This document shows, in pieces, positions 1-64,000 of a stretch of 64,000 nt of DNA. Where the stretch lies: assembly GCF_016125515.1 (NCBI RefSeq), contig NZ_WGLO01000009.1, forward strand, positions 1 through 64,000, read 5' to 3'. A program made the position numbers and the translations under genes. Source of the stretch: Hyphomonas sp. Lineage in GTDB: Bacteria; Pseudomonadota; Alphaproteobacteria; Caulobacterales; Hyphomonadaceae. Position 1 is the first letter of the stretch. Every line of letters starts with the position of its first letter. Below the pieces are notes generated by a model. That model did not search any database. It was not told the origin of the DNA and worked only from the letters and a program-made list of their open reading frames with translations.

Positions 1-137
1 AGAATAGCTCGGCGCAGAAGCCGAAATCGAAAAAGGAGAAGGCATCGTCTTGACCCGCAAATGAAACTCGAAAGATAGTCTAAAGGCGGGTCAGTTCTCG
101 ATGGAAACCCCGGGTCAGTTCTCAGCAGAAATCAACA
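1..137 (+). mobile_element. Right end of an IS21-like insertion sequence (partial)
   Basis: The 12-mer GGGTCAGTTCTC occurs twice (88-99 and 112-123), each copy followed by a short A-rich stretch, and the block ends in ATCAACA at 131-137. IS21-family ends carry spaced repeats of this kind and terminate in CA, so this looks like the right terminus. A lysine-rich reading frame that stops at 51-53 could be the tail of the transposase helper, but too little is present to assign it. The left part lies outside the window. From 138 to 337 I see no gene. Confidence 0.45.
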
Positions 138-337
138 GCCAGAAATCCTCCTTAAGCAATTTGGCCGATCTGTCTCATGGTCGCTGACGGGGAACACAAA
201 TCGCTAGGTGACGCCGCTCTTCTCGAATGGTGCGAGCTTCTCGCCGCCTGACACCTGCTTGTCCGCGAAAAACGGAGACTGGTTCGAGTTTGGCTGACAC
301 CACCGCCAGGCTGCGCCTTGGGTCTTGTTTCGCAAAA

Positions 338-1618
338 TCAGGCCGGGCGTTCGACGAGGCGGGCGACGCCGAGCAGTTTGCGTTCGCCGACGCGGAAGGC
401 GGCGAGGCCGCCGAAATAGAGGAAGTAGACCATCATGTTCGCCGATCCGGTGGTGTAGGATTCGGTGAAGCAGGAGGTCAGAATCACGAGGTAGAGCAGC
501 AGCAGCGTCGAGTTCGTGAGGTTGCCTTCCTTCAGCCAGAGCAGCGACGTGCGCAGGCCCGACCAGGTCATCGCCCAGAGGAAGGCAGCGAGGCCGACGA
601 AGCCGTAGTGGACGCGGATTTCCCAGAAGGCGCTGTGGAAGGATAGCTTCGTGCCGAAGGGTTTGGAATCGTTCTCGTTCAGCGTCTGCGCGAGACCCGT
701 CATCGGGTTCCAGAAGCCGTCGATGCCGACCCCGAACCAGGGATGCTCGGCCGAGACCCGCTCGGCGGCGTTCCAGATCGCGGTCCGGCCGGTGAAGGTG
801 GAATCTTTGCCCACGAGGGCGAAGAAGTCGTCCACGAGCGAGCTTCCGGGCATCGACAGGATGACCAAGAGAACAACCAGCACCATGGCAATGATCAGGG
901 CCAGTGCGACCGATCGCATGTGGCGCACTTTCGAGGCGCTGCCCCAGACGAGCTTGACGCCGATCAACACCGCCGAGCCGACGACGGCGAAGACAAGCGA
1001 GGTGGCCGATTCGGCGAGCAGCTGGAAGACGAAGGCGATCGGCACGAACAGGATGGCGATCAGCCGGGTGATGATGTGTTCTTCCTCGTTCAGGAAGGCG
1101 CCGAGCGAGAGCAGGATCACCAGCATCATGTGGAAGGCGAAGATGTTCTTCTGCGCATACGGTCCGCCTTCGGCATAAGTGCCGAAATAAGGGACCGAAT
1201 AGAGCACGCCCATCCAGCCAGCGAACATGGTGAGGCGCAGGAATTCGGACGCGCGCAGGCGCGAGGCCATCACGATCAGCATCGTCGGCGTCAGCATCAT
1301 CAGCGCCACCGATTTCGGCGCGTCGCCGGGATAGGGCGTCCAGAAGATCGAGAAGGCGGCGATGATCGGCAGCGGGAAAAGCGGCCAGGCCCGCGCGATC
1401 AGCGGCAGGGTTTCGCTGCGGTAGATCAACATCACCGACAGGATGCCCATGATGCAGAGATAGCGGATCGGCTGGAAGGCATCGATTGGCAGGAAAATGG
1501 AGAACAGCCAGATCGTGTACAGCGCCTGTTCCCACAGCGGCGCTTTGCGCGCGTCTTCGTACACGTTCACCGGGATCACGCGCGGCGTGGAAAACAGACC
1601 TGGATGGGACACTGACAC
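338..1618 (-). CDS. O-antigen ligase family membrane protein
   Basis: The product is a 426-residue polytopic inner-membrane protein with about ten hydrophobic segments and a longer periplasmic loop in the second half, which is the layout of the Wzy_C/WaaL/ExoQ superfamily. Such proteins join or polymerise glycan chains on lipid carriers, as in O-antigen ligation or exopolysaccharide polymerisation. I chose the GTG at 1616-1618 because a GGAGT sits about nine bases upstream; a longer in-frame reading to 1732 adds a poorly hydrophobic, Arg/Pro-rich leader that looks non-coding. No other glycan genes are nearby, so ligase and polymerase cannot be separated. The gene is divergent from trpF. Confidence 0.75.
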   Translation of the reverse strand: MSVSHPGLFSTPRVIPVNVYEDARKAPLWEQALYTIWLFSIFLPIDAFQPIRYLCIMGILSVMLIYRSETLPLIARAWPLFPLPIIAAFSIFWTPYPGDAPKSVALMMLTPTMLIVMASRLRASEFLRLTMFAGWMGVLYSVPYFGTYAEGGPYAQKNIFAFHMMLVILLSLGAFLNEEEHIITRLIAILFVPIAFVFQLLAESATSLVFAVVGSAVLIGVKLVWGSASKVRHMRSVALALIIAMVLVVLLVILSMPGSSLVDDFFALVGKDSTFTGRTAIWNAAERVSAEHPWFGVGIDGFWNPMTGLAQTLNENDSKPFGTKLSFHSAFWEIRVHYGFVGLAAFLWAMTWSGLRTSLLWLKEGNLTNSTLLLLYLVILTSCFTESYTTGSANMMVYFLYFGGLAAFRVGERKLLGVARLVERPA

Positions 1619-1860
1619 GATTTCTGAACTCCGGCGGCCTCGCCCGGGCTTGCAAGCTCTATGCCCGGACGGGCACGGCCAGGCCAGGATGACGGGACGG
1701 GGGCAGCCTAACCCGGCGATGGTTAAGGGCAAGGATAGGCCGCGGCCGATATTGGGACAAGCGCCGGGGGCAGGTCTTGGCGCGACGGCCGCGCAAATCC
1801 GGGCACCCTGTTGGTTTACGCCTATTCCGCTGCCGCGTCATTTCGGGTAGGCCCGCCGGC

Positions 1861-2487
1861 ATGGTTATGGTGAAGATCTGCGGCCTCCGGGATCCGGACA
1901 TGGTGGCGTTTGCCGCCCGAAGCGGTGCGGACTGGATCGGCTTCATGTTCACGCCGAGCCCGCGGGAAGTGACGCTGGCGGCCGCTGCGACACTGCTCCT
2001 GTCGGTCGGCAGCGCGGTGCCGGTGGGCGTGATGGTGAACCCGTCGGATGACGAAGCGCGCGCCGTGACCGGCCTCGGCATCCGGGTGCTGCAGCTGCAT
2101 GGCACCGAAACGCCCGGCCGGGTGGCCGAGCTGAAAGCGCTGACCGGGGCTGACGTGTGGAAGGCGGTCGGGGTGCGCGAGGCCGCCGACCTTGCCCATG
2201 CGGCCCGGTTCACGGGGGCCGACCGCTTGCTCATCGACGCTAAACCGCCGGAAGGCACGGCAATTGCCGGCGGGCATGGCGCCGCCTTCGATTGGACGCT
2301 CCTGAAGGGCTGGACCCCGCCCCGGCCCTGGCTGCTGGCCGGCGGCCTCACCCCTGAAAATGTCGCAGCGGCCCTCCTTGAAACCGGCGCCGGCGCCGTA
2401 GATGTGTCCTCTGGTGTTGAGCGAAGCCGGGGGCTAAAGGACAAGGACCTCGTCCGGGCCTTCCTGCACGCGGCAAAAGGACAGTAA
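1861..2487 (+). CDS. trpF: Phosphoribosylanthranilate isomerase
   Basis: TrpF catalyses the Amadori rearrangement of phosphoribosylanthranilate to CdRP in tryptophan biosynthesis. The 208-residue product begins MVMVKICGL, which carries the family's general-base cysteine in the KICG motif. The general-acid aspartate is in LLIDAKPP near residue 128, and the phosphate-binding GGLTPENV segment lies near the C-terminus, as expected for this (beta/alpha)8 barrel. Start ATG 1861 was chosen over upstream in-frame codons because homology begins there; ATG 1867 is also possible. It is the first gene of trpF-trpB-...-trpA, five bases before trpB. Confidence 0.95.
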
Positions 2488-2492
2488 TTCCA

Positions 2493-3704
2493 ATGGATCT
2501 GCGTAATACCTGGGACAAATGGCCGGACGCAAACGGCCGGTTCGGCGAGTTTGGTGGACGCTATGTCGCCGAAACGCTGATGCCCCTCGTGCTGGAGTTG
2601 GAAGCGGAATACCGCAAGGCGAAGCAAGACCCCGCTTTCGCCGCCGAGATGCAGGACCTGTGGACCCATTATGTCGGCCGGCCCTCGCCGCTCTATTTTG
2701 CCGAGCGCCTGACCGAACATTTCGGCGGGGCGAAGATCTATTTCAAACGCGACGAGCTCAATCACACCGGCGCGCACAAGATCAACAATTGCCTCGGCCA
2801 GGTTCTGCTGGCGCGGCGGATGGGCAAGAAGCGCATCATTGCGGAAACCGGCGCCGGCCAGCACGGCGTGGCGACGGCGACGATTTGCGCCCGCTTCGGC
2901 CTCGAATGCGTCGTCTTCATGGGTGAGACCGATGTCGAGCGACAGAAGCCGAACGTGTTCCGCATGCGCCTGCTCGGCGCGAAGATCATTCCGGTCTCTT
3001 CCGGCACGGGCACGCTGAAGGACGCGATGAACGAGGCGCTGCGGGATTGGGTGACCAATGTCGAGACGACCTTCTACTGTATCGGCACGGCGGCGGGCCC
3101 TCATCCGTACCCGGAAATCGTGCGCGACTTCCAATCGGTCATCGGCACGGAAGCGCGCGCGCAGATTCTCGAGCGGGAAGGGCGCCTGCCGGACGCTGTG
3201 ATGGCCTGCATCGGCGGCGGGTCCAACGCCATAGGCCTGTTCCACCCCTTCATTGACGACGAAACCGTGCGCCTGATCGGGGTCGAAGCGGCCGGACACG
3301 GTATCGAGACCGGCCTGCATGCGGCGGCGCTGAACGGCGGCAAGCCCGGCATCCTGCATGGCAACCGAACCTATCTCCTGCAGACCGATGACGGCCAGAT
3401 CATCGATGCCCACTCTATTTCGGCGGGGCTCGACTATCCCGGCATCGGTCCGGAGCACGCCTTCCTGCGCGACATGGGCCGGGCCGAATACCTGTCGTGC
3501 ACGGACGATGAGGCGCTCGCCGCCTTCCAGCTCTGTACGCGCCTCGAAGGCATCATCCCGGCGCTGGAACCAGCGCATGCGCTGGCACGCGTCGGCGAAG
3601 TGGCCAAGGAACTCGGGCCCAAGGGTCTGATGATCCTCAACATGTGCGGCCGGGGCGACAAGGACGTCTTCTCCGTGGCCAAGGCGCTGGGAGTGGAGAT
3701 GTGA
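2493..3704 (+). CDS. trpB: Tryptophan synthase beta subunit
   Basis: TrpB condenses indole with serine using PLP and forms an alpha2-beta2 complex with TrpA. The 403-residue length is typical. The PLP-binding lysine is in HTGAHKINN, the phosphate-binding loop is GGGSNAIG, and the ETGAGQHG segment that activates the aminoacrylate is present. The gene starts five bases after trpF and its ATGTGA end overlaps the GTG of the next gene. Unusually, two unrelated short genes separate it from trpA. Confidence 0.98.
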
Positions 3705-4075
3705 GAGGCTTCGCTGCGCCCCTCCTGTTGACCGCGCTCGCGGGCTGCGTGCCGACGACGAAATACGCGTATGCGCCGGTGACGCGCGAGAATTTCGACG
3801 CTGCCCGCAAGGGCGACGCCATTCCTCTGGTCGCGCAATCAACGGCGCTCTGCTTTGCCGATGGCCGCACGGCGCTGGTGCGTGATGCGGAATGGACCGA
3901 GACCGGAATCTGCGGCCAGGCGCGTGCGCCGGTAGGCGGCGATGACGGTATGGAATGCTATGGCTGGGACGCGCTGGCCGGTATCGGCATTCCGTATGCG
4001 GGCCGCTCCACTTCGGTTGTGCCGATGGCGGCATTCAAGCTGGGAACCTGCGATCCGGAGGCGTTGACGCAATGA
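3701..4075 (+). CDS. Small lipoprotein inside the trp operon
   Basis: This is a 124-residue protein of unknown function. A GTG start at 3701 overlaps the trpB stop and is preceded by GGAG. The N-terminus is a short hydrophobic signal ending in a lipobox (LTALAGC), so it is probably lipidated and exported. The mature part contains four cysteines (in ALCFAD, GICGQ, MECYGW and GTCDPE), which could form disulfides in the periplasm. It overlaps cutA by ATGA, so all of trpB, this gene and cutA are probably translationally coupled. I do not recognise the family. Confidence 0.7.
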
Positions 4076-4392
4076 CCAAACTTCTTCTGCTTCGCATCAC
4101 CTGTCCCTCCCGCCGCGTGGCGGAGGATATCGCCGACACGTCCATCGAGACGCGCCTTGCGGCCTGCGCCAATATCGAAGGCCCGGTCACCTCGTCCTAT
4201 CGCTGGAAGGGCGTGATCGAGCAGTCGTTCGAGTTCATCCTCTGGCTCAAGGCGCCGGAGGCGAACTGGAGCAAACTCGAAACGTTGGTGCGCAAGCATC
4301 ACCCCTATGACGTGCCCGCGATTGTCGCCATGCCGCTGACGCATGTCACCGACGACTACGCCGCCTGGGCCGCTCAGAACACGGAAAGCTAG
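4072..4392 (+). CDS. cutA: Divalent-cation tolerance protein CutA
   Basis: This 106-residue protein belongs to the trimeric, PII-like CutA1 family, historically linked to copper tolerance although its biochemical role remains unclear. The family signature is visible in ACANIEGPVTSSYRWKG followed by LWLKA, and the terminal HPYDVPAIVAMP segment is highly characteristic. The ATG overlaps the preceding stop and trpA begins at the very next base after its TAG. Its place between trpB and trpA suggests it simply rides on the trp transcript. Confidence 0.93.
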   Translation: MTKLLLLRITCPSRRVAEDIADTSIETRLAACANIEGPVTSSYRWKGVIEQSFEFILWLKAPEANWSKLETLVRKHHPYDVPAIVAMPLTHVTDDYAAWAAQNTES

Positions 4393-5220
4393 ATGGGCCG
4401 TACACGGATTGAAGCCGCCTTTGCGAAGGCGCGCGGCGAACATCGCGCCGTGCTGGTCACCTACCTGATGGCTGGCGACCCCGACCTTGAGACGAGCTAT
4501 CAGGCGCTGTGCGCGCTGCGCGACAATGGCGCGGACCTGATCGAGCTGGGCGCGCCCTTCACCGACCCGATGGCCGATGGCGCAGCGATCCAGAAGGCGG
4601 GCCTGCGCTCGCTGGCGGCGGGCACGAAACTGTCGGACGTGATCGCGCTGGCCGCCCGGTTCCGGCAGGACGACCAGACCACGCCGCTGATCCTGATGGG
4701 CTATGCCAACCCGGTCCATTCCATGGGCTATGACGTATTCGCCCAAAAGGCCGCCGCCGCCGGAATCGACGGCTCCATCATCGTCGACCTGCCGCCCGAG
4801 GAAGATGCGCCCTTGCGCGAAGTCTATGCCCGGCACGGCCTGTCCGTGATCCGGCTGGCCACGCCGACGACCGACGAGTCCCGCGCCGCCAAGGTGGCCG
4901 AAGGAGCCTCGGGATTCATCTATTTCGTCGCGGTAACCGGCGTTACAGGCGCTGGAAGCGCGGATCCTGCGGCGATTGCAGGGAAAGTGGCCATGGTAAA
5001 AAAAGTGTCCGGATTGCCGGTTTGTGTCGGATTCGGTGTAAAAAGTGGTGCACAGGCTGCGGAAATGGCTAAAATCGCAGACGGGGTGGTCGTTGGTTCG
5101 GCTTTTGTGGAAAAGGCGGGCGATGCACAGGCAAGTGGCAGGTTCGGCGACGCACCCCCGGCAATGGGCAGCCTTGCGCGGGAACTGCAGGGTGCAATCG
5201 CCTCGGTCCGCAAAAGCTGA
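4393..5220 (+). CDS. trpA: Tryptophan synthase alpha subunit
   Basis: TrpA cleaves indole-3-glycerol phosphate to indole, which is channelled to TrpB. The 275-residue barrel has the catalytic glutamate in IELGAPF and the catalytic aspartate in TDPMADGAAIQ. The flexible loop and the GFGVKSG phosphate-binding strand are present near the C-terminus. It directly abuts cutA without a spacer. The end of the gene (about 4960-5160) is locally richer in A/T than its surroundings, but the reading frame and motifs are intact. Confidence 0.97.
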   Translation: MGRTRIEAAFAKARGEHRAVLVTYLMAGDPDLETSYQALCALRDNGADLIELGAPFTDPMADGAAIQKAGLRSLAAGTKLSDVIALAARFRQDDQTTPLILMGYANPVHSMGYDVFAQKAAAAGIDGSIIVDLPPEEDAPLREVYARHGLSVIRLATPTTDESRAAKVAEGASGFIYFVAVTGVTGAGSADPAAIAGKVAMVKKVSGLPVCVGFGVKSGAQAAEMAKIADGVVVGSAFVEKAGDAQASGRFGDAPPAMGSLARELQGAIASVRKS

Positions 5221-5250
5221 TTTGACTGCGATTTCAGGAGAGTTCGTCCC

Positions 5251-6231
5251 ATGAACTGGATCAACAAGGTCACCCCGCCCGGTCTCAAGACCATGATGCA
5301 GAAGAAGGACACCCCGGATGACCTCTGGGTAAAGTGTCCGGCCTCCGGCGAGCTGATCTACAAGAGCGACCTGGAAGCGACCTGGAATGTCACGCCGGCC
5401 GGGGCGCACCTGCGCATCTCGCCGCGCACCCGTTTCCGCCTCCTGTTCGATGATGAGCGCTGGGAGCCGATCGCCCTGCCGCCGGTCGTGATGGACCCGC
5501 TGAAGTTCAAGGACGACAAGCCCTATCCCGCGCGCCTCAAGGCCGCTCGGTCCAAGGTCGCGGCCCGCGACCTCAAGGAAACCGAAGAGGGCGGGGCGCC
5601 GCTCCTGCAGGAAGACTGCATGGTCGCCGCCTATGGCAAGATCGGCGGCGTGCCCGCCGTGATCCTGGTTCAGGATTTCGATTTCATGGGCGGCTCGCTC
5701 GGCATGGCGGCCGGAGAGGCCTTCATCACGGCGGCGCAACTGGCGCTCGCCCGCAAGTCGGCTTTCGTGGTCTGCACCGCGTCCGGCGGCGCGCGCATGC
5801 AGGAAGGCACGCTCAGCCTGATGCAGATGCCGCGCACCACGCTGGCGATCAACGACCTTGCCGATGCCAAGCTTCCCTATGTCGTCGTCCTGACAGACCC
5901 GACCTCGGGCGGCGTGTCGGCCTCCTACGCCATGCTTGGCGACGTGCACATTGCCGAGCCGGGCGCAATGATCGCCTTCTCGGGGCCGCGCGTGATCGAG
6001 CAGACCATCCGGGAGAGCCTGCCCAAAGGCTTCCAGCGTTCGGAATTCCTGCGCGAGAAGGGCCAGGTCGATATCGTCTGTGACCGGAGGAAACTGAAGG
6101 CAACGCTGTCGCGTGTCCTTTCTCACCTCCTGCCGATGTCGCGCCGCCGGGATGATCGTTCCAGCGTCACGCTCACGGCGCCGAAAACGCATGCCGAGAA
6201 GCCGCCCCAGCCGAGGGGCGCTGCTGATTGA
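5251..6231 (+). CDS. accD: Acetyl-CoA carboxylase carboxyltransferase subunit beta
   Basis: AccD together with AccA transfers the carboxyl group from biotin to acetyl-CoA, making malonyl-CoA for fatty acid synthesis. The 326-residue protein has the crotonase-fold core with SGGARMQEG and DPTSGGVSASYAMLGD. The N-terminal zinc ribbon found in E. coli is degenerate: Cys29 remains in VKCPAS, but Ser32, Thr48 and Gly51 occupy the other three ligand positions. I recall similar loss in other alphaproteobacteria. It lies 30 bases after trpA and overlaps folC by TTGA. accD-folC linkage is common. Confidence 0.96.
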   Translation: MNWINKVTPPGLKTMMQKKDTPDDLWVKCPASGELIYKSDLEATWNVTPAGAHLRISPRTRFRLLFDDERWEPIALPPVVMDPLKFKDDKPYPARLKAARSKVAARDLKETEEGGAPLLQEDCMVAAYGKIGGVPAVILVQDFDFMGGSLGMAAGEAFITAAQLALARKSAFVVCTASGGARMQEGTLSLMQMPRTTLAINDLADAKLPYVVVLTDPTSGGVSASYAMLGDVHIAEPGAMIAFSGPRVIEQTIRESLPKGFQRSEFLREKGQVDIVCDRRKLKATLSRVLSHLLPMSRRRDDRSSVTLTAPKTHAEKPPQPRGAAD

Positions 6232-7481
6232 ACGGTAACAGTCCGGCGCTCGATGCGGCGCTGAAGCGCTTCGAGGGTCTTTATCCAGACGTCATCGAGC
6301 TGTCGCTCGGGCGCATCCTGCGTGCGCTCGAACGCCTCGGCAATCCGCATCTCAATTTGCCGCCGGTGATCCACGTCGCCGGCACGAACGGCAAGGGCTC
6401 TACCTCCGCATTCATGCGCGCCATGGCCGAAGCGGCCGGCCTGTCCGTGCACGTTTTCACCTCGCCCCATCTCGTCCGTTTCAACGAACGGATCCGGCTT
6501 GCGGGCAAGCTGGTCGACGATGCGCGCCTCATCGCCTGGCTCGACCGCACGTTCGAGGCCATCGGCGACGGGGAGATCACGCATTTCGAGGCGACCACCG
6601 CAGCCGCCTTTCTCGCCTTCTCCGAAGTGCCGGCCGATGTGCTGATCCTCGAAGTGGGTCTCGGCGGGCGCTATGATGCGACCAATGTGATCGAGGCGCC
6701 GGCCCTGTCGGTGATCACGCCGGTGGATTTCGACCACAAGGCCTTCCTCGGGTCGGACCTGCGCTCCATCGCGGGCGAGAAAGCCGGCATCATCAAGCCG
6801 GGCCGCCCGGCGCTGACCGCCATCCAGCGCAAGGTGTGCGACGAGGTGATCGCGAAAAAGGCTGGCACCGAGGGCGCGCCGCTCTACCGGCTGAAGGCCC
6901 ATTTCATCGACGCGATGCCGCCTGACCTGTCGCTGATCGGCGAACACCAGCGCGCGAACGCGGCGCTCGCGGCCATGGCGATGCAGCTGTTCGGCAATTC
7001 CGTCCGTATACCGCAGGATGCCATCTTCCAGGGCGCGCGCACGGCGGTCTGGCCCGCGCGTATGCAGCGGCTGAAGCCCGGCCCGGTCACCGCCATGGCA
7101 GAAGGCTGCGAAGTCTGGCTTGACGGCGGTCACAATCCGCATGCGGCCCGTGCGATTGCGCGCCACCTGAAACAGCTCGGCGGCAAGACCGCGCTCGTCA
7201 CCGCCATGCTCGCCAGCAAGGATTCGGTCGGCTTCTTCATGCCGTTCCGCCACCTGAAGCCACCGGTCTTCACCCTGCCGAACGCGCCCGGCCATCTTGG
7301 CGCCGAGCCGATCCAGCTCGCCGATGCCGCGCTGACCGCCGGCCTCACCGCCACCGCCTGCGACAGCCTCGCCGGCGCCCTGCGCGCCGCCGCCGCAAGC
7401 GGCGCCGATCGCATCCTCATCTGCGGCTCCCTCTACCTCGCCGGCCTCGTCCTCCGCGAAAACAATGAGGCGCCGGAGTAG
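6228..7481 (+). CDS. folC: Bifunctional folylpolyglutamate/dihydrofolate synthase
   Basis: FolC adds glutamate to dihydropteroate and to folates, using ATP. The 417-residue protein has the Mur-ligase-type P-loop GTNGKGSTSAF near residue 50, the substrate-loop TSPHLVRFNER and the C-terminal domain starting near WLDGGHNPHA. The start is a TTG at 6228 whose last two bases overlap the accD TGA; no better start is seen. It is the last gene of the trp-accD-folC run, with a convergent small gene four bases after its stop. Confidence 0.95.
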   Translation: MNGNSPALDAALKRFEGLYPDVIELSLGRILRALERLGNPHLNLPPVIHVAGTNGKGSTSAFMRAMAEAAGLSVHVFTSPHLVRFNERIRLAGKLVDDARLIAWLDRTFEAIGDGEITHFEATTAAAFLAFSEVPADVLILEVGLGGRYDATNVIEAPALSVITPVDFDHKAFLGSDLRSIAGEKAGIIKPGRPALTAIQRKVCDEVIAKKAGTEGAPLYRLKAHFIDAMPPDLSLIGEHQRANAALAAMAMQLFGNSVRIPQDAIFQGARTAVWPARMQRLKPGPVTAMAEGCEVWLDGGHNPHAARAIARHLKQLGGKTALVTAMLASKDSVGFFMPFRHLKPPVFTLPNAPGHLGAEPIQLADAALTAGLTATACDSLAGALRAAAASGADRILICGSLYLAGLVLRENNEAPE

Positions 7482-7484
7482 GCC

Positions 7485-7652
7485 TCACCCGTCCTCAACC
7501 CCCACATCCTTCAGCAGGTGCGGCGGAATACGGGTGCGTAGCTGCGCCTTGGCGCGGCGGGTGTGGTCGGCGATGTCCTTGGCGGCGCTTTTACGGGCGG
7601 GAAAGCGCCAAACCCGTCTGGCGGCGCGCGCCAGTCGAGAAATCATGTTCAT
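7485..7652 (-). CDS. Small basic protein, DUF1127-like C-terminus
   Basis: This 55-residue ORF begins MNMISRL and is rich in arginine and lysine. It ends RIPPHLLKDVGVEDG, which resembles the C-terminal L..DIG(L/V) signature of DUF1127-like small proteins of alphaproteobacteria. An AAGG lies about seven bases upstream of the ATG at 7652. It converges on folC. A second ORF of 33 codons (7591-7692, minus) overlaps it in another frame and has a stronger AAGGAG site, so which frame is translated, or both, is uncertain. Confidence 0.5.
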   Translation of the reverse strand: MNMISRLARAARRVWRFPARKSAAKDIADHTRRAKAQLRTRIPPHLLKDVGVEDG

Positions 7653-7852
7653 GTGAACCTTGAAGCTGGATGTGGAGACGGGGCAGGGGCATGACGGTCT
7701 CCTTTCCGGGCTTCGGGCCGCTGAGCTGCGGCGGGTTCGGATAGAATCCGACTACTACAGTTTTGCTGGATGTAAAGGTTCGGGCTTTCCTGGAGGGCTC
7801 ACTCGGTCCGGAAATTGGAAAACCCATTCCAAAATACGCGCCAAATTGACCC

Positions 7853-7866
7853 TGACGTAAGCGTCA
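7853..7866. promoter_or_regulatory. Palindromic operator candidate upstream of etfBA
   Basis: TGACG-TAAG-CGTCA is a perfect 5-bp-arm palindrome 84 bases before the etfB start, just after a TTGACC. It resembles the TTGACG-N4-CGTCAA/TTTACG-N4-CGTAAA sites ascribed to the MerR-family LiuR regulators of branched-chain acyl-CoA catabolism, whose regulons can include etf genes. The match in half-site and spacing is seen directly; assignment to LiuR is inference. Confidence 0.4.
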
Positions 7867-7949
7867 AGCCTTGCGCGCGAGGCCCCGCAACGGTAGGGAC
7901 GGCGCACTTTTGAAGTTCCACAACCATAAACCAGCCTGGGAGCGCCCGC

Positions 7950-8696
7950 ATGAAGGTTCTCGTGCCCGTCAAGCGCGTCATCGATTACAACGTCAAAGTC
8001 CGTGTGAAACCGGACCAGACCGGAGTCGATCTCGCCAACGTCAAGATGTCGATGAACCCCTTCGACGAGATTTCGGTCGAAGAGGCGGTACGCATGAAGG
8101 AAGCCGGCACGGCGACCGAAGTGATCGCGGTCTCCATCGGCCCGCAACAGGCGCAGGAAACCATCCGCACCGCGCTCGCCATGGGCGCCGATCGCGGCAT
8201 CCTCATCAAGACCGACGCCGCCGCTGAGCCGCTCGCGGTCGCCAAGCTTCTGGCCAAGGTCGTCGCCGACGAGAAGCCGGACCTCGTGCTCCTCGGCAAG
8301 CAGGCCATCGACGACGATTCCAACCAGACCGGCCAGATGCTGGCCGCGCTGCTGGACTGGCCGCAAGGCACCTTCGCCTACAAGATCGAGAAAGACGGCG
8401 ACGCGCTGAAAGTCACCCGCGAAGTCGATGGCGGCCTGCAGACCGTGAAGCTCACGCTGCCGGCCATCGTCACGGTCGACCTGCGCCTCAACGAGCCGCG
8501 CTATGCTTCGCTGCCGAACATCATGAAGGCCAAGAAGAAAGAAATCGCCGAGAAGTCGCCGGAAGATTATGGCGTCGACATCTCGCCGCGCCTTTCGGTG
8601 GTGAAAGTCACCGAGCCGGCCGTGCGCAGCGCCGGCATCAAGGTTGAAGATGTGGCCACGCTGGTCTCGAAACTCAAAACTGCAGGAGCGATCTGA
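7950..8696 (+). CDS. etfB: Electron transfer flavoprotein subunit beta
   Basis: EtfB forms a heterodimer with EtfA and passes electrons from acyl-CoA dehydrogenases to ETF-ubiquinone oxidoreductase. The 248-residue product starts [14 protein letters not shown], the standard opening of the family, and contains the AMP-binding region around [17 protein letters not shown]. The conserved recognition-loop region [13 protein letters not shown] is present near residue 190. A purine-rich GGGAG lies before the ATG. The stop overlaps the etfA start by one base (TGATG), so the subunits are translationally coupled. Confidence 0.97.
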
Positions 8697-9625
8697 TGGC
8701 TGTCCTCGTCATTGCTGAACATGCCCACGGCGCGCTGTCCGATGCGACGCACAAGGTGGTGACCGCCGCGTTGAAATTCGGCGGCGATGTCGACGTGCTC
8801 GTCGCCGGTGAAAACGCCGGTTCGGTTGCCCCGGCCGCTGCGAAGATCTCCGGCGTCCGCAAAGTGCTGAAAGCGGAAGGCGAAAGCCTGCGCAAGCAGA
8901 CCGCCGAAGCCATGGAAGCCCTCGTGGTGCCACTGATGGCGGGCTATGATGCGGTGTTCATCGCGGCCACCACCACGGGCAAGAACATTGCCCCGCGCAT
9001 CGCGGCCAAGCTCGATGTGATGCAGCTTTCGGAAATCGTCGAAGTCGTCGATACGTCGACCTTCGTGCGCCCGATCTATGCCGGCAACGCGATCATGACG
9101 GTTAAATCGTCGGACGCGAAGAAAGTCATCACCGTACGCGGCACGGCGTTCCCGGCAGCGGCCGAAGGCGGCTCGGCTTCGGTCGAGGACGTCGCGCCTC
9201 CGTCGGGCGGCTTCAAGTCGGAATTCATTTCGGAAGAGATGGTGAAGTCGGATCGTCCGGAACTCACCGCCGCGAAGATCGTCGTCTCCGGCGGCCGCGC
9301 GCTCGGCTCGGCGGAGAAGTTCAACGAAGTGATCGTGCCGCTGGCGGACAAGCTCGGCGCCGCCGTCGGTGCTTCGCGCGCCGCTGTCGACGCGGGCTAC
9401 GCCCCGAACGACTACCAGGTCGGCCAGACCGGCAAGATCGTCGCGCCGGAACTCTACATCGCCGTCGGTATCTCGGGCGCCATCCAGCACCTCGCCGGCA
9501 TGAAGGATTCCAAGATCATCGTCGCGATCAACAAGGACGAGGAAGCCCCGATCTTCCAGGTTGCCGATTACGGCCTCGTGGCGGATCTCTTCGTCGCTGT
9601 TCCGGAACTGACCAGCGCCCTCTAA
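8696..9625 (+). CDS. etfA: Electron transfer flavoprotein subunit alpha
   Basis: EtfA carries most of the FAD-binding site of the ETF heterodimer. The 309-residue protein has the diagnostic C-terminal FAD domain: [34 protein letters not shown] and [11 protein letters not shown], followed by [16 protein letters not shown]. The gene is coupled to etfB and is followed 22 bases later by a strong hairpin with a T tract, so etfBA forms its own transcription unit and the following dehydrogenase probably has a separate promoter. Confidence 0.97.
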
Positions 9626-9647
9626 GGTCTGGAAATCCAAATGAATC

Positions 9648-9679
9648 AAAGCCCGGTGCCCCTGCGGCGCCGGGCTTTT
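9648..9679 (+). terminator. Rho-independent terminator after etfBA
   Basis: AAAGCCCGGTGCC (9648-9660) pairs with GGCGCCGGGCTTT (9666-9678) across a five-base loop, with one G-T wobble, and a run of T follows. The long GC stem with an A/T border is a classic intrinsic terminator. Confidence 0.85.
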
Positions 9680-9774
9680 CAGTTGGGTTCAACCGGCGGC
9701 GCAGCGCCGGGCTTTGCTGCGCTGCACAAGACGCTATAACGGGCCCCTTCAACAGGCGTTCAAGGAGAGTCGCC

Positions 9775-10653
9775 ATGGCAGAGATCAAGACCGTGGGCGT
9801 CATTGGCGCCGGGCAGATGGGCAATGGCATCGCGCACGTTTCCGCGCTCGCCGGCTACGACGTCGTCCTCACCGATGTTTCGCCCGCTGCGCTGGAGAAG
9901 GGGCTGCAGGCGATCGACCACAATATGGGCCGCCAGGTCGCGCGTTCGCTGATCACGCCGGACCAGATGACAACCGCCTTGAAACGTATACGGACGAGCA
10001 CGGAGACCAAGGTCCATGCCGAGGCCGATCTGGTGATCGAGGCGGCCACCGAGAAACGCGCGGTGAAGGAACAGATCTTCCGCGGCCTGTGCGAAGTGCT
10101 TCCAGCGCATACGTATCTTGCGACCAACACGTCCTCGATCACGATCACCGGTCTCGCTTCGGTTACGGACCGTCCGGAGAAGTTCATCGGTCTGCACTTC
10201 ATGAACCCAGTGCCGCTGATGAAACTGGTCGAAGTGATCCGGGGTCTTGCCACCAGCCAGGATACCTATGACACGGCCATCACCTTTGCCGGCCGCATCG
10301 ACAAGACCACGACCAATGCCGGCGACTATCCGGCCTTCATCGTCAACCGCATCCTGGTGCCGATGATCAACGAGGCGGTCTACACGCTGTATGAGGGCGT
10401 CGGAAACGTCGAGAGCATCGATACCGCCATGCGTCTCGGGGCGAACCATCCGATGGGCCCGCTGCAACTGGCAGACTTCATCGGCCTCGATACGATCCTG
10501 TCGATCATGCAGGTCCTGTATGACGGACTGGGCGATTCCAAATATCGTCCGTGCCCGTTGCTTGTGAAATATGTGGAGGCGGGCTGGCTCGGCAAGAAAG
10601 TTGGCAAGGGCTTCTACGACTATTCCGGTGACCATCCGGTCGCGACGCGCTAG
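9775..10653 (+). CDS. 3-hydroxybutyryl-CoA dehydrogenase
   Basis: This 292-residue soluble enzyme oxidises 3-hydroxyacyl-CoA to 3-oxoacyl-CoA with NAD and serves short-chain fatty acid or polyhydroxybutyrate turnover. The N-terminal Rossmann motif is [14 protein letters not shown]. The catalytic histidine lies in [18 protein letters not shown], and the helical dimerisation domain carries [18 protein letters not shown]. It follows etfBA, a frequent arrangement in alphaproteobacteria, although a terminator separates them. Family names in use are Hbd, HbdA, PaaH and FadB2; the sequence does not decide among them. Confidence 0.93.
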
Positions 10654-10656
10654 CGG

Positions 10657-10675
10657 CCGGAAGTTAACCTTCCGG
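10657..10675. repeat. Short inverted repeat after the dehydrogenase gene
   Basis: CCGGAAG (10657-10663) and CTTCCGG (10669-10675) are perfect complements with a TTAAC loop, starting four bases after the dehydrogenase stop. No T tract follows, so it is not a standard intrinsic terminator. TTAA at 10664 followed after seven bases by GTAAC also comes within one base of a CtrA-type TTAA-N7-TTAAC site. Confidence 0.4.
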
Positions 10676-10727
10676 TAACCTCCCGCGGGTTCCTCTGGCT
10701 TCGGAAACGAAGCTGCAGGAGCACGCC

Positions 10728-11216
10728 ATGTCGGTCCGTACACCGCTGACCTATCTGGCCGGAGCGGCCATATTGTTGTCGATCGTGGCAGGCGGGGCGG
10801 TCTACGCGTCCTCGTCCTCCTCCCCGGCAAGCGCCGCAACGGAGATGCAAAGCGCGGCGCTGACGGTTTACTGGTCGGATGGCGATTCCGGGCGCCTTTC
10901 GGATGGTACCAAATTCCGCCTGCACGGCATCGACTCGCCGGAGACCGGCTCGATGAAACAGCGGGGCGGAGCGAAATGCGAAGCCGAACGCGACCTCGGC
11001 TTCGAAGCCAAGGAGGCGGCCCTCGAACTGACGCGCGGCAGAACCGTCCGCGTCCGTGAAACCCGCGGCAAGGACCGGTACGAGCGGACCGTGCTCAGCC
11101 TCGACCTTGACGGCAAGGATGTGGCCAGCCTGCTCGTCGCCGGCGGCACGCACCGGACCTGGGACTATGACGGACACCAGAAAAAGCCCGACTGGTGCGC
11201 CGGCGCGGCCAGCTGA
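10728..11216 (+). CDS. Exported thermonuclease (SNase) family protein
   Basis: This 162-residue protein has an N-terminal hydrophobic segment (about residues 8-28) that acts as a signal peptide or anchor, followed by an SNase-like OB-fold domain. The family's active-site pattern is visible as DGDSG, KFRLHGIDSPE (catalytic Arg and Asp) and GKDRYERTV (second catalytic Arg). A Ca-dependent periplasmic or cell-surface nuclease is the likely role. It starts 74 bases after the dehydrogenase gene. The two cysteines in the mature part could form a disulfide. Confidence 0.82.
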   Translation: MSVRTPLTYLAGAAILLSIVAGGAVYASSSSSPASAATEMQSAALTVYWSDGDSGRLSDGTKFRLHGIDSPETGSMKQRGGAKCEAERDLGFEAKEAALELTRGRTVRVRETRGKDRYERTVLSLDLDGKDVASLLVAGGTHRTWDYDGHQKKPDWCAGAAS

Positions 11217-11287
11217 CCCGGAACTTTGGCTTGGAAGACGTCCGGCCGGGGGATTAAGGTATCGCCCGGGCCAAAGGGAGATCGGGC

Positions 11288-12058
11288 ATGGATCGTGTCC
11301 TGAAGCAATGGAAAGGGCGAGGCTTCGGCCTGATGCTGCTGGGCGCGGCAAGTCTTGCGGCCTGCGGCGGCGGAACGCCCGACGCGGTCGAGGTTGCAGG
11401 CGCCGTGCCCGCGCAATCCGGCCATGTTCCGGATGTGTCGACGCCGACCATTCCGGGGCTGCAGATGCAGAGCCTGTCGGTCGACCAGCGTCTGGCGCTG
11501 ATGTCGGGCCATGCGGCCTCCGGACTGGCCCTCTACCGGGCAGGTGCGGCGAATGAAGCGGCGCATCACCTGATGCATCTCGGCGCGGGCGCGAAGGCCG
11601 ACGAAGTCGCCGGGTTCGACGCGCTGGGTTTCAAACCTGAACTCTTCAACCAGATCTCGACCGAACTCGAAGCCGGCAAACAGGCGGTCGAAATCGAGCC
11701 GCTGCTGGTTGAGGCGGAAACCAATCTGGCCGAGATGCGCCGCGCGGCGGGCGGAAATCCGAAGGCGCTGGTCGAGTTCCTGATGAAGAACCTCGCGACC
11801 GAATATGATTCCGGTGTCGACAACAGCGTCATCGTCAATCTCGGCGACTATCAGGATGCCTATGGCTATGCGCTCGTGGCGCGCGACATTGCGGCGGCGC
11901 AGGATCCGGCGATGTTCGGGGCGCTGCGGCTGGAACTCGACCTGCTCGTGCTGATGTGGCCGGGCAAGGGGCCGTTGTCTACGTCGCTGCCGCCGCCGGA
12001 ATTCCAGATGGCGGAGCAACTGGCGCGCGTGAAGCTAGCCCTTGCGAGCCTGCCTTAG
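11288..12058 (+). CDS. Hypothetical lipoprotein
   Basis: This 256-residue protein has a basic N-terminus and a hydrophobic stretch ending in a lipobox (SLAACGGG), so it is probably an exported lipoprotein. The mature part is mostly helical and repeatedly places His and acidic residues, for example in AAHHLMHLGAGAKADE. I do not recognise a domain. AAAGGGAG precedes the ATG. Its 3' end overlaps that of the convergent thioredoxin-like gene by 24 bases. Confidence 0.75.
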   Translation: MDRVLKQWKGRGFGLMLLGAASLAACGGGTPDAVEVAGAVPAQSGHVPDVSTPTIPGLQMQSLSVDQRLALMSGHAASGLALYRAGAANEAAHHLMHLGAGAKADEVAGFDALGFKPELFNQISTELEAGKQAVEIEPLLVEAETNLAEMRRAAGGNPKALVEFLMKNLATEYDSGVDNSVIVNLGDYQDAYGYALVARDIAAAQDPAMFGALRLELDLLVLMWPGKGPLSTSLPPPEFQMAEQLARVKLALASLP

Positions 12059-12631
12059 CGCGGCATCGATGAACTGGACCGCTTCGGGAGCCGACCAGTC
12101 GGCTTCGCCTGAGAGGCGCGCCAGCTCGAGGCCATCGGGCCCGTAGAGGATCGAGGTGGGGAAGCCCTGGACATTGGCGCCGTAAACGATGTCGCCCCGG
12201 TCGAGCGGGGCATGGCGGAAGGCGATATTGGACGCGCCGAGTTCACCGAGCCGGCCGCGAGCATAGTCGACATCCTCATCGGAATCGATGCTGATCGCGA
12301 CGACTTCGAAAGCGTCGCCGCCGCGGGCGGCCTGCAGGGCGCCGAGGGAGGGCATTTCGCGTTCGCAGGGCGAACACCAGGTGGCCCAGTAGTTCACAAG
12401 GATCGTCTTGCCCTTGAAGCTGTCGAGATCGGCTTCGGTGCCGTCGGGGCCGTTGAACGAGCCGGTGGGAACATGTTGGCCCGCGCCGGAAAAGTCGACC
12501 TTTTCGAGGGTGCCGACCGCGTAGCGTTCAAGCGCATATTGCGGCGCCTTGCCGCCTGCTGCGCTGATCAGCACATAGACAATGGCCGCGAGGGCGACCA
12601 AGAAGAGGCCTGCAAAAGCGTAGCGGGTCAT
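12035..12631 (-). CDS. TlpA-like membrane-anchored thioredoxin
   Basis: This is a 198-residue membrane-tethered thiol-disulfide oxidoreductase. One N-terminal transmembrane helix (about residues 4-22) is followed by a periplasmic AhpC/TSA-Redoxin fold with the active site WCSPC in [17 protein letters not shown]. Such proteins reduce periplasmic disulfides in cytochrome c maturation or protein repair. The start ATG is 12629-12631; longer in-frame readings lack homology. It is divergent from argH with only 35 bases between the two starts, so the two promoters must overlap. Confidence 0.88.
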
Positions 12632-12666
12632 GCGGGGTTCCAGGTTCCTTGGGGCTCCGTGAGGCA

Positions 12667-14082
12667 ATGACGAAGGATATGGCGATGAATTCGGGTAAAG
12701 GCCAGTCAATGTGGGGCGGCCGTTTTGCCGCAACGCCTTCGGCGATCATGAACGAGATCAATGCCTCGCTCGATGTCGACCGGCGGATGGCCGAAGAGGA
12801 CGTGGCCGGCAGCCGCGCCCATGCCGACATGTTGGCCGAAATGGGAATTCTGACAGCCGCCGACAATGAGGCGATCCAGACCGGGCTGGACCTTGTTTCA
12901 GCCGAGCTGCGCAATGGCACCTTCCCCTTCCGGCGCGAGCTGGAAGACATTCACATGAATGTCGAAGCGCGCCTGAAGGAGCTGATCGGCGAACCCGCTG
13001 GGCGCCTGCATACGGCGCGCTCGCGCAATGACCAGGTGGTCACGGATTTCCGCCTCTGGACGCGCCGGGCGCTGAACGACACGACGCACCTGATCATTGC
13101 CCTGCAGGCCGCGTTGGTGCGCCGGGCCGGGGAGCATGCCGCGACGTTCATGCCGGGCTTTACCCATCTTCAGACTGCCCAGCCGGTGACCCTTGGCCAC
13201 CATCTGCTGGCCTATGTCGAGATGCTGGAGCGCGACCGAACGCGCCTTCTCGATTGTGCCGTGCGGCTGAACGAGTGCCCGCTGGGCGCGGCGGCGCTGG
13301 CCGGGACAGGCTTTGCGATCGACCGCGACATGACGGCCGAAGCGCTGGGCTTTGCGCGGCCGATGGCGAACTCGCTGGACGCGGTCTCGGCGCGCGATTT
13401 CGCGCTGGAAGCCCTGGCCAGCCTGTCGATCGCGGCGACGCATCTTTCGCGCCTCGCCGAGGAGATCGTGCTGTGGACGAGCCCCCAATTCGCCTTCGCA
13501 GCGCTGCCGGACGAGTGGTCGACGGGCTCTTCGATCATGCCGCAGAAGCGCAACCCGGATGCGGCCGAGCTGGTGCGGGCGAAAGCGTCGCTGATCACCG
13601 GCCTGTTCGCGGCGCTGCAGGGCGCCGTGAAGGCCCTGCCGCTGGCCTATGCCAAGGACTTGCAGGACGACAAGCGGCTGACCTTCGAAGCCTTTGACAC
13701 CTTCGGCCTTTGTGCGCGGGCCATGGCCGGCATGGTCGAGACGATCCGGTTCAAGCCGGACAACATGCTGGAGGCGGCCGGGAAGGGCTTTTCAACGGCC
13801 ACCGACCTTGCTGACTGGCTGGTGCGCGAGCTCGGCCTGCCTTTCCGCGACGCCCACCATGTGACCGGGCGGATCGTTGCCCTGGCCGAGGAAAAAGGCG
13901 TCCAGCTGGCGGAACTTTCCCTCGCCGACATGCAGAAGGTGCATTCCGCAATCACCAAAGATGTTTTCAATGTGCTGACGGTGGAGGCGTCTGCCTCATC
14001 CCGGACATCTTATGGCGGCACAAGCCCTGTTCGGGTTCAGGAACAAGTGGCACAGTGGACACAGAGACTTCGACTGGAGTGA
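12667..14082 (+). CDS. argH: Argininosuccinate lyase
   Basis: ArgH splits argininosuccinate to arginine and fumarate in the cytoplasm. The 471-residue product has the superfamily signature [12 protein letters not shown], the catalytic histidine region [16 protein letters not shown] and the N-terminal MWGGRF. I chose ATG 12667 because of the GTGAGG just upstream; ATG 12649 and ATG 12685 are alternatives. It heads argH-lptM-lipoprotein-lysA, a gene order that recurs in alphaproteobacteria. Confidence 0.96.
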
Positions 14083-14087
14083 CGAAC

Positions 14088-14321
14088 ATGAAACGGCTTC
14101 TTGGCGCCGCCGCGGCGCTGGTTCTTCTTGGCGGTGTGTCGGCCTGCGGGCTGACGGGCGACCTGAAACGCCCCGGACCGCTGGTGGGCAATCCGGACAA
14201 CCTGGACCCGGCAGACTTGCCCGATCCGGACAATACGAGCCTGCCGCCCCTGCCGGAGCGCCCTGAGGCGACGCCGGAGGAGGACACCGAGGATGAACTC
14301 CTCGGTGGCCCGACGAACTGA
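14088..14321 (+). CDS. lptM: LptM-like LPS-assembly lipoprotein
   Basis: This 77-residue lipoprotein has the compact LptM (YifL) layout: a short signal, the lipobox SACGLTGDLKRPGPL at the new N-terminus, then a proline- and acid-rich tail. In E. coli LptM helps disulfide maturation of the LptD LPS translocon. The CGL..(D/P)L..PGP motif and the location between argH and lysA support the call. It starts five bases after argH and its last base is the first base of the next start codon. Confidence 0.8.
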   Translation: MKRLLGAAAALVLLGGVSACGLTGDLKRPGPLVGNPDNLDPADLPDPDNTSLPPLPERPEATPEEDTEDELLGGPTN

Positions 14322-14578
14322 TGCGCGCGCGGTGGCTTCTTGCGGCGGGCGCCGGGCTGATCCTGGCCGGATGCCAGACCGCGCCGCCGGCTGAGCCGGT
14401 GATCACGCTCGCGGCTTCGCTGACCTCCGTGCCGGAGGCCGGCGCTCCGCTCGACGTGGCGGTGGCCATCAGCGACAATCCGGCCGAAGGCCTGACCGAA
14501 AATGACTGGGGCGGGGAAGTGCCACAATCGAAGCCCGCCGGCGATGTCGATGACGGCGGCCTCGGCGACCTCGACTAA
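14321..14578 (+). CDS. Small hypothetical lipoprotein
   Basis: This 85-residue protein has an arginine-containing N-terminus and a lipobox LILAGCQT. The remainder is acidic, ending GGLGDLD. Its ATG shares a base with the lptM stop (TGATG), so it is coupled to lptM. No domain is recognised. A second lipoprotein between lptM and lysA is not part of the usual arrangement I know. Confidence 0.65.
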   Translation: MRARWLLAAGAGLILAGCQTAPPAEPVITLAASLTSVPEAGAPLDVAVAISDNPAEGLTENDWGGEVPQSKPAGDVDDGGLGDLD

Positions 14579-14593
14579 AGCCCCGGAGCACGG

Positions 14594-15868
14594 ATGCACC
14601 ATTTCAACTATTCCGGGGGCCACCTTCATTGCGAGGGGGTGAGCCTTGAGACGGTGGCGGGCGACGTCGGCACGCCCTGTTATGTCTATTCCTCCGCCAC
14701 GCTGGTGCGCCATGCGAATGTGATCGCCGAAGCCTTCCGTGGGCAGAGCGTGCTGATCGCCTATTCTGTGAAAGCCAATGGCAACCTGGCCGTGCTGGCC
14801 ACCCTCGCCGCGCAGGGGTGCGGCGCGGACGTCGTCAGCGGCGGCGAGCTGATGCGGGCCCGCAAGGCGGGCATTCCGGCCTCGAAGATCGTCTTCTCCG
14901 GCGTCGGCAAGACCGCCGCGGAAATGGCGCTCGCGCTGGAGCAGGGCATCCACCAGTTCAATGTGGAGAGCGCGGGCGAACTGCGCCTTCTGTCCGAAGT
15001 CGCTGTGAAGGTCGGCCGCGACGCGCCGATTGCGCTGCGCGTGAACCCCGATGTGGCCGCCGGCGGACATCCCAACATCTCGACTGGCAAGTCCGGCGAC
15101 AAGTTCGGCGTGCCCTGGGGCGAAGCCGAAGCGCTGTATGCTGAAGCGGCTCGTCTGCCGGGCATCCGAACGGTCGGTGTGGATGTTCATATCGGCAGCC
15201 AGATCGGCGACCTGACGCCGATGCGCGCGGCCTTCGAGAAGGTGGTTACGCTCGCCCTGCGGCTGCGCGGGCAGGGGCATGATATCCGCCGGATCGATGT
15301 GGGTGGCGGGCTAGGTATTCCGTATAAGGACGGTGATGCACCGCCGCCCCCGACCGCCTATGCGGCGATGATCGCCGAGGTGACCGCCGGGCACGGGTTC
15401 GAAGTGATACTGGAGCCGGGGCGCGTGATCGCGGGCAATGCCGGCGTTCTTTTGACGACGGCGCTCTACGAAAAGCAGGCGCCGGACCGCACCTTCCTGA
15501 TCATCGATGCCGGAATGAACGACCTGATCCGGCCCGCCCTTTACGGCGCGCATCACGATATCCTGCCGCTGGCCGAGCCGGACGCGGGGCATGCACGCAA
15601 GACGTATGACGTGGTCGGCCCGATATGCGAGTCGACGGACAAGTTCGCCTCGGAGCGCGAGCTGCCGGAAGTGGCGCCTGGTGACCGGCTCGCTTTCATG
15701 TCCGCCGGCGCCTATGGGGCGGTGCTGTCTTCGGCCTACAACGCGCGGCCGCTGGTGCCGGAAGTGCTGGTGAACGGGGACCGTTACGATATCATCCGCA
15801 GACGGCCGACTTTTGAAGAGATGACCGGATTGGAGCACGTGCCCGAGTGGCTTACGATGGAGGCCTGA
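14594..15868 (+). CDS. lysA: Diaminopimelate decarboxylase
   Basis: LysA removes CO2 from meso-diaminopimelate to give lysine. It is a fold-III PLP enzyme of 424 residues. The PLP lysine is in IAYSVKANGN near residue 60, the phosphate-binding glycines are in VGGGLGIPY, and the catalytic cysteine is in GPICESTDKFA. The C-terminal barrel is complete. The gene overlaps the start of the next gene by 22 bases. Confidence 0.97.
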   Translation: MHHFNYSGGHLHCEGVSLETVAGDVGTPCYVYSSATLVRHANVIAEAFRGQSVLIAYSVKANGNLAVLATLAAQGCGADVVSGGELMRARKAGIPASKIVFSGVGKTAAEMALALEQGIHQFNVESAGELRLLSEVAVKVGRDAPIALRVNPDVAAGGHPNISTGKSGDKFGVPWGEAEALYAEAARLPGIRTVGVDVHIGSQIGDLTPMRAAFEKVVTLALRLRGQGHDIRRIDVGGGLGIPYKDGDAPPPPTAYAAMIAEVTAGHGFEVILEPGRVIAGNAGVLLTTALYEKQAPDRTFLIIDAGMNDLIRPALYGAHHDILPLAEPDAGHARKTYDVVGPICESTDKFASERELPEVAPGDRLAFMSAGAYGAVLSSAYNARPLVPEVLVNGDRYDIIRRRPTFEEMTGLEHVPEWLTMEA

Positions 15869-18564
15869 CCCAGATTGCGGCAAAGGTCGCCGCAACGAAG
15901 CGCCGGCTCACGCTGCTGGCGCTGGGGCATGCTTACTGGCCGGTCTTCGTGCTGGTTACGCTGTTCCTGTCGGCGGCCTTGTCCGGCAGTTTTGACCGCC
16001 TGGACAAGATCACCGCCGCGCTACTGACGCCGATCCTGCTGGCGGCCACGGCCTTGCTGGTCTGGCGCGGCCACCAGCGCTATGCACCGCCGGACGACGG
16101 TGAGGCGTCCGACATGCTGGAAGCCTCCTCGGAGCTGCGGCCGTTGTCGTCGCTGAAGGACCGGCCCGCTTATCCGTCCGCAGAGGCGGCAGGCCTTTGG
16201 GCGGTGCACCGCGAGCGGCTGCTTGCCGAATTGAAGAACCTGCGCCTGCCGACGCTGAACGCCGAATGGCGGGCGCTTGACCCTTACATGCTGCGCGCGG
16301 TCCTGCCGGCGGCAGTGATCGCGTTTGCTGTACTGGCGGGCGGGGATGGCCCCGGCCGGGTCTGGCGCGCCCTGTTCCCGGACTATGGCGCGCTCGTTGG
16401 CGCCGACAAGATGGTCGTCGAGGCCTGGGTGACGCCGCCGGAACATACAGGCAGGCCGCCGATCTTCCTGAAGCCGGGCAGCGAAGATGTCCGTGTTCCG
16501 AAGGGTTCAGAAGTGACGCTGCGCACCGAAGCGCGCACGGCGCCGCGCCTTGTGATGAAGGGCGCGCGCGACAAGGCGGCAAGGTTTGTTTCCACGCCGG
16601 ACGGCGCCTGGGAAGCCAAGGCGACGATCAACGGTGACACGCGGATCAGCGTCCGGTGGTGGGGCGAGCGGGCGCGCTACAGTTTTACCGTCCTTCCGGA
16701 TGCAATCCCGGCGATCGAGTTTGTCAGCGCGCCGGAGCCCGGCGCGCAGGACCGGGTGAAGTTTGCCTGGAAAGCGCAGGACGATTACGGAGTGGTCAGC
16801 GTGGATCTGGCGATCCGGTTGCAGGAGCCGCACCCGACGGCGCCTGATGCAGAAGACCGTGTGCCGGTGCCGATGCCCGGCGCCGCGGGCGCGAAGGAAG
16901 CGAACGCGTCCGTGGAGCTCGACCTGACGCGGCATGCGTGGGCGGGACTGCCCGTGGAGCTGCAACTGATTGCAACCGATGGGTCCGGGCAGGAAGGGCG
17001 CAGCGAGACTGTGCCTTATATCCTGCCGGAGAAACTGTTCCTCGACCCGCTGGCGCAGGTGGCGCAGGAAGTGCGCGTGACGGTTCTGCGCGAGCCGCGC
17101 GGCTATGCCGAGGCCGGAAAGAATGAAGAGGCGCTGACCGATGGCGCACTGAACCTCACGGCTACGGGACGGCTCGCGCGGGCGCCGGACGGGGTGCGTC
17201 AGGCGGCGGCGCTGCTGGGCTCGGTGACCTACAAGGGCGAGATGTTCTTTGACGATCTCGGCATCTTCATGGGCTTCAAGATGGCTGAGAGCACACTGGT
17301 GGCCGCCGATTCGAAGGCCGAGGCCGACGCGGTGGATCCGCTGCTCTGGGCGATGGCCCTGAAGCTGGAGTATGGCAGCGCGGCGGATGCGGCCCGGCGG
17401 CTGGAAGCGGCGCGGGCGGCGCTGGAACGGGCGCTGCGCGACGGCGCGCCGGAGGAAGAGATCCGCAGGCTGATGGAAGCGTTCCGCGATGCGGCCAACG
17501 AATACCTCGCCGCGAAGATGGCCGAGGCGATTGCCAATGGGCTCGACTCGCCGCCTTCCGATGAGGATGGCCAGGCGCAGGCGGGCGGGCAGGGGCTCGG
17601 CGGCAGCGACTTCGAGGACATGCTGAACGCGCTGCAGGACCTGACCGATACCGGCGCGACGGATCAGGCGCGCCAGCTGCTCTCCGATATCACCAACATG
17701 CTGGAGAATCTGGAATTCCAGAAAGGCGGCGAAGGCCAGCAGGGCCAGGGCCTGCCGGGACAGCAGGCGGATGGGGAGCAGGGCGACCTGCCGCCCGAGG
17801 AGCAGGAGCTGACCGATGCGATGCGGCGCCTGTCGGAGTTGCTGCGCGAGCAGCGCCAGCTGAACGACGATACGCTGGCCCAGCAACGCGGGGAGCAGCC
17901 GCAAGGCCAGGGCGGCACGCCGCCGCCCTTTGGCTCGCCCGACGGTGAGGGCGCCGACGAAGGCGCCGGCGGACAACAGGAAGGCAGCGGCATGGGCCGC
18001 GGCGAACAGGCCGGCGAAACCGGCACCGGTGCGGGCGATCAGGGCGAGCCGCAGGACGGCGATCAGGGCGGCGGCTTCGATCGCGGTGGTACGCTGGCGG
18101 AGCGTCAGGCCGAACTCGGCCGGCTGGTCGAGGAGTTCGCCAAGCGTAGCGGCGAAGGCGAAGGTGAGGGCGCCGGCGGCGAGGGCGCGAAGATCGATCC
18201 GGACGCCTTGTCCGCGATCCGCGAAGCGCAGCGCCGGGCCGAACGGGCGCTGGAGAACGGTAATGAAGGCCGCGCCATCGCGGAGCAGGAACGGGCGACG
18301 CAGCTGATGTCCGAACTGTCGCGCGGGATGGCGTCGGCGCTGGACAGCCTGCAGGCGGCGCGTCTCGGTGAACGGGGCGGCGGGCAGGACCCGATGGGCC
18401 GTTCGTTGATGGGCGCCGGCAATGACGGGGAAAATGTCGAGATTCCCGAGAAGGCCGAGCGGCAGCGCGCCAAGGACATCCTCGACGAATTGCGCCGCCG
18501 CTATAACGAAGCGGAAGACGAGGATGAGAAGGAATATCTCAAGCGGCTGCTGGACCGGTTCTAA
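15847..18564 (+). CDS. TIGR02302/DUF4175 family membrane protein
   Basis: This 905-residue protein matches an uncharacterised alphaproteobacterial family. Two N-terminal membrane helices (about residues 24-63) and a third near 152-170 are followed by a large, probably periplasmic, beta-rich region. A coiled, alanine/arginine-rich segment comes next, then a low-complexity stretch of Gly, Gln, Asp and Glu (about 570-780), and a highly charged C-terminus ending RRRYNEAEDEDEKEYLKRLLDRF. The start is GTG 15847, inside lysA; later starts would cut into the first helix. Function is unknown, but constant linkage to lysA suggests a role in the envelope. Confidence 0.8.
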   Translation: MAYDGGLTQIAAKVAATKRRLTLLALGHAYWPVFVLVTLFLSAALSGSFDRLDKITAALLTPILLAATALLVWRGHQRYAPPDDGEASDMLEASSELRPLSSLKDRPAYPSAEAAGLWAVHRERLLAELKNLRLPTLNAEWRALDPYMLRAVLPAAVIAFAVLAGGDGPGRVWRALFPDYGALVGADKMVVEAWVTPPEHTGRPPIFLKPGSEDVRVPKGSEVTLRTEARTAPRLVMKGARDKAARFVSTPDGAWEAKATINGDTRISVRWWGERARYSFTVLPDAIPAIEFVSAPEPGAQDRVKFAWKAQDDYGVVSVDLAIRLQEPHPTAPDAEDRVPVPMPGAAGAKEANASVELDLTRHAWAGLPVELQLIATDGSGQEGRSETVPYILPEKLFLDPLAQVAQEVRVTVLREPRGYAEAGKNEEALTDGALNLTATGRLARAPDGVRQAAALLGSVTYKGEMFFDDLGIFMGFKMAESTLVAADSKAEADAVDPLLWAMALKLEYGSAADAARRLEAARAALERALRDGAPEEEIRRLMEAFRDAANEYLAAKMAEAIANGLDSPPSDEDGQAQAGGQGLGGSDFEDMLNALQDLTDTGATDQARQLLSDITNMLENLEFQKGGEGQQGQGLPGQQADGEQGDLPPEEQELTDAMRRLSELLREQRQLNDDTLAQQRGEQPQGQGGTPPPFGSPDGEGADEGAGGQQEGSGMGRGEQAGETGTGAGDQGEPQDGDQGGGFDRGGTLAERQAELGRLVEEFAKRSGEGEGEGAGGEGAKIDPDALSAIREAQRRAERALENGNEGRAIAEQERATQLMSELSRGMASALDSLQAARLGERGGGQDPMGRSLMGAGNDGENVEIPEKAERQRAKDILDELRRRYNEAEDEDEKEYLKRLLDRF

Positions 18565-19448
18565 TCGCGGTAGGTGGCGGTGAGCTGTTCAGCGAGGAAA
18601 TCGTAGACGCGGCGGATGCGCGGCGTGGCTTTCAGTTCGGCATGCGCGACCAGCCAGACGGGCAGGCTTCCGAGTTCGCCGGCGAGCGGAATGCGCACGA
18701 CGCGGGGATCAGCCTCGCCGATGCTGACCTGGTTGAAGCCGATGCCGTATCCGGCCACAACCATCTGCCAACAGACGACCTGGTCATCGCTGCGGAAGGC
18801 GAAGAACTCGCGGTCGACCTTCAGGCCGCCGCGCGCGAAGCCGTCGATTACGAGGGTCGAGCGGTCATAGCCGACCACGTCATGGCCGAGGATATCCTCA
18901 ATGGTTTGCGGCATGCCGCGCCGGTCGATGTAGGACCGGGCCGCGAACATGCCGATCGGCAGGTCGCCGAGCTTCTTCGCGATCACATCGGGTTGCTCCG
19001 GGCGGTACATGCGCACGGCAATATCGGCTTCGCGGCGGAGCAGGTTCTCGCTCCGGTCGGAAGAGACGAGTTCGATTTCGATGTCCGGCTCGGCGATGCG
19101 CAAGGCTGTGAGGATGTCGGGCAAGACATAGGTGGCGACGATGTTGCTGGCGGTGATCCGGACCGATCCGGCGAGCCGGTCGTCCTGTCCGGCCGCAGTG
19201 AGCGAGAGGCGTTCGGCGGCGGACGACATTTCGCGGGCATGGGCCATCAGGCGGGCGCCGGCGGGGGTCAGCTCGATCCCGGTGGAGGTGCGCTCGAACA
19301 AGCGGGCGCCGATCCTGGTTTCAAGGTCCGACACATGCCGGCTCATCGTCGGCTGGCTGGTGCCGGTGGCCCGGGCGGCTGCGGACAGCGAGCCGTGTTC
19401 GCCAACAGCGGCGAAGCTCTGGAGCAGGGCCCAGTCGAGCTGCGTCAT
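18561..19448 (-). CDS. LysR-family transcriptional regulator
   Basis: The 295-residue product has the N-terminal winged helix-turn-helix of the LysR family (LLQSFAAVGEHGSLSAAARATGTSQPTMSRHVSDLE), and a C-terminal periplasmic-binding-protein-like effector domain starting near residue 90. I chose ATG 19448 because homology starts at MTQLDWALLQ. It is divergent from the epimerase gene, the classic LysR arrangement, and two matching inverted repeats lie between them. Its 3' end overlaps the TIGR02302 gene by four bases. Confidence 0.93.
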   Translation of the reverse strand: MTQLDWALLQSFAAVGEHGSLSAAARATGTSQPTMSRHVSDLETRIGARLFERTSTGIELTPAGARLMAHAREMSSAAERLSLTAAGQDDRLAGSVRITASNIVATYVLPDILTALRIAEPDIEIELVSSDRSENLLRREADIAVRMYRPEQPDVIAKKLGDLPIGMFAARSYIDRRGMPQTIEDILGHDVVGYDRSTLVIDGFARGGLKVDREFFAFRSDDQVVCWQMVVAGYGIGFNQVSIGEADPRVVRIPLAGELGSLPVWLVAHAELKATPRIRRVYDFLAEQLTATYRD

Positions 19449-19456
19449 AACGGATA

Positions 19457-19510
19457 TCCAAAAATGGATGTCGATATACGAAAATGTGCAAGTGCTGTTC
19501 CAATAGTGGA
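19457..19510. promoter_or_regulatory. Paired LysR operator candidates
   Basis: TCCA-AAAA-TGGA (19457-19468) and TCCA-ATAG-TGGA (19499-19510) are identical half-sites with the same N4 spacing. Their centres are 42 bases apart, four helical turns. Both lie in the 101-base gap between the divergent LysR and epimerase starts. The arrangement fits recognition and activation sites of a LysR tetramer; assignment to this regulator is inference. Confidence 0.55.
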
Positions 19511-19549
19511 TACATATCTTGAGACCGTCAACCCAGGACGGAGGCCAAC

Positions 19550-20518
19550 ATGGCAAAGGACGTGATTATTCTCGGCGCAAAGGGACGGTTCGGCCGGGCG
19601 GCCGCGCAGGCCTTCCTTGCGGCGGGCTGGCGGGTGCGCGGCCTGGCGCGGGATTGGGATTCCGGTCGGATCGATCCGCGCATAGAGCGCGTGACCGCCG
19701 ATGCGTTCGATGCCGATGCGGTGAGCGCGGCAGCCGCCGGCGCGGACGTGATCGTCAATGCGCTGAACCCGGCCTACAGCAATTGGGCGCGGGACCTGCC
19801 CCGCCTCGCCGCCTCGACACTTGCCGCCGCCAAAGCGACCGGCGCGAGCGTGCTGCTGCCCGGCAATGTCTACAATTACGGGTCGGGCATGCCGCCGGTG
19901 CTGGACGAGATGACCCTGCCGCAACCGACGACGCGTAAGGGCAAACTGCGCGAAGCGATGGAGAACCTCTATGCCGAAGCGGCGGATGAAGGCGTGCAGA
20001 CGCTCATCCTGCGGGGCGGCGATTTCATCGAGCGCGAGAAGACCGGCAACTGGTTCGACACCTATATCGCCGCCAAGGCCGGGCAGGGGCGGGTGACCTA
20101 TCCCGGGCCGCTGGACCGGGTGCATGCCTGGGCCTACCTGCCGGACATGGCCCGGGCGATGGTGGGCCTCGCGGAAAAGCGGGCGCAGATCGGCCCGTTC
20201 GCCGGCTTCGGTTTCGAGGGGTTCAACCTGACAGGCCACGAGCTTGTAACCGCGATGGAGCGGGTTGCCGGGCGAGCGCTGAAGGTCGGTTCGATGCCCT
20301 GGGGTGCCATGCGCGTGGCTGGGCTGTTTGCGCCGGATATTCGGGAGGTGATGGAAATGCGCTACCTCTGGACCGTGCCGCACGCCATTGATGGCCGCAA
20401 GCTGCGGGCATTGCTGCCGGACTATCGCCCGACGCCGCTGCTCGCCGCGCTGGCCGATGCGATGCACGTTGATGTGCCCGAAGCGTCGGCGGATCCGGCG
20501 GCGGTGGCGACGTCTTGA
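19550..20518 (+). CDS. NAD-dependent epimerase/dehydratase family protein
   Basis: This 322-residue protein has an N-terminal Rossmann motif in VIILGAKGRFGRAAAQAF and the fold of atypical/extended SDRs. The glycine motif is GAKGRFG rather than the usual GATGFLG, and the typical YxxxK pair is not obvious (NVYNYGSG lies in the expected region), so catalysis may be altered. A strong GGAGG precedes ATG 19550. It is probably controlled by the divergent LysR protein. Substrate unknown. Confidence 0.8.
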   Translation: MAKDVIILGAKGRFGRAAAQAFLAAGWRVRGLARDWDSGRIDPRIERVTADAFDADAVSAAAAGADVIVNALNPAYSNWARDLPRLAASTLAAAKATGASVLLPGNVYNYGSGMPPVLDEMTLPQPTTRKGKLREAMENLYAEAADEGVQTLILRGGDFIEREKTGNWFDTYIAAKAGQGRVTYPGPLDRVHAWAYLPDMARAMVGLAEKRAQIGPFAGFGFEGFNLTGHELVTAMERVAGRALKVGSMPWGAMRVAGLFAPDIREVMEMRYLWTVPHAIDGRKLRALLPDYRPTPLLAALADAMHVDVPEASADPAAVATS

Positions 20519-20596
20519 CCGCGTGATCGCGGCGCGCCCGCTTGCAAGCTGGGCTGGAGCCTGCCTTGATGCTGCAAAACATCGGGAGGAGCCAAT

Positions 20597-21559
20597 ATGG
20601 CGCAGCGCTGGGACTACTCGAAGGGCCTCAAGGATATCGGCAACGGACTATACGCCTGGCTGCAGCCGGATGGCGGATGGGGCTGGTCGAATGCCGGGCT
20701 GATCCGCGACGGCGAGGCGTCGCTGCTTGTCGACACCTTGTTCGACATGGGCCTGACGCGCGACATGCTGGTAGCAATGGAAGATGCCTCCGGTATTCCG
20801 GCAAACCGGATCGGCACGATCGTCAACACACATGCCAATGGCGACCACTGCCATGGCAACGGATGTTGTCCGCAGGCGGAGATCATTGCCAGCGAGGCCA
20901 GCGCCAAAGAGATGGCCGAAGTGCCGCCTGCTACGCTGGCCATGTTCAAGGCGGCCGGTGCGAAGCTCGGCCCGGCGGGCGCCTATTTTGCCGACATTTT
21001 CGCGCCTTTCGATTTCGAGGATGTCGATGAGCGCATGCCGACGCGCACCTTCTCCGGCACGCTGGACCTTAAGGTGGGCGACAAGGCGGTGCAGTTGATC
21101 GAGGTCGGGCCCGCGCATACCGGCGGGGATGTGCTGGTGCATGTGCCGGGCGACCGGGCGGTGTTCACGGGCGACATCCTGTTCATCGACGGCACGCCGC
21201 TGATGTGGGCGGGGCCAGTGCGCAACTGGATCGGCGCCTGCGAAAAGATCATCGCCATGGATGTGGACGTGATCGTGCCCGGGCATGGTCCGATCACGGA
21301 CAAGGCGGGCGTGCAGCGTGTGGCCGACTATCTCGCCTTTGTCGACCGCGAGGCGCGCAAGCGCTTTGATGCGGGCCTGCCGGTGCGTGAGGCGGCGCTG
21401 GACATTGCGCTGGGCGATTATGCCAGCTGGGGCGACGCCGAACGGATCGCCGTCAACGTCGACAGTCTGTACCGGGAGTATCGCGGCGACGGCAAGGTGA
21501 CGCCGGTGATCGAGCTGTTCGGCCTGATGGCGGAGCTGCGCGACGCGCTGCGGCGCTAG
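20597..21559 (+). CDS. MBL-fold metallo-hydrolase
   Basis: This 320-residue protein has the metallo-beta-lactamase fold. The metal-binding motif reads NTHANGDHCHGN, so the second histidine of HxHxDH is replaced by Asn; later ligands are seen in GPAHTGGDV, FTGDILFIDG and VPGHGP. The same TH.NGDH form is known in a branch of MBL hydrolases. GGGAGG lies upstream of ATG 20597. It starts 78 bases after the epimerase gene and may share its transcript. Its end overlaps the convergent adenosyltransferase gene by four bases. Confidence 0.85.
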   Translation: MAQRWDYSKGLKDIGNGLYAWLQPDGGWGWSNAGLIRDGEASLLVDTLFDMGLTRDMLVAMEDASGIPANRIGTIVNTHANGDHCHGNGCCPQAEIIASEASAKEMAEVPPATLAMFKAAGAKLGPAGAYFADIFAPFDFEDVDERMPTRTFSGTLDLKVGDKAVQLIEVGPAHTGGDVLVHVPGDRAVFTGDILFIDGTPLMWAGPVRNWIGACEKIIAMDVDVIVPGHGPITDKAGVQRVADYLAFVDREARKRFDAGLPVREAALDIALGDYASWGDAERIAVNVDSLYREYRGDGKVTPVIELFGLMAELRDALRR

Positions 21560-22128
21560 CGGTTCGCGCCCGGCACCCATTTGATGTCGTCGGCGCCGTC
21601 CTTGTTGGCGGCGCGGCCGGCCACGAACAGCCAGTCTGACAGGCGGTTGATGAAGGCGAGGGCGGGCGCACCGACCGGCTCTTCCGGTATTGCGGCGAGT
21701 TCGGCCATCTGCCGCTCGGCTCGCCGGCAGAGGGTGCGGGCGACATGCAGGTGTGCGGACAGCGGTGAGCCGCCGGGCAGGATGAAACTGTCGAGCGGCG
21801 GGATGACCGCATTCATCGTGTCGATCTCGGTTTCAAGGCGCGTCACCTGCGCCTCGACGATCCGCAGCGGGGTCCATTCGAGCACCCGTCCGCGGTCGGG
21901 CGTGGCCAGGTCTGCGCCGAGGTCAAACAGATCATTCTGGATGCGGCGGAGGGCGGTCAGCATGTCGCCTTTCGCTTCCAGCGCCGCGACGCCGAGCGCC
22001 GCGTTCAGTTCATCCACCGTGCCATAGGCGGCGACGCGGGGGTGCCATTTGGGCACGGTCTCGCCGGTGGAGAGGCGGGTTTCGCCCTTGTCGCCCGTGC
22101 GGGTGTAGATTTTGTCGAGCTTGACCAT
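21556..22128 (-). CDS. Cob(I)alamin adenosyltransferase, PduO type
   Basis: This 190-residue enzyme transfers adenosine from ATP to cob(I)alamin, making adenosylcobalamin for methylmalonyl-CoA mutase or similar enzymes. The ATP-binding N-terminus reads IYTRTGDKGETRLSTGE, and the active-site motifs VDELNAALG and RTLCRRAERQ are present. It follows the HIG1-like gene by two bases on the same strand. In other alphaproteobacteria this pair often precedes etfBA, which in this window is 12 kb away. Confidence 0.93.
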   Translation of the reverse strand: MVKLDKIYTRTGDKGETRLSTGETVPKWHPRVAAYGTVDELNAALGVAALEAKGDMLTALRRIQNDLFDLGADLATPDRGRVLEWTPLRIVEAQVTRLETEIDTMNAVIPPLDSFILPGGSPLSAHLHVARTLCRRAERQMAELAAIPEEPVGAPALAFINRLSDWLFVAGRAANKDGADDIKWVPGANR

Positions 22129-22130
22129 GC

Positions 22131-22343
22131 CTACCCGCCGAACTTGACGGCGCCGGCCGCGATGCCGATGACGACGAGCAGCAGGATCGCGACAGCCTGG
22201 AAGATGACGCGCAGGCGCATCAGCTTGTTGGACCGGCTGGGCTGGTTTTCATCCTGGCGCACAAGGTTGATGATGCCGAGCGCCAGAACCACGACGAGGC
22301 CCCCCATCACGACGTAGAGGCCGATGCCCAGGATGTTTTGCAT
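22131..22343 (-). CDS. HIG1-like twin-transmembrane protein
   Basis: This is a 70-residue protein with two hydrophobic helices (about residues 5-24 and 47-66) joined by a basic loop QDENQPSRSNKLMRLRVIFQA, the pattern of HIG1-domain proteins. Mitochondrial relatives associate with cytochrome oxidase supercomplexes; the bacterial role is not established. It is translated with the downstream cobalamin adenosyltransferase gene. Confidence 0.8.
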   Translation of the reverse strand: MQNILGIGLYVVMGGLVVVLALGIINLVRQDENQPSRSNKLMRLRVIFQAVAILLLVVIGIAAGAVKFGG

Positions 22344-22432
22344 GGAGGTTTGCCTTTTCGCGTTCAGGTTCAGACTAACATAGACCGGGCGGGCCGGCGC
22401 GGCGCTGCTGCATGCCGTCGCGGTGAACGCGT

Positions 22433-22741
22433 CTAATTGTCATTCTCGAGCCGGGCGGCGAGGGCTTCGACCTTTCCGGCCATCTGGATCAGCAGCTCGA
22501 CTGCGCGGGCTTCGGTGTCCGGACGGGCAGAGACGCCGCGCCGGACGCTGTCGAGTTCGTCCATCAGGGCGAGGGCGGTGATCAGCAACAGGCGCTCGTC
22601 GCCGATATCGCCCACGGCATCGGAAATCTGGCGGACCCTGGTGTCGAGCTGTTCGGCGAGGCGCTGGACCCGCATTTCCTGCCCGGGCGCGCAGGCAATC
22701 GAGAAGGTGCGGCCGCGGAGGGTGATGTCGGCCTTGGCCAT
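22433..22741 (-). CDS. zapA: Cell division protein ZapA
   Basis: ZapA binds and bundles FtsZ at the division ring. The 102-residue product has the globular N-terminal domain (ADITLRGRTFSIACAPG) followed by the predicted long helix/coiled coil that drives tetramer formation (RLAEQLDTRVRQISDAVGDIGDE split across residues 25-47, then ALALMDELDSVRR). Length and domain order fit the family. It starts directly after the stop of the DUF4164 gene on the same strand. Confidence 0.9.
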   Translation of the reverse strand: MAKADITLRGRTFSIACAPGQEMRVQRLAEQLDTRVRQISDAVGDIGDERLLLITALALMDELDSVRRGVSARPDTEARAVELLIQMAGKVEALAARLENDN

Positions 22742-23014
22742 CTACTCGCCCTCGCTGCCGAGGGCCGCGCGAACTTCCGCAATGGCGGAGCCGAGGGCCA
22801 TACTCGCCTCATCGGCGAGTGACTGGAGCTCTTTTTCGCGTGCCAAGGATTGATCGAGCTCCTCGGCGAGCCGGGCCCGGTCGGTCACAAGGGCGGCGAT
22901 CTCGGCCCGTAGGGCCACCGGATTGCCGGATCGCAGCAAATGCGATTCCAGCGCAGCCTCCAGGCGCTGGAGGGCGGCATCGAGTCGGGCGGCGGCCGGG
23001 TCGAGGTCTGACAT
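22742..23014 (-). CDS. DUF4164-like coiled-coil protein
   Basis: This 90-residue, largely helical protein is rich in Ala, Leu, Glu and Arg with heptad-like spacing, for example RLDAALQRLEAALESHL. It matches the small coiled-coil proteins annotated DUF4164 that sit beside zapA in many alphaproteobacteria. Adjacency to zapA without a spacer suggests a cell-division role, which is inference. It is divergent from tkt. Confidence 0.75.
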   Translation of the reverse strand: MSDLDPAAARLDAALQRLEAALESHLLRSGNPVALRAEIAALVTDRARLAEELDQSLAREKELQSLADEASMALGSAIAEVRAALGSEGE

Positions 23015-23119
23015 GTCTTTCTTGGACTAACGGCAATGCTGCCCGGCGCCAAGCGCCTTGACGGTGCGGCGAGAGTCTGGCCTAGCACGAAGCGCGAAAA
23101 ACTCCGGGAGACCAGCAGA

Positions 23120-25090
23120 ATGGCTGTCACTAATCGCGACATGGCAAATGCCGTGCGGGCGCTGTCCATGGACGCCGTCGAAGCTGCAAAATCGGGCCAT
23201 GTCGGCCTGCCTCTGGGCATGGCGGACGCCGCAACGGTGCTGTTCCGCAAATTCCTGAAGTTCGATCCGAAAGATCCGGCCTGGCCGGACCGAGACCGTT
23301 TCGTGCTGTCGGCGGGTCACGGGTCGATGCTGATCTATTCGTTGCTGCACCTGACCGGCTACAAATCGGTCTCGCGCGACGATATCCGCAATTTCCGCCA
23401 GCTGGGCGCAAAGACGCCGGGGCATCCCGAGAATTTCGTGACCGCCGGTGTCGAGACGACGACCGGGCCGCTGGGGCAGGGCATTGCCACGGCCGTTGGC
23501 ATGGCGATGGCCGAGCGCCACCTCAATGCACGGTTCGGCGACGATCTGGTCGATCACCGCACCTGGGTAATCGCGGGCGATGGCTGCCTGATGGAAGGCG
23601 TGAGCCAGGAGGCGATCACGCTGGCCGGGCACCTGAAGCTGAACAAACTGATCGTGCTGTTCGACGACAATGCGGTGACCATCGACGGGTCGACCGACCT
23701 GTCCGATTCGACCGATCAATGCATGCGCTTCGAGGCTTCAGGCTGGGTGACGCGCCGTGTGAGCGGACATGACGAGAAAGACGTGGCCGACGCGCTTAAA
23801 TGGGCGACGAAGCAGAAGAAGCCGGTTTTCCTGGCGGTGAAAACGATCATCGGTTTCGGAGCGCCGAAACTGGCCGGGACCGGCAAGGCCCATGGCGGCC
23901 CGTATGGCGCCGAGGAGATTGCCGGCATTCGTGAGACGCTCGGTTGGCCTCACGCGCCGTTCGAAGTGCCCGAGGCCATCGAGAAAGCCTGGGAGAAGGC
24001 GGGCGAGCGCAGCCGCGAGGACCACGCGGCCTGGAAGAAACGCCTGGCCGCCAGCCCGCACAAGGGCGAGTTCAATGCCGCGATTGCCGGCCGCCTGCCG
24101 AAGAATCTCGCCAAGGCCGTGGCCAAGCACAAGAAGGCCGTCGTTGAAGGCGGCGCCTCCAAGGCTACGCGCGTGTGGAGCGGCGAAGCGCTTGAAGTGA
24201 TCACGCACCTGGTGCCGGAAATGGTTGGCGGTTCGGCCGACCTGTCAGGTTCGAACAATACCAAGACCAGCTCCACGGCGCCGATGACGCCGAAGAGCTG
24301 GGACGGGCGCTATATCCATTACGGCGTGCGCGAGCATGCGATGGCGGCGGCGATGAACGGCATGGCGCTGCATGGCGGCATCATTCCGTATTCGGGCACG
24401 TTCCTCGTGTTCGCCGATTACAGCCGCGCTGCGATCCGGCTCGGCGCGCTGATGGGTCTGCGTGTGGTGCACGTGATGACCCACGACTCGATCGGGCTGG
24501 GCGAAGACGGGCCAACCCACCAGCCGGTGGAACAGATCGCGTCGCTGCGCGCGATGCCGGACATGCTGGTGTTCCGCCCCGCCGATGGTGTGGAGACGGC
24601 CGAGTGCTGGGAACTGGCGCTGGCGCGTCAGGAGGGGCCATCCACGATGGCGCTGACCCGCCAGAATGTGACGCCGGCCCGCAAGACGCATACGGACGAA
24701 AACCTCTCCGCCAAGGGAGCCTATGTCCTCTCACCGGCAAAGGGCAAGGAGCGCGGCGTGCTGATCGCGACGGGCTCGGAAGTTGAGATCGCGCTGAAGG
24801 CACAGGCGCTGCTGGCAGCAGAAGGGATCGGCGTGCGCGTCGTGTCGATGCCGTCGATGGAACTGTTCGGCCAGCAGGATGCGGCCTACCAGCAGACGAC
24901 GCTGGGCAAGGGCTTACCCAAGGTTGCCGTCGAAGCCGGTGTCCGGTTTGGATGGGATCGCTGGATCGGTGCCGAGGGCGGTTTTGTCGGCATGGGCAGC
25001 TTCGGCGCGAGCGCGCCTTACCAGCAGCTCTACAAGCATTTCGGCATCACGGCGGAAGCCGTCGCCGAGAGCCTCAAGGCGCGGATCTAG
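23120..25090 (+). CDS. tkt: Transketolase
   Basis: Transketolase moves two-carbon units between sugar phosphates in the pentose phosphate pathway using thiamine diphosphate. The 656-residue product begins MAVTNRDMANAVRALSMDAV. The ThDP/Mg motif GDGCLMEGVSQEA and the substrate histidine in SAGHGSMLIY are present, and the pyrimidine domain has GGSADLSGSN and YGVREHAM. I chose ATG 23120, since the upstream in-frame extension is not homologous. Its last four bases overlap the convergent citrate-synthase-like gene. Confidence 0.97.
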   Translation: MAVTNRDMANAVRALSMDAVEAAKSGHVGLPLGMADAATVLFRKFLKFDPKDPAWPDRDRFVLSAGHGSMLIYSLLHLTGYKSVSRDDIRNFRQLGAKTPGHPENFVTAGVETTTGPLGQGIATAVGMAMAERHLNARFGDDLVDHRTWVIAGDGCLMEGVSQEAITLAGHLKLNKLIVLFDDNAVTIDGSTDLSDSTDQCMRFEASGWVTRRVSGHDEKDVADALKWATKQKKPVFLAVKTIIGFGAPKLAGTGKAHGGPYGAEEIAGIRETLGWPHAPFEVPEAIEKAWEKAGERSREDHAAWKKRLAASPHKGEFNAAIAGRLPKNLAKAVAKHKKAVVEGGASKATRVWSGEALEVITHLVPEMVGGSADLSGSNNTKTSSTAPMTPKSWDGRYIHYGVREHAMAAAMNGMALHGGIIPYSGTFLVFADYSRAAIRLGALMGLRVVHVMTHDSIGLGEDGPTHQPVEQIASLRAMPDMLVFRPADGVETAECWELALARQEGPSTMALTRQNVTPARKTHTDENLSAKGAYVLSPAKGKERGVLIATGSEVEIALKAQALLAAEGIGVRVVSMPSMELFGQQDAAYQQTTLGKGLPKVAVEAGVRFGWDRWIGAEGGFVGMGSFGASAPYQQLYKHFGITAEAVAESLKARI

Positions 25091-26217
25091 ACGCCGACAT
25101 AGTTCGCACGCGGACGGATGGGGCGCGCGCTGGCGCGTTGCTCCATGGCGTGTGCGATCCAGCCGGCCATGCGTCCGCTGGCAAAGATCAGGAATGGCGC
25201 GTCGTCCGGAAGGGAAAGCTGCACGCTGAGCGCGGCGAGCGCCATGTCGATGTTCGCCGCTTCGCCTGAGGCTTCCTCTGCAGCGCGTACGGCGCGCTTG
25301 AGGTCTGCGGCCGGCTTCATCCAGCGCAGGAGCGCGGCGGCGCGCGGATCGCCGGCCGGATACAGCGTGTGTCCGATGGCGGGAATGCGCTCGCCGCGTG
25401 CGGCGATGCGGGCGAGGGCGGCGGCCGGGTCATCGTCCATTGCGGCGCGAAGGTAAGTTAGCGCGCGGGCGGAGGCCTCACCGTGCAACGGGCCAGTCAG
25501 CGTGGCGCAGCCGGCGAGCGCGCAGGCCGCGAGCGGCGCGCCGGTGGAGGCCGCGACCCGCGCGGCGAAGGTGGACGGGTTTAGTTCATGGTCGGCCACG
25601 AGCACCAAAGCCCGGCGCACCAGATCCGTGCCGCCCGGCGTGAGGCCCCAATGGCGGCCGAGACGCTGGTGGAAGAAGCCGCGCCCTCCGGCACCCGTAA
25701 TCGCTGCGCCGAAGCCGGCCAGGAGGTCGCTGCCTTCGGCGGCGAGGGCTGCAGCGCCCCGCGCAAAGCTCGGCGCATCGGAAGCGGCGTGTGAGGCGAG
25801 GTAGGCGAGTGCACGCATCTTGCCGGAGTCGCCATCCGGCACGCTGGACACGGCACGCGGCGGGGGCAGCGCGCGGGCATTCCAGAGAAGGGCGGCAGCC
25901 TCTTCGAGTGTGGCATCGGCGGCGAGACGTACCGCATCCTTGCCGCGATAGATCAGCTTTCCGCCCTGCACCGTGGTTATGGCTGTTTCCATCACCGGTT
26001 CGCCCCAGGCGATGGCAGCGCGGGCAATCGCCTGCCTCCCGCGCCCGCTGCGGCGGCGTTTGACAAGGGCAGCAATATCCGCAGCGGCATAGAGGCTGGC
26101 GCGCGGATCGTCCGCGTCCGGCTTCGAGGCGATCAGGCCCCGGCTGACATAGGCGTACAGTGTCTGGGGTTTCACGCCCAGTTCTTCCAATGCCTCTGAG
26201 CGTCCGATCCACATCAT
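25087..26217 (-). CDS. Citrate synthase paralog with N-terminal helix-turn-helix
   Basis: This 376-residue protein joins a MerR/HTH_17-like DNA-binding domain (MMWIGRSEALEELGVKPQT..., residues 1-50) to a citrate synthase fold. The citrate synthase motifs are HELNPSTFAARV, the substrate histidine region GPLHGEA, AIGHTLYP and NIDMAL, the last probably supplying the catalytic Asp. It could be an active enzyme, a metabolite-sensing regulator, or both. Its start codon lies inside tandem TATATTGAT repeats and it is divergent from a second paralog, which suggests it controls both genes. Confidence 0.85.
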   Translation of the reverse strand: MMWIGRSEALEELGVKPQTLYAYVSRGLIASKPDADDPRASLYAAADIAALVKRRRSGRGRQAIARAAIAWGEPVMETAITTVQGGKLIYRGKDAVRLAADATLEEAAALLWNARALPPPRAVSSVPDGDSGKMRALAYLASHAASDAPSFARGAAALAAEGSDLLAGFGAAITGAGGRGFFHQRLGRHWGLTPGGTDLVRRALVLVADHELNPSTFAARVAASTGAPLAACALAGCATLTGPLHGEASARALTYLRAAMDDDPAAALARIAARGERIPAIGHTLYPAGDPRAAALLRWMKPAADLKRAVRAAEEASGEAANIDMALAALSVQLSLPDDAPFLIFASGRMAGWIAHAMEQRASARPIRPRANYVGV

Positions 26218-26250
26218 ATATTGATTATATTGATCAAGATTGACGTTGAC
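26217..26250. promoter_or_regulatory. Tandem repeats between two citrate synthase genes
   Basis: TATATTGAT occurs twice back to back (26217-26225, 26226-26234), and further TTGA units follow at 26240 and 26247. The second copy runs into the 8-bp palindrome TTGATCAA (26230-26237). This AT-rich block lies in the gap between the divergent starts and touches the start codon of the HTH-citrate synthase. A binding site for that protein's HTH domain is a reasonable inference. Confidence 0.45.
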
Positions 26251-26292
26251 CAGCCCCTGCGCGACATACGGCTCAAGAAAAGGAGACCGAAC

Positions 26293-27360
26293 ATGGATAC
26301 CGGGCTTGAAAATGTCGTTGCTGCAGAAACGGTCCTTTCGGACGTAGACGGACAGAATGGACGTCTTGTGATCCGTGGCTGGCCGGTAGAAATGCTAGCC
26401 GCGTCGATGGCGTTCGAGGATGGGGCGCACCTCTTGTGGCAGGGCATGTTCGATACGCTGCCGGATGTTCGTGCGCTGGGCGCCCGTATCGGCGCGGCGC
26501 GGGCGGACGTGTTCGCGCATGTGGCCGAGATTCCGGACGGTCTGGATGTGATTTCCTTCCTGCGGGTGGGCTGGGCCATGCTGCCGGACGACGAAAGCCT
26601 TGACGCGGCGATCCGACTTTCGGCTGCAGGCGCCGTGTTCACCGCAGCCGCCATCCGCCGGGCAAGAGGCGAAGCGCCGATTGCGCCCGATCCGGATCTG
26701 TCACACGCAGCCGACTTTCTCCGTATGCTGACCGGACGGGTGCCCGATCAGGCCGAAGCCCGGGCGCTCGACGCCTATCTTGTCACGGTGTGCGACCATG
26801 GCCTGAACGCCTCGACCTTTGCAGCGCGCGTGGTGGCCTCGACGCGGGCCGGCCTGGTCTCGGCTGCGGTTGCGGGCCTGTCGGCCCTCAAGGGGCCGCT
26901 GCATGGCGGCGCCCCCGGGCCGGTGCTCGACATGATCGATGACATCGGTGCGCCGGAAAATGCCGAAGCCTGGATCGACGGGGCGCTGGGACGGGGCGAG
27001 CGGCTGATGGGGTTCGGTCACCGCGTCTACCGCGTGCGCGATCCGCGCGCCGACGCGCTCAAGGCGGCCGTCGCACGCCTGCCGGGCACATCAGGCCGCA
27101 TCCGGTTTGCGGAACATATCGAACGCGCGGTGCTCGGACGGCTCGCGAAGAAATACCCGCAGCGCAAGCTCGAGACGAATGTGGAGTTCTACACTGCATT
27201 GCTGCTGGAAGCTCTCGGCCTGGCGCGCGATGCGTTTACGCCGGTATTCGCCTGTGGCCGTGTGCTGGGCTGGACGGCGCATGCGCGCGAGCAGATCGGG
27301 GAAGGGCGGCTCGTGCGGCCGCGCTCGGTCTATCGAGGCCCGGTGCCTGTGCCGGCCTGA
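26293..27360 (+). CDS. Citrate synthase / 2-methylcitrate synthase paralog
   Basis: This 355-residue citrate synthase family protein has DHGLNASTFAARVVAST, PLHGGAP (oxaloacetate-binding His) and MGFGHRVYRVRDPRA (second catalytic His). The third catalytic position reads ETNVEFYT, with Glu298 where classical enzymes have Asp in NVDFYSG; I recall the same Glu in the citrate synthase 2 branch. AAAAGGAGA precedes ATG 26293. Whether it uses acetyl-CoA or propionyl-CoA cannot be told. It is paired with the divergent HTH-fused paralog. Confidence 0.85.
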   Translation: MDTGLENVVAAETVLSDVDGQNGRLVIRGWPVEMLAASMAFEDGAHLLWQGMFDTLPDVRALGARIGAARADVFAHVAEIPDGLDVISFLRVGWAMLPDDESLDAAIRLSAAGAVFTAAAIRRARGEAPIAPDPDLSHAADFLRMLTGRVPDQAEARALDAYLVTVCDHGLNASTFAARVVASTRAGLVSAAVAGLSALKGPLHGGAPGPVLDMIDDIGAPENAEAWIDGALGRGERLMGFGHRVYRVRDPRADALKAAVARLPGTSGRIRFAEHIERAVLGRLAKKYPQRKLETNVEFYTALLLEALGLARDAFTPVFACGRVLGWTAHAREQIGEGRLVRPRSVYRGPVPVPA

Positions 27361-27367
27361 GGCCGGC

Positions 27368-27805
27368 TCAGGAGCCAGAGCCGACGTCGAACAGGTCCAG
27401 CTGGTTGGGATCGATCGGCCGCTTGCGGCGCGGTTTGGTGCGGCCCCGGCGGAAGTAGAGATCGTCCGTATGGTCGGCTGAGGCCGGCGCTTCGGGCGGC
27501 GCGGCAGGAGGCGGCGGCGCGGCCTTGGGCGCATTCGGGTCCGCAAGTTTCCACCAGGTGACCGCAACGACGACATGACCCGATGTGTCTTCGTAACGCT
27601 GCAGGTAGCCGGCCGGACCCTCAAGGCCCTGCGCGGCCACGAGGGCGGCCGCTTCCTCTTCCGTCAGGTGGAGCCAGCTCGTCTCGAGCCCCACGACCCG
27701 TGCGCCGGGCGAACTGGCCGCAGCTTCGCGCAGCGTCCGGGCGGTTTTCACGCCGGGCCGGGTCGCCTCGTCGAGGCTGCGGGCAATGGGATAAGCGAGA
27801 CTCAT
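27368..27805 (-). CDS. Hypothetical protein with a sliding-clamp-binding motif, paired with mmcB
   Basis: This 145-residue protein is not a family I recognise. Residues 1-90 look globular (HLTEEEAAALVAAQ, VVVAVTWWKL), then comes a proline/alanine linker, a basic patch (RRGRTKPRRKRP) and, at residues 135-139, QLDLF. QL(S/D)LF is the canonical beta-sliding-clamp-binding pentapeptide of bacterial replication and repair proteins, and it normally sits on a disordered tail as here. The ATG overlaps the mmcB stop (27802-27805), so the two proteins are probably made together and may act in the same repair step. Confidence 0.75.
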   Translation of the reverse strand: MSLAYPIARSLDEATRPGVKTARTLREAAASSPGARVVGLETSWLHLTEEEAAALVAAQGLEGPAGYLQRYEDTSGHVVVAVTWWKLADPNAPKAAPPPPAAPPEAPASADHTDDLYFRRGRTKPRRKRPIDPNQLDLFDVGSGS

Positions 27806-28284
27806 GTCAGCGGCGACGTAAGCCCGTCATCGGCCGGCGTCCAGCCCGTATCGGCAACGCCTGTCAGCCTGGCTGCGGCGAGGCGCGCAAAACGCAGCGT
27901 CACCGCCTTGCGGCGCGCCGGCACGAGCTTCGCTTCCGGCGCGTCTCGGATCACCGCGCCGTAGAAAGCGTCCGCAACGATCAGGCCGGCTTCGGGCGGG
28001 ATCAGCTCCTGCGGAAAGTCATCCCCGACCGCGAAGGTGAGCCGGTCGCAGAAATCCATGTATTCGCGCCATTTATGGTCCGACTTGAAGTCTGCGATGC
28101 TGGACTTGATCTCGATCATCCAGATGTCGCCGCCCGGCCCGATAGCCGCAATGTCGGCCCGCCGGTTGTTGGCCAGCGTCATTTCCGTGAGCCCGTAATA
28201 GCCGAGATGCCCGAGCAGGCGCAGCGTGCCCCGGCAGATTTCGGCGGAGCGGCGGGGGAGGAGGTCTTCGGGGGCGGGGCTCAT
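27802..28284 (-). CDS. mmcB: MmcB family DNA repair protein
   Basis: This 160-residue protein matches the MmcB family, described in Caulobacter as needed for resistance to mitomycin C and related damage. A PD-(D/E)xK-like nuclease core is visible: RRADIAAIG supplies the Asp and WMIEIKSS supplies E-x-K, followed by DFKSDHKWREYMDFCDRL. It is coupled to the clamp-motif protein downstream. It is divergent from rpoH, with 186 bases between the starts; I see no convincing promoter there. Confidence 0.85.
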   Translation of the reverse strand: MSPAPEDLLPRRSAEICRGTLRLLGHLGYYGLTEMTLANNRRADIAAIGPGGDIWMIEIKSSIADFKSDHKWREYMDFCDRLTFAVGDDFPQELIPPEAGLIVADAFYGAVIRDAPEAKLVPARRKAVTLRFARLAAARLTGVADTGWTPADDGLTSPLT

Positions 28285-28470
28285 GGGGTCAGTCCGGTCG
28301 TTCTGGTTGTGTTCCGGAGCGCGAGTTAGGCCTTTGGGCGCAGCGGCGTCAAGGCGGGCGGCGAACTAGTCCGTCGGCCGCTGGAATCAAGCCCGGACTG
28401 ATCCAATTCTTCCGCCGCTGCGTAGACAGGCCATAGATCAAACCGGGTCGTTTCGCCGGGAGGACACCGA

Positions 28471-29358
28471 ATGGCCAGCGCATACGAGTCCCATACGCCT
28501 GCAGATCGCCAGTATCTGCGCACTGCAATGAAAGTTGCGCTGCTTGAGCCCGCGCATGAGGCAGACCTGGCCCGGCGCTGGCGCGAGCAGGATGACGAGG
28601 CGGCCCTCCACGAGCTCACGACCGCCTATATGCGCCTGGTGATCGCGATGGCCTCCAAGTTCCGGCATTACGGCCTGCCGATGGCGGACCTGGTCTCCGA
28701 AGGCAATGTCGGCCTGATGCAGGCGGCCGCCCGGTTCGAACCGGAACGCGAGGTGCGCTTCTCCACTTATGCCAGCTGGTGGATCCGGTCTGCGATCCAG
28801 GACTATGTGCTGCGCAACTGGTCGATCGTCCGGACCGGGACAACGTCGGCGCAGAAATCCCTGTTCTTCAACCTGCGCCGTCTGCGCGCGCGCATTGCCG
28901 ACACGGGAGACGGCATCATGACGCCGGAGAACCGGGAATGGGTGGCGACACATCTCGGCGTGCCGGTGCGCGATGTCGAGACGATGGCTTCGCGCCTGTC
29001 GGGCGCCGACCGGTCGCTCAATGCGCCGATGTCTGCAGACGGAGACGCCGAATGGCAGGATCTGATCGCCGATGAAGCCGCGATCCCTGAACAGTCGGTC
29101 ATGGCGCGGCGCGACGCCGAGAAACGCCGGGTGTGGATCGCCGAAGCGCTGAAATCCCTGAACCCGCGCGAGATGGACATCATCACGCGGCGTCGCCTTT
29201 CCGACGAGCCGATGACGCTGGAAGCGCTTGGCGCAGACCTCGGAGTCTCCAAGGAGCGCGTGCGCCAGATCGAGCATCAGGCGCTGAGCAAGCTGCGCAA
29301 GGCGCTGGAGCGCATCGTCGGTGACCCGGAAGCCTCGGGCCTTATTCCGGAGACGTAA
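28471..29358 (+). CDS. rpoH: RNA polymerase heat-shock sigma factor RpoH
   Basis: This is a group 3 sigma-32-type factor of 295 residues. Region 2 shows LVSEGNVGLMQAAARFEPEREVRFSTYASWWIRSAIQDYV split across residues 72-111. The RpoH box QKSLFFNLRRL (about 128-138) separates it from housekeeping sigma factors. Region 4.2 carries the HTH LEALGADLGVSKERVRQIEHQAL. GGGAGG lies upstream of ATG 28471. Its end overlaps a convergent small gene by 17 bases. Confidence 0.95.
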   Translation: MASAYESHTPADRQYLRTAMKVALLEPAHEADLARRWREQDDEAALHELTTAYMRLVIAMASKFRHYGLPMADLVSEGNVGLMQAAARFEPEREVRFSTYASWWIRSAIQDYVLRNWSIVRTGTTSAQKSLFFNLRRLRARIADTGDGIMTPENREWVATHLGVPVRDVETMASRLSGADRSLNAPMSADGDAEWQDLIADEAAIPEQSVMARRDAEKRRVWIAEALKSLNPREMDIITRRRLSDEPMTLEALGADLGVSKERVRQIEHQALSKLRKALERIVGDPEASGLIPET

Positions 29359-29672
29359 GCCGGCGCGCATCGCCGAGGTTTTCGACATTCAGCGGATGGC
29401 TGATCTCGAGGCGGCCGTCGCGCAGGAAGCCGCGGGCGCGGACTTGCGTGCCGTCCGGCAGCGGGCAGCGCTCGGCGGCGCTTTTTTGGATTTCCAGCAC
29501 CAGCGCATATCCGTCGTACGCGCGCACGACGCGCGCGATGCTCGCCCATGGCGAGATCGTCCCACGGGTCCTTCGCCACGCGGCACGCCGCCAGTTCCAG
29601 CGAATTTTTCCGCCCGGCAGGCTTGGCCCGCGCAAGCTGAGTCTCGGCAGGTATGGCGAATCCGGCCTTCAA
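29342..29672 (-). pseudogene. Frameshifted small gene between rpoH and tRNA-Arg
   Basis: Two minus-strand frames each look protein-like over only part of this stretch. From 29672 one frame reads MKAGFAIPAETQLARAKPAG and continues to KDPWDDLAM; beyond that it becomes Arg/Pro-rich. The next frame then reads ASIARVVRAYDGYALVLEIQ and continues to the TAA at 29342-29344. Dropping one C from the CCC at 29545-29547 would join them into one protein of about 110 residues, possibly with an OB-like beta barrel. The cause could be a real frameshift, a sequencing error or recoding. No family is recognised. Confidence 0.45.
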
Positions 29673-29706
29673 TTCTGCCCCGATTTCCCCTAGAGGGAGG
29701 CTCGGC

Positions 29707-29783
29707 GATCCCGTAGCTCAGCAGGATAGAGCGACAGATTCCTAATCTGTAGGCCGCGCGTTCGAATCGCGCCGGGATCACCA
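29707..29783 (+). tRNA. tRNA-Arg (anticodon CCT)
   Basis: A full cloverleaf can be folded. The acceptor stem GATCCCG/CGGGATC is perfectly paired, the D arm is GCTC..GAGC, and the anticodon stem ACAGA/TCTGT holds the loop TTCCTAA with CCT at 29741-29743. The T stem GCGCG/CGCGC carries the TTCGAAT loop. The discriminator A and encoded CCA end at 29783. It reads AGG codons. Confidence 0.95.
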
Positions 29784-29789
29784 TTCGCC

Positions 29790-30875
29790 TCAGGTTTCGG
29801 GGGTGAGGGTTCCGCAGCGGATGTCGTAGATGATGGCTGTGTCGGTGCGTGACAGCGCGGCGCTGCGGGCCGTGTCGGGCTGGATCGACCGCGCGATATC
29901 GCGGCCGGGCGCGACCGGGTTCATGAAGACGCGCTCGCAAAAGCGCGCGTCCGGACGGGCGGCGGCGAGGATGCCGCGCCAGCAGGCATCGTAAGCCGCT
30001 TGCCCGCAATAGGAGCCAAAATCCGACAGCGAGAACGCGTCGAACCGGCCAAGACCTGCTTCGCCGAGGCCGGCGAGCCCGGCTTCGGCAATCGTGATCC
30101 GGTCCAGTGCCGCGCGCACGGCGCCGAGGTTTTCCGGCCGGATATGCAGGGGCAGGGCGCCGCCCGGCTCATGGCGGCCCAAGAACAGAAGGGCGGCGAA
30201 GTCGGATTCGCGGAAGAAGATGGTCTCCGACGCGCGCCGGAACAGGCCGGTGAGCCGTGCCTCGCTTTCCGGTGGCGGCGGCAGGAAGGCACCGCCGGGC
30301 TCCCCGATGATCCGCGTCCAGAACCAGCGCTGGGACAGGAGACGCACCGCGCCGTGCCAGACGGCGTCGTCGAAATGCGCGCGCCAGATCGCCGCCTGGT
30401 CCTCCAGCGTCGACGCGCCGAACAGATCTGAGATATGCCGCCCACGGATCAGGCGTGTTCCGGCCGCCCCAAGGCGGAGCACCCGTTCCCACCGACCGGA
30501 CTGCCAGACGCCGCCCGCGATGGCGCCGCGCCGTTTGTGCCAGAAGGCGCGCGATTGCGGCTCCAGGTGCACCTCGACCTGGCGATGCAGATCCAGGCGG
30601 TGGCGCGTGGGCGCGAGACCGAGATAAGCGTGCAGCGCTTCGTCACCGAGAGCGCGATAGGCAGCGATTTTCAGCCGGAGGAGCTCGTTCTGGGCCGGGT
30701 TGATGTCGATGGAGGTGATCTTCGCCGGCGCGCCGAGCAGGAGGTCGAGCGGGCGTGCGCCGCTGGCGGTCAGGCAGAGCACATGATCGGCCGGGGTCAG
30801 CGACAGCGCCGCGAGCTCGGTTGCGCCATCTTCGTTGGCGGAGGTGAAATTCAGGGTACGTTCGAAGCCGGCCAC
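29790..30875 (-). CDS. BtaA-like (DUF3419) 3-amino-3-carboxypropyl transferase
   Basis: The 361-residue protein belongs to DUF3419, the family of BtaA, which transfers the 3-amino-3-carboxypropyl group of S-adenosylmethionine to diacylglycerol in betaine-lipid synthesis. The SAM-binding region is clear: VLCLTASGARPLDLLL, then SIDINPAQNELLRLKIAAY. No BtaB methyltransferase follows, and the gene is the last of a minus-strand run with a ligase, an SDR and a ketosynthase. The acceptor is therefore probably not ordinary diacylglycerol, although that is inference. It starts four bases after the preceding stop. Confidence 0.8.
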   Translation of the reverse strand: MAGFERTLNFTSANEDGATELAALSLTPADHVLCLTASGARPLDLLLGAPAKITSIDINPAQNELLRLKIAAYRALGDEALHAYLGLAPTRHRLDLHRQVEVHLEPQSRAFWHKRRGAIAGGVWQSGRWERVLRLGAAGTRLIRGRHISDLFGASTLEDQAAIWRAHFDDAVWHGAVRLLSQRWFWTRIIGEPGGAFLPPPPESEARLTGLFRRASETIFFRESDFAALLFLGRHEPGGALPLHIRPENLGAVRAALDRITIAEAGLAGLGEAGLGRFDAFSLSDFGSYCGQAAYDACWRGILAAARPDARFCERVFMNPVAPGRDIARSIQPDTARSAALSRTDTAIIYDIRCGTLTPET

Positions 30876-30879
30876 AAGT

Positions 30880-31734
30880 TCAGACTTTCAGCAGGATGCG
30901 TGACGGCGGGGCGACGGGCCGCCGTCCGTCCAGAACGGCGTCGATGCCGGGGCGCAGCAGGTCTTGCGGCGCGTAAACCAGTGGCGGTGCGGTGTGCGTG
31001 GCCCGGTTCTCGCCGATCAGTTCCAGGATCGCGCGGTCTTCCGCGAAGATGCGCACAAAAAACAGTCTCAGGGCGAGGAGCTTGAGCGCGGCGAGCGCGC
31101 CTTGCCCCGGTACGGCAAATGTTGCCGCGACATAGGTTTCGCGCGTTGAAACGGGCGTCAGCCGGAACCGGGCCGCGAAGACCGGCTTTCCATCTTCCGT
31201 GTACGAGACTTCGGCGACGCCAGGCGCGCGGAACGCATCGGTGATCGTGTAGCGATGCGCACCGAGCAGCCGCGCGCCCCAGCCGCTGGGCGCGGCGCCG
31301 GGCGGATAGGTCGCGGAGATCCAGTCTGAGCCGGACGTCACATGGGCCTCGATCGCGCGGCGCGCGCCGGGGCGGCGCAGATAGCCGCTGTGCACGACGC
31401 TGGTATGGGTCGTGTCGAGGATATTCTCGCCGACGTCGCCGATGCCGGCCCTGACGTGACCTTCGATCTGGAGTGCGCGGAAGGGAGAGGGGATCAGGAC
31501 GCCGGCTTCGGGCGGCCGAGGTGGCGTCGCGCCCAGGGCGGCGAAGATCCACCCGTCCTGCGCTATGGCGGCCAGGCGCTCTGCGGTTGCGGCCGTCCTC
31601 GCTTCCGGCAATCCATCCGGCCCGCGCGAGAGGTGCACCTCTGTGCCGCAAAGCGTTCGCGTCGAGGGGCGCTCGCGCAGGTCCTTGGCCCGCATCAACG
31701 GATACCAGCCGGGAAGGGCGTGGGTCTCGATCAC
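30880..31734 (-). CDS. Rieske-oxygenase homolog lacking the iron-sulfur ligands
   Basis: This 284-residue protein aligns by eye with ring-hydroxylating oxygenase alpha subunits. The mononuclear iron motif is intact (ENILDTTHTSVVH: Asp107, His110, His115). The N-terminal Rieske domain begins normally (LCGTEVHLSRGPDGLPEA) and ends normally (DGWIFAALG). The part that should hold CxH...CxxH is missing and replaced by a short Ala-rich stretch. Without a [2Fe-2S] cluster it cannot receive electrons in the usual way; it may use another reductant or act as a binding or hydrolytic protein. Stop and start overlaps link it to the ligase gene. Confidence 0.75.
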   Translation of the reverse strand: MIETHALPGWYPLMRAKDLRERPSTRTLCGTEVHLSRGPDGLPEARTAATAERLAAIAQDGWIFAALGATPPRPPEAGVLIPSPFRALQIEGHVRAGIGDVGENILDTTHTSVVHSGYLRRPGARRAIEAHVTSGSDWISATYPPGAAPSGWGARLLGAHRYTITDAFRAPGVAEVSYTEDGKPVFAARFRLTPVSTRETYVAATFAVPGQGALAALKLLALRLFFVRIFAEDRAILELIGENRATHTAPPLVYAPQDLLRPGIDAVLDGRRPVAPPSRILLKV

Positions 31735-32984
31735 GCTGCGGACCTGCGTTCGCGCACCACGCGGCGAAGCTTGCCGCCTGTGGGCGCAGCGAGCGGGGCC
31801 GTCGCGGCCTTCACGGTTGCGGCGGCGCCGAGACGCGCGAACAGGGTCTCCAGACCTTGCTGCGCGGCGGGCAGCGCTGGTGCGCTGTCCGGCGGCAGTG
31901 TCAGCATGACGGCGCCGTCTGGCGTCTGGGTGACGCGGAAGTCGGTGATGATGCGGTCCGCGCCGACGACCGCGTTGCGGATGACATCCGGCGTCACGGT
32001 CACGCCGCCCGCGAACAGGAAGGCATCATCGCTGCGTCCGGTAATTTCTGAGACCGCCTGCAGGGGCGAGCCGCACGGGCAGGGCGTGTCCGACAGGTGG
32101 AGAAGATCATTCATCCAGTAACGGACCATGATCTGCGTGCGGCGTGTGAAGTCGGTGATCAGCGGCGAAGACAGGCCGGCTTCTGTTTCCCATTCGAAGG
32201 CGACACAGTCTTCGCAGAGATGCAGCGTGCCGTGCGGGCAGGCGACGGCGAAGAGGCCTTCGGTCGCCATGTAGATCTCCCGAACGGTCAAGCCAAAACG
32301 GGATTCGATTTCTGAACGATCCGCCGGATCCAACACCTCGGCGCCGGAGAAGACATGGCGCAAGTCAAGCGGCAAGCCGGTCCGCGCCAGGGCGACCAAG
32401 ACGTGCGGCGGCGCCACGATCACATTCGGTCGGAACGCTGCCATATCCATGAACTGGTTCTCGAGGCCGTTCGACAAATCAAAAAATTTGAGCGCCAGGC
32501 GCCGCGACTCGTTTGCCGCGTCGTACAGCCGGCTGCTGCGCGGCAGCATCACGGCCACGCGGTAGCTCGCCGACAGGACATCGGGCAGCGCCTTTGCGAG
32601 CAGGGTGCCGAGCCAGAGGTATCGCTCCTGGTCGCTGACGAGATACAGGCCTCGATTTCCGCTTGTGCCCGTGCTGGCGCCGACCGAGTAGCGCCCGATG
32701 CGCCCGGCTGTCTCGAGGGCTTGCCAGGCGCGGTCGGCGGCAATGCCCGCAATATTGTACGCTTCGAAGCGGTCCATCAAAGCGGTCTTGTCCATCACAG
32801 GGAAGTCCGTGAGCGGATGGCCGGCGAGGTCAGCGAAGGCTGCGGCCTTCGGAGCTTGCCGGGTTAGGAAATGATTTAGGCGGCCCCCCTGCCAGTCGAG
32901 CAAGGCCGCGCGCGTGCGCAGGCGCCGGGCCCTTGCCTTCGTGCGCCAGAAGGCGGTCAGCGTCAAGATGAGCGCCGGGCTCAT
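31731..32984 (-). CDS. PaaK/F390-synthetase-like adenylate-forming enzyme
   Basis: This 417-residue ANL-superfamily protein resembles phenylacetate-CoA ligase and F390-synthetase-related proteins. The phosphate-binding loop is SVGASTGTSGNRGLYL, the mid-domain motif is EIYMATEGLFAVACP, and the hinge region is SDTPCPCGSPLQAVSEITGRSDD with the conserved GRxDD. It probably activates a carboxylic acid as an acyl adenylate for transfer to CoA or another acceptor. It overlaps both neighbours by four bases. The substrate is unknown. Confidence 0.82.
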   Translation of the reverse strand: MSPALILTLTAFWRTKARARRLRTRAALLDWQGGRLNHFLTRQAPKAAAFADLAGHPLTDFPVMDKTALMDRFEAYNIAGIAADRAWQALETAGRIGRYSVGASTGTSGNRGLYLVSDQERYLWLGTLLAKALPDVLSASYRVAVMLPRSSRLYDAANESRRLALKFFDLSNGLENQFMDMAAFRPNVIVAPPHVLVALARTGLPLDLRHVFSGAEVLDPADRSEIESRFGLTVREIYMATEGLFAVACPHGTLHLCEDCVAFEWETEAGLSSPLITDFTRRTQIMVRYWMNDLLHLSDTPCPCGSPLQAVSEITGRSDDAFLFAGGVTVTPDVIRNAVVGADRIITDFRVTQTPDGAVMLTLPPDSAPALPAAQQGLETLFARLGAAATVKAATAPLAAPTGGKLRRVVRERRSAA

Positions 32985-33760
32985 TCGGCGGGTTCCGGAT
33001 CATGGCAAAGGACAACCCGTCCGCCGGCGGCCGCAAACGCGTTGAGACGTGCGGCGGTTTCTCGGCCCGCTTCGGGATCATCAAGGATCCACCGTGCCGG
33101 CGCCCGGGGTGAGCGGTCTTCGCGGATGGCCCGGGCGAGCCAGTCAGCATCTCCGGCATAAAGCACAGGCACGGGCTGCTTCGCGAAGAGGTATCCCGTG
33201 TGGCCGCGCATGTGACCGGGCAGGGGAACGGCCAGGACTTCACCGTCGCCGAACACGTCGCGCGCGGGCCCGAGGCCGAAGGGAGCTTCGATCTGTGCCA
33301 GTGTGCTCAGGCCGACGATCCGCTTACGGAAATCATCCGGCAGGAGTTCCTTGAACACGCCGTGCCGGGTGCGGGAAATGTCGCCCGCCTCCAGAAAATG
33401 CGCGGCGGCCGCGGCGTCTGCCACCAGCTTCGCCTCCGGATAATCGCGCAGCGCCGAGATGTGATCGGCGTGCAGGTGTGTCAGGAGGATCGTATCAGCT
33501 TTCGGGCAGGCCGGTGGAAGCGCAAGCGGCGTCAGCCGGGGGCGGAGGATCGCGGCGTAGAGCGTGAGCGGTAGCGAACGGGTCCCGGACGTCACGCGGG
33601 CTGAGTAACCCGTGTCGATGAGGCAGGTGCCTGCACGCGAATGGCTGAACTGCGCATAGCGGACAGCCAGATCGATCTGTGTCCAGCGCCCGCCGCGCAG
33701 GACAAGACGTTCCGGAACGCGCACCGTCGCACTGTTGGGGAAGCTGAGCCCGGTGATCAT
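32981..33760 (-). CDS. MBL-fold hydrolase of the biosynthetic run
   Basis: The 259-residue product has all the metal ligands of an MBL hydrolase: LLTHLHADHISAL (HxHxDH), PLPGHMRGHTGYLF, YAGDADWL and VVLCHDPEP. The layout is close to that of lactonases and thioesterase-like members. ATG 33760 was chosen because it overlaps the SDR stop (ATGA); longer readings add non-homologous sequence. In this setting it could open a lactone or release an acyl chain, which is inference. Confidence 0.82.
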   Translation of the reverse strand: MITGLSFPNSATVRVPERLVLRGGRWTQIDLAVRYAQFSHSRAGTCLIDTGYSARVTSGTRSLPLTLYAAILRPRLTPLALPPACPKADTILLTHLHADHISALRDYPEAKLVADAAAAAHFLEAGDISRTRHGVFKELLPDDFRKRIVGLSTLAQIEAPFGLGPARDVFGDGEVLAVPLPGHMRGHTGYLFAKQPVPVLYAGDADWLARAIREDRSPRAPARWILDDPEAGRETAARLNAFAAAGGRVVLCHDPEPAE

Positions 33761-34728
33761 GCCGTCGCCCCGAACGTCCGCGCCAGCCCATCCTCGAAGG
33801 CGATGCGCGGGGTCCAACCGAGATGCGTGCGTGCCGCTGTCAGGTCGAGTGTCTGGGTAAAGGTGAAGAGGCCCGCGCCATAGGCTGTCACTCGTGGTTC
33901 GGGCTGACGGGGATGGAGACGGGCGGCGAGTTCCAGCGCGCGGGCAGCGCCCAACACCAAGCCGGACGGCATCGTCCGCCAGCGGACGGTCAAGCCGGCC
34001 CGGGCGCCCGCCGCTTCGGCAATTCGGCGGACGGGCAACGGCTCACCGCCGGATATGTTGAACACGCGCTGCGCCAGGCCCTCCGGCGCGGCGAGCGCGG
34101 CACACACCGCCTCGACCGCGTCGTCGATATAGGTGAGATCGGTCTCGGCGCGCCCGTCCCGCACCAGAGGCAGTGGACCGGCGCTCGCGGCGCGGAGCAG
34201 TCTGGGCAGCAGTGCTGTGTCCCCCGCGCCGTAAAGGCCGCGCGGGCGCAAGACGATGACATCGAGATCCTCCGCCGAGAGCGCCAGCCGTTCCGCCTCG
34301 CCCTTGGTGGCCGCGTAGGCGTTGACGGACGGCGGCAGGACGGCGTCTTCGCGCACCATCGGCTGGTCGCGGAAACAGAAGTAGAGGCTCGGCGTCGAGA
34401 TATGCACAAAGCGGCGCGCGCCGGTGTCCCGCGCGAAGGCGAGCGCGCGGGCTGTTCCGTCAACGTTCGCCGCACGGAAAGCCGCCTTGGGCCCCCAGGC
34501 GGACGACAGGGCTGCACAATGCACGACCGCGCTGACCGGCTGTTCCGGCAAGGGCGGCGCGCTCTGGGCGAGATCGTTGCGAACTGTCGCCGCGCCCCGC
34601 GCTGCGAGCGCATCCAGTTTGGCCGCGTCGCGGCCGAGGGCGATCACGGGTTGGCCGGCGGCCAGCAATCGGCGGCAGAGCGCGCCGCCCAGAAATCCGG
34701 TTGCGCCCGTGATGGCGATTGCGGCCAC
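33757..34728 (-). CDS. Extended SDR (3-beta-HSD/epimerase-like)
   Basis: The 323-residue protein has the nucleotide-binding motif ITGATGFLGGALCRRLL and the extended-SDR core VVHCAALSSAWGP, HISTPSLYF and the catalytic pair in AYAATKGEAERL (YxxxK). Related enzymes include 3-beta-hydroxysteroid dehydrogenases and OleD-type 2-alkyl-3-ketoacid reductases. Next to a ketosynthase III homolog, reduction of a beta-keto product is plausible. It overlaps the MBL gene by four bases and follows the ketosynthase stop by three. Confidence 0.82.
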   Translation of the reverse strand: MAAIAITGATGFLGGALCRRLLAAGQPVIALGRDAAKLDALAARGAATVRNDLAQSAPPLPEQPVSAVVHCAALSSAWGPKAAFRAANVDGTARALAFARDTGARRFVHISTPSLYFCFRDQPMVREDAVLPPSVNAYAATKGEAERLALSAEDLDVIVLRPRGLYGAGDTALLPRLLRAASAGPLPLVRDGRAETDLTYIDDAVEAVCAALAAPEGLAQRVFNISGGEPLPVRRIAEAAGARAGLTVRWRTMPSGLVLGAARALELAARLHPRQPEPRVTAYGAGLFTFTQTLDLTAARTHLGWTPRIAFEDGLARTFGATA

Positions 34729-34731
34729 GGG

Positions 34732-35778
34732 TCAGGTCTCCAGGATCGCTCCGGCGAGGGAGACGCCGGCTGAGGTTCCGACCAGAAGGATCCGCATGCC
34801 GGGCCGCACGCGTCCTTCAGCCCGCGCCAGGCAGAGCGCGACGGGTATCGATGCAGCCACCTGGTTGCCGATGGTCCGTACCCGGTCGAAGACGCGGTCG
34901 GGGGCAAAGCCGCCGCGGCGGATGATGTGGGTCAGCGCGTGCGGGCTGGCCTGGTGCGGCACGACCAGATCGATGTCGTCCCGGCGCAGGCCGGCCTTGG
35001 CGAGCAACCGGTCGAGAAAGCCGGGCAGTGCGGCGGCCGTGATGCGGTAGAGCGCCTTGCCGTCCATCCGGAAATAGGCGTTGCGGGCGAAAGCTTCTGG
35101 ATCGCGGTGAAAGTCAATCCCGGTGCCGCCCGCCGCCAGAGTGCAGGCTTCATAGCCGCCGGCGTAGGTCTCCATATGGAAGCCTCCGAAGCGCGCGCCC
35201 TCGCCGGACGGAGCGCCAGGCGCGCTGACTACGAAAGCCGCTGCGCCATCGCCGAACAGGCCGGCCGTTTCGGGCGCATCGCTCCAGGGCAGCGCGCGTG
35301 ACGCGATCTCCGACGTCACGACAAGCACATGTTTCACCCTCCCGGCGGCGATCTGCAGCGTGGCAAGGTCCAGCGCGACCATCGTGCTGAGGCATGTCGC
35401 GTTCACGTCATAGGCGGGGAACGCAAGTTGACCGCCGCCCAGCTCGCGCTTGACGAGGGCCGCCGTGGCCGGGATCGGCTGACGGCCGACGGAAGCGCCA
35501 AACAGCAGCAGGCCGATATCTTCGAGCGCCAGACCGGCATCGCACAGCGCCGCGCGGGCCGCCTCCGCCGCGAGGCTTTCCTGCGTCTCGTGCGAAGCGG
35601 CGACGTGTCGGCTGGCAACGCCGCAAGCCGCTTCCAGCCAGCCGGACGGCTTGCCTAGCTGCAGATCAATATCTGCCGATGGTCTCAGTTCTGCAGGCAG
35701 CGCAGCGCCGAAGCCAGCGAGGCAAGGGCTGGTGGCAGGCAAGGCGGCTGGCCGCAAACGCTCAATGTGAGTGAACAT
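34732..35778 (-). CDS. 3-oxoacyl-ACP synthase III (FabH/OleA-like)
   Basis: This 348-residue thiolase-fold enzyme has the complete Cys-His-Asn triad of the KAS III group: Cys129 in VNATCLS, His275 in VPHQASPH and Asn305 in TIGNQVAAS. It condenses two acyl thioesters. It is not a housekeeping FabH by context, since its neighbours are an SDR, a hydrolase, an adenylating enzyme and a P450. A near-consensus promoter (35785-35813) ends six bases before the ATG, so the mRNA may be leaderless. No Shine-Dalgarno sequence is seen. Confidence 0.85.
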   Translation of the reverse strand: MFTHIERLRPAALPATSPCLAGFGAALPAELRPSADIDLQLGKPSGWLEAACGVASRHVAASHETQESLAAEAARAALCDAGLALEDIGLLLFGASVGRQPIPATAALVKRELGGGQLAFPAYDVNATCLSTMVALDLATLQIAAGRVKHVLVVTSEIASRALPWSDAPETAGLFGDGAAAFVVSAPGAPSGEGARFGGFHMETYAGGYEACTLAAGGTGIDFHRDPEAFARNAYFRMDGKALYRITAAALPGFLDRLLAKAGLRRDDIDLVVPHQASPHALTHIIRRGGFAPDRVFDRVRTIGNQVAASIPVALCLARAEGRVRPGMRILLVGTSAGVSLAGAILET

Positions 35779-35784
35779 TTACGT

Positions 35785-35813
35785 ATTATACTGCGGATTT
35801 GAAACCCTTGCAA
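35785..35813 (-). promoter_or_regulatory. Near-consensus promoter for the ketosynthase gene run
   Basis: On the minus strand TTGCAA (35808-35813) and TATAAT (35785-35790) are separated by exactly 17 bases. Only six bases then remain before the ATG at 35778, so transcription should begin at or next to the start codon. This gives the six genes from the ketosynthase to the DUF3419 gene their own promoter, independent of the P450 gene. Confidence 0.6.
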
Positions 35814-35839
35814 GCAGGCCTCTGCCGGAGGCTGGGGCG

Positions 35840-37102
35840 TCAGGTGAGGGAGAGGCGCAGGCTCCGGAATCCGACAAAGCCGATGGTCGGTCGGTCGCGC
35901 ACGGCGGGCGCAGCGAGGCGCAGGCGCGGATAGCGCGAGGCCAGCAGCCGCAAGGCGATCTCGATCTCCAGCCGCGCCAGCGGCGCACCGAGGCAAGCAT
36001 GCGCCCCGCCTCCGAAGGCCGCGTGATCCCGCCGGCCACGGCGGATGCGAAAGGCGTGTGGATCCTCGAAAGCTTCCGGATCCCGGTTTGCGCCCAGCAA
36101 CGAGACGACGACCGCCGCGCCCTTCTTCACCGGGCACCCCAGGATATCCCGGTCCTCCGGCACATAACGCGCCGCAATCGCCACGGGCGGGCCATAGCGC
36201 AACAACTCCTCGGTCGCCGGCACGGCAAGATCGGGATCGACGACCAGCGCGGCCCATTCGTCCGGATGCGTGATCAGCGCGTGCAGGCCATTGCCGATCA
36301 CATCGGCAGTCGTGAGGTTTCCGGCCAGCAGAAGCAGCAGGAGAAGTGAGGAGACTTCTGGATCGGTCAGCGTGTCGCCGCCATCCTGTGTGTGGATGAT
36401 CGCGGAGAGCAGATCCTCCGAGGGCTGACGGCGCCGGCGCGCGATCTGTTCCGCGAAATAGGCGTCGAGCCCCGCAAAGGCAGCCATCTGCCTGCGGTCT
36501 TCATCCGGCGAACGCAGCGGATTGAACACGAAGATCAGGTCTTCCGACCAGGCGCGGAATTGCGGCATGTCGGCTCGCGAAAAGCCCAGCATGTCGCCGA
36601 TCACGTAGATCGGATAGGGCGCTGCAAACTCGGCAATCGCATCGAAATCCGGTTTTGCGGCTGCCTCTTCCAGAAGACGCGCCGCGATCGCTTCGATCTC
36701 GCCGCGTTTGGTGGCAATGGATTTCGGCGTGAAAGCACGCGACACGAGACTGCGCACGCGCCGGTGCTCGGCGCCGTCCATGTAGAGCAGGTTGCCGTGC
36801 GGCGCCGGGTCCAGCATGGCCGGCGGCGCAAACGACCGGGCCAGCGATCCGAGCGGCGTCTTGCGCGGATCGCGTTGATACGTGGCGTCCGAAAAGATCG
36901 CCCGCACGTCTTCAATCCGCGTCAGGTACAGACCCGTCGGGGCTTGGGGGAAATGCGCATGGGCGTGGATGTGCCGGGGCGCTTCCTGTCTGAGCCGGTC
37001 AAGGATCGGATGGGGATCCTGCAGGAAGTGCGGGCTCAGTTCCGTCAGCTCGAAACCGTTCGGCAGGGCAGCCGTCTCGGGGCAGGCGCTCAACTCTGAC
37101 AA
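35840..37102 (-). CDS. Cytochrome P450
   Basis: The 420-residue soluble bacterial P450 has the heme-ligand loop FGGGAHACLGAP (Cys370), the I-helix LLLAGNLTTAD with the conserved Thr, and the K-helix ExxR in TEELLRYGP. I chose a TTG start at 37100-37102 because GGAGG lies six bases upstream; the in-frame extension to 37159 adds a non-homologous leader. No ferredoxin or reductase gene is nearby. It lies 61 bases before the ketosynthase gene and is the first gene of the run, divergent from the membrane protein at 37254. Confidence 0.92.
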   Translation of the reverse strand: MSELSACPETAALPNGFELTELSPHFLQDPHPILDRLRQEAPRHIHAHAHFPQAPTGLYLTRIEDVRAIFSDATYQRDPRKTPLGSLARSFAPPAMLDPAPHGNLLYMDGAEHRRVRSLVSRAFTPKSIATKRGEIEAIAARLLEEAAAKPDFDAIAEFAAPYPIYVIGDMLGFSRADMPQFRAWSEDLIFVFNPLRSPDEDRRQMAAFAGLDAYFAEQIARRRRQPSEDLLSAIIHTQDGGDTLTDPEVSSLLLLLLLAGNLTTADVIGNGLHALITHPDEWAALVVDPDLAVPATEELLRYGPPVAIAARYVPEDRDILGCPVKKGAAVVVSLLGANRDPEAFEDPHAFRIRRGRRDHAAFGGGAHACLGAPLARLEIEIALRLLASRYPRLRLAAPAVRDRPTIGFVGFRSLRLSLT

Positions 37103-37195
37103 TTTAAACCTCCAAAAAACAACTACAGCGTGTATGCCGGGTTCCGGGCTCGCCTGCAAGTTTTCCCTAAGTCCGGCAGGCTGGCGCGAAGTCGA

Positions 37196-37236
37196 TTGAC
37201 ACCGGGAAATCTGCAGTGTACTTTAAAAATCAAAGT
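37196..37236 (+). promoter_or_regulatory. Promoter and inverted repeat upstream of the membrane protein/regulator pair
   Basis: TTGACA (37196-37201) and TACTTT (37219-37224) are 17 bases apart. ACTTT (37220-37224) and AAAGT (37232-37236) form an inverted repeat with seven bases between, overlapping the -10 element. This is where an autorepressor such as the winged-helix protein of the same operon would act; that link is inference. Confidence 0.5.
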
Positions 37237-37253
37237 TCTCTATGGAGCGTCAA

Positions 37254-37877
37254 ATGACACGTACAGATTCCCTCTCGAGCGATCTCGCCTATGTCCGGGA
37301 TCTCGCCGAAGCCGGCCAGAACGCCCCCCTGCTCGGGGGCCGGTTCCTGGCCTGGTGGGGCGGTCTGATGACGCTCGCTTATGTTGGCCATTTCTTGATT
37401 TCGTCGGGCATGCTCGGCGTCGGGCCGCAGACGCTGTGGATCTGGTGGGCCGGCATGGTTGGCCTCGGTCTGGCGGGCCAGTTCCTCCTGCAGGCCAGCA
37501 TTCCGGCAAAACCGGGCGCCTCCTCGGCCGGCAATCAGGTCCAGTCCACACTCTGGACGTGCGCCGGCTTCGTGCTCTTTGCTTATTTCGTGGGCGTGAT
37601 CGCCCGCGTGGCGCTGTTCAAGGATGGTTGGGAAGGCTTCAACTGGTCCGTTCCCATGGTGATCGGCCTCTATGGTCTCGGCCAGTTCGTCACGGGCCTG
37701 ATCGCCAGGCAGCCTGCCCTCCGCTTCGCCGGTACCGCGGCGCTGTGCGGCGCAGCTGTAGCGGGCGCGCTGTCGGGCACGGACTATGTGTGGCTTGTCG
37801 GTGCGGGCGTTGCCTTCATTGCCGTCTGTGTTCCTGGCCTCGCGATGCTCCGCAACGAGCCCGGCACGACCGTCTGA
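37254..37877 (+). CDS. Hypothetical polytopic membrane protein
   Basis: The 207-residue protein has about six hydrophobic helices spread over residues 30-200 and a short charged cytoplasmic N-terminus (SSDLAYVRDLAEAG). I chose ATG 37254 because GGAG lies six bases before it; ATG 37242 is upstream without such a site. It is followed after ten bases by a winged-helix regulator. Small membrane proteins are often paired with regulators of this type, but the function is unknown. Confidence 0.7.
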   Translation: MTRTDSLSSDLAYVRDLAEAGQNAPLLGGRFLAWWGGLMTLAYVGHFLISSGMLGVGPQTLWIWWAGMVGLGLAGQFLLQASIPAKPGASSAGNQVQSTLWTCAGFVLFAYFVGVIARVALFKDGWEGFNWSVPMVIGLYGLGQFVTGLIARQPALRFAGTAALCGAAVAGALSGTDYVWLVGAGVAFIAVCVPGLAMLRNEPGTTV

Positions 37878-37887
37878 AGGAGCCCCC

Positions 37888-38199
37888 GTGAGCGAGGACA
37901 ATCCCTTCGACCACAACGACATCGATGATGTCATCCACGGCCGCCTGCGCCTCGGCGTGATGGCCTACCTCTCGGTGGTCAGCCCGGCGATCTTCGGCGA
38001 GCTGCGCGACAAGGTCGGCGCAACGGACGGAAACCTCTCCGCCCATCTCAGGAAACTTGAGGAGGCCGGTTATGTCGAACAGGAGAAACGCTTCGTCGGA
38101 CGCAAACCGCAGACGCGCGTTCACTTGACGCCGAAGGGGCGCGCGGCGTGGATCGCCTGGATCCAGCGAATGGAAGCGATCATGAAGGCTGCCGAGTAG
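37888..38199 (+). CDS. Winged-helix transcriptional regulator
   Basis: The 103-residue protein is a single winged-helix domain. LRLGVMAYLSVVSPAIFGELRDKVGATDGNLSAHL contains the recognition helix (split across residues 19-53), followed by the wing VEQEKRFVGRKPQTRVHLTPKGR. It is similar to the short MarR/ArsR-like regulators with one domain only. The start is a GTG at 37888 with GGAG nearby. It probably regulates its own operon and possibly the divergent P450 gene. Confidence 0.85.
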   Translation: MSEDNPFDHNDIDDVIHGRLRLGVMAYLSVVSPAIFGELRDKVGATDGNLSAHLRKLEEAGYVEQEKRFVGRKPQTRVHLTPKGRAAWIAWIQRMEAIMKAAE

Positions 38200-38265
38200 G
38201 ACGCGCCGGGCCTGTTCACGTCGAGTTGAGTTGAACCGGCCGGGCCGCTCGTGCGTATTGGGTCC

Positions 38266-38775
38266 ATGACACATCACCGTTTCTCCCGCCGCCTCTTCCT
38301 CCTCTCCACGGCCGTTACAGCGCTTGCCGCTTGCTCCGGCGTCGCCACGCAGGCCGGGGCCGTTACGCCCTCGGATTATTCCGACGATGAATGGCGCGCG
38401 CTCAGCGATGCCGACTGGAAAGCCCGGCTCTCACCTGCCGCCTATGCGGTCCTTCGCCAAGAGGACACCGAACGCGCTTTCACCTCGCCGCTGAATGCCG
38501 AGAAACGCGTCGGCGTGTTCCACTGTGCCGGCTGCGATCTTGCGCTCTTCTCGTCGGACAACAAGTTCGACAGCGGCACCGGCTGGCCAAGCTTCTGGGA
38601 TGTGCTGCCCGGCGCCGTCGGCACCAAGATCGACAAGAAGCTGTTTTATGCGCGTACGGAGTATCACTGTGCCCGCTGCCTGGGGCACCAGGGCCATGTG
38701 TTCGAGGATGGACCCGCGCCGACGGGCCTGCGCTACTGCAACAACGGCGTGGCGCTGACGTTCAAGCCCGCCTGA
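38266..38775 (+). CDS. msrB: Peptide-methionine (R)-S-oxide reductase, exported
   Basis: MsrB repairs methionine-R-sulfoxide. The 169-residue protein has a zinc-binding pair of CxxC motifs (HCAGCD, HCARCLGHQGHVF) and the catalytic Cys in RYCNNGVALTF. FDSGTGWPSFWD is the substrate loop. Unlike cytosolic MsrB, the N-terminus carries a twin-arginine-type signal (SRRLFLLSTAVTALAAC) that also ends in a lipobox, so it is probably Tat-exported and may be lipidated. ATG 38266 was chosen to fit this signal. Confidence 0.92.
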   Translation: MTHHRFSRRLFLLSTAVTALAACSGVATQAGAVTPSDYSDDEWRALSDADWKARLSPAAYAVLRQEDTERAFTSPLNAEKRVGVFHCAGCDLALFSSDNKFDSGTGWPSFWDVLPGAVGTKIDKKLFYARTEYHCARCLGHQGHVFEDGPAPTGLRYCNNGVALTFKPA

Positions 38776-38787
38776 CGCCCCGCAAGG

Positions 38788-39570
38788 CTATTGCGCGGTC
38801 CAGCCGCCATCGATCGACAGCTCCGTGCCGTTGATTGAGTCTGCAGACGGTGAGCACAGGAAGACGGCGAGGCCGGCAATCTGCTCGACCGTCACGAACT
38901 CCTTGGTCGGCTGCGCCGCGAGAATCACGTTCTTCACCACCTCGTCGCGTGACATGCCGCGCGCCTTGGCGGTGTCGTCGATCTGGCCGTCCACGAGCGG
39001 CGTGTGCACATAGCCCGGGCAGATCAGGTTGACCCGCACGCCGTGCTCGGCGCCTTCCAGAGCCGCCGTCTTGGTGAAGCCGGCAAGGCCATGCTTGGCC
39101 GACACGTAGGCGGATTTGTAAGGCGAGGCGACCTTCGCATGGGCCGAGCCCATGTTGAGGATCCGGCCCCATTTCCTCGATTTCATGAACGGAAGCGCGA
39201 GGCGCGTTGTATGGAAGGCCGAGGTAAGATTCAGCGCGATGATCAGGTCCCACTTGGCGACCGGGAATTCGTCAATAGGGGCCACATGCTGGACGCCGGC
39301 GTTGTTCACGAGGATATCGACACCGCCAAAAGCAGCCTTGGCCTCGTCCATCATCTGCGTGATCGCCTCGACCTTGGTCAGGTCAGCCCCGGAAAAGGCC
39401 ACCTTTACTTTATGATCCCTTTCGAGACCCGATCGAAGCGCTTCGATTTCCTTGGCGTCGCCGAAACCGTTCAGCATCACATTGGCGCCTTCGGCCGCGA
39501 GGCGGGTGGCAATCGCTTTGCCGATTCCGCTGGTCGAGCCGGTTACGAGGGCGGTTTTTCCCTTGAGCAT
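38788..39570 (-). CDS. 3-hydroxybutyrate dehydrogenase
   Basis: This 260-residue classical SDR oxidises D-3-hydroxybutyrate to acetoacetate with NAD. The cofactor motif is TALVTGSTSGIGKAIA, NNAGVQHV is intact, and the active site reads LNMGSAHAKVASPYKSAYVSAKHG. The SPYKSAYV.AKHG segment is highly typical of BdhA. ATG 39570 was chosen over 39576 because AAGGAG is then eight bases upstream instead of two. With the hydroxybutyryl-CoA dehydrogenase at 9.8 kb it points to polyhydroxybutyrate or ketone-body metabolism. Confidence 0.93.
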   Translation of the reverse strand: MLKGKTALVTGSTSGIGKAIATRLAAEGANVMLNGFGDAKEIEALRSGLERDHKVKVAFSGADLTKVEAITQMMDEAKAAFGGVDILVNNAGVQHVAPIDEFPVAKWDLIIALNLTSAFHTTRLALPFMKSRKWGRILNMGSAHAKVASPYKSAYVSAKHGLAGFTKTAALEGAEHGVRVNLICPGYVHTPLVDGQIDDTAKARGMSRDEVVKNVILAAQPTKEFVTVEQIAGLAVFLCSPSADSINGTELSIDGGWTAQ

Positions 39571-39676
39571 GTGCATGTCTCCTTGAGGCGCGTTCAGCCA
39601 GTGGGTAGGGGTGGCAGACCCCTCTGGCAAGGCCGGGCCGGCATACCTGTCAGAATTTTCAGAGGACTCCCGAAAG

Positions 39677-40114
39677 ATGCCCATCAGTGCAGAAATTAGC
39701 GCCTTTGACGCGGCCTTTCCCCGGTTTCTGATGTCGACCGGCGCGGCCGGTATGATGTTGATCGCCGCTGCAACGATCTATGTGTTGCTGACGCCGTGGA
39801 AGGAATTGGCGCTCGTCCGGGCCGGCAACACATCGGCGGGGATCGCACTCTCCGGCGCCCTGGTCGGCCTCGCCATTCCGATCGCCTCCACACTGGCCTC
39901 CTCGATGACCCTTGCCGGTCTCTGCATCTGGGGCGCCATTGCGCTGCTGATGCAGCTGATCGCCTACCGGTTGGTCGACCTGATCCTGCGCGACATCCCG
40001 GGCCGCATCGCCAAGGACGAGATTGGCGCGGCGACATTGCTCGCTGCCGCCAAGCTTTGCGCGGCGGTGATCCTTGCAGCAGGCCTCTGGGACCCGGTGC
40101 TCCAGCGGCTATAA
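39677..40114 (+). CDS. DUF350 family membrane protein
   Basis: The 145-residue protein has four hydrophobic helices (about residues 18-37, 52-75, 81-104 and 118-140), the layout of DUF350 proteins, which are membrane proteins of unknown function. The loop NTSAGIALSGALVGLAIPIA is the conserved part. ATG 39677 gives the family's usual length. The following protease gene starts seven bases after its stop, so the two may work together. Confidence 0.75.
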   Translation: MPISAEISAFDAAFPRFLMSTGAAGMMLIAAATIYVLLTPWKELALVRAGNTSAGIALSGALVGLAIPIASTLASSMTLAGLCIWGAIALLMQLIAYRLVDLILRDIPGRIAKDEIGAATLLAAAKLCAAVILAAGLWDPVLQRL

Positions 40115-40121
40115 AGCACCA

Positions 40122-40949
40122 ATGCGATCCTTCGACTGGCTCATCTATATTGGCGCGCTCGGGCTGATGCTCGCGACGCTGTTTGCGTTGTCGCCGCGCG
40201 CGGATGCGCCCGAGCCGGCCGCTCCCGCAGACTTTGCCGCCGAGATGGGACCGCTCCTGCCGGACCCGTCGCCACTGGACGAGCTGGTTCTTGTCCAGGT
40301 CGGTGAGCCCCAGAACGGAATCGGCACCGCATTCGCCGTCAATGAGAAGGGCGACTGGTTGACCGCGCGCCATGTGGTGGAAGGCTGCGCCAAGGTCACC
40401 CTGGAAGTCGCGCCCAGCAACTATGTTCCGGTCGCCCGGATCGAGATCGACGAGGACCATGACCTCGCGCTCCTGTCGACAGGCCGCAGCCCGTTCCCGG
40501 TCTCTCTGGCGCTGGAAGCGCCGCTGCGCGTGGGGGATGAAGGGTATGCCGTCGGCTTCCCGCAGGGCCAGCCGGGTGAACTCGCCACCCGTCTTGTGGC
40601 GCGCTCGCGTCTGATGACGCGCGGACGCCGCGAGGCCGAGGCGCCGATCCTGGCCTGGGCGGAAGTGGGACGCACAGACGGCCTGAAAGGTACGCTCGGC
40701 GGCATATCGGGCGGCCCGATCTTCGACGCGTCGGGCTCGGTGCGCGGCGTGATTGTCGCTGAGAGTCCCCGGCGCGGGCGGATTTATACGACCGCGCCCC
40801 AGTCCATTGATGCCTTCCTCACCAAGCTCGGCGTCGAGGTACAGCCCGGCCCGGCCGATCAGTTCGAGATGTCGGGCTATGGGGCCTCTTCCGATAATGC
40901 GCGGCGCAAGTTACAGGTTGTGAAAGTGACGTGTGAGGTGACGCGATGA
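40122..40949 (+). CDS. Membrane-anchored trypsin-like serine protease
   Basis: This 275-residue protein has an N-terminal transmembrane anchor (about residues 5-24) and a periplasmic S1C-type protease domain. The catalytic triad is visible: His in LTARHVVEG, Asp in DEDHDLALL and Ser in GTLGGISGGPIFD. No PDZ domain follows, so it is not a full HtrA/DegP. It lies directly downstream of the DUF350 gene and overlaps pyrF by four bases. It may take part in envelope quality control. Confidence 0.85.
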   Translation: MRSFDWLIYIGALGLMLATLFALSPRADAPEPAAPADFAAEMGPLLPDPSPLDELVLVQVGEPQNGIGTAFAVNEKGDWLTARHVVEGCAKVTLEVAPSNYVPVARIEIDEDHDLALLSTGRSPFPVSLALEAPLRVGDEGYAVGFPQGQPGELATRLVARSRLMTRGRREAEAPILAWAEVGRTDGLKGTLGGISGGPIFDASGSVRGVIVAESPRRGRIYTTAPQSIDAFLTKLGVEVQPGPADQFEMSGYGASSDNARRKLQVVKVTCEVTR

Positions 40950-41827
40950 GCGACTTTGCGAGCCGACTGACCCAAGGTGTGCGCCAGTTCGGACCGCTCT
41001 GCGTCGGCATTGACCCCCATCCGGGCATGGTCCCGGTCTTGTTCGGCGGCGACACGGCCCGCGGCCTTGAATATTGGGGCCGTTCACTCGTTGAGGTCGC
41101 GGCCGGAAAAGTCGCCGTGATCAAACCGCAAGTCGGCTTCTTCGAGCGGCTCGGTCCAGGCGGCCTGGCTGCACTCGCCGCAATCACCCGCGCGGCCCGC
41201 GAGGCCGGCCTGATTGTCCTCATGGATGCCAAGCGCGGCGATATAGGCTCCACCGCAGAAGGCTATGCCGAGGCCTATCTCTCGCCCGGCGCCTTCTTCG
41301 AGGCGGACGCTGTCACCGTGAACCCCTATATGGGCCTCGACACGCTGGAGCCATTCGCGAAGCGCGCGGAAGCGGCGGGGAAGGGGATCGTGGTGCTCGT
41401 ACGCACGTCCAATCCCGGCGCGGCCGATTTCCAGATGCTCGATACCGGCGGCAAGCCATTGTTCATGCGCGTCGCCGAAGCGCTCCAATCGTTGACCGAG
41501 CGTCTGATGAGCCCTTGCGGCTGGTCCAACCTGATGATGGTCGTCGGCGCGACTGCGCCGGAGGAAGCGCGCCGCGTGCGGGCCGCCGCGCCTCAAGCCC
41601 TCTTCCTGGTGCCGGGTTATGGTGCACAGGGCGGCGCACCCGGCGATGCGATGGCGGGCCTGCTGCCGCGCGGCAATCATGTCGAAGGCGGCGTGATCAG
41701 CGCCTCGCGGTCAGTGAACTTCCCCAAGGCCGCTGCAGGCGCGACCACGATCGAGGCCTGGCAGGACGCGATTGAAAGCGCGATGCTCGCGGCGCGCGAC
41801 GAACTCCGCGCCGCTGCCGTCGCCTGA
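40946..41827 (+). CDS. pyrF: Orotidine 5'-phosphate decarboxylase (type 2)
   Basis: PyrF makes UMP from OMP. The 293-residue length and the motif VLMDAKRGDIGSTAEGYAEAYL identify the longer type 2 subfamily, common in actinobacteria and some proteobacteria, rather than the 230-residue E. coli type. N-terminal LCVGIDPHPG and the lysine in VIKPQVGFFE fit this. Its ATG overlaps the protease stop. Confidence 0.95.
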   Translation: MSDFASRLTQGVRQFGPLCVGIDPHPGMVPVLFGGDTARGLEYWGRSLVEVAAGKVAVIKPQVGFFERLGPGGLAALAAITRAAREAGLIVLMDAKRGDIGSTAEGYAEAYLSPGAFFEADAVTVNPYMGLDTLEPFAKRAEAAGKGIVVLVRTSNPGAADFQMLDTGGKPLFMRVAEALQSLTERLMSPCGWSNLMMVVGATAPEEARRVRAAAPQALFLVPGYGAQGGAPGDAMAGLLPRGNHVEGGVISASRSVNFPKAAAGATTIEAWQDAIESAMLAARDELRAAAVA

Positions 41828-41933
41828 CCTGCTCCCGTGGCGTCACACCTCGACTTTGGCGCCTGACCCGCTAGTCTGCGCGCGGAGAGACCCCGCCGAT
41901 TGTGAGCAAGGGGCCCGGTTCGGGAGGCACAAC

Positions 41934-44090
41934 ATGAACATCAGCACTTGGCGCAGCTGGGCGGCTCCGGCGTTACTGGCAGGCTCGGCCCTGCTTCTGG
42001 CCGCCTGCGGCGACCGTCAGCCCCAGATCGCAGAGCCGGAAGGTTTCGCAGCGGTCGACACGGCCCGCATCTCCACCGCCAGCGGCGGTGATGAGTGGCT
42101 CACCTATGGCGGCACGTACGATGAGCAGCGCCATTCGAAGCTGGCCCTGATCAACAAGGACAACGTCAATCAGCTTGGCGTCGCCTGGACTTATGACCTC
42201 GCCACCAATCGGGGCGTTGAATCCACCCCGATCGTCGTCGATGGCACGATGTACGTCACGTCGGCCTGGTCGGTTGTCTATGCGCTCGACGCCAAGACCG
42301 GCGCCGAGAAGTGGGTCTACGATCCGGAAGTCGACAAGGCAGTCGGCGTGAAAGCGTGCTGCGATGTCGTGAACCGCGGCGTCGCCGTCTATGACGGCAA
42401 GGTCTATGTCGGCGTCATCGATGGCCGCCTCGAGGCCCTCAACGCCGAAACCGGCGAAAAGGTCTGGAGCACCGTCACGGTCGACCAGTCCAAACCCTAC
42501 ACCATCACCGGTGCGCCGCGCGCCGTGAACGGCAAGATCCTGATCGGCAATGGCGGCGCCGAACTCGGCGTGCGCGGTTATCTATCGGCCTACGATTCCA
42601 GCTCGGGCGATCTCGTCTGGCGCTTCTATACCGTGCCCAACCCGCTGAAGCAGCCGGACGGCGCGGCGTCGGACGATGCCTTCGTCAAGGTCGGCAACGT
42701 CACCTGGGGTGATGAAGGCGCCTGGACCACCGATGGTGGCGGCGGCACCGTCTGGGACTCGATCGTCTACGACGAAGTGAACGACCAGATCATTTTCGGC
42801 GTCGGCAACGGTTCGCCTTGGAACCGCACCTTCCGCGACCCCTCGGGCGGCGACAACCTGTTCCTCTCGTCCATCGTTGCGGTCGACGCGACCACCGGCG
42901 CCTACAAGTGGCACTTCCAGACGACGCCCGGCGACAACTGGGATTACACCGCCACGCAGACGATCATCCTTGCGGACCTGCCGCTCGGTGAAAACGGCGC
43001 AGCTCGCCGCGTCGCGATGCAGGCCCCGAAGAACGGCTTCTTCTATGTCCTGGATGCGGCGACCGGCCAGTTCCTGTCCGGCGATGCCTTCGGCCCGATG
43101 AACTGGGCCACCGGCCTCGACGAGAACGGCCGCCCGATCGAGAACCCGGAGGCCCGGTACGGCAAAGCCCCGTTCCAGCAGCTGCCCGGTCCGCTTGGCG
43201 CACACAACTGGCAGCCGATGGCGTTCAGCCCCGACACAGGCCTAGCCTATATCCCGGCGCAGGAAATCCCGCAGGCCTATGCCGAGGATCCGCGTTTCAC
43301 ATCCCGGCCCACCGGCTGGAATACCGGCATCGACTTCTCGGCCGGCGTGCCGCCGATTGCACCGCCCGAAGTGGCTAAGATGCTGCGCTCCACCCTCAAG
43401 GGCCGGCTCATCGGCTGGGATCCGGTGGCCCGCGCGGCCCGCTGGAGTGTCGAGCATGAGAACGCGTGGAATGGCGGCGTGCTGTCGACGGCCGGCGGCC
43501 TGGTCTTCCAGGGCAAGCTCAATGGCGACTTCGTGGCCTACAATGCCGAGACGGGCGAAAAGCTCTGGAGCCATCCGCTGAAAGCGGGCGGCGCCTCGGG
43601 CCCCGGCACCTACATGATCGACGGCGAGCAATACGTCACGATCACCACCGGCTGGGGCTCGGCCTTCGCGCTCGCCGCCGGGTTCGGCTACGATGACAAG
43701 GTCGCCTCTTCGGTCGGTAAGGTTGTCACCTTCAAGATCGGCGGGACGCAGGAGATTGCTGATTCCGGTCTGACGCCGATCGAGAAAACGCCGAAAGGCG
43801 AAGCCTTCGGCAGCGCGGCGCTGATCGAGCAGGGGTCGGTGCATTTTGCCCGCAATTGCGCCGTCTGCCATGGTCCGCTGGCTGTCTCGTCGGGCGTGCT
43901 GCCGGATCTGCGCTGGTCGGCCATCGCCGGAAACAAGGACGCCTGGAAGGGCGTTGTCATCGACGGAAACCTTGCGGCCAACGGCATGGTTTCCTTCGCA
44001 GACTACCTGACCCCGGATGAGGCTGAAGCCATCCGCGCCTATGTCCTCGCCCAGGCATACGCGGCCGGAAACCAGAGCGGCGGTCAGTGA
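41934..44090 (+). CDS. PQQ-dependent alcohol dehydrogenase with cytochrome c domain
   Basis: This 718-residue quinohemoprotein oxidises alcohols in the periplasm and passes electrons to its own heme. The eight-bladed PQQ propeller has repeated W-motifs (AWTYDLATNRGVESTPIVV early on). The vicinal disulfide Cys142-Cys143 in GVKACCDVV sits over PQQ. The C-terminal domain has the heme site CAVCH (642-646). The signal peptide ends in a lipobox (LLAAC, Cys25), unusual for this type, which suggests tethering to a membrane. GGGAGG precedes ATG 41934. No PQQ synthesis genes are in the window. Confidence 0.93.
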   Translation: MNISTWRSWAAPALLAGSALLLAACGDRQPQIAEPEGFAAVDTARISTASGGDEWLTYGGTYDEQRHSKLALINKDNVNQLGVAWTYDLATNRGVESTPIVVDGTMYVTSAWSVVYALDAKTGAEKWVYDPEVDKAVGVKACCDVVNRGVAVYDGKVYVGVIDGRLEALNAETGEKVWSTVTVDQSKPYTITGAPRAVNGKILIGNGGAELGVRGYLSAYDSSSGDLVWRFYTVPNPLKQPDGAASDDAFVKVGNVTWGDEGAWTTDGGGGTVWDSIVYDEVNDQIIFGVGNGSPWNRTFRDPSGGDNLFLSSIVAVDATTGAYKWHFQTTPGDNWDYTATQTIILADLPLGENGAARRVAMQAPKNGFFYVLDAATGQFLSGDAFGPMNWATGLDENGRPIENPEARYGKAPFQQLPGPLGAHNWQPMAFSPDTGLAYIPAQEIPQAYAEDPRFTSRPTGWNTGIDFSAGVPPIAPPEVAKMLRSTLKGRLIGWDPVARAARWSVEHENAWNGGVLSTAGGLVFQGKLNGDFVAYNAETGEKLWSHPLKAGGASGPGTYMIDGEQYVTITTGWGSAFALAAGFGYDDKVASSVGKVVTFKIGGTQEIADSGLTPIEKTPKGEAFGSAALIEQGSVHFARNCAVCHGPLAVSSGVLPDLRWSAIAGNKDAWKGVVIDGNLAANGMVSFADYLTPDEAEAIRAYVLAQAYAAGNQSGGQ

Positions 44091-44101
44091 TCGGCTGAGT
44101 G

Positions 44102-44147
44102 AAAGGCCGTACCGGCTGCAGCCCGCGCTGCGACCGGTACGGCCTTT
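44102..44147 (+). terminator. Rho-independent terminator after the PQQ dehydrogenase
   Basis: AAAGGCCGTACCGG (44102-44115) is perfectly complementary to CCGGTACGGCCTTT (44134-44147) with an 18-base loop. The stem is bordered by A on one side and T on the other, so it may work in both directions. Confidence 0.8.
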
Positions 44148-44212
44148 GCGCCCGCGCTTGCTAACGTCACACAGCGCGACTACCAATTCCTCTTCAGGTG
44201 GGAGGGGTTTCC

Positions 44213-45133
44213 ATGTCAAAATTCGTGACGGCGCTGGCAGCGCTTTGTGTTCTCGCGCTGCCGGTTCTGGCCCAGGGCGAGGACGAAACGCTTACGCCTG
44301 AAGAGGCCGAAGCCGCCTATCGGGCTTATGCAGAAGAAGTGCTCGCGGACGTCACGCCGGATCACGGCATCATCGCGCTGGAACGCTCGCCCGTCACCTT
44401 GTCTGTCTCTGACGACTACGATTTCTACAGCGCCTCGGAATCCCGCACGATCCTTGAGGATCTCTGGGGCAATCCGGAGGACACGAACGTCCTTGGCATG
44501 ATCTTTCCTGCCGGCCTCTCTCCCGTCGATGCCAGCTGGGGCGCGGTGCTGACCTATGAGGATACCGGTTATGTCACCGACGACGATGCGGCTTCGACGG
44601 ATTATGCGCAGCTGCTGAATGACATGCAGTCCGGGACCCGCGAATCCAATGCGGCACGCGTCCGCCAGGGGTTCGAGGAGGTCCAACTCGTCGGCTGGGC
44701 TGTTCCGCCGTCCTATGACGCTGAAAGCCATCGCCTCATCTGGGCCAAGGATCTCCTGTTCGCCAGTTCTGACGGCACCCACACGCTCAACTATGACATG
44801 CGCCTGCTCGGCCGGCACGGTGTGCTGTCGGTCAACATGGTCGCCGCGATGGATGCGCTTTCAGATGTACGCTCGGCCGGGCCTGACGTTCTGGCGCTTG
44901 CCAGTTTCAATCCCGGCGCGACCTATGCGGACTATGTGAAGGGCGACAAGACGGCCGGTTATGGCGTCGCGGCGCTGATCGCGGGCGGCGCAGGGGTCGC
45001 TGTACTCAAGAAGACCGGCCTTCTCGTGATCCTGTTCGCGTTCCTGAAGAAGGGTTTCATCCTGATCCCGGTCCTCCTCGCGGGCGTGTGGCGCGTCATC
45101 CGCGGCTTGTTTGGCGGCAAGGCCAGCAGCTGA
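44213..45133 (+). CDS. DUF2167 family membrane protein
   Basis: The 306-residue protein has an N-terminal signal sequence cleaved near PVLAQGED, a large exported domain (residues 20-240) and two C-terminal transmembrane helices (about 248-268 and 275-300) ending in a basic tail. The WGNPEDTNVLGMIFPAG and SWGAVLTYEDTGYVTDDDA segments are typical of DUF2167 proteins. GGAGG precedes ATG 44213. The function is not established. Confidence 0.82.
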   Translation: MSKFVTALAALCVLALPVLAQGEDETLTPEEAEAAYRAYAEEVLADVTPDHGIIALERSPVTLSVSDDYDFYSASESRTILEDLWGNPEDTNVLGMIFPAGLSPVDASWGAVLTYEDTGYVTDDDAASTDYAQLLNDMQSGTRESNAARVRQGFEEVQLVGWAVPPSYDAESHRLIWAKDLLFASSDGTHTLNYDMRLLGRHGVLSVNMVAAMDALSDVRSAGPDVLALASFNPGATYADYVKGDKTAGYGVAALIAGGAGVAVLKKTGLLVILFAFLKKGFILIPVLLAGVWRVIRGLFGGKASS

Positions 45134-45204
45134 CCGGCTGCGCATGTGACAGTGCAGCATCGAATCTCATGGCGCCGGCGCCTGCTCGGCGCTATCTTCA
45201 ATCG

Positions 45205-45744
45205 ATGCACATCCTTCTTGGTCTTCTCACCCTGCTTGTAGCCATCGGTGTCTGGGCTTGGCGCCTGCGCATGGCGCGCCAGGGGCTGGACGTGGCGGCG
45301 GACGTTGCCCGCACCGTTGCCAACGCGCCGCGCAGCATGGCTTTCCGCTACAAGGCGGGGAAGGGCGGTCTCGACCTGATTGAGGATCCGCGAGAGGCTG
45401 CCGCGATCATGATGATGCAGGTCGCTCTCGCACGCGGCGGCAAGCTGACGCCCCGGCAGAGCGATGTGATCGAGGCGGAAATCCGCGAGCATTTCCACTA
45501 CACACCGGGCGAAGCCGAAGACCTCGCCGCGCATGCGGCTTGGGTGTCGCAGACCTGCCCACCCGCCAAGGACACGATGACCCGGCTGAGCCGGATGATC
45601 GTCAACGCACCGCAGCTCGGCCCGAAGGAAGTGGTCGATCTCGACGCCATGCTGGTGGCAGTCTCGGAAGCCGAAGACCTTCCCACCCGTAGCCAGTTGC
45701 TGCTGTTGCAGGTCTACCGCGACACTGCCGGTTTGAAGACCTGA
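45205..45744 (+). CDS. Hypothetical TerB-like membrane-anchored protein
   Basis: The 179-residue protein has one N-terminal hydrophobic helix (about residues 2-19) and a helical domain. The stretch GGKLTPRQSDVIEAEIREHF recalls the TerB/DjlA-N fold, in which acidic residues may bind metal. That resemblance is weak. It lies 71 bases after the DUF2167 gene. I do not recognise a precise family. Confidence 0.6.
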   Translation: MHILLGLLTLLVAIGVWAWRLRMARQGLDVAADVARTVANAPRSMAFRYKAGKGGLDLIEDPREAAAIMMMQVALARGGKLTPRQSDVIEAEIREHFHYTPGEAEDLAAHAAWVSQTCPPAKDTMTRLSRMIVNAPQLGPKEVVDLDAMLVAVSEAEDLPTRSQLLLLQVYRDTAGLKT

Positions 45745-45780
45745 TCTTGCACCGCTCCGGGCGCTGGTTTAGGCCGGGCC

Positions 45781-46590
45781 ATGACTTATGCCGCCCGCGT
45801 CTGGAACGATAACTGGATGAACTTCTCCGTGCTGCGGCACGGCGCGTTCGACGGTTTCCTCGTCACGTCGAAGAATTCAGGCACCCATTGGGTGAAGTAC
45901 ATGTTCGCTGTCGCGCTGGCGGATACGTATGGCATCCCGCGACCGGAATACTTCTCCGAGAATGCTGTGCGCCCCTATATCGGCTGGCCGAAGGACGATC
46001 CGGTCTTCCCGCAATTGCCGCGCCTCGCCTTCAGCCACACGATCCCGCACCGGCTGGCAGACTGGAGCTGGGCGCGCAGCCTGGCGGGCCTGCCGCCCTA
46101 TGCGCTGTGCGTGCGCCATCCGATGAGCATCCTCGCCTCGCACCACGCCAAGTGGGAATACGACATCCAGGTCGACTGGCTGGAATACCTGCGCGGAGAT
46201 CCGGATGGCAAACGCTACCGGTGCGACCTCTACTGGCTCGCCCGTTTCTGGAACCGTTGGGGCCACATCGAGAAAGCCTTCCCCTCATCGATCCTGCGCG
46301 TCCAGTATGAAGGCACGCGCGCCGATCCGGCCGGAACGCTGGATGCGATTGCGCGCCATTGGAAGATTGCGCTGAAGCCGGAGGCGATCACCGCCGCGGT
46401 TGAAGCCGGCACCAAGGAAGCGATGGCGCTCAAGGTCGATCCCGAAGCCGAGCCCAATGTGCTGCAGAACCGGCAGCAATCGCTGGAAGACCTGTTCTCC
46501 GGCGAAGCGATGGACATCTATGCAGGCCGGATCCGGGAACTCTTCCAGTACGATCTCGGCTACGACTTCATGACGCCGCCTAAGGCTTGA
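45781..46590 (+). CDS. Sulfotransferase family protein
   Basis: The 269-residue protein has the PAPS-binding pattern of sulfotransferases: the 5'-phosphosulfate loop VTSKNSGTHWVKYM and the 3'-phosphate motif CVRHPMSILASHH. A histidine in AFSHTIPHRL may be the catalytic base. It would transfer sulfate to a hydroxyl of a lipid, sugar or small molecule. No PAPS-synthesis genes are nearby. Its 3' end overlaps the convergent GST gene by 11 bases. Confidence 0.82.
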   Translation: MTYAARVWNDNWMNFSVLRHGAFDGFLVTSKNSGTHWVKYMFAVALADTYGIPRPEYFSENAVRPYIGWPKDDPVFPQLPRLAFSHTIPHRLADWSWARSLAGLPPYALCVRHPMSILASHHAKWEYDIQVDWLEYLRGDPDGKRYRCDLYWLARFWNRWGHIEKAFPSSILRVQYEGTRADPAGTLDAIARHWKIALKPEAITAAVEAGTKEAMALKVDPEAEPNVLQNRQQSLEDLFSGEAMDIYAGRIRELFQYDLGYDFMTPPKA

Positions 46591-47254
46591 GATAGCCGCT
46601 CGAGCGTCCGTCCGAACCGTACTTGATCCACCAGGGCTCCAGCTTGGCCTGCTCTTCCAGTGTCCGGAAAAGCGGATCTTCCAGCACTGCCGCCGCATAG
46701 TCTGCAGCCGCGCCGGTCAGAGGCAGGCCAAAGGTGCGAAAGCGCGTGACAACCGGCGTGTAGAACGCGTCGGCCGCCGACCAGGCGCCAAACAGGAAAG
46801 ACCCGCCGGCGCCGTGCGCCGCCCGCAGGCCGGACCACATGGCCTGAAGGCGTCTGATGTCGGCCTCCAGCGCCGGGGTCATTTCCGGGGCGGGTTCGCG
46901 CGCGCGGATATCCATCGGGCAGGCACTGCGGATCGCCTGGAAACCGGCATGCATCTCGCTGCAGACCGAACGGGCGAGGGCGCGCCGTGCCGGATCCGAA
47001 GGCCAGACCGCGCCGGGCGGCGCCCATTCGGCGATGAATTCGACAATCGACAGGCTTTCCCAGATCTCGATGCCGTCCCAACGCAGCAGCGGCACCTTGG
47101 CCGTCGGGCTGATCGCTTTCAGCTGCGCTGTTGTTTCGGGGAAATCGAGTGGGACGATGACCTCCTCGACTGGCAATTCGACCTTGCGGGCGACCAGCAG
47201 CGGCCGGATCGACCAGCTGGAATAGTTCAGGTTTCCGGAAACGAACTGCCTCAT
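46580..47254 (-). CDS. Glutathione S-transferase family protein
   Basis: This 224-residue protein has the N-terminal thioredoxin-like GST domain (NLNYSSWSIRPLLVARKVEL, with Ser in the catalytic SSWS region; cis-Pro in AKVPLL; ESLSIVEFIAEW) and an all-helical C-terminal domain. The NYSSWS start is typical of one proteobacterial GST subfamily. Substrate unknown. It overlaps the upstream YciI gene by four bases. Confidence 0.88.
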   Translation of the reverse strand: MRQFVSGNLNYSSWSIRPLLVARKVELPVEEVIVPLDFPETTAQLKAISPTAKVPLLRWDGIEIWESLSIVEFIAEWAPPGAVWPSDPARRALARSVCSEMHAGFQAIRSACPMDIRAREPAPEMTPALEADIRRLQAMWSGLRAAHGAGGSFLFGAWSAADAFYTPVVTRFRTFGLPLTGAAADYAAAVLEDPLFRTLEEQAKLEPWWIKYGSDGRSSGYLKP

Positions 47255-47547
47255 TGCGGCTTGCCTTCTCCGATGGCCCAGCGGGTTTCGTTGATCGTCA
47301 CCTGTCCGAACACACCGGCCTTCGAGTAGGGATCGTCGGCATTAAGGGCCACCGCTGCGGCGAGGTCGGCCGCTTCGATCAGGAAGACCGAGCCGACCAT
47401 CTGGCCTTCGGGGCTCAGCAGGGGGCCGGCCATTCGGACCATACCGCCGAGCCCTGCGGCCCATTCCAGATGGGCGGGACGGGCGGCGGCGCGGCGCGCG
47501 GCGCCATCGACCGTGTTATCCAGACAGTGAAGACAGAAAAGCGGCAT
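47251..47547 (-). CDS. YciI-like family protein
   Basis: The 98-residue protein is a ferredoxin-like alpha/beta YciI domain. MPLFCLHCLDN, the conserved His in RPAHLEW, and the closing pattern DDPYSKAGVFGQVTI are visible. The His-Asp pair of the family may be catalytic, but no reaction is known. It is coupled to the GST gene and divergent from the TetR gene. Confidence 0.85.
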   Translation of the reverse strand: MPLFCLHCLDNTVDGAARRAAARPAHLEWAAGLGGMVRMAGPLLSPEGQMVGSVFLIEAADLAAAVALNADDPYSKAGVFGQVTINETRWAIGEGKPQ

Positions 47548-47649
47548 CCAGACCTCCCGATGAGTTGGCCACGCTATGGCACAGCCATCTGCCACCGGCC
47601 ATACCGGCCGCAAAAGTCAGCAGCCGCCGCCCTCAGGGCAATTGTACGC

Positions 47650-47671
47650 TGAATACTATATTGACTGTTCA
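47650..47671. promoter_or_regulatory. Operator candidate in the TetR promoter
   Basis: TGAATA...GTTCA forms a 22-base element with inverted TGAA/TTCA ends; here the arms extend to GCTGAA/TTCAGC (47648-47673). It contains the probable -35 element TTGACT (47661-47666), paired with TATGTT (47683-47688). A second copy with the same spacing lies at 48388-48409. Confidence 0.5.
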
Positions 47672-47694
47672 GCAATTTTGTGTATGTTGGTCAG

Positions 47695-48390
47695 ATGAGC
47701 CCAAATCCGACTGACGATACCCGCCTCCAGATCCTTCACGCCGCCGTGGAGCGTATCCTCCACTACGGCTACTCGAAGACAACGATGGCGGAGATCGCCC
47801 GGGACTGCAACATGTCCGCCGGCAACATCTACCGGTTCTTCGCGTCCAAGCTCGATATCGCCGAGGCGATGGCCCACAAGTTCAATGAGGAATCCTACCT
47901 CACCTTCGCGAAGATCGTGGCGCGCCCGGAATCGGCCGCCAACCGGCTGCGCGAACTCTTTCACTATGAGTTGGCCCGCACCTTCTCGGCGATCGAGGAG
48001 GAGGCGAAGATCCTTGAAGTGGCAGAAGTTCTTGGCCGCGAGCGCCCGCTCTACATGAATGACAAGCTCGCCAAGGAACGCGTTTTCCTGGTCCAGATCC
48101 TCGAAGCCGGGGTCAAGGCCGGCGAGTTCCGCCCGCTCGCCAACCTCAATGAAGCCGCGGAAATGTGGCAGTCGGCGCTGATGAAGTTCCGTTTCCCGCA
48201 ACTCTTTTCGAAGCTGACCCTGCCGCAGCTGCAGCGTGAACTGGACGGCGTGATGGACCTTTTGCTGGCCGGCGTGTCGGTCGGCGCCATTGTTCCAGCC
48301 CCATGGGACGGCCTGACGCCTTCGACGGAAGAAGTCTGCCCGACTTCAAGCGTGTCATTCCCCAGTTCTTCTATAAAGATTGATCAGTGA
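47695..48390 (+). CDS. TetR-family transcriptional regulator
   Basis: This 231-residue protein has the TetR helix-turn-helix at residues 15-60 (TRLQILHAAVERILHYG, then MAEIARDCNMSAGNIYRFFASK) and a helical ligand/dimer domain. ATG 47695 was chosen; a GTG at 47680 is in frame. With -10 TATGTT ending at 47688, the mRNA could be leaderless. It probably represses itself and, by a shared motif, the small unit downstream; it may also act on the divergent YciI-GST pair. Confidence 0.92.
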   Translation: MSPNPTDDTRLQILHAAVERILHYGYSKTTMAEIARDCNMSAGNIYRFFASKLDIAEAMAHKFNEESYLTFAKIVARPESAANRLRELFHYELARTFSAIEEEAKILEVAEVLGRERPLYMNDKLAKERVFLVQILEAGVKAGEFRPLANLNEAAEMWQSALMKFRFPQLFSKLTLPQLQRELDGVMDLLLAGVSVGAIVPAPWDGLTPSTEEVCPTSSVSFPSSSIKIDQ

Positions 48391-48438
48391 ATAAAAACGA
48401 AATCGTTCATTGACCAGCGTTCAGGGTTGCGCTATATA
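48388..48438 (+). promoter_or_regulatory. Strong promoter with adjoining operator copy for a small transcription unit
   Basis: TTGACC (48410-48415) and TATATA (48433-48438) are separated by exactly 17 bases. Immediately upstream, 48388-48409 repeats the TGAATA-N11-GTTCA element of the TetR promoter and ends against the -35 box. Transcription should start near 48445. Confidence 0.6.
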
Positions 48439-48490
48439 AGGCTCATGGACGGCAGCGGTTGCTGTCCACCCGTCAAAAAGAGCCTTCGCC

Positions 48491-48604
48491 ATGACCACTT
48501 CACGCCAAGAAGCCCACCAGTCGCTGCTGTCGATCCTTGCTGCCATTCCGGCAACCGCGATCACGCTCTGGGCAACCTACGGCCTCGCCACGTTCGTCGC
48601 CTGA
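48491..48604 (+). CDS. Small single-pass membrane protein (37 aa)
   Basis: This ORF starts MTTSRQEAHQ and then has one continuous hydrophobic helix (about residues 11-37, SLLSILAAIPATAITLW and on to TFVA). A weak AAGAG lies about ten bases upstream. It lies inside a promoter-to-terminator unit of about 280 bases. An alternative leaderless frame begins at ATG 48445 and covers the same DNA, so translation needs proof. No family is recognised. Confidence 0.5.
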   Translation: MTTSRQEAHQSLLSILAAIPATAITLWATYGLATFVA

Positions 48605-48606
48605 CC

Positions 48607-48696
48607 GTGGAGCGCGCCCCCGCGCAGCCAATTCCTCCCAATCCTGCACGCCGCGACGATCCCCTGACGCGCCTGCAGGCCCTTGCCGGGACCTGA
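48607..48696 (+). CDS. Possible second small peptide (29 aa)
   Basis: Starting at GTG 48607, three bases after the previous stop, this frame reads VERAPAQPIPPNPARRDDPL and ends in LQALAGT, with a TGA inside the terminator stem. The composition looks protein-like. The same frame is open back to ATG 48445, six bases after the -10 box, so it might instead be the end of an 83-residue leaderless protein. Low certainty. Confidence 0.3.
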   Translation: MERAPAQPIPPNPARRDDPLTRLQALAGT

Positions 48697-48726
48697 GGAA
48701 ACCCTTCCCCTCAGGTCCCGGTTTTT
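48686..48726 (+). terminator. Rho-independent terminator of the small unit
   Basis: CCGGGACCTGAGG (48686-48698) pairs perfectly with CCTCAGGTCCCGG (48709-48721) across a ten-base loop and is followed by five T. It lies between the small ORFs and the convergent tsaD gene. Confidence 0.85.
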
Positions 48727-48744
48727 CATTTCCGGATCAGATGT

Positions 48745-49845
48745 TCAGGCCTTCGCGCCCTTGTGACCGCCGCCATAGACCGGCGTGGCCAGGGCAGCGG
48801 CTTCGTCCAGCGGCCAACGCGGCCGCGAGCCGGCATCCAGCCCGTCTTCGCGCCCTGCCAGGCCGGCCGCCATCCGTTCGGCGCCGGCCAGTGCGATCAT
48901 CGCCGCATTGTCCGTGCAGTGACGAAGCGGCGGCGCAACGAGGTGCGCGCCATGGTCCGCAGCTGCCGTTTCCAGTGCGGCGCGGATCGCCTTGTTGGCG
49001 GCCACGCCTCCGGCGACGACAAAGCGCTTCGCTGCGCCGCCCGTATCAAAGCCTTCCAGCGCCCGGCGGGATTTTTCCGCCAGCACATCGCAGATCGCCG
49101 CCTGGAAGCTCGCGCAGATATCGGCCTTCTCCGCCTCGGTGACCGCATCGGCCGCCACGCGCGCCACAGCGGATTTCAGTCCGGCGAAACTCATTTCCAG
49201 CCCCGGCCGGTTCAGCAAGGGCCGCGGAAACGCGTGCGCGTCCGGATTGCCAGCCGCCGCAAGCCGTTCGACGGCCGGCCCGCCCGGAAAGCCGAGGCCC
49301 ATCAGCTTGGCCACCTTGTCGAAGGCCTCGCCCACCGCGTCGTCGATCGTGGAGCCGAGCCGCACATATTCGCCCAGCCCGCGCACTTCGAGGAACTGGC
49401 AATGCCCGCCCGAGACGAGCAGCAGAAGGTACGGGAACGGACAATCCGCCGACAGGCGAGGGGAGAGGGCATGGCCTTCCAGGTGGTTGACCGCGATGAA
49501 TGGCACGCCTGCGGCCTGCGCCACGGCCTTGCCCGTCATCAGGCCCACCAGCACGCCGCCGATCAGGCCCGGCCCGGCCGTCGCTGCAACGCCGTCCAGC
49601 GCGTCATAGCCGATCCCCGCATCCTGCATGGCCTTCGACACCACCGCGTCGGCCAGCTCCGCATGCGCCCGCGCCGCAATCTCGGGCACCACGCCCCGGT
49701 AGGGTGCATGCTCCTCCAGCTGCGTACGGATCACATCCGACAGCAGCGTCGCGCGCCCATCCTCCAGCCGCAGCACGGCAGCGGCGGTCTCGTCGCAGGA
49801 AGTCTCGATGCCGAGGATCGTCAGGGGCTGGGTCATGCGCGGCAT
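48745..49845 (-). CDS. tsaD: tRNA threonylcarbamoyladenosine synthase subunit TsaD
   Basis: TsaD, with TsaB and TsaE, transfers the threonylcarbamoyl group to A37 of ANN-decoding tRNAs. The 366-residue protein has the ASKHA fold: [15 protein letters not shown], the metal-binding HxxxH in [18 protein letters not shown] and [13 protein letters not shown] 49845 has an AAGG just upstream; ATG 49836 is the alternative. The other subunits are not in the window. Confidence 0.97.
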
Positions 49846-49929
49846 ATAGCCTTGACCGGGCTCGCATTGAAGCCGCGATATCTGCGCTTCTGCTTGTAAG
49901 AAAGCCCGCGCACGTCAGACTAACACGAT

Positions 49930-50448
49930 ATGAGCAGCGTTTCCGGTCCCGATGAACTCTACTTGCAGACCGCCAGAGCGTTCGGTCCGGCCTTGCAGCG
50001 CCTCGCCCAGGCAACCGAGGCGAATGTCGAGCGCCGGCGCGACCTCCTGCAGGACATGCATGTTGCGCTCTGGCGCAGCTTTGCAACCTTTGACGGCCGT
50101 TGCAGCCTCAAGACCTGGGTCTACCGCGTCGCCCACAACACCGCCGCCAGCCATGTCGACCGCGAGCGCCGCCGTTCGTCCGGCGCTGTCTCCCTCGACG
50201 CTGCCGGAGACGTGCCCGCGCCGCAAAGCCTCGCGGCCGAGCTCGAACAGAGCGACGCGCTCGCCCGCGTGATGGCCTGGATCCGCCGCCTCAAGTCGCC
50301 CGACCGGCAGGTGATGACGCTCTATCTCGAAGAGCTCGACGCCGCCGCCATCGCCGAAATCACGGGCCTCACCCCCGGCGCCGTCGCCACCCGCATTTCC
50401 CGCCTCAAGGCGCAGCTCACGAAAGACTTCCAAGGAGGCCGCCCATGA
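49930..50448 (+). CDS. ECF-type RNA polymerase sigma factor
   Basis: The 172-residue protein has sigma region 2 (RRRDLLQDMHVALWRSFATFDGRCSLKTWVYRVAHNTAASH across residues 36-76) and region 4 with helix-turn-helix AAIAEITGLTPGAVATRISRLK. It is short for the family and region 1 is absent, as in all ECF factors. Its stop overlaps the start of a membrane protein gene, which would be the place for an anti-sigma factor. It is divergent from tsaD. Confidence 0.88.
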   Translation: MSSVSGPDELYLQTARAFGPALQRLAQATEANVERRRDLLQDMHVALWRSFATFDGRCSLKTWVYRVAHNTAASHVDRERRRSSGAVSLDAAGDVPAPQSLAAELEQSDALARVMAWIRRLKSPDRQVMTLYLEELDAAAIAEITGLTPGAVATRISRLKAQLTKDFQGGRP

Positions 50449-51029
50449 CAGACCGCGATCCCTTCCAGACCCTTTGGACAAACCAGAAAGAGGAGCCCTT
50501 CACCATGACCCTCGCCGATATCCAGGCGCGCGCCACCCGCTTCCGCGCCACCGTCCGAAATCGGAACATCACCGAATATGCCGCTGCGGCGCTGGTGATC
50601 GCCGTCTTTGGCTGGATGGCGGTTTTGATCCCGGTGCTGACGGTCAAGGCCGGCGCCTTGCTGATCATTCTTGGCGCGCTCTATGTCTGCTGGAAGCTGC
50701 ACGCGCTGGCCGGCGTCTCGGCCAAAGCCGAACGCGACGCGGCCGTAAGCGTCATCGATTTCCACCGCGCCGAACTCCAGCGCCAACGCGCCGCGCTTTC
50801 GACTGTCTGGCGCTGGTACCTCGCGCCCTTCGTGCCCGGCATGCTTGTCTTCGTCGGCGGCGTCACGTTGGCATCCGGTACCGGCCTGCCGCTCGCCGAC
50901 CGCCTCGCCACCTTCGCAGCCAGCCTCGGCCTCATGGCGGCTGTCTTCGCCGCTATCTGGTGGCTGAACCAGCGCGCGGTGAGGACGCTCGATGCGGAGA
51001 TCAAGGCGCTCGAAGCGGGCGTCAAGTAA
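50445..51029 (+). CDS. Membrane protein coupled to the ECF sigma gene
   Basis: The 194-residue protein has four hydrophobic helices (about residues 45-62, 64-82, 125-145 and 155-175) and a charged N-terminal region with RATVRNRNITEYA. By position it could be an anti-sigma factor, but there is no HxxxCxxC zinc anti-sigma motif. It might sequester the sigma factor by its N-terminal helix or respond to membrane stress. Function is inferred only from coupling. Confidence 0.65.
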   Translation: MTDRDPFQTLWTNQKEEPFTMTLADIQARATRFRATVRNRNITEYAAAALVIAVFGWMAVLIPVLTVKAGALLIILGALYVCWKLHALAGVSAKAERDAAVSVIDFHRAELQRQRAALSTVWRWYLAPFVPGMLVFVGGVTLASGTGLPLADRLATFAASLGLMAAVFAAIWWLNQRAVRTLDAEIKALEAGVK

Positions 51030-51093
51030 TCGCTTGATTTCCGGCAGGGCAGGCGGCTCAGATCAGAGCGCAATCCCTGCCGGAGCCCTGCCG

Positions 51094-51519
51094 ATGCCAG
51101 CTGCCATCCTGCTTCCCGCCGCCATGCTCGTCGCCTGGTCCCTCATCGTCTGGGTCTGGATGCTCGCCACCCGGGTCCCGGCAATGCAGAAGGCGCGGAT
51201 CCACCCGGAGAAGGCCAAGCATACCCGAAGCGCCGTCTACGACGTGTTGCCCTCCGAAGTCCGTCAGGTGGCGGACAATTACAACCACCTGATGGAACAG
51301 CCGACGATCTTCTACGCGCTCGTCATGGTGCTGGCGGTGAGCGGCGAAGCGACTGCCCTCGATGCCGGTCTCGCTTGGGCCTATGTCGGCCTGCGCATCG
51401 TCCACTCCCTGTGGCAGAACACGCGCAACGTGGTGATGATCCGGTTCTATCTGTTCATCGCGTCCACGCTCGTGCTGTTCCCGATGACGGGAAGGGCGTT
51501 TTGTATCCTACTCACTTGA
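51094..51519 (+). CDS. MAPEG family membrane protein
   Basis: This 141-residue protein has four membrane helices and the MAPEG-type segment VADNYNHLMEQPTIFYALV, followed by LGLRIVHSLWQNTRNVVMIRF-like spacing (VGLRIVHSLWQ). Eukaryotic relatives are microsomal glutathione transferases and leukotriene synthases; the bacterial role is unclear. It follows the sigma/membrane protein pair by 64 bases. Confidence 0.82.
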   Translation: MPAAILLPAAMLVAWSLIVWVWMLATRVPAMQKARIHPEKAKHTRSAVYDVLPSEVRQVADNYNHLMEQPTIFYALVMVLAVSGEATALDAGLAWAYVGLRIVHSLWQNTRNVVMIRFYLFIASTLVLFPMTGRAFCILLT

Positions 51520-51579
51520 GACAAATTCGCTGAGTTTGAAAAAGGCTGTCTCAGGGATTTGGTACAATGCTCAGGGTGC

Positions 51580-51813
51580 ATGAGTCGCTCCCGCAAGATC
51601 CTTGAGTTCCGGCGCCGTCTCTCCGCGCAGAAGAAGCCTGCTGGTTCAGGTGACAAGCTGCTACGTCCGCCTTCCGGCGGCCGTACCGATGACATGTGGG
51701 GTCCTTGGTACTGGCCTCATGGGTTTCGCGCCTGGATGCTGATAACCGGACCCGGCCCGTCAATCGTCCTGGCAATTGCCTGGCTGTTCGGCTGGCGAAC
51801 CGACGGGCTCTAA
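51580..51813 (+). CDS. Hypothetical small protein
   Basis: The 77-residue ORF starts [19 protein letters not shown] and has a basic N-terminal half and one hydrophobic segment near the C-terminus ([12 protein letters not shown]). It overlaps the convergent lepA end by four bases. The preceding ATG at 51566 is in a different frame; an in-frame start at 51559 is also possible. No family is recognised and base composition is less biased than in neighbours, so this is a tentative gene. Confidence 0.4.
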
Positions 51814-53615
51814 TCCCCATCCATCCGCAGCGCCGCCACGAACGCTTCCTGCGGAATCTCGACCTGGCCGAACTGGCGCATGCGTTTCTTGCCGGCGGCT
51901 TGTTTGTCCAGCAGCTTGCGCTTGCGGGTCGCGTCGCCGCCGTAGCATTTCGCCGTCACGTCCTTGCGCATCGCGCTGATCGTCTCGCGCGCCACGACCC
52001 GTCCGCCGATGGCGGCCTGGATCGGGATCTTGAACATCTGCCGCGGGATAAGGTCCTTCAGGCGTTCGCACATCTGCCGGCCGCGGCTTTCGGCGCGGTC
52101 TCGGTGCACCAGCATGGCGAGCGCATCGACGGGCTCTTCGTTGACCAGGATCTGCAGCTTGACGAGGTTTTCCGCGCGGTGGCCGATCAGGTTGTAGTCA
52201 AAGCTCGCATAGCCGCGCGAAATCGATTTCAGCCGGTCATAGAAGTCGAACACGACTTCGTTGAGCGGTAGTTCGTATTTCACGCAGGCTCGTCCGCCTA
52301 CGTATGAAAGTTCCTTCTGGATGCCGCGCCGATCCTGGCAGAGTTTCAGGATCGAGCCGAGATATTCGTCCGGCGTGTAGATTGTCGCCGAAATCCAGGG
52401 CTCGCGGATTTCGCGGATACGCACCACGTCCGGCATATCGGCCGGATTGTGCAGCTCGATCTCGCTGCCGTCCGTCATCGTCATCTGGTAGACCACGCTC
52501 GGCGCGGTCGCGATCAGGTCGAGGTCGAACTCGCGGCTGAGACGTTCCTGGATGATCTCGAGGTGCAGGAGACCCAGGAAGCCGCAGCGGAAACCCATGC
52601 CGAGCGCGGCGGAGGTTTCCATCTCCCAGGTGAAGCTCGCATCGTTCAGGCGCAGCTTGCTCATCGCCGCGCGCAGGTCGTCGAAGTCGCCCGCATCCAT
52701 CGGGAACAGGCCGCAGAACACGACCGGCTGCACCTCCTTGTAGCCGGGCAGGGCCTTGTCGGCCGGGCGCTTGTCCTCGGTGATCGTGTCGCCGATCGCC
52801 GTGTCGCCGACTTCCTTGATCGAGGCGACGAAATAGCCGACCTCGCCGGGCCCTAGCGCGTCGGTCTCGGTGAGCTTCGGATTGAACGTGCCGATCTTGT
52901 CGATCTCGTAGACGCCGCCAGTGCGCATCATCCGGATCGTTTGCTTCTTCTTCAGCACGCCGTCATGCACGCGCACGATGACCACGACGCCGAGATAGGG
53001 ATCGTAGTAGGCGTCCACGAGCGCCGCCTTGAGGGGCGCATCGGCGTCGCCGCTGCGCGGCGGGGGCAGCTGCGTGACGATGGCTTCCAGCACGTCCGGA
53101 ATGCCAAGGCCGGTCTTGGCCGAAATCTCGACAGCGTTGGCCGTGTCGAGGCCGATGATCTCCTCGATCTGCTCTTTCACGCGCGCCACATCGGCGGCCG
53201 GCAGGTCCACCTTGTTCAGCACCGGCACGATCTCGTGGTTCTGGTCGATCGCCTGATAGACGTTGGCGAGCGTCTGGGCTTCCACGCCCTGCGAGGCGTC
53301 GACGACCAGCAGCGAACCTTCGCACGCCGCCAGGCACCGGCTCACCTCATAGGCGAAGTCCACGTGCCCGGGCGTGTCCATCAGGTTCAGCGTATAGGTC
53401 TCGCCGTCCTTCGCCGTGTAGCTCAGGCGCACGGTCTGGGCCTTGATCGTGATGCCGCGCTCCTTCTCGATATCCATCGAGTCGAGCACCTGTTCGCTCA
53501 TTTCACGGTCGGAAAGGCCCCCGCAGGCCTGAATAAGGCGGTCGGCGAGGGTCGATTTGCCATGGTCGATATGGGCAATGATCGAGAAATTGCGGATTTT
53601 GTCGCGTGGGGTCAT
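51810..53615 (-). CDS. lepA: Elongation factor 4
   Basis: LepA/EF4 is a translational GTPase affecting ribosome assembly or back-translocation. The 601-residue length is standard. G motifs are [14 protein letters not shown] (G1), RGITIKAQ (G2), DTPGHVDF (G3) and NKVDLPAAD (G4). The LepA-specific C-terminal domain ends with [22 protein letters not shown] 53615 was chosen to fit the usual N-terminus ([18 protein letters not shown]); ATG 53624 is in frame. Confidence 0.97.
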
Positions 53616-53732
53616 GGGCGGCATATAGCGGGGCCTGCGCCGCGCGGGAAGTAGGCCCGGACGGGTCGCCACACTGGCGCCTTCCTGCGCCGGCGCGTAT
53701 GAGAGAAGCCATACACGCGAGGAGTGACACCG

Positions 53733-54290
53733 ATGAGACTGGGGATTGCGGCGATGAGCCTGTTGGCACTGGGCGCCTGCGGCTACTTCAGCAAGGCTGC
53801 CGATACGGCCGAAATGGTCGATGTCGCGCCGGGACCCGCCGGCGAAGAGGTTGTCTCCGAACCGTCAGACTGGGAGGAGCCTGTGATGCCCACGCCCGAA
53901 GAGGCCGCCCGCGCCGCCGAAGAGGCCCAGAACAAGGCCGAGGCCGGCGTGGTCTATGTCGGCGCCGACAAGAAGGGCACCACCGTCACCTTGAAGATGG
54001 GCGAAACCCTCCGCATCGAGCTCGAATCGATCCCCACGGCCGGCTATGTCTGGAACCTGGTCGAAACGCCGGACTTCATGCAGCCTGCCGGCGAATCCAC
54101 CCGTCCGACCGATCCGGCCTACCAGAATCTCCCCGGCTATACCGGCGGCAATCATTACCTGAGCTTCGATTTCACCCCCAAGGCCGCCGGCACCGGCACC
54201 TTCAAGCTGACCGAGGGCCGCCCCTGGGAAACCGATGAAGAGCCGATGGACCGGTTCGAGGTGACGGTCACCGTCACGCCGGAAGGGTAG
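53733..54290 (+). CDS. Chagasin-family cysteine protease inhibitor lipoprotein
   Basis: The 185-residue protein has a lipobox (LLALGACGY), an acidic linker, then a chagasin/ICP (I42) domain from about residue 75. All three inhibitory loops are recognisable: PTAGYVWNL (loop L2, NPTTG-like), [10 protein letters not shown] (L4) and EGRPWE (L6, RPW). Such proteins block papain-family proteases and would act in the periplasm or at the surface. GGAG precedes ATG 53733. Confidence 0.85.
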
Positions 54291-54299
54291 GGCGCCCCC

Positions 54300-55397
54300 T
54301 TGCCGGACAGCCAGCCGATCCCCGCAACGACCGGAATCACGGAAGAGGGCTACCTCACCGATTGCTGGTAGCTGGCCGCGCCTTCGGCGCACCTCAAGCC
54401 CGGCAAGCAGCAGCGCCTGATGATCCTCGGCGAACCGGTTGTGGTCGGCCGCACGCCGGGCGGTGACGCCTTCGCCCTGCGCGACATCTGCCCCCACCGC
54501 CTCGTGCCGCTCTCGGCGGGCCGGCAGCTTGAAACGAACGGCGAGTGGACGCTGCAATGCCCGTATCACGGCTGGCGCTTCGGCACCGACGGCGGCTGCC
54601 GGCTGATGCCCAGCCTGACCGACGACAGCCCCTACGACCCGACCAAGGTCAAGGTGCGCCGCTACCCCGTCCATGAGGCAAACGGCGCGGTCTACCTTTA
54701 TGTCGCGCACGATCCGCGCTCGGCCGCGCCGCCGGCCGTACCGCCGCCGGATTTTGGTCCGCTCCCGGACAAACCCGGCTTCGTCATCGAAGACGAATTC
54801 AACGCCCATATGGACGACGCCGTCGTCGGCCTGATGGATCCCGCCCACGTGCCCTTCGTGCATAACCAATGGTGGTGGCGCCCGCCGTCTGCCGGTCTGA
54901 AACTCAAGGAAAAGCCCTTCATCCCCACCGAGCGCGGCTGGGCCATCGACCGTCATGCGCCCTCGTCGAATTCGAAACTCTACCGCTGGGTCTTCGGCGG
55001 CAGCGTGCAGACCGAGATCCGCTTCCAGCTGCCGGGCTATCGCTGGGAAATCATCTCCAACGATACCGCGCGCCTCCTCACGCTCACCTGCCTGACGCCA
55101 GAGGCGCCAAAGAAGACCCGCATCACCCAGTTCACCTGGTGGACGGGCGCGCCGCTGCTGCAGCTCGCGGTGCCGCTCGCCAAACGCATGGGCGCCAAAT
55201 TCCTCTCGCAGGATGGCACGATGGTCGACCTGCAGAACCAGGGCATGGCGCACCAGAAGGCGATGCTCTGGATCGACGATATCGACGTGCAGGCCAAATG
55301 GTACCAGCAGCTCAAACGCGAATGGACCGCCGCCCGCACCGAAGGCCGAGACTTCGCGAACCCCATCCAGCCCCGCGTGCTGAAGTGGATGAGCTGA
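54300..55397 (+). pseudogene. Rieske ring-hydroxylating oxygenase gene interrupted by an amber codon
   Basis: From TTG 54300 the frame reads PDSQPIPATTGITEEGYLTD then CW, a TAG stop at 54369-54371, then LAAPSAHLKPGKQQRLMILGEP. Family members have WYLA here, so a Tyr codon has become TAG. The rest is intact: Rieske ligands in CPHR and CPYHGW, and the iron motif DPAHVPFVH. TTG 54300 is the only start after the previous in-frame stop. Translation could restart at ATG 54420, losing 40 residues including the first strand, but no good ribosome-binding site is seen there. A tight gap follows the chagasin gene. Confidence 0.75.
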
Positions 55398-55398
55398 G
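55371..55398 (+). repeat. 28-bp direct repeat, left copy
   Basis: This segment spans the last eight codons and stop of the Rieske gene (PRVLKWMS). It recurs at 56283-56310 with a single A-to-T change. The two copies bracket 884 bases that hold the EF-G-like gene and nothing else. Confidence 0.85.
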
Positions 55399-55409
55399 GC
55401 GCGCTGCGG

Positions 55410-56270
55410 ATGATCGGTCTGCCTGCGGACTATTACCCGATCGAGCTCGCCATCGAACTCTTCAGCGCCACTGAACTCCCCCGCCTGCTCGATCTGATCG
55501 GCGAAAAAGACGTGCGCTTCGAAAAGTTGGCAGAGGTTCCGGGCGGCCTGCTATCCTTGCGCAGCGAAACCGAGCTGACTTCCGTGCTCGCCACTCTCAA
55601 GGCGGCGTTTGGCGACCGCCTGATGGCCGGTTATCCCTCGATTGCCTACAGGGAGCGGATCACCCGCGCCGTCGAGATCAAGCACGTTCAGCAGCACCCC
55701 GCCGGGCCCGCGCAGCCTTTCACACACATCCGGATTCGGTTTTATCCGCTGGAGCCCGGGTCCGGTTTCGTCTTCGAAAGCGCTCTGCCGGCAGGTGTCG
55801 TCCCGGCTGAACTTCTGGCCGGCGCTGAACTTGGCCTGAGCCTCGCGAAGGATCGCGGCCTTCTTGCTGGTTATCCAGTCACGGACTTTCGCGCCAGCCT
55901 CGCCGGGTTCGATTTCTGCGGCGCTGATCCGAGTCCTGTCGCGCTGCAAACAGCAGCGCGCGGCGCATTCCAGCAGCTCAAGATGGCCGCTAATCCGCGA
56001 CTGACCGAGCCGTCCGTCGATCTGACAATCCGTCTAAACGGCGCGCCCGCAGAGGAGGTGAGAAAGGCGATGGACGGCCGTAGCGAAGCCGAGATCGCCG
56101 GTACAGACTTCCCGCAGACGATTGCGCTGCGCTTCCACGCTCGGCTCGCCCACACCTTCGGGTTTGAAGCCGAACTTGGGCGCCGCGCGCCCCGCGCACA
56201 ACTGACATCCATCCGCTTTGCCGGAATGATCGACGTACCGTCCGCCGAACACGATTGCGACGACGACTGA
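55410..56270 (+). CDS. Free-standing EF-G domain III-V protein without GTPase
   Basis: The 286-residue protein matches the C-terminal half of elongation factor G in order and length. Residues 10-85 resemble domain III, ending GYPSIAYRERI (EF-G: P.VAYRETI). Residues 86-195 resemble domain IV (HIRIRFYPLEPGSGFVFESA; GLLAGYPVTDFRASL). Residues 196-275 resemble domain V (AANPRLTEPSVDLTIRLNG; LAHTFGFEAELG). No GTP-binding domain is present. The conserved YHDVDS tip of domain IV is changed to FDFCGAD. It might bind the ribosomal A site as a blocker or protector; this is inference. Confidence 0.75.
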   Translation: MIGLPADYYPIELAIELFSATELPRLLDLIGEKDVRFEKLAEVPGGLLSLRSETELTSVLATLKAAFGDRLMAGYPSIAYRERITRAVEIKHVQQHPAGPAQPFTHIRIRFYPLEPGSGFVFESALPAGVVPAELLAGAELGLSLAKDRGLLAGYPVTDFRASLAGFDFCGADPSPVALQTAARGAFQQLKMAANPRLTEPSVDLTIRLNGAPAEEVRKAMDGRSEAEIAGTDFPQTIALRFHARLAHTFGFEAELGRRAPRAQLTSIRFAGMIDVPSAEHDCDDD

Positions 56271-56282
56271 CGTCAGACGCCG

Positions 56283-56310
56283 CCCCGCGTGCTGAAGTGG
56301 TTGAGCTGAG
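56283..56310 (+). repeat. 28-bp direct repeat, right copy
   Basis: This copy matches 55371-55398 at 27 of 28 positions. In frame it would read PRVLKWLS and stop. No other piece of an oxygenase gene precedes it. The remaining sequence to 56451 holds no gene apart from the leader of the fasciclin gene. Confidence 0.85.
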
Positions 56311-56451
56311 ATTTCTGCACACGTGCATTTGGCTGCCCCAAAATAGCCTACATGAAATGTAATTCATAAATCTGGCCGGGTGGGACATTCGTTCCAGCTT
56401 TTGCAGGGCGCGACGCGAAGCGCGCCCCCCAGTCACAGAAGGAAATCTCCC

Positions 56452-57024
56452 ATGAAATCACTCCTGCTTGCTGCAGCCGCAGTCAGCGCCCTTGCGCTCG
56501 CTGCCTGTTCGCCCACTGAAACCGCGCCAGTCACGCCGCCTGCGGTCGAAGAGCCCGTGGCCGAGCCTGTCGTCGAAACGCCCGTTCCGGCGCCCACCAC
56601 GATCGTCGATATCGCCGTCGCCAATCTCGACCTGACAACCCTTGTCACCGCCATTCAGGCTGCGGGCCTTGCCGAAACGCTGTCCGGAGAAGGTCCGTTC
56701 ACGGTCTTTGCGCCGTCCAACGAAGCCTTCGCCGCGCTGCCGGCCGGCGAGCTCGATGCGCTGCTCCTGCCGGAAAACAAGGACAAGCTGGTTCGTATCC
56801 TGTCTTACCATGTCGTCCCCGGCATGGTGATGGCCGCCGATATTCCAGCTGAAGCTGATGCCGGCGCTACGGCCTCGGTCAACAACCTCGACCTTTCGGT
56901 CCGTACGACCGCTGATGGCAAGGCCATGGTCAACCAGGCCACGGTTACGCAGGCCGACATCCCGGCTTCCAACGGTGTAGTCCACGTGATCGACACGGTG
57001 CTCCTCCCGCGCCTGGAAGAATAG
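56452..57024 (+). CDS. Fasciclin-domain lipoprotein
   Basis: The 190-residue protein has a signal with lipobox (ALALAACSP), a Pro/Val/Glu-rich linker and one FAS1 domain (residues 50-188). The FAS1 motifs are GPFTVFAPSNEAFAALP (H1) and SNGVVHVIDTVLLP (H2), with SYHVVPGMV between. FAS1 domains mediate adhesion or surface binding. It has a GGAA site before ATG 56452 and a clear terminator after its stop, so it forms a single-gene unit. Confidence 0.93.
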   Translation: MKSLLLAAAAVSALALAACSPTETAPVTPPAVEEPVAEPVVETPVPAPTTIVDIAVANLDLTTLVTAIQAAGLAETLSGEGPFTVFAPSNEAFAALPAGELDALLLPENKDKLVRILSYHVVPGMVMAADIPAEADAGATASVNNLDLSVRTTADGKAMVNQATVTQADIPASNGVVHVIDTVLLPRLEE

Positions 57025-57046
57025 GTCTTCCGTTGATGGAAATTCG

Positions 57047-57076
57047 GCCGCGCCCGTTTGTCGGGCGCGGCTTTTT
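57047..57076 (+). terminator. Rho-independent terminator after the fasciclin gene
   Basis: GCCGCGCCCG (57047-57056) and CGGGCGCGGC (57062-57071) pair perfectly with a five-base TTTGT loop, followed by five T. Confidence 0.9.
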
Positions 57077-57137
57077 CATGCGCCGATGATCCTGATCTGC
57101 GCCGCGTGCGTATAGCCGGCAGATAAGGACCGTTGCC

Positions 57138-57776
57138 ATGAAGCGCATGTACGCCATTGCCGCCGCCGTGTTGATCGCGTTCGGCGCTGCCGCCGAGAAA
57201 GGACCCGATATGCCCGCCTATGACATCCTGGCTGAAGACGGACGGGCCGAAATCCGGCTCTATGCGCCTCAGATCGTGGCCGAAGTGACCGTCAAGGCCG
57301 GGTCCCTCTCTGGAGCCGCCAGCGAGGGCTTCCGCCCGCTCGCAAACTACATCTTCGGCGCCAACACGCCGCGCCAGAAGATCGAGATGACCAGCCCGGT
57401 CACGGTCGCGCCCAAAGGCCAGAAAATTGCAATGACTGCGCCCGTCACGGCCGCGCCCGCTGACGCGGGCGGTGACTATGTCGTTCACTTCCTGATGCCG
57501 CCCGAGTGGACGCTGGATACGCTGCCTGCGCCGTCGAATCCCGCGATTGTCCTCAAGGAAATGCCGGCCCGCACGGTCGCGGCCCTGCGCTATAACGGCC
57601 CCGACACGGCCAGCCGGCGACAGAAGGTCGAGGCTGACCTGCGCGAATTCGTTGCGCAACAGGGCTTCCGCGGTGCCGGCGCTGCAGAGTGGGCCGGTTA
57701 TGACAGCCCGATGGTGCCCTTCTTCCTGCGCCGCTACGAGATCATCATCCCGCTCCCCACCGCGAACAAAGAGTGA
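57138..57776 (+). CDS. SOUL/heme-binding family protein
   Basis: The 212-residue protein has an N-terminal signal peptide (cleaved near AFGAAAEK) and a SOUL domain. The doubled motif KIEMTSPVTV and KIAMTAPVTA, the PPEWTLDTLPAP turn and the closing PFFLRRYEIIIPL are characteristic. SOUL proteins bind heme or related compounds; the bacterial role is not known. AAGGA precedes the ATG. It is followed by ruvC after 45 bases. Confidence 0.9.
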   Translation: MKRMYAIAAAVLIAFGAAAEKGPDMPAYDILAEDGRAEIRLYAPQIVAEVTVKAGSLSGAASEGFRPLANYIFGANTPRQKIEMTSPVTVAPKGQKIAMTAPVTAAPADAGGDYVVHFLMPPEWTLDTLPAPSNPAIVLKEMPARTVAALRYNGPDTASRRQKVEADLREFVAQQGFRGAGAAEWAGYDSPMVPFFLRRYEIIIPLPTANKE

Positions 57777-57821
57777 AACTTCAAGCTGTCTTTAACCCTT
57801 CCCCCTGCTAGGGTGGCGGGC

Positions 57822-58328
57822 ATGACAGCTTCGATTCGCATCCTCGGCATCGACCCCGGCCTGCGCCATACTGGCTGGGGCGTCATCGAACAATCCGGCA
57901 TGCGCCTCACTCATGTCGCCCACGGCGTCATCCAGGCCGAAACGGACCTCTCGATGGCCGAGCGCCTCGGCCAGATCTTCGAAGCCGTCGGCGAACTTGC
58001 CCGCCATCACGCGCCGGATGCGGCCGGCGTGGAGGAGACCATCGTCAACGCCAACCCGCGCTCCGCCCTGAAGCTCGGCCAGGCGCGCGGCGCGGCCATG
58101 GCCGCCCTCGCCATGGCCGGCATCCCCGTCTCGGAATTCGCCCCCCGCCAGATCAAGCTCGCCATCGTCGGCACCGGTACCGCCGACAAGGATCAGGTGA
58201 AGTTCATGGTCCAGCGGCTGCTGCCCCGGGCAGGGGAGATGAAGCTCGACGCCGCCGACGCGCTCGCCTGCGCCATCTGCACCGCCCACCATCTGCCCGC
58301 CGCCTTCCGCAAGAAAGGCGCCGCATGA
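57822..58328 (+). CDS. ruvC: Holliday junction resolvase RuvC
   Basis: RuvC cuts Holliday junctions symmetrically with RuvAB. The 168-residue dimeric nuclease has the catalytic acids in ILGIDPGLRHTG (Asp), VEETIVNANPRSALKLGQ (Glu) and KLDAADALACAICTAHH (two Asp). ATG 57822 begins MTASIRILG; a GTG at 57813 is also in frame. It overlaps ruvA by four bases. Confidence 0.97.
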   Translation: MTASIRILGIDPGLRHTGWGVIEQSGMRLTHVAHGVIQAETDLSMAERLGQIFEAVGELARHHAPDAAGVEETIVNANPRSALKLGQARGAAMAALAMAGIPVSEFAPRQIKLAIVGTGTADKDQVKFMVQRLLPRAGEMKLDAADALACAICTAHHLPAAFRKKGAA

Positions 58329-58948
58329 TCATCGGCCGTCTCACCGGAGAGGTTGCCGCCCTCGGGCTTGACCATGTCCTCATCGATGTGAACGGCGTCG
58401 GCTATGTCGCCCTCGCCGGCACCCGGCTGCTCGCCCGCCTGCACGGCGGCGACAAGGTCACGGTGCATGTCGAAACGCGCGTCACCGAAAGCTCGATCAC
58501 CCTCTTTGCTTTCGCCACCGATGAAGAACGCGCCTGGTTCGTGCGCCTGCAGGATGTGCCAGGCGTCGCCGGCAAGTCCGCCCTCGCCATCCTCGACGGT
58601 CTCGCCCCGGCCGAAATCATGGACGCCATCGCCCTCGGCGATGCCGGCGCTTTCACCCGCGCCAAAGGCATCGGCAAGAAACTCGGTGAACGCATCGTCA
58701 CCGAACTCGCCGGCAAGGCCCCGCCGATGGGACGTTTCGGCAAGTTCGAAACCGCTGCCATCGCTGGCCTCGCCTCCCAGCCCGTCGCCGCCTCCACCGG
58801 CCCGCGCGCCGAAGCTATCAGTGCCCTGACAAATCTCGGCTACACCCCGTCCGAAGCCTCCCGCGCCGTCGCCGTCGCTGCCAAGGACGGGGCCGCCGAT
58901 GACGTCTCCGCCCTCGTCAAGGGCGCGCTGAAGGAACTTGCGCGATGA
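58325..58948 (+). CDS. ruvA: Holliday junction branch migration protein RuvA
   Basis: RuvA binds four-way junctions as a tetramer and loads RuvB. The 207-residue protein begins [10 protein letters not shown], has helix-hairpin-helix motifs in [13 protein letters not shown] and [16 protein letters not shown], and ends in the three-helix domain III ([17 protein letters not shown]) that contacts RuvB. It overlaps both ruvC and ruvB by four bases. Confidence 0.97.
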
Positions 58949-59976
58949 ACCGTAAGGATTCCCTCGCCGATTCCAACGCCCAGGCGCCCGACGCGCTGGA
59001 CCGCGCGCTGCGGCCCCAGACGTTCGAGGACTATGTCGGCCAGCGCAAGGCGAAGGCGAACCTGAAAGTCTATGTCGATGCCGCCCGCGGCCGCGCCGAA
59101 GCGCTTGACCACGTCCTCCTCTTCGGCCCGCCCGGCCTCGGCAAGACGACCCTCGCGCAGATCCTCGCCCGCGAGATGGGCGTCGGCTTCCGCGCCACCT
59201 CCGGTCCCGTCATCGCCAAGCCCGGCGACCTTGCCGCCATCCTTACCAATCTTGAGCCGAACGATGTTCTCTTCATCGATGAGATCCACCGTCTCCCCGC
59301 CATCGTCGAGGAAATCCTCTATCCCGCGATGGAAGACTACGCCCTCGACATCGTGATCGGGGAGGGGCCTGCCGCGCGCTCCGTGCGGCTCGATCTGTCG
59401 CCCTTTACCCTCGTTGGCGCCACCACCCGCGCGGGCCTCCTGGCGACGCCCCTGCGCGACCGGTTTGGCATTCCGCTGCGTCTCGATTTCTACGAGCCCG
59501 AAGAGCTCGCCCGCATCGTCATGGCGGCGGCCCGCAAGCTCGGTGCTCCGATCACGGAGGAAGGCGCCATCGAGATCGCCGCGCGCGCGCGCGGTACGCC
59601 CCGCATTGCGCTGCGCCTCCTGCGCCGCGTGCGCGACTTTGCCGACGCCGAAGGCCAACCCATCGACAAGCCGGCCGCCGACCGCGCGCTCAAACGCCTC
59701 GAGATCGACACGGACGGTCTCGACGCGCTCGACCGGCGCTATCTCCACGCCCTCGTCAACACCTATGCCGGCGGCCCGGTCGGTGCCGACACGCTCGCCG
59801 CCGCGCTCAGCGAGGCGCGCGATGCCGTCGAAGATGTGATCGAGCCGTACCTGATGCAGAAAGGCTATGTCGCCCGCACCCCGCGCGGTCGCGTCGCCGC
59901 CCCACTCGCCTACGAACGCCTCAGCCTGCCTCCCCCCAACGGCCAGCAAAGCACTCTGTTCACGGACGAAGACTGA
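58945..59976 (+). CDS. ruvB: Holliday junction branch migration helicase RuvB
   Basis: RuvB is the AAA+ motor of branch migration. The 343-residue product has Walker [13 protein letters not shown], Walker [10 protein letters not shown], sensor/arginine-finger region [19 protein letters not shown], and the C-terminal winged helix ending [14 protein letters not shown]. Its ATG overlaps ruvA. It is the last gene of ruvCAB. Confidence 0.98.
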
Positions 59977-59981
59977 CATGT

Positions 59982-60003
59982 CCCCTCTCCGGAACGGGGA
60001 GGG
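59982..60003. repeat. GC-rich hairpin after ruvB
   Basis: CCCTCTCC (59983-59990) pairs with GGGGAGGG (59996-60003), with one G-T wobble and a GGAAC loop, in the gap between the convergent ruvB and DUF983 genes. It has no T tract. Its sequence looks like the dispersed palindromes that are frequent in alphaproteobacterial genomes, but only one copy is in this window. Confidence 0.4.
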
Positions 60004-60032
60004 TCATGGTGGGGCTCTTCAGCTCCCTGCGC

Positions 60033-60386
60033 CTATTCCTGGTTCCGCATGTTCCACAGCGCGCCGATCAGCCCGCCCTTGATGCGCGGCAGCAGGAACA
60101 GCACCGCGCCGATCGCAAACACGCCCAGCACCGGCAGCGTGATCCAGCGGGGCCAGTCCTCATGCCGCGCGGCAATGAAGGTCAGCGTCGCCAGCAGCGG
60201 CCCCAGCATCAGGACCGTCAGCCAGGACGGCCCGTCATCCGCCGCGATCTGCCCCGTTGGCGCGCCGCACTGCGTGCAGGCCGGGGCCTGTTTGAGATAG
60301 GCCGTGAACATCCGCCCCTCGCCGCAGGCCGGGCAGCGCCCCCTCAGGCCGCGCGAGATACACCGGAGGGCAGGGGACATGGCCAT
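60033..60386 (-). CDS. DUF983 family membrane protein
   Basis: The 117-residue protein has an N-terminal zinc-ribbon-like pair of CxxC motifs (RCPACGEGRMF and ACTQCGA) followed by two transmembrane helices (about residues 55-72 and 80-100). This is the DUF983 layout, of unknown function, sometimes found near cytochrome oxidase genes. ATG 60386 or 60380 can serve as start. It is divergent from the DUF3137 gene. Confidence 0.88.
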   Translation of the reverse strand: MAMSPALRCISRGLRGRCPACGEGRMFTAYLKQAPACTQCGAPTGQIAADDGPSWLTVLMLGPLLATLTFIAARHEDWPRWITLPVLGVFAIGAVLFLLPRIKGGLIGALWNMRNQE

Positions 60387-60462
60387 AGCGCACCTTAGCG
60401 CCTCCCTCGCCCGGCTGGACCGTGGGATGACGCCGCATCCTGCGTCTGCTAACTCCGATTCC

Positions 60463-61611
60463 ATGAGTTGGGACTGGGACCAGATCGAGCAGCAGCCGGG
60501 CTTTGCGGGCGGGCGCAGCGTGGCGGAGCGCGAAATCCGCCCCATCCTCGAGAAAGCGCCCTCCGACCCGCTGGATCCCGGCCGCGAGAAGCGGGTGCTC
60601 ATGCGCTATTTCTTCGGGGGCTTCGCGTCTTTCATCGTGATGTTCATGATCTCCGAAACGCTGCTTCCGGATGGCGGCTGGGGCGAACTGGCCAAATTCA
60701 TGCTGTTCCCGGTGCTGTTCTTCCTGAATATCGGGCTCGCCCTGTTCCTGCTTCGCGGACGCCTGCTCCGGCTGTTTGTTGAGGCGCAGGCTCGCCTTGC
60801 CGCGAAGGCTGAAGCGCTCACGCGGATCATCACTCCCCTCGGGCTCACCTATGTCCCCGCACCCGGCGGCGCGCCCAAGGGCCTCGAATGGCTGGCGAAG
60901 CAGAGCTGGGCGCCGCCCGAGTTCCGCAAGGCCGCCGAAGCGCTCGAACAGATCGGCGGCATGGACAAGGCCGTCGAGACGGTGCGCGATTGCGGCCTGT
61001 TCACGGAGGCGAACGTCTATGTCGTCGGCTCGCCGGAGCAGAAGACGAAATATGCCGAGTATGCCGCCGCCAACCGCCGGATCGAGGACGGCTTCGAAGG
61101 CCGACATGCCGGCCTTGCGATGTCGATGTTCGAATGGATCGAGTCGGTCGAGGACGCGCCCGATGTGTCGCATCTCGTTATCGTTCTCGAAGCGCCGTTC
61201 CAGCTCCACGGCGTCACCCAGCTGCGCGCCCGCAAGACCAGCTGGCCGCAGGATCCCAAGGGCCGCGCTTTGCAGGAGGTCGATCTCGGCCCGAAAGCCT
61301 TTGACGCGCTCTACCGCCTGCGCGCCTCGGACCAGGTCGAGGCCCGCGCCATCTTCAACCCCGCCGTGATCGAGCGCGTCATCGCCCTTGCGCATGGCGG
61401 CAAGTTCCGCGCGGTCGCGCAGGGCAACGATCTCGTGTTCGACTTTGCCGGCGGCCCCAACCGCTTCCAGCTGATCGATCTTCTCACCGGCGTATGGACC
61501 GACGAGACCATCCTCCAGACCCATGTCGATCTGGCCGAAACGCTCGCCCTCGTCGAAACGCTCGGCCATGCCTTCATGCTCGCGCGGAAGTCTGATACGG
61601 GCGGGCCATGA
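60463..61611 (+). CDS. DUF3137 family membrane protein
   Basis: The 382-residue protein has two adjacent transmembrane helices (about residues 50-70 and 76-98) and a large soluble C-terminal part. The segment GLTYVPAPGGAPKGLEWLAKQ and the closing ETLGHAFMLARKS fit DUF3137. The start is uncertain: ATG 60463 gives MSWDWDQIEQQPG, with no strong ribosome-binding site; ATG 60427 is also possible. The stop overlaps ybgC by four bases, linking it to the tol operon. Confidence 0.75.
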   Translation: MSWDWDQIEQQPGFAGGRSVAEREIRPILEKAPSDPLDPGREKRVLMRYFFGGFASFIVMFMISETLLPDGGWGELAKFMLFPVLFFLNIGLALFLLRGRLLRLFVEAQARLAAKAEALTRIITPLGLTYVPAPGGAPKGLEWLAKQSWAPPEFRKAAEALEQIGGMDKAVETVRDCGLFTEANVYVVGSPEQKTKYAEYAAANRRIEDGFEGRHAGLAMSMFEWIESVEDAPDVSHLVIVLEAPFQLHGVTQLRARKTSWPQDPKGRALQEVDLGPKAFDALYRLRASDQVEARAIFNPAVIERVIALAHGGKFRAVAQGNDLVFDFAGGPNRFQLIDLLTGVWTDETILQTHVDLAETLALVETLGHAFMLARKSDTGGP

Positions 61612-62060
61612 GCCTGCCGCCCCTTGATGCCCAGAACTTTGATGCCGAGCGCCAGCACTGGCTGCCGGTACGCGTCTATTACGAAGACACCGATTTCACC
61701 GGGATGGTCTACCACGCCAACTACCTGCGCTTCTTCGAACGCGGCCGGTCAGACCACCTGCGCGATGCCGGCGTCTCCCACCAGTCGCTGCTGGCCCGCG
61801 AAGACCCCGCCGCCTTCACGCTGACCAACGTCAACGTCACCTACCGCAAGCCCGGCAAGGTCGACGACCTCCTGCACATCCGAACCCGCTATCTCGGTAT
61901 GGACGGCCCCCGCATCCGCTTTTCGCAGGCCTGCCTGCGCGGCGACGAGCTGATTGCCGAGGCCGAAATCACCGCCGTGATGATCCACGCCGACGGCCGC
62001 CTGCGCCGCCCGATCAAGGAAATCAGCGAACACCTCGAAGCCTATCGCTGGCGCGGATAG
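61608..62060 (+). CDS. ybgC: Tol-Pal-associated acyl-CoA thioesterase YbgC
   Basis: This 150-residue hotdog-fold thioesterase has the 4HBT active-site motif VYYEDTDFTGMVYHANYLRFFERGR, with the catalytic Asp in DTDFTG and His in YHANY. It hydrolyses short acyl-CoA or acyl-ACP and is a standard tol-pal neighbour. Here it is separated from tolQ by a terminator and a PadR gene, an insertion into the usual ybgC-tolQ order. Confidence 0.95.
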   Translation: MSLPPLDAQNFDAERQHWLPVRVYYEDTDFTGMVYHANYLRFFERGRSDHLRDAGVSHQSLLAREDPAAFTLTNVNVTYRKPGKVDDLLHIRTRYLGMDGPRIRFSQACLRGDELIAEAEITAVMIHADGRLRRPIKEISEHLEAYRWRG

Positions 62061-62091
62061 CCCCAAGGTACAGCAGATCCAGAACGGAACG

Positions 62092-62123
62092 CGGCGTACC
62101 CGGTTATCGGGTGCGCCGTTTTT
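62092..62123 (+). terminator. Rho-independent terminator after ybgC
   Basis: CGGCGTACCCG (62092-62102) pairs with CGGGTGCGCCG (62108-62118) with one T-G wobble and a five-base loop, followed by five T. Confidence 0.85.
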
Positions 62124-62141
62124 CTGTGCCGGCCTCTTGAA

Positions 62142-62195
62142 TTTAGATATATCGGAAAATATCTAGAGTTTCGATATATCTAAATTCGATATATC
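62142..62195. promoter_or_regulatory. Cluster of GATATATC palindromes upstream of the PadR gene
   Basis: GATATATC occurs at 62146-62153, 62173-62180 and 62188-62195. The first two lie in a larger inverted repeat: TTTAGATATATCG (62142-62154) and CGATATATCTAAA (62172-62184). The block is strikingly AT-rich against the surroundings and ends 15 bases before the PadR start codon, so it is a probable autoregulatory operator. Confidence 0.65.
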
Positions 62196-62210
62196 AAAAA
62201 TGGAGTATCG

Positions 62211-62831
62211 ATGAACAGCTCAACCCCCGAAAATGATGAGGCCGGCTGCCATCGGCGCCGCCACGCAGGAGGCTTCATGCACGACCATTCCCACCACCAC
62301 CGCCGCGAACGCTGGCACATGAAAATGCACCGTATGGGCGCCCACCGCCGCGGCATGGGCCGGGGCAGGGGTCCGCGCCCGCTCGGGCACGGCGACCTGC
62401 GCCTCCTGATCCTCAGCCTGATCGCGGAAAGCCCGCGCCACGGGTATGACCTGATCCAGGAAATCGAGGCCCGCACCGGCGGCACCTACAAGCCGAGCCC
62501 CGGGGTCATCTATCCCGCGCTCGAGATCATCCAGGATCTAGGCTGGGCCATCGTGCGCACCGATGACGGCAAGAAAACCTTCCACATCACGCAAGAGGGC
62601 CAGGCCGAACTCGTCCGTGAAGCGGCCGCTATCGCCGCGATCCAGGCCCGCCTGGCCGGTCTGCTGAGCGGCGAGGACGAAGCCGATCCGGCCGATGTGC
62701 GCACCGCCATGCACCGGTTACGCCATGCGGTGATAACCGCCGCGCGCGATCCCGCGGCCAGCGAAGCGCGCCTCACCCGCATCGCGGAAATCCTGGCGGC
62801 CGCCCGCGATGAAATCGCCGCTCTCGACTGA
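62211..62831 (+). CDS. PadR-family regulator with His-rich N-terminus
   Basis: The 206-residue protein has a histidine/arginine-rich N-terminal extension (residues 10-60, including HDHSHHHRRERWHMKMHRM), then a PadR winged helix (DLRLLILSLIAESPRHGYDL, followed by PSPGVIYPALEIIQDLGW) and a C-terminal helical dimer region. The architecture matches YqjI, a nickel-sensing PadR protein of enterobacteria, so metal sensing is likely. TGGAG precedes the ATG. No obvious target other than itself lies next to it. Confidence 0.88.
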   Translation: MNSSTPENDEAGCHRRRHAGGFMHDHSHHHRRERWHMKMHRMGAHRRGMGRGRGPRPLGHGDLRLLILSLIAESPRHGYDLIQEIEARTGGTYKPSPGVIYPALEIIQDLGWAIVRTDDGKKTFHITQEGQAELVREAAAIAAIQARLAGLLSGEDEADPADVRTAMHRLRHAVITAARDPAASEARLTRIAEILAAARDEIAALD

Positions 62832-62861
62832 TCCGAAACCCGCCTCCCGAAGGCAAACGTG

Positions 62862-62887
62862 CGGGGTCCCTGAAGGGGCCCCGTTTT
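62862..62887 (+). terminator. Rho-independent terminator after the PadR gene
   Basis: CGGGGTCCC (62862-62870) pairs with GGGGCCCCG (62875-62883), one wobble, TGAA loop, then TTTT. Confidence 0.75.
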
Positions 62888-63139
62888 CGTATCTGCCGTA
62901 CGTTTCCGCCCGCTGGCGGGGGCCGTCACGGTTAACAGTCGGCCACGAAAGCTTAACCCTTGGCTTTTAAGGTCGAGGTGACTGCGTAAAGGGCGCAACG
63001 CGCCGTGTTTCTGCCGGATTTGGACTCGAAAGAGGGTCGCAGACATGCGGCCACTTGCGCAGTGCGCAGGACCGAATCCTGATACCGCCACGCCCGCGGG
63101 CACACCCTGCCCGGATGAAGTTTGGGAGACACCTCGTTC
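62888..63139. other. Intergenic region before tolQ
   Basis: These 252 bases separate the PadR terminator from tolQ. I see no gene. Three TTAA words (62932, 62953, 62967) lie close together but not at the seven-base spacing of a full CtrA site. The tolQR promoter presumably lies here, but no clear -35/-10 pair stands out. Confidence 0.5.
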
Positions 63140-63853
63140 ATGGAAACCGAATCCATCGGCAATGTTACCGGCAGCAGCGAGTTTTCGCTGTTCACCTTGC
63201 TGGGCGAAGCCGACATTGTCGTGAAGCTGGTCCTTTGCATCCTGCTGCTCGCCTCGATCTGGTCCTGGGTTGTGATCGGCGAGAAGCTGTTTTCGCTGGG
63301 CGCCCTGAAAAAGGCCTCGCGCGCCTTCGAGGAAGCCTTCTGGAGCGGCCGCGCCGGCGAGTTCGACCTGCGCCCCGGGCAGGGGGGCAAGGATCCCGCC
63401 AGCCGCGTTTTCGTTTCCTGCGCCCGGGAATGGCAGGATGCAGGCCGCGCGCTGCCGACGCCCGCCGAAGCCTCCGCCATCGTCATGCGCGCCGAACGTT
63501 CCATGCGCGCCGCGGTTGACCGCGAGCTCAGCCTTGCCGGCAACGGCCTCTCGGTGCTCGCCACCATCGGTTCGGCCTCGCCCTTCATCGGCCTGTTTGG
63601 CACGGTCTGGGGCATCATGAACGCCTTCCTCAACATCGCCGAAGCCCAGGACACCAGCCTCGGCACCGTCGCCGGCCCGATCGCCGAAGCCCTCTTCGCC
63701 ACCGGCCTTGGCCTGGTCGCGGCCATCCCGGCGGTCATCTTCTACAACAAGTTCACCTCCGACCTGACCAAGCTTGGCGACCAGCTCGACACCTTCTCCC
63801 AGGATGTCCTCGTGCGCCTCTCGCGCCGGGCCTCCGACGCAACGCGGGACTAG
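63140..63853 (+). CDS. tolQ: Tol-Pal system protein TolQ
   Basis: TolQ forms, with TolR, the proton-driven motor that energises TolA and outer-membrane constriction. The 237-residue protein has three membrane helices: residues 22-46 (VVKLVLCILLLASIWSWVVIG), about 140-165 and about 175-200. The conserved pore motifs are GSASPFIGLFGTVWGIMNAF and GLVAAIPAVIFYN. ATG 63140 fits the family; a TTG at 63122 is in frame. tolR starts six bases after the stop. Confidence 0.96.
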   Translation: METESIGNVTGSSEFSLFTLLGEADIVVKLVLCILLLASIWSWVVIGEKLFSLGALKKASRAFEEAFWSGRAGEFDLRPGQGGKDPASRVFVSCAREWQDAGRALPTPAEASAIVMRAERSMRAAVDRELSLAGNGLSVLATIGSASPFIGLFGTVWGIMNAFLNIAEAQDTSLGTVAGPIAEALFATGLGLVAAIPAVIFYNKFTSDLTKLGDQLDTFSQDVLVRLSRRASDATRD

Positions 63854-63859
63854 GGCGCC

Positions 63860-64000
63860 ATGGGTCTCATCCTCGGTTCTGGCGGAAAAGGCGGGCGGCG
63901 CGGCCGGCGCGCGCTCAATGCCGAGATCAATGTCACGCCCTTCGTGGACGTCATGCTCGTGCTGCTCATCGTGTTCATGGTCACCGCGCCGCTCCTGATC
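63860..64000 (+). CDS. tolR: Tol-Pal system protein TolR (partial, runs off the window)
   Basis: The first 47 codons are present. A glycine/arginine-rich N-terminus is followed by [19 protein letters not shown], the single transmembrane helix of the ExbD/TolR family with the essential proton-carrying Asp in PFVDVML. The periplasmic domain lies beyond the window. Confidence 0.95.

Follow-up and report, generated by a model that had tools for sequence, protein, structure and literature searches.

The seven genes described here may well be one form, that of Hyphomonas, of a widespread biosynthetic family in which a four-gene core is joined by an exchangeable head-group gene; we give this reading about even credence. 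The core and the swapping of its head genes are established by computation, and the genes themselves, the loss of the [2Fe-2S] cluster motifs from one of their products and the selection acting on them were likewise computed directly. The DNA analysed (the window) is a 64,000-nt stretch of a Hyphomonas sp. assembly (GCF_016125515.1, contig NZ_WGLO01000009.1, positions 1 to 64,000). The seven genes occupy positions 29790-37102 of the minus strand, and in profile searches each exceeds a curated family cut-off. The features are as follows, with family scores in bits and the curated cut-off in brackets.

35840..37102, minus strand: cytochrome P450, 420 aa; PF00067, p450 93.3 (22.8); TTG start behind GGAGG; heme motif FGGGAHACLG
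34732..35778, minus strand: ketosynthase III (KAS III), 348 aa, core gene 1; ACP_syn_III_C 88.2 (26.6); C129, H275 and N305 at presumed catalytic positions
33757..34728, minus strand: extended SDR, 323 aa, core gene 2; Epimerase 119.7 (20.9); best NCBIfam model OleD, far under its cut-off
32981..33760, minus strand: metallo-beta-lactamase-fold (MBL) hydrolase, 259 aa, core gene 3; Lactamase_B 33.8 (22.7); HLHADH at 95
31731..32984, minus strand: F390-synthetase-related adenylate-forming enzyme, 417 aa, core gene 4; TIGR02304 (F390 synthetase-related) 263.9 (251.9)
30880..31734, minus strand: Rieske-oxygenase homologue, 284 aa; VanA_C 29.5 (23.5); without [2Fe-2S] ligands, ENILDTTHTSVVH motif kept
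29790..30875, minus strand: BtaA-like DUF3419 protein, 361 aa; DUF3419/BtaA-like 153.9 (28.2); predicted SAM 3-amino-3-carboxypropyl transferase, the proposed head-group enzyme
29707..29783, plus strand: tRNA-Arg(CCT), downstream border of the cluster

From the coordinates, 61 bp separate the P450 and ketosynthase genes and 3 bp the ketosynthase and SDR genes; the SDR–MBL, MBL–F390 and F390–Rieske-like junctions are 4-bp overlaps, and a 4-bp gap precedes the BtaA-like gene. These positions, together with the family scores, confirm the single minus-strand run, mostly overlapping or a few base pairs apart after the ketosynthase, that was described in the initial annotation. The value of dN/dS is well under 1 in all seven genes, and no near DNA match was found on plasmids.

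The gene run is present at one common chromosomal site in six other Hyphomonas-group genomes. Six of the seven genes are together in every one of these sister clusters and all seven in four, the P450 being intact in four, not found in L031 and in three pieces in L033. The tRNA-Arg(CCT) gene also adjoins BtaA in five of the six sister loci and lies at a greater distance in L032; in L137 it stands beside a deletion scar. Among 41 genomes of the same genus, 6 have the window-type cluster, 9 have the UGT type and 26 have neither. Co-occurrence of the seven families had been named beforehand as a check on the cluster, and scattering among relatives as an outcome that would count against it; no scattering was found in the sisters. 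Sister synteny, core co-occurrence and dN/dS all indicate a grouping beyond chance, as expected of the one biosynthetic-looking unit that had been proposed.

Across the wider loci, the constant unit consists of the four core genes and not of all seven. In a survey of 80 loci, fetched via the F390-related ligase, the core of ketosynthase III, OleD-like SDR, MBL-fold hydrolase and F390-related ligase was complete in 76; the remaining four are cut by contig ends. The head-type gene beside the core was an ATP-grasp gene in 41 loci, a glycosyltransferase in 14, a BtaA-like gene in 14 and a sulfotransferase in 4, with none recognised in 7, and no locus held two recognised head classes. BtaA occupies the place that ATP-grasp takes beside g5/Rieske in other loci, and the loci in which BtaA-like genes adjoin the core come from several families. 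Thus the putative aminocarboxypropyl transferase, initially thought new in such a setting, is no one-off, but one of several alternatives. On the core tree, a quick LG+G4 search that carries long-branch and composition warnings, the head labels take 10 changes in total, against a shuffled mean of 32.9, and the BtaA label takes 6, five of them forced by starred branches. Two loci (L085 and L087) have no recognised head gene although the contig leaves room for one; the core may work without a head, or with heads that the profiles used here miss. Four weaker F390 relatives (L191-L194) and a P. amygdali plasmid match are without the core. In the excerpts of the literature matches listed, no description of the four-gene core was found; most subscription journals lie outside this coverage, and the absence carries little weight.

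The ketosynthase III is closest by sequence to CorB and FabH-type entries, so that the initial label of KAS III/OleA-like synthase stands in its first part and not in its second. Its C129, H275 and N305, which we take to be catalytic, are aligned with the same letters in the CorB and FabH entries, giving a Cys-His-Asn triad. It also matches 3h76, a ‘PQS biosynthetic enzyme’ that is presumably PqsD, with E 8.9e-29. Ligase, KAS III and MBL protein together are the Pqs toolkit, and the product could be an aromatic or small signal-like ketide made in the manner of PqsA, PqsD and PqsE: an aryl acid starter would be activated by the PaaK/F390-like ligase, extended by the KAS III, released by the MBL protein and reduced by the SDR, with the heads as tailoring. 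The ligase profile is in keeping with this: at E 0.001 it finds eight solved relatives, made up of phenylacetate-CoA/PaaK-like ligases, AjiA1 and a 2-hydroxyisobutyryl-CoA synthetase. We nevertheless consider such a product unlikely. The match to 3h76 ranks below those to CorB and several FabH entries, and the DedA, PAP2, membrane fatty-acid hydroxylase and desaturase genes of the relatives point to a long-chain lipid. In contrast to the alkylquinolone system, the SDR here belongs to the core, and the relatives have swappable heads and lipid-modifying genes.

A thiolase-superfamily synthase, an SDR and an adenylate-forming enzyme also occur in one run in the OleABCD olefin/beta-lactone clusters. 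The gene set recalls OleACD, and family matches support the Ole-like synthase–SDR–ligase logic of the initial annotation, in which an MBL protein replaces the alpha/beta hydrolase. It is a further step, and one we find distinctly improbable, to suppose a head-to-head condensation to 2-alkyl-3-hydroxy acids, with a beta-lactone closed by the ligase and opened or processed by the MBL hydrolase. OleD (2-alkyl-3-oxoalkanoate reductase) is the best NCBIfam match of the SDR, but its score of 185.5 bits is far from the 580 needed for the equivalog; the SDR has no solved relative at E 1e-20. The ketosynthase does match 3row, which we take to be OleA, with E 2.7e-16; the CorB/FabH entries score far higher, and the position of the OleA catalytic Glu is, we believe, Ile in the window protein. 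The ligase has conserved adenylation-type motifs and passes the TIGR02304 cut-off, but is below that of Pfam AMP-binding (19.9 vs 29.9 bits), and the OleC model is absent from its NCBIfam matches. No OleB-type alpha/beta hydrolase is present among the seven genes, and the head-group genes are a further difference from OleABCD. The suggestion that the MBL hydrolase opens lactones looks doubtful, as it reaches only 34.9 and 28.1 bits with the AidB/AttM N-acyl homoserine lactonase models, whose cut-offs are 360 and 390.

The BtaA-like protein is the genome's sole match to DUF3419, which we take to be the family of BtaA. It has motifs common to DUF3419 proteins outside the core, and is 24-25% identical to the two such proteins of its order, themselves known by family only. 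By sequence it has no solved relative at E 1, and its model, which is confident, has no fold match at E 0.001; the 50 fold matches listed are weak and by title mostly SAM methyltransferases. For this reason the transferred group is assigned from the family, from which the homoserine-type head proposed initially appears plausible. Family membership could also suggest the betaine-lipid pathway itself, in which BtaA would make diacylglyceryl homoserine and the other genes would be incidental neighbours, but we regard this as very unlikely. The role of BtaA as the aminocarboxypropyl transferase of betaine-lipid synthesis (PMC10491745) would accord with it. However, the methyltransferase BtaB is absent among the seven genes and the gene at 37254, no second DUF3419 gene was matched in the genome, and the BtaA-like gene is tightly spaced with the others, embedded in a KAS–SDR–MBL–F390 run of a kind that BtaA-like genes adjoin in several families. 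A catabolic or detoxification operon is hardly credible: P450s, oxygenases, hydrolases and CoA ligases are each common in catabolism, but a condensing ketosynthase and head transferases alternating on a constant core fit building.

Of the two remaining products, the P450 has 56 solved relatives at E 1e-50, headed by PksS and with P450BioI in fourth place. The other, initially labelled Rieske-like, matches a catalytic-domain family and no Rieske family. The [2Fe-2S] motifs (CxH...CxxH) and their segment are lost in the window and in L048-L054, all seven sister loci seen, and the ligands are kept in the other 42 of the 49 loci having the Rieske gene. The mononuclear-iron motif, ENILDTTHTSVVH in the window protein, is retained in these Rieske-less proteins of the window type (type A), and D107, H110, H115 and D233, presumably the residues of the mononuclear iron site, are invariant in 14 aligned proteins; one protein of 47 (L081) departs from the residue pattern used for this site. 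A model of the Rieske-less protein (pLDDT 83) has dicamba monooxygenase as its best fold match, with TM to query of 0.73 and 0.75 in the top two rows. The window protein shares predicted fold and mononuclear motif with Rieske oxygenases, but the type A members seen have neither the [2Fe-2S] ligands nor their segment, a condition for which NdmC is a precedent. Outside type A, the proteins of L088 and L111 at first seemed Rieske-less through start-codon artefacts of gene calling, but the full frame has the motifs in both. A 325-aa Rieske protein of the window (54420-55394) was rejected as a partner, since it has matches in all 42 genus genomes and so does not track the cluster; 40 of these are full-length and strong, that in G029 is in pieces and that in G039 is weak. 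It is about 29% identical to the best-matching cluster Rieske proteins.

Returning to a core that builds a scaffold for exchangeable heads, we infer the following chemistry and lipid nature, and put the chance of a hydroxylated acyl scaffold with a BtaA-added homoserine-type head at about even. The ketosynthase III would condense an acyl thioester through C129-H275-N305, and the OleD-like SDR would turn the 3-keto group into a hydroxyl. Hydrolysis of the thioester by the MBL protein would release the acid, which the F390-related ligase would adenylate and transfer to CoA or to some acceptor; the outcome would be the hydroxylated acyl scaffold. In the Hyphomonas variant the P450 may oxidize this further, and BtaA would add the aminocarboxypropyl head; in relatives the head position would go to a sugar or sulfate, or to a group ligated by ATP-grasp. 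UGT, sulfotransferase and BtaA enzymes would all modify a nucleophile, for example OH. The Rieske-type protein, its electron-relay motifs lost, would, if it works at all, act through mononuclear iron and be supplied by another partner. A lipid product is suggested because a DedA/VTT protein adjoins the core in the UGT type, and a membrane fatty-acid hydroxylase, desaturase(s) and PAP2 accompany it in the enterobacterial type. Against this pathway stand the missing BtaA fold match, headless L085 and L087, the enterobacterial type, in which a recognised polar-head transferase is likewise absent, a P450 that two of the six sisters lack or carry only in pieces, and the 26 same-genus genomes with neither type. 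Taken as a whole, the initial reading keeps its biosynthetic unit, Ole-like logic and plausible homoserine head, and loses the uniqueness of BtaA and the Rieske label, with the lactone opening left in doubt.

A version of the core is found in 672 of 5,426 E. coli genomes, or about one in eight complete genomes, including Nissle 1917. The broadest reading, which we advance tentatively and consider less likely than not, is of an undescribed cross-phylum family of acyl-lipid pathways, in which a core scaffold carries alternative polar heads (homoserine ether, amino-acid, sugar or sulfate), with a version in this eighth of complete E. coli, and in Hyphomonas a newly added P450 and a Rieske oxygenase that works without its Rieske cluster. 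If this is true, an entire group of acyl compounds made by bacteria, in all likelihood lipids, would have been overlooked because the genes are misleadingly named (F390 or CoF synthetase, 3-oxoacyl-ACP synthase III, epimerase). A Rieske oxygenase conserved despite the loss of its Rieske cluster would be one of few natural systems in which to study electron supply to mononuclear iron enzymes. The natural swapping of heads offers a built-in readout of the role of each head enzyme, and since E. coli Nissle 1917 carries the core, an easily handled strain is available for testing the question.

The seven genes lie in the order and on the strand described in the initial annotation, running on the minus strand from 37102 down to 29790 (P450, KAS III, an OleD-like SDR, an MBL hydrolase, an F390-related ligase, a Rieske-like protein and a BtaA-like, DUF3419 protein), and all family matches exceed the curated cut-offs. 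From the KAS gene onward, the six genes overlap by 4 bp or sit 3–4 bp apart. A 61-bp gap separates the P450 gene from KAS downstream, and the P450 has a TTG start behind GGAGG. On the opposite strand, only 6 bp lie between the BtaA gene and the end of a tRNA-Arg(CCT) gene. The window genome, of which the window is contig C11, is 3.22 Mb and 99.98% complete. Elsewhere in the window (25087–27360) are two divergent adjacent genes that look citrate-synthase-like by eye.

A ligase alignment, its query mostly from Hyphomonadaceae and Maricaulaceae, was used to scan 84,980 species genomes and found 151 relatives. The best 80 of these were retained and annotated with profiles, hits of at least 60 bits being counted. 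They include six sisters sharing the window's arrangement (type A; L048, L049 and L051–L054), and the MAG of L048 also contributes a second, partial locus, L050. Counts over these loci are not independent, Mesorhizobium being the name on 17 of the 80 records. The record of L051 is named Candidatus Sulfopaludibacter and has a Hyphomonas-type contig; the organism label is probably wrong. The full KAS III–SDR–MBL–F390 core was present in 76 of the 80 loci, the other four (L050, L069, L093 and L104) being cut by contig ends. The adjoining ‘head’ gene was an ATP-grasp in 41 loci, a UGT glycosyltransferase in 14, BtaA-like in 14 and a sulfotransferase in four. No locus among the 80 carried two recognised head classes, a count that could miss heads without a profile. 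Of the seven loci assigned no head, four (L050, L069, L103 and L122) are cut by contig ends and in L076 two genes, one GT21-type and one UGT-like, fall below threshold; in L085 and L087 no head gene was recognised among the profiled classes.

Other genes accompany particular heads. DedA occurs with 13 of the 14 UGT-type loci. A Rieske-family gene is found in 36/41 ATP-grasp loci and 10/14 BtaA loci but is absent from all 18 loci with a UGT or sulfotransferase. The protein g5, which is GNAT-like (matching PF13480 in L108, with no Pfam match in L080), is present in 40/41 ATP-grasp and 4/14 BtaA loci. The ligase is opposite in strand to KAS in 10 loci, and in L076 the SDR is the last gene of the order. 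One Sphingomonadaceae locus (L119:3715-12375) has two different BtaA-like genes.

A tree was built from the concatenated core (IQ-TREE with LG+G4 and a short search; 1357 columns; 77 rows, made up of the window and 76 loci), and the head labels were mapped onto it, with L103 and L122 left unlabelled. The labels require 10 changes in all, against a mean of 32.9 when shuffled. The BtaA label requires six, five of them forced by starred branches, and the UGT and sulfotransferase labels one each. Single placements are unsure because some rows have long branches and odd composition, as flagged by an IQ-TREE warning.

Searching 398 genomes of the phylum with the ligase profile gave 60 hits, ten of them, including the window genome, at E 1.2e-80 or better. 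Among the other nine strong genomes, the core was present in all seven fetched as L184–L190 (the L188 SDR as two matches) and in G097 (L047); G287, the ninth, lay outside the set fetched. Of the 50 weaker matches, four were fetched (E 1e-34 to 1e-25), and none of these had the core. A protein search of plasmid records found 26 with a ligase match, and four of the five examined carry the core: those from Rhizobium (with GNAT, Rieske and ATP-grasp), Ketogulonicigenium (sulfotransferase nearby), Paenibacillus (with ATP-grasp and GNAT) and E. coli. The P. amygdali plasmid has a ligase match but lacks the core. In E. coli, genes for PAP2, a protein of the sterol-desaturase/fatty-acid-hydroxylase family and a desaturase come after the core, which in the three records examined (L196, L201 and L200:6001-12882, the last from Nissle 1917) sits between narI and tRNA-Tyr/purU. 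Core DNA was found in 672 of 5,426 E. coli genomes, Nissle 1917 included, at 671 chromosomal and 2 plasmid places, in a collection whose strain sampling is uneven.

A clear orthologue of the window KAS III (E 3.4e-75 or better) is present in 21 of 100 relatives; in the others the best matches are FabH-like, at E 4e-44 or weaker, with identity of at most 37% among the matches listed. All 21 neighbourhoods were fetched and annotated. Six are type A, with KAS to BtaA in all six and an intact P450 in four (no match in L031, three separate matches in L033). Another 12 have the core and, after it, a gene for a UGT-like glycosyltransferase, accompanied by a DedA-like gene in the opposite orientation. 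An ATP-grasp gene occurs in two; one of these loci, L036, is on a 7.4-kb contig where no F390 gene is seen. In L027 KAS is at the contig end. The grouping of the genes is not due to chance. Within the genus the cluster is accessory, since of 41 relatives six have type A, nine the UGT type and 26 neither.

All six sisters have type A at the same chromosomal location, bordered by the genes at window 28471, which we take to be a sigma factor, and 37254 (replaced in L028 by the gene at 38266). The tRNA is at the site in 6/6 and adjoins BtaA in 5/6. L137 comes from G023, a genome of the genus that lacks the cluster. It has the same flanks and tRNA, and 49 residues there match the N-terminus of the P450; this remnant after tRNA-Arg(CCT) is a deletion scar (L137:9149-9547). 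Pairwise dN/dS (YN00) is 0.04–0.18 where computable (pairs among L029–L031; window–L028 only for P450 and KAS), and the highest NG86 value, about 0.25, is for the Rieske-like gene between the window and L028. Five of the six sister loci (L029–L033), but not the window or L028, encode a Cys/Met-metabolism PLP enzyme close to BtaA and the tRNA, assigned by PF01053 in L030 and by similarity elsewhere.

The BtaA-like protein is the sole DUF3419 match in the window genome. Across 200 genomes of the order, DUF3419 exceeds its cut-off in six: two type A, two Maricaulis with core–Rieske–BtaA (L181 and L182, by length the contigs of L058 and L056), and two (L180 and L183) in which the gene belongs to another operon, away from the core. 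That operon is conserved (L180:6190-14330 and L183:4398-12526) and pairs DUF3419 with an AMP-binding enzyme, a PPDK_N protein and an unassigned protein of about 440 aa; a UbiA match was seen in L180, where alone it was sought. Sixteen DUF3419 proteins, including the two from outside the core, share invariant residues, among them E15-D16, D57 and Q62 of DINPAQ, and LSD283-285. The structural model is confident (pLDDT 92), and the fold search found no solved fold at E 0.001. At least 50 hits were listed, with TM-scores to the query of about 0.2–0.3; as they are mostly SAM methyltransferases by title, the modelled protein likely uses SAM. By analogy, the group transferred would be that of the family member BtaA, whose transfer activity is described in PMC10491745.

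When aligned with full-length relatives, the Rieske-like proteins of the window and of type A loci are missing the stretch that carries CxH and CxxH. Both motifs are present in full frames in 42 of the 49 loci with a Rieske gene, the seven without being exactly L048–L054. The motif ENILDTTHTSVVH is kept by the window protein and is identical in the two proteins from Maricaulis, which retain the Rieske domain and occur with BtaA. In three pairs (NG86), the former Rieske region evolves faster than the catalytic domain (omega 0.26–0.38 versus 0.11–0.15). The AlphaFold2 model (pLDDT 83) has a Rieske-oxygenase fold, with dicamba monooxygenase as its closest match. A precedent is NdmC, a demethylase that lacks a Rieske domain of its own. 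A P450 profile built from type A matched five of the 80 loci, all type A (fragmented in L054), and we infer that an oxidation may have passed to the P450. Another Rieske oxygenase-like protein, of 325 aa and with a VanA_C domain, lies 17 kb from the cluster (54420–55394); 40 of the 42 genus genomes have a strong, full-length match to it.

In the full-text literature searched, mostly outside subscription journals, no description of the core was found among the papers listed, though the E. coli genes may appear there under other names, nor any of DUF3419 with ‘biosynthetic gene cluster’. We regard the cluster as a KAS III-based biosynthetic cluster, a known kind, and the wider core family is apparently undescribed.

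The KAS III retains Cys-His-Asn at the catalytic positions, the nearest named family of the SDR is OleD, though it falls outside that family, and the ligase retains conserved adenylation-type motifs, which presumably have adenylation roles. Based on these features, the pathway would proceed by condensation, reduction, release, activation, oxidation and head transfer. Rival readings are a Pqs-like aryl ketide, an Ole-type product, a plain betaine lipid or a catabolic operon. A lipid product is suggested mainly by the fatty-acid hydroxylase, desaturases, PAP2 and DedA found in relatives.
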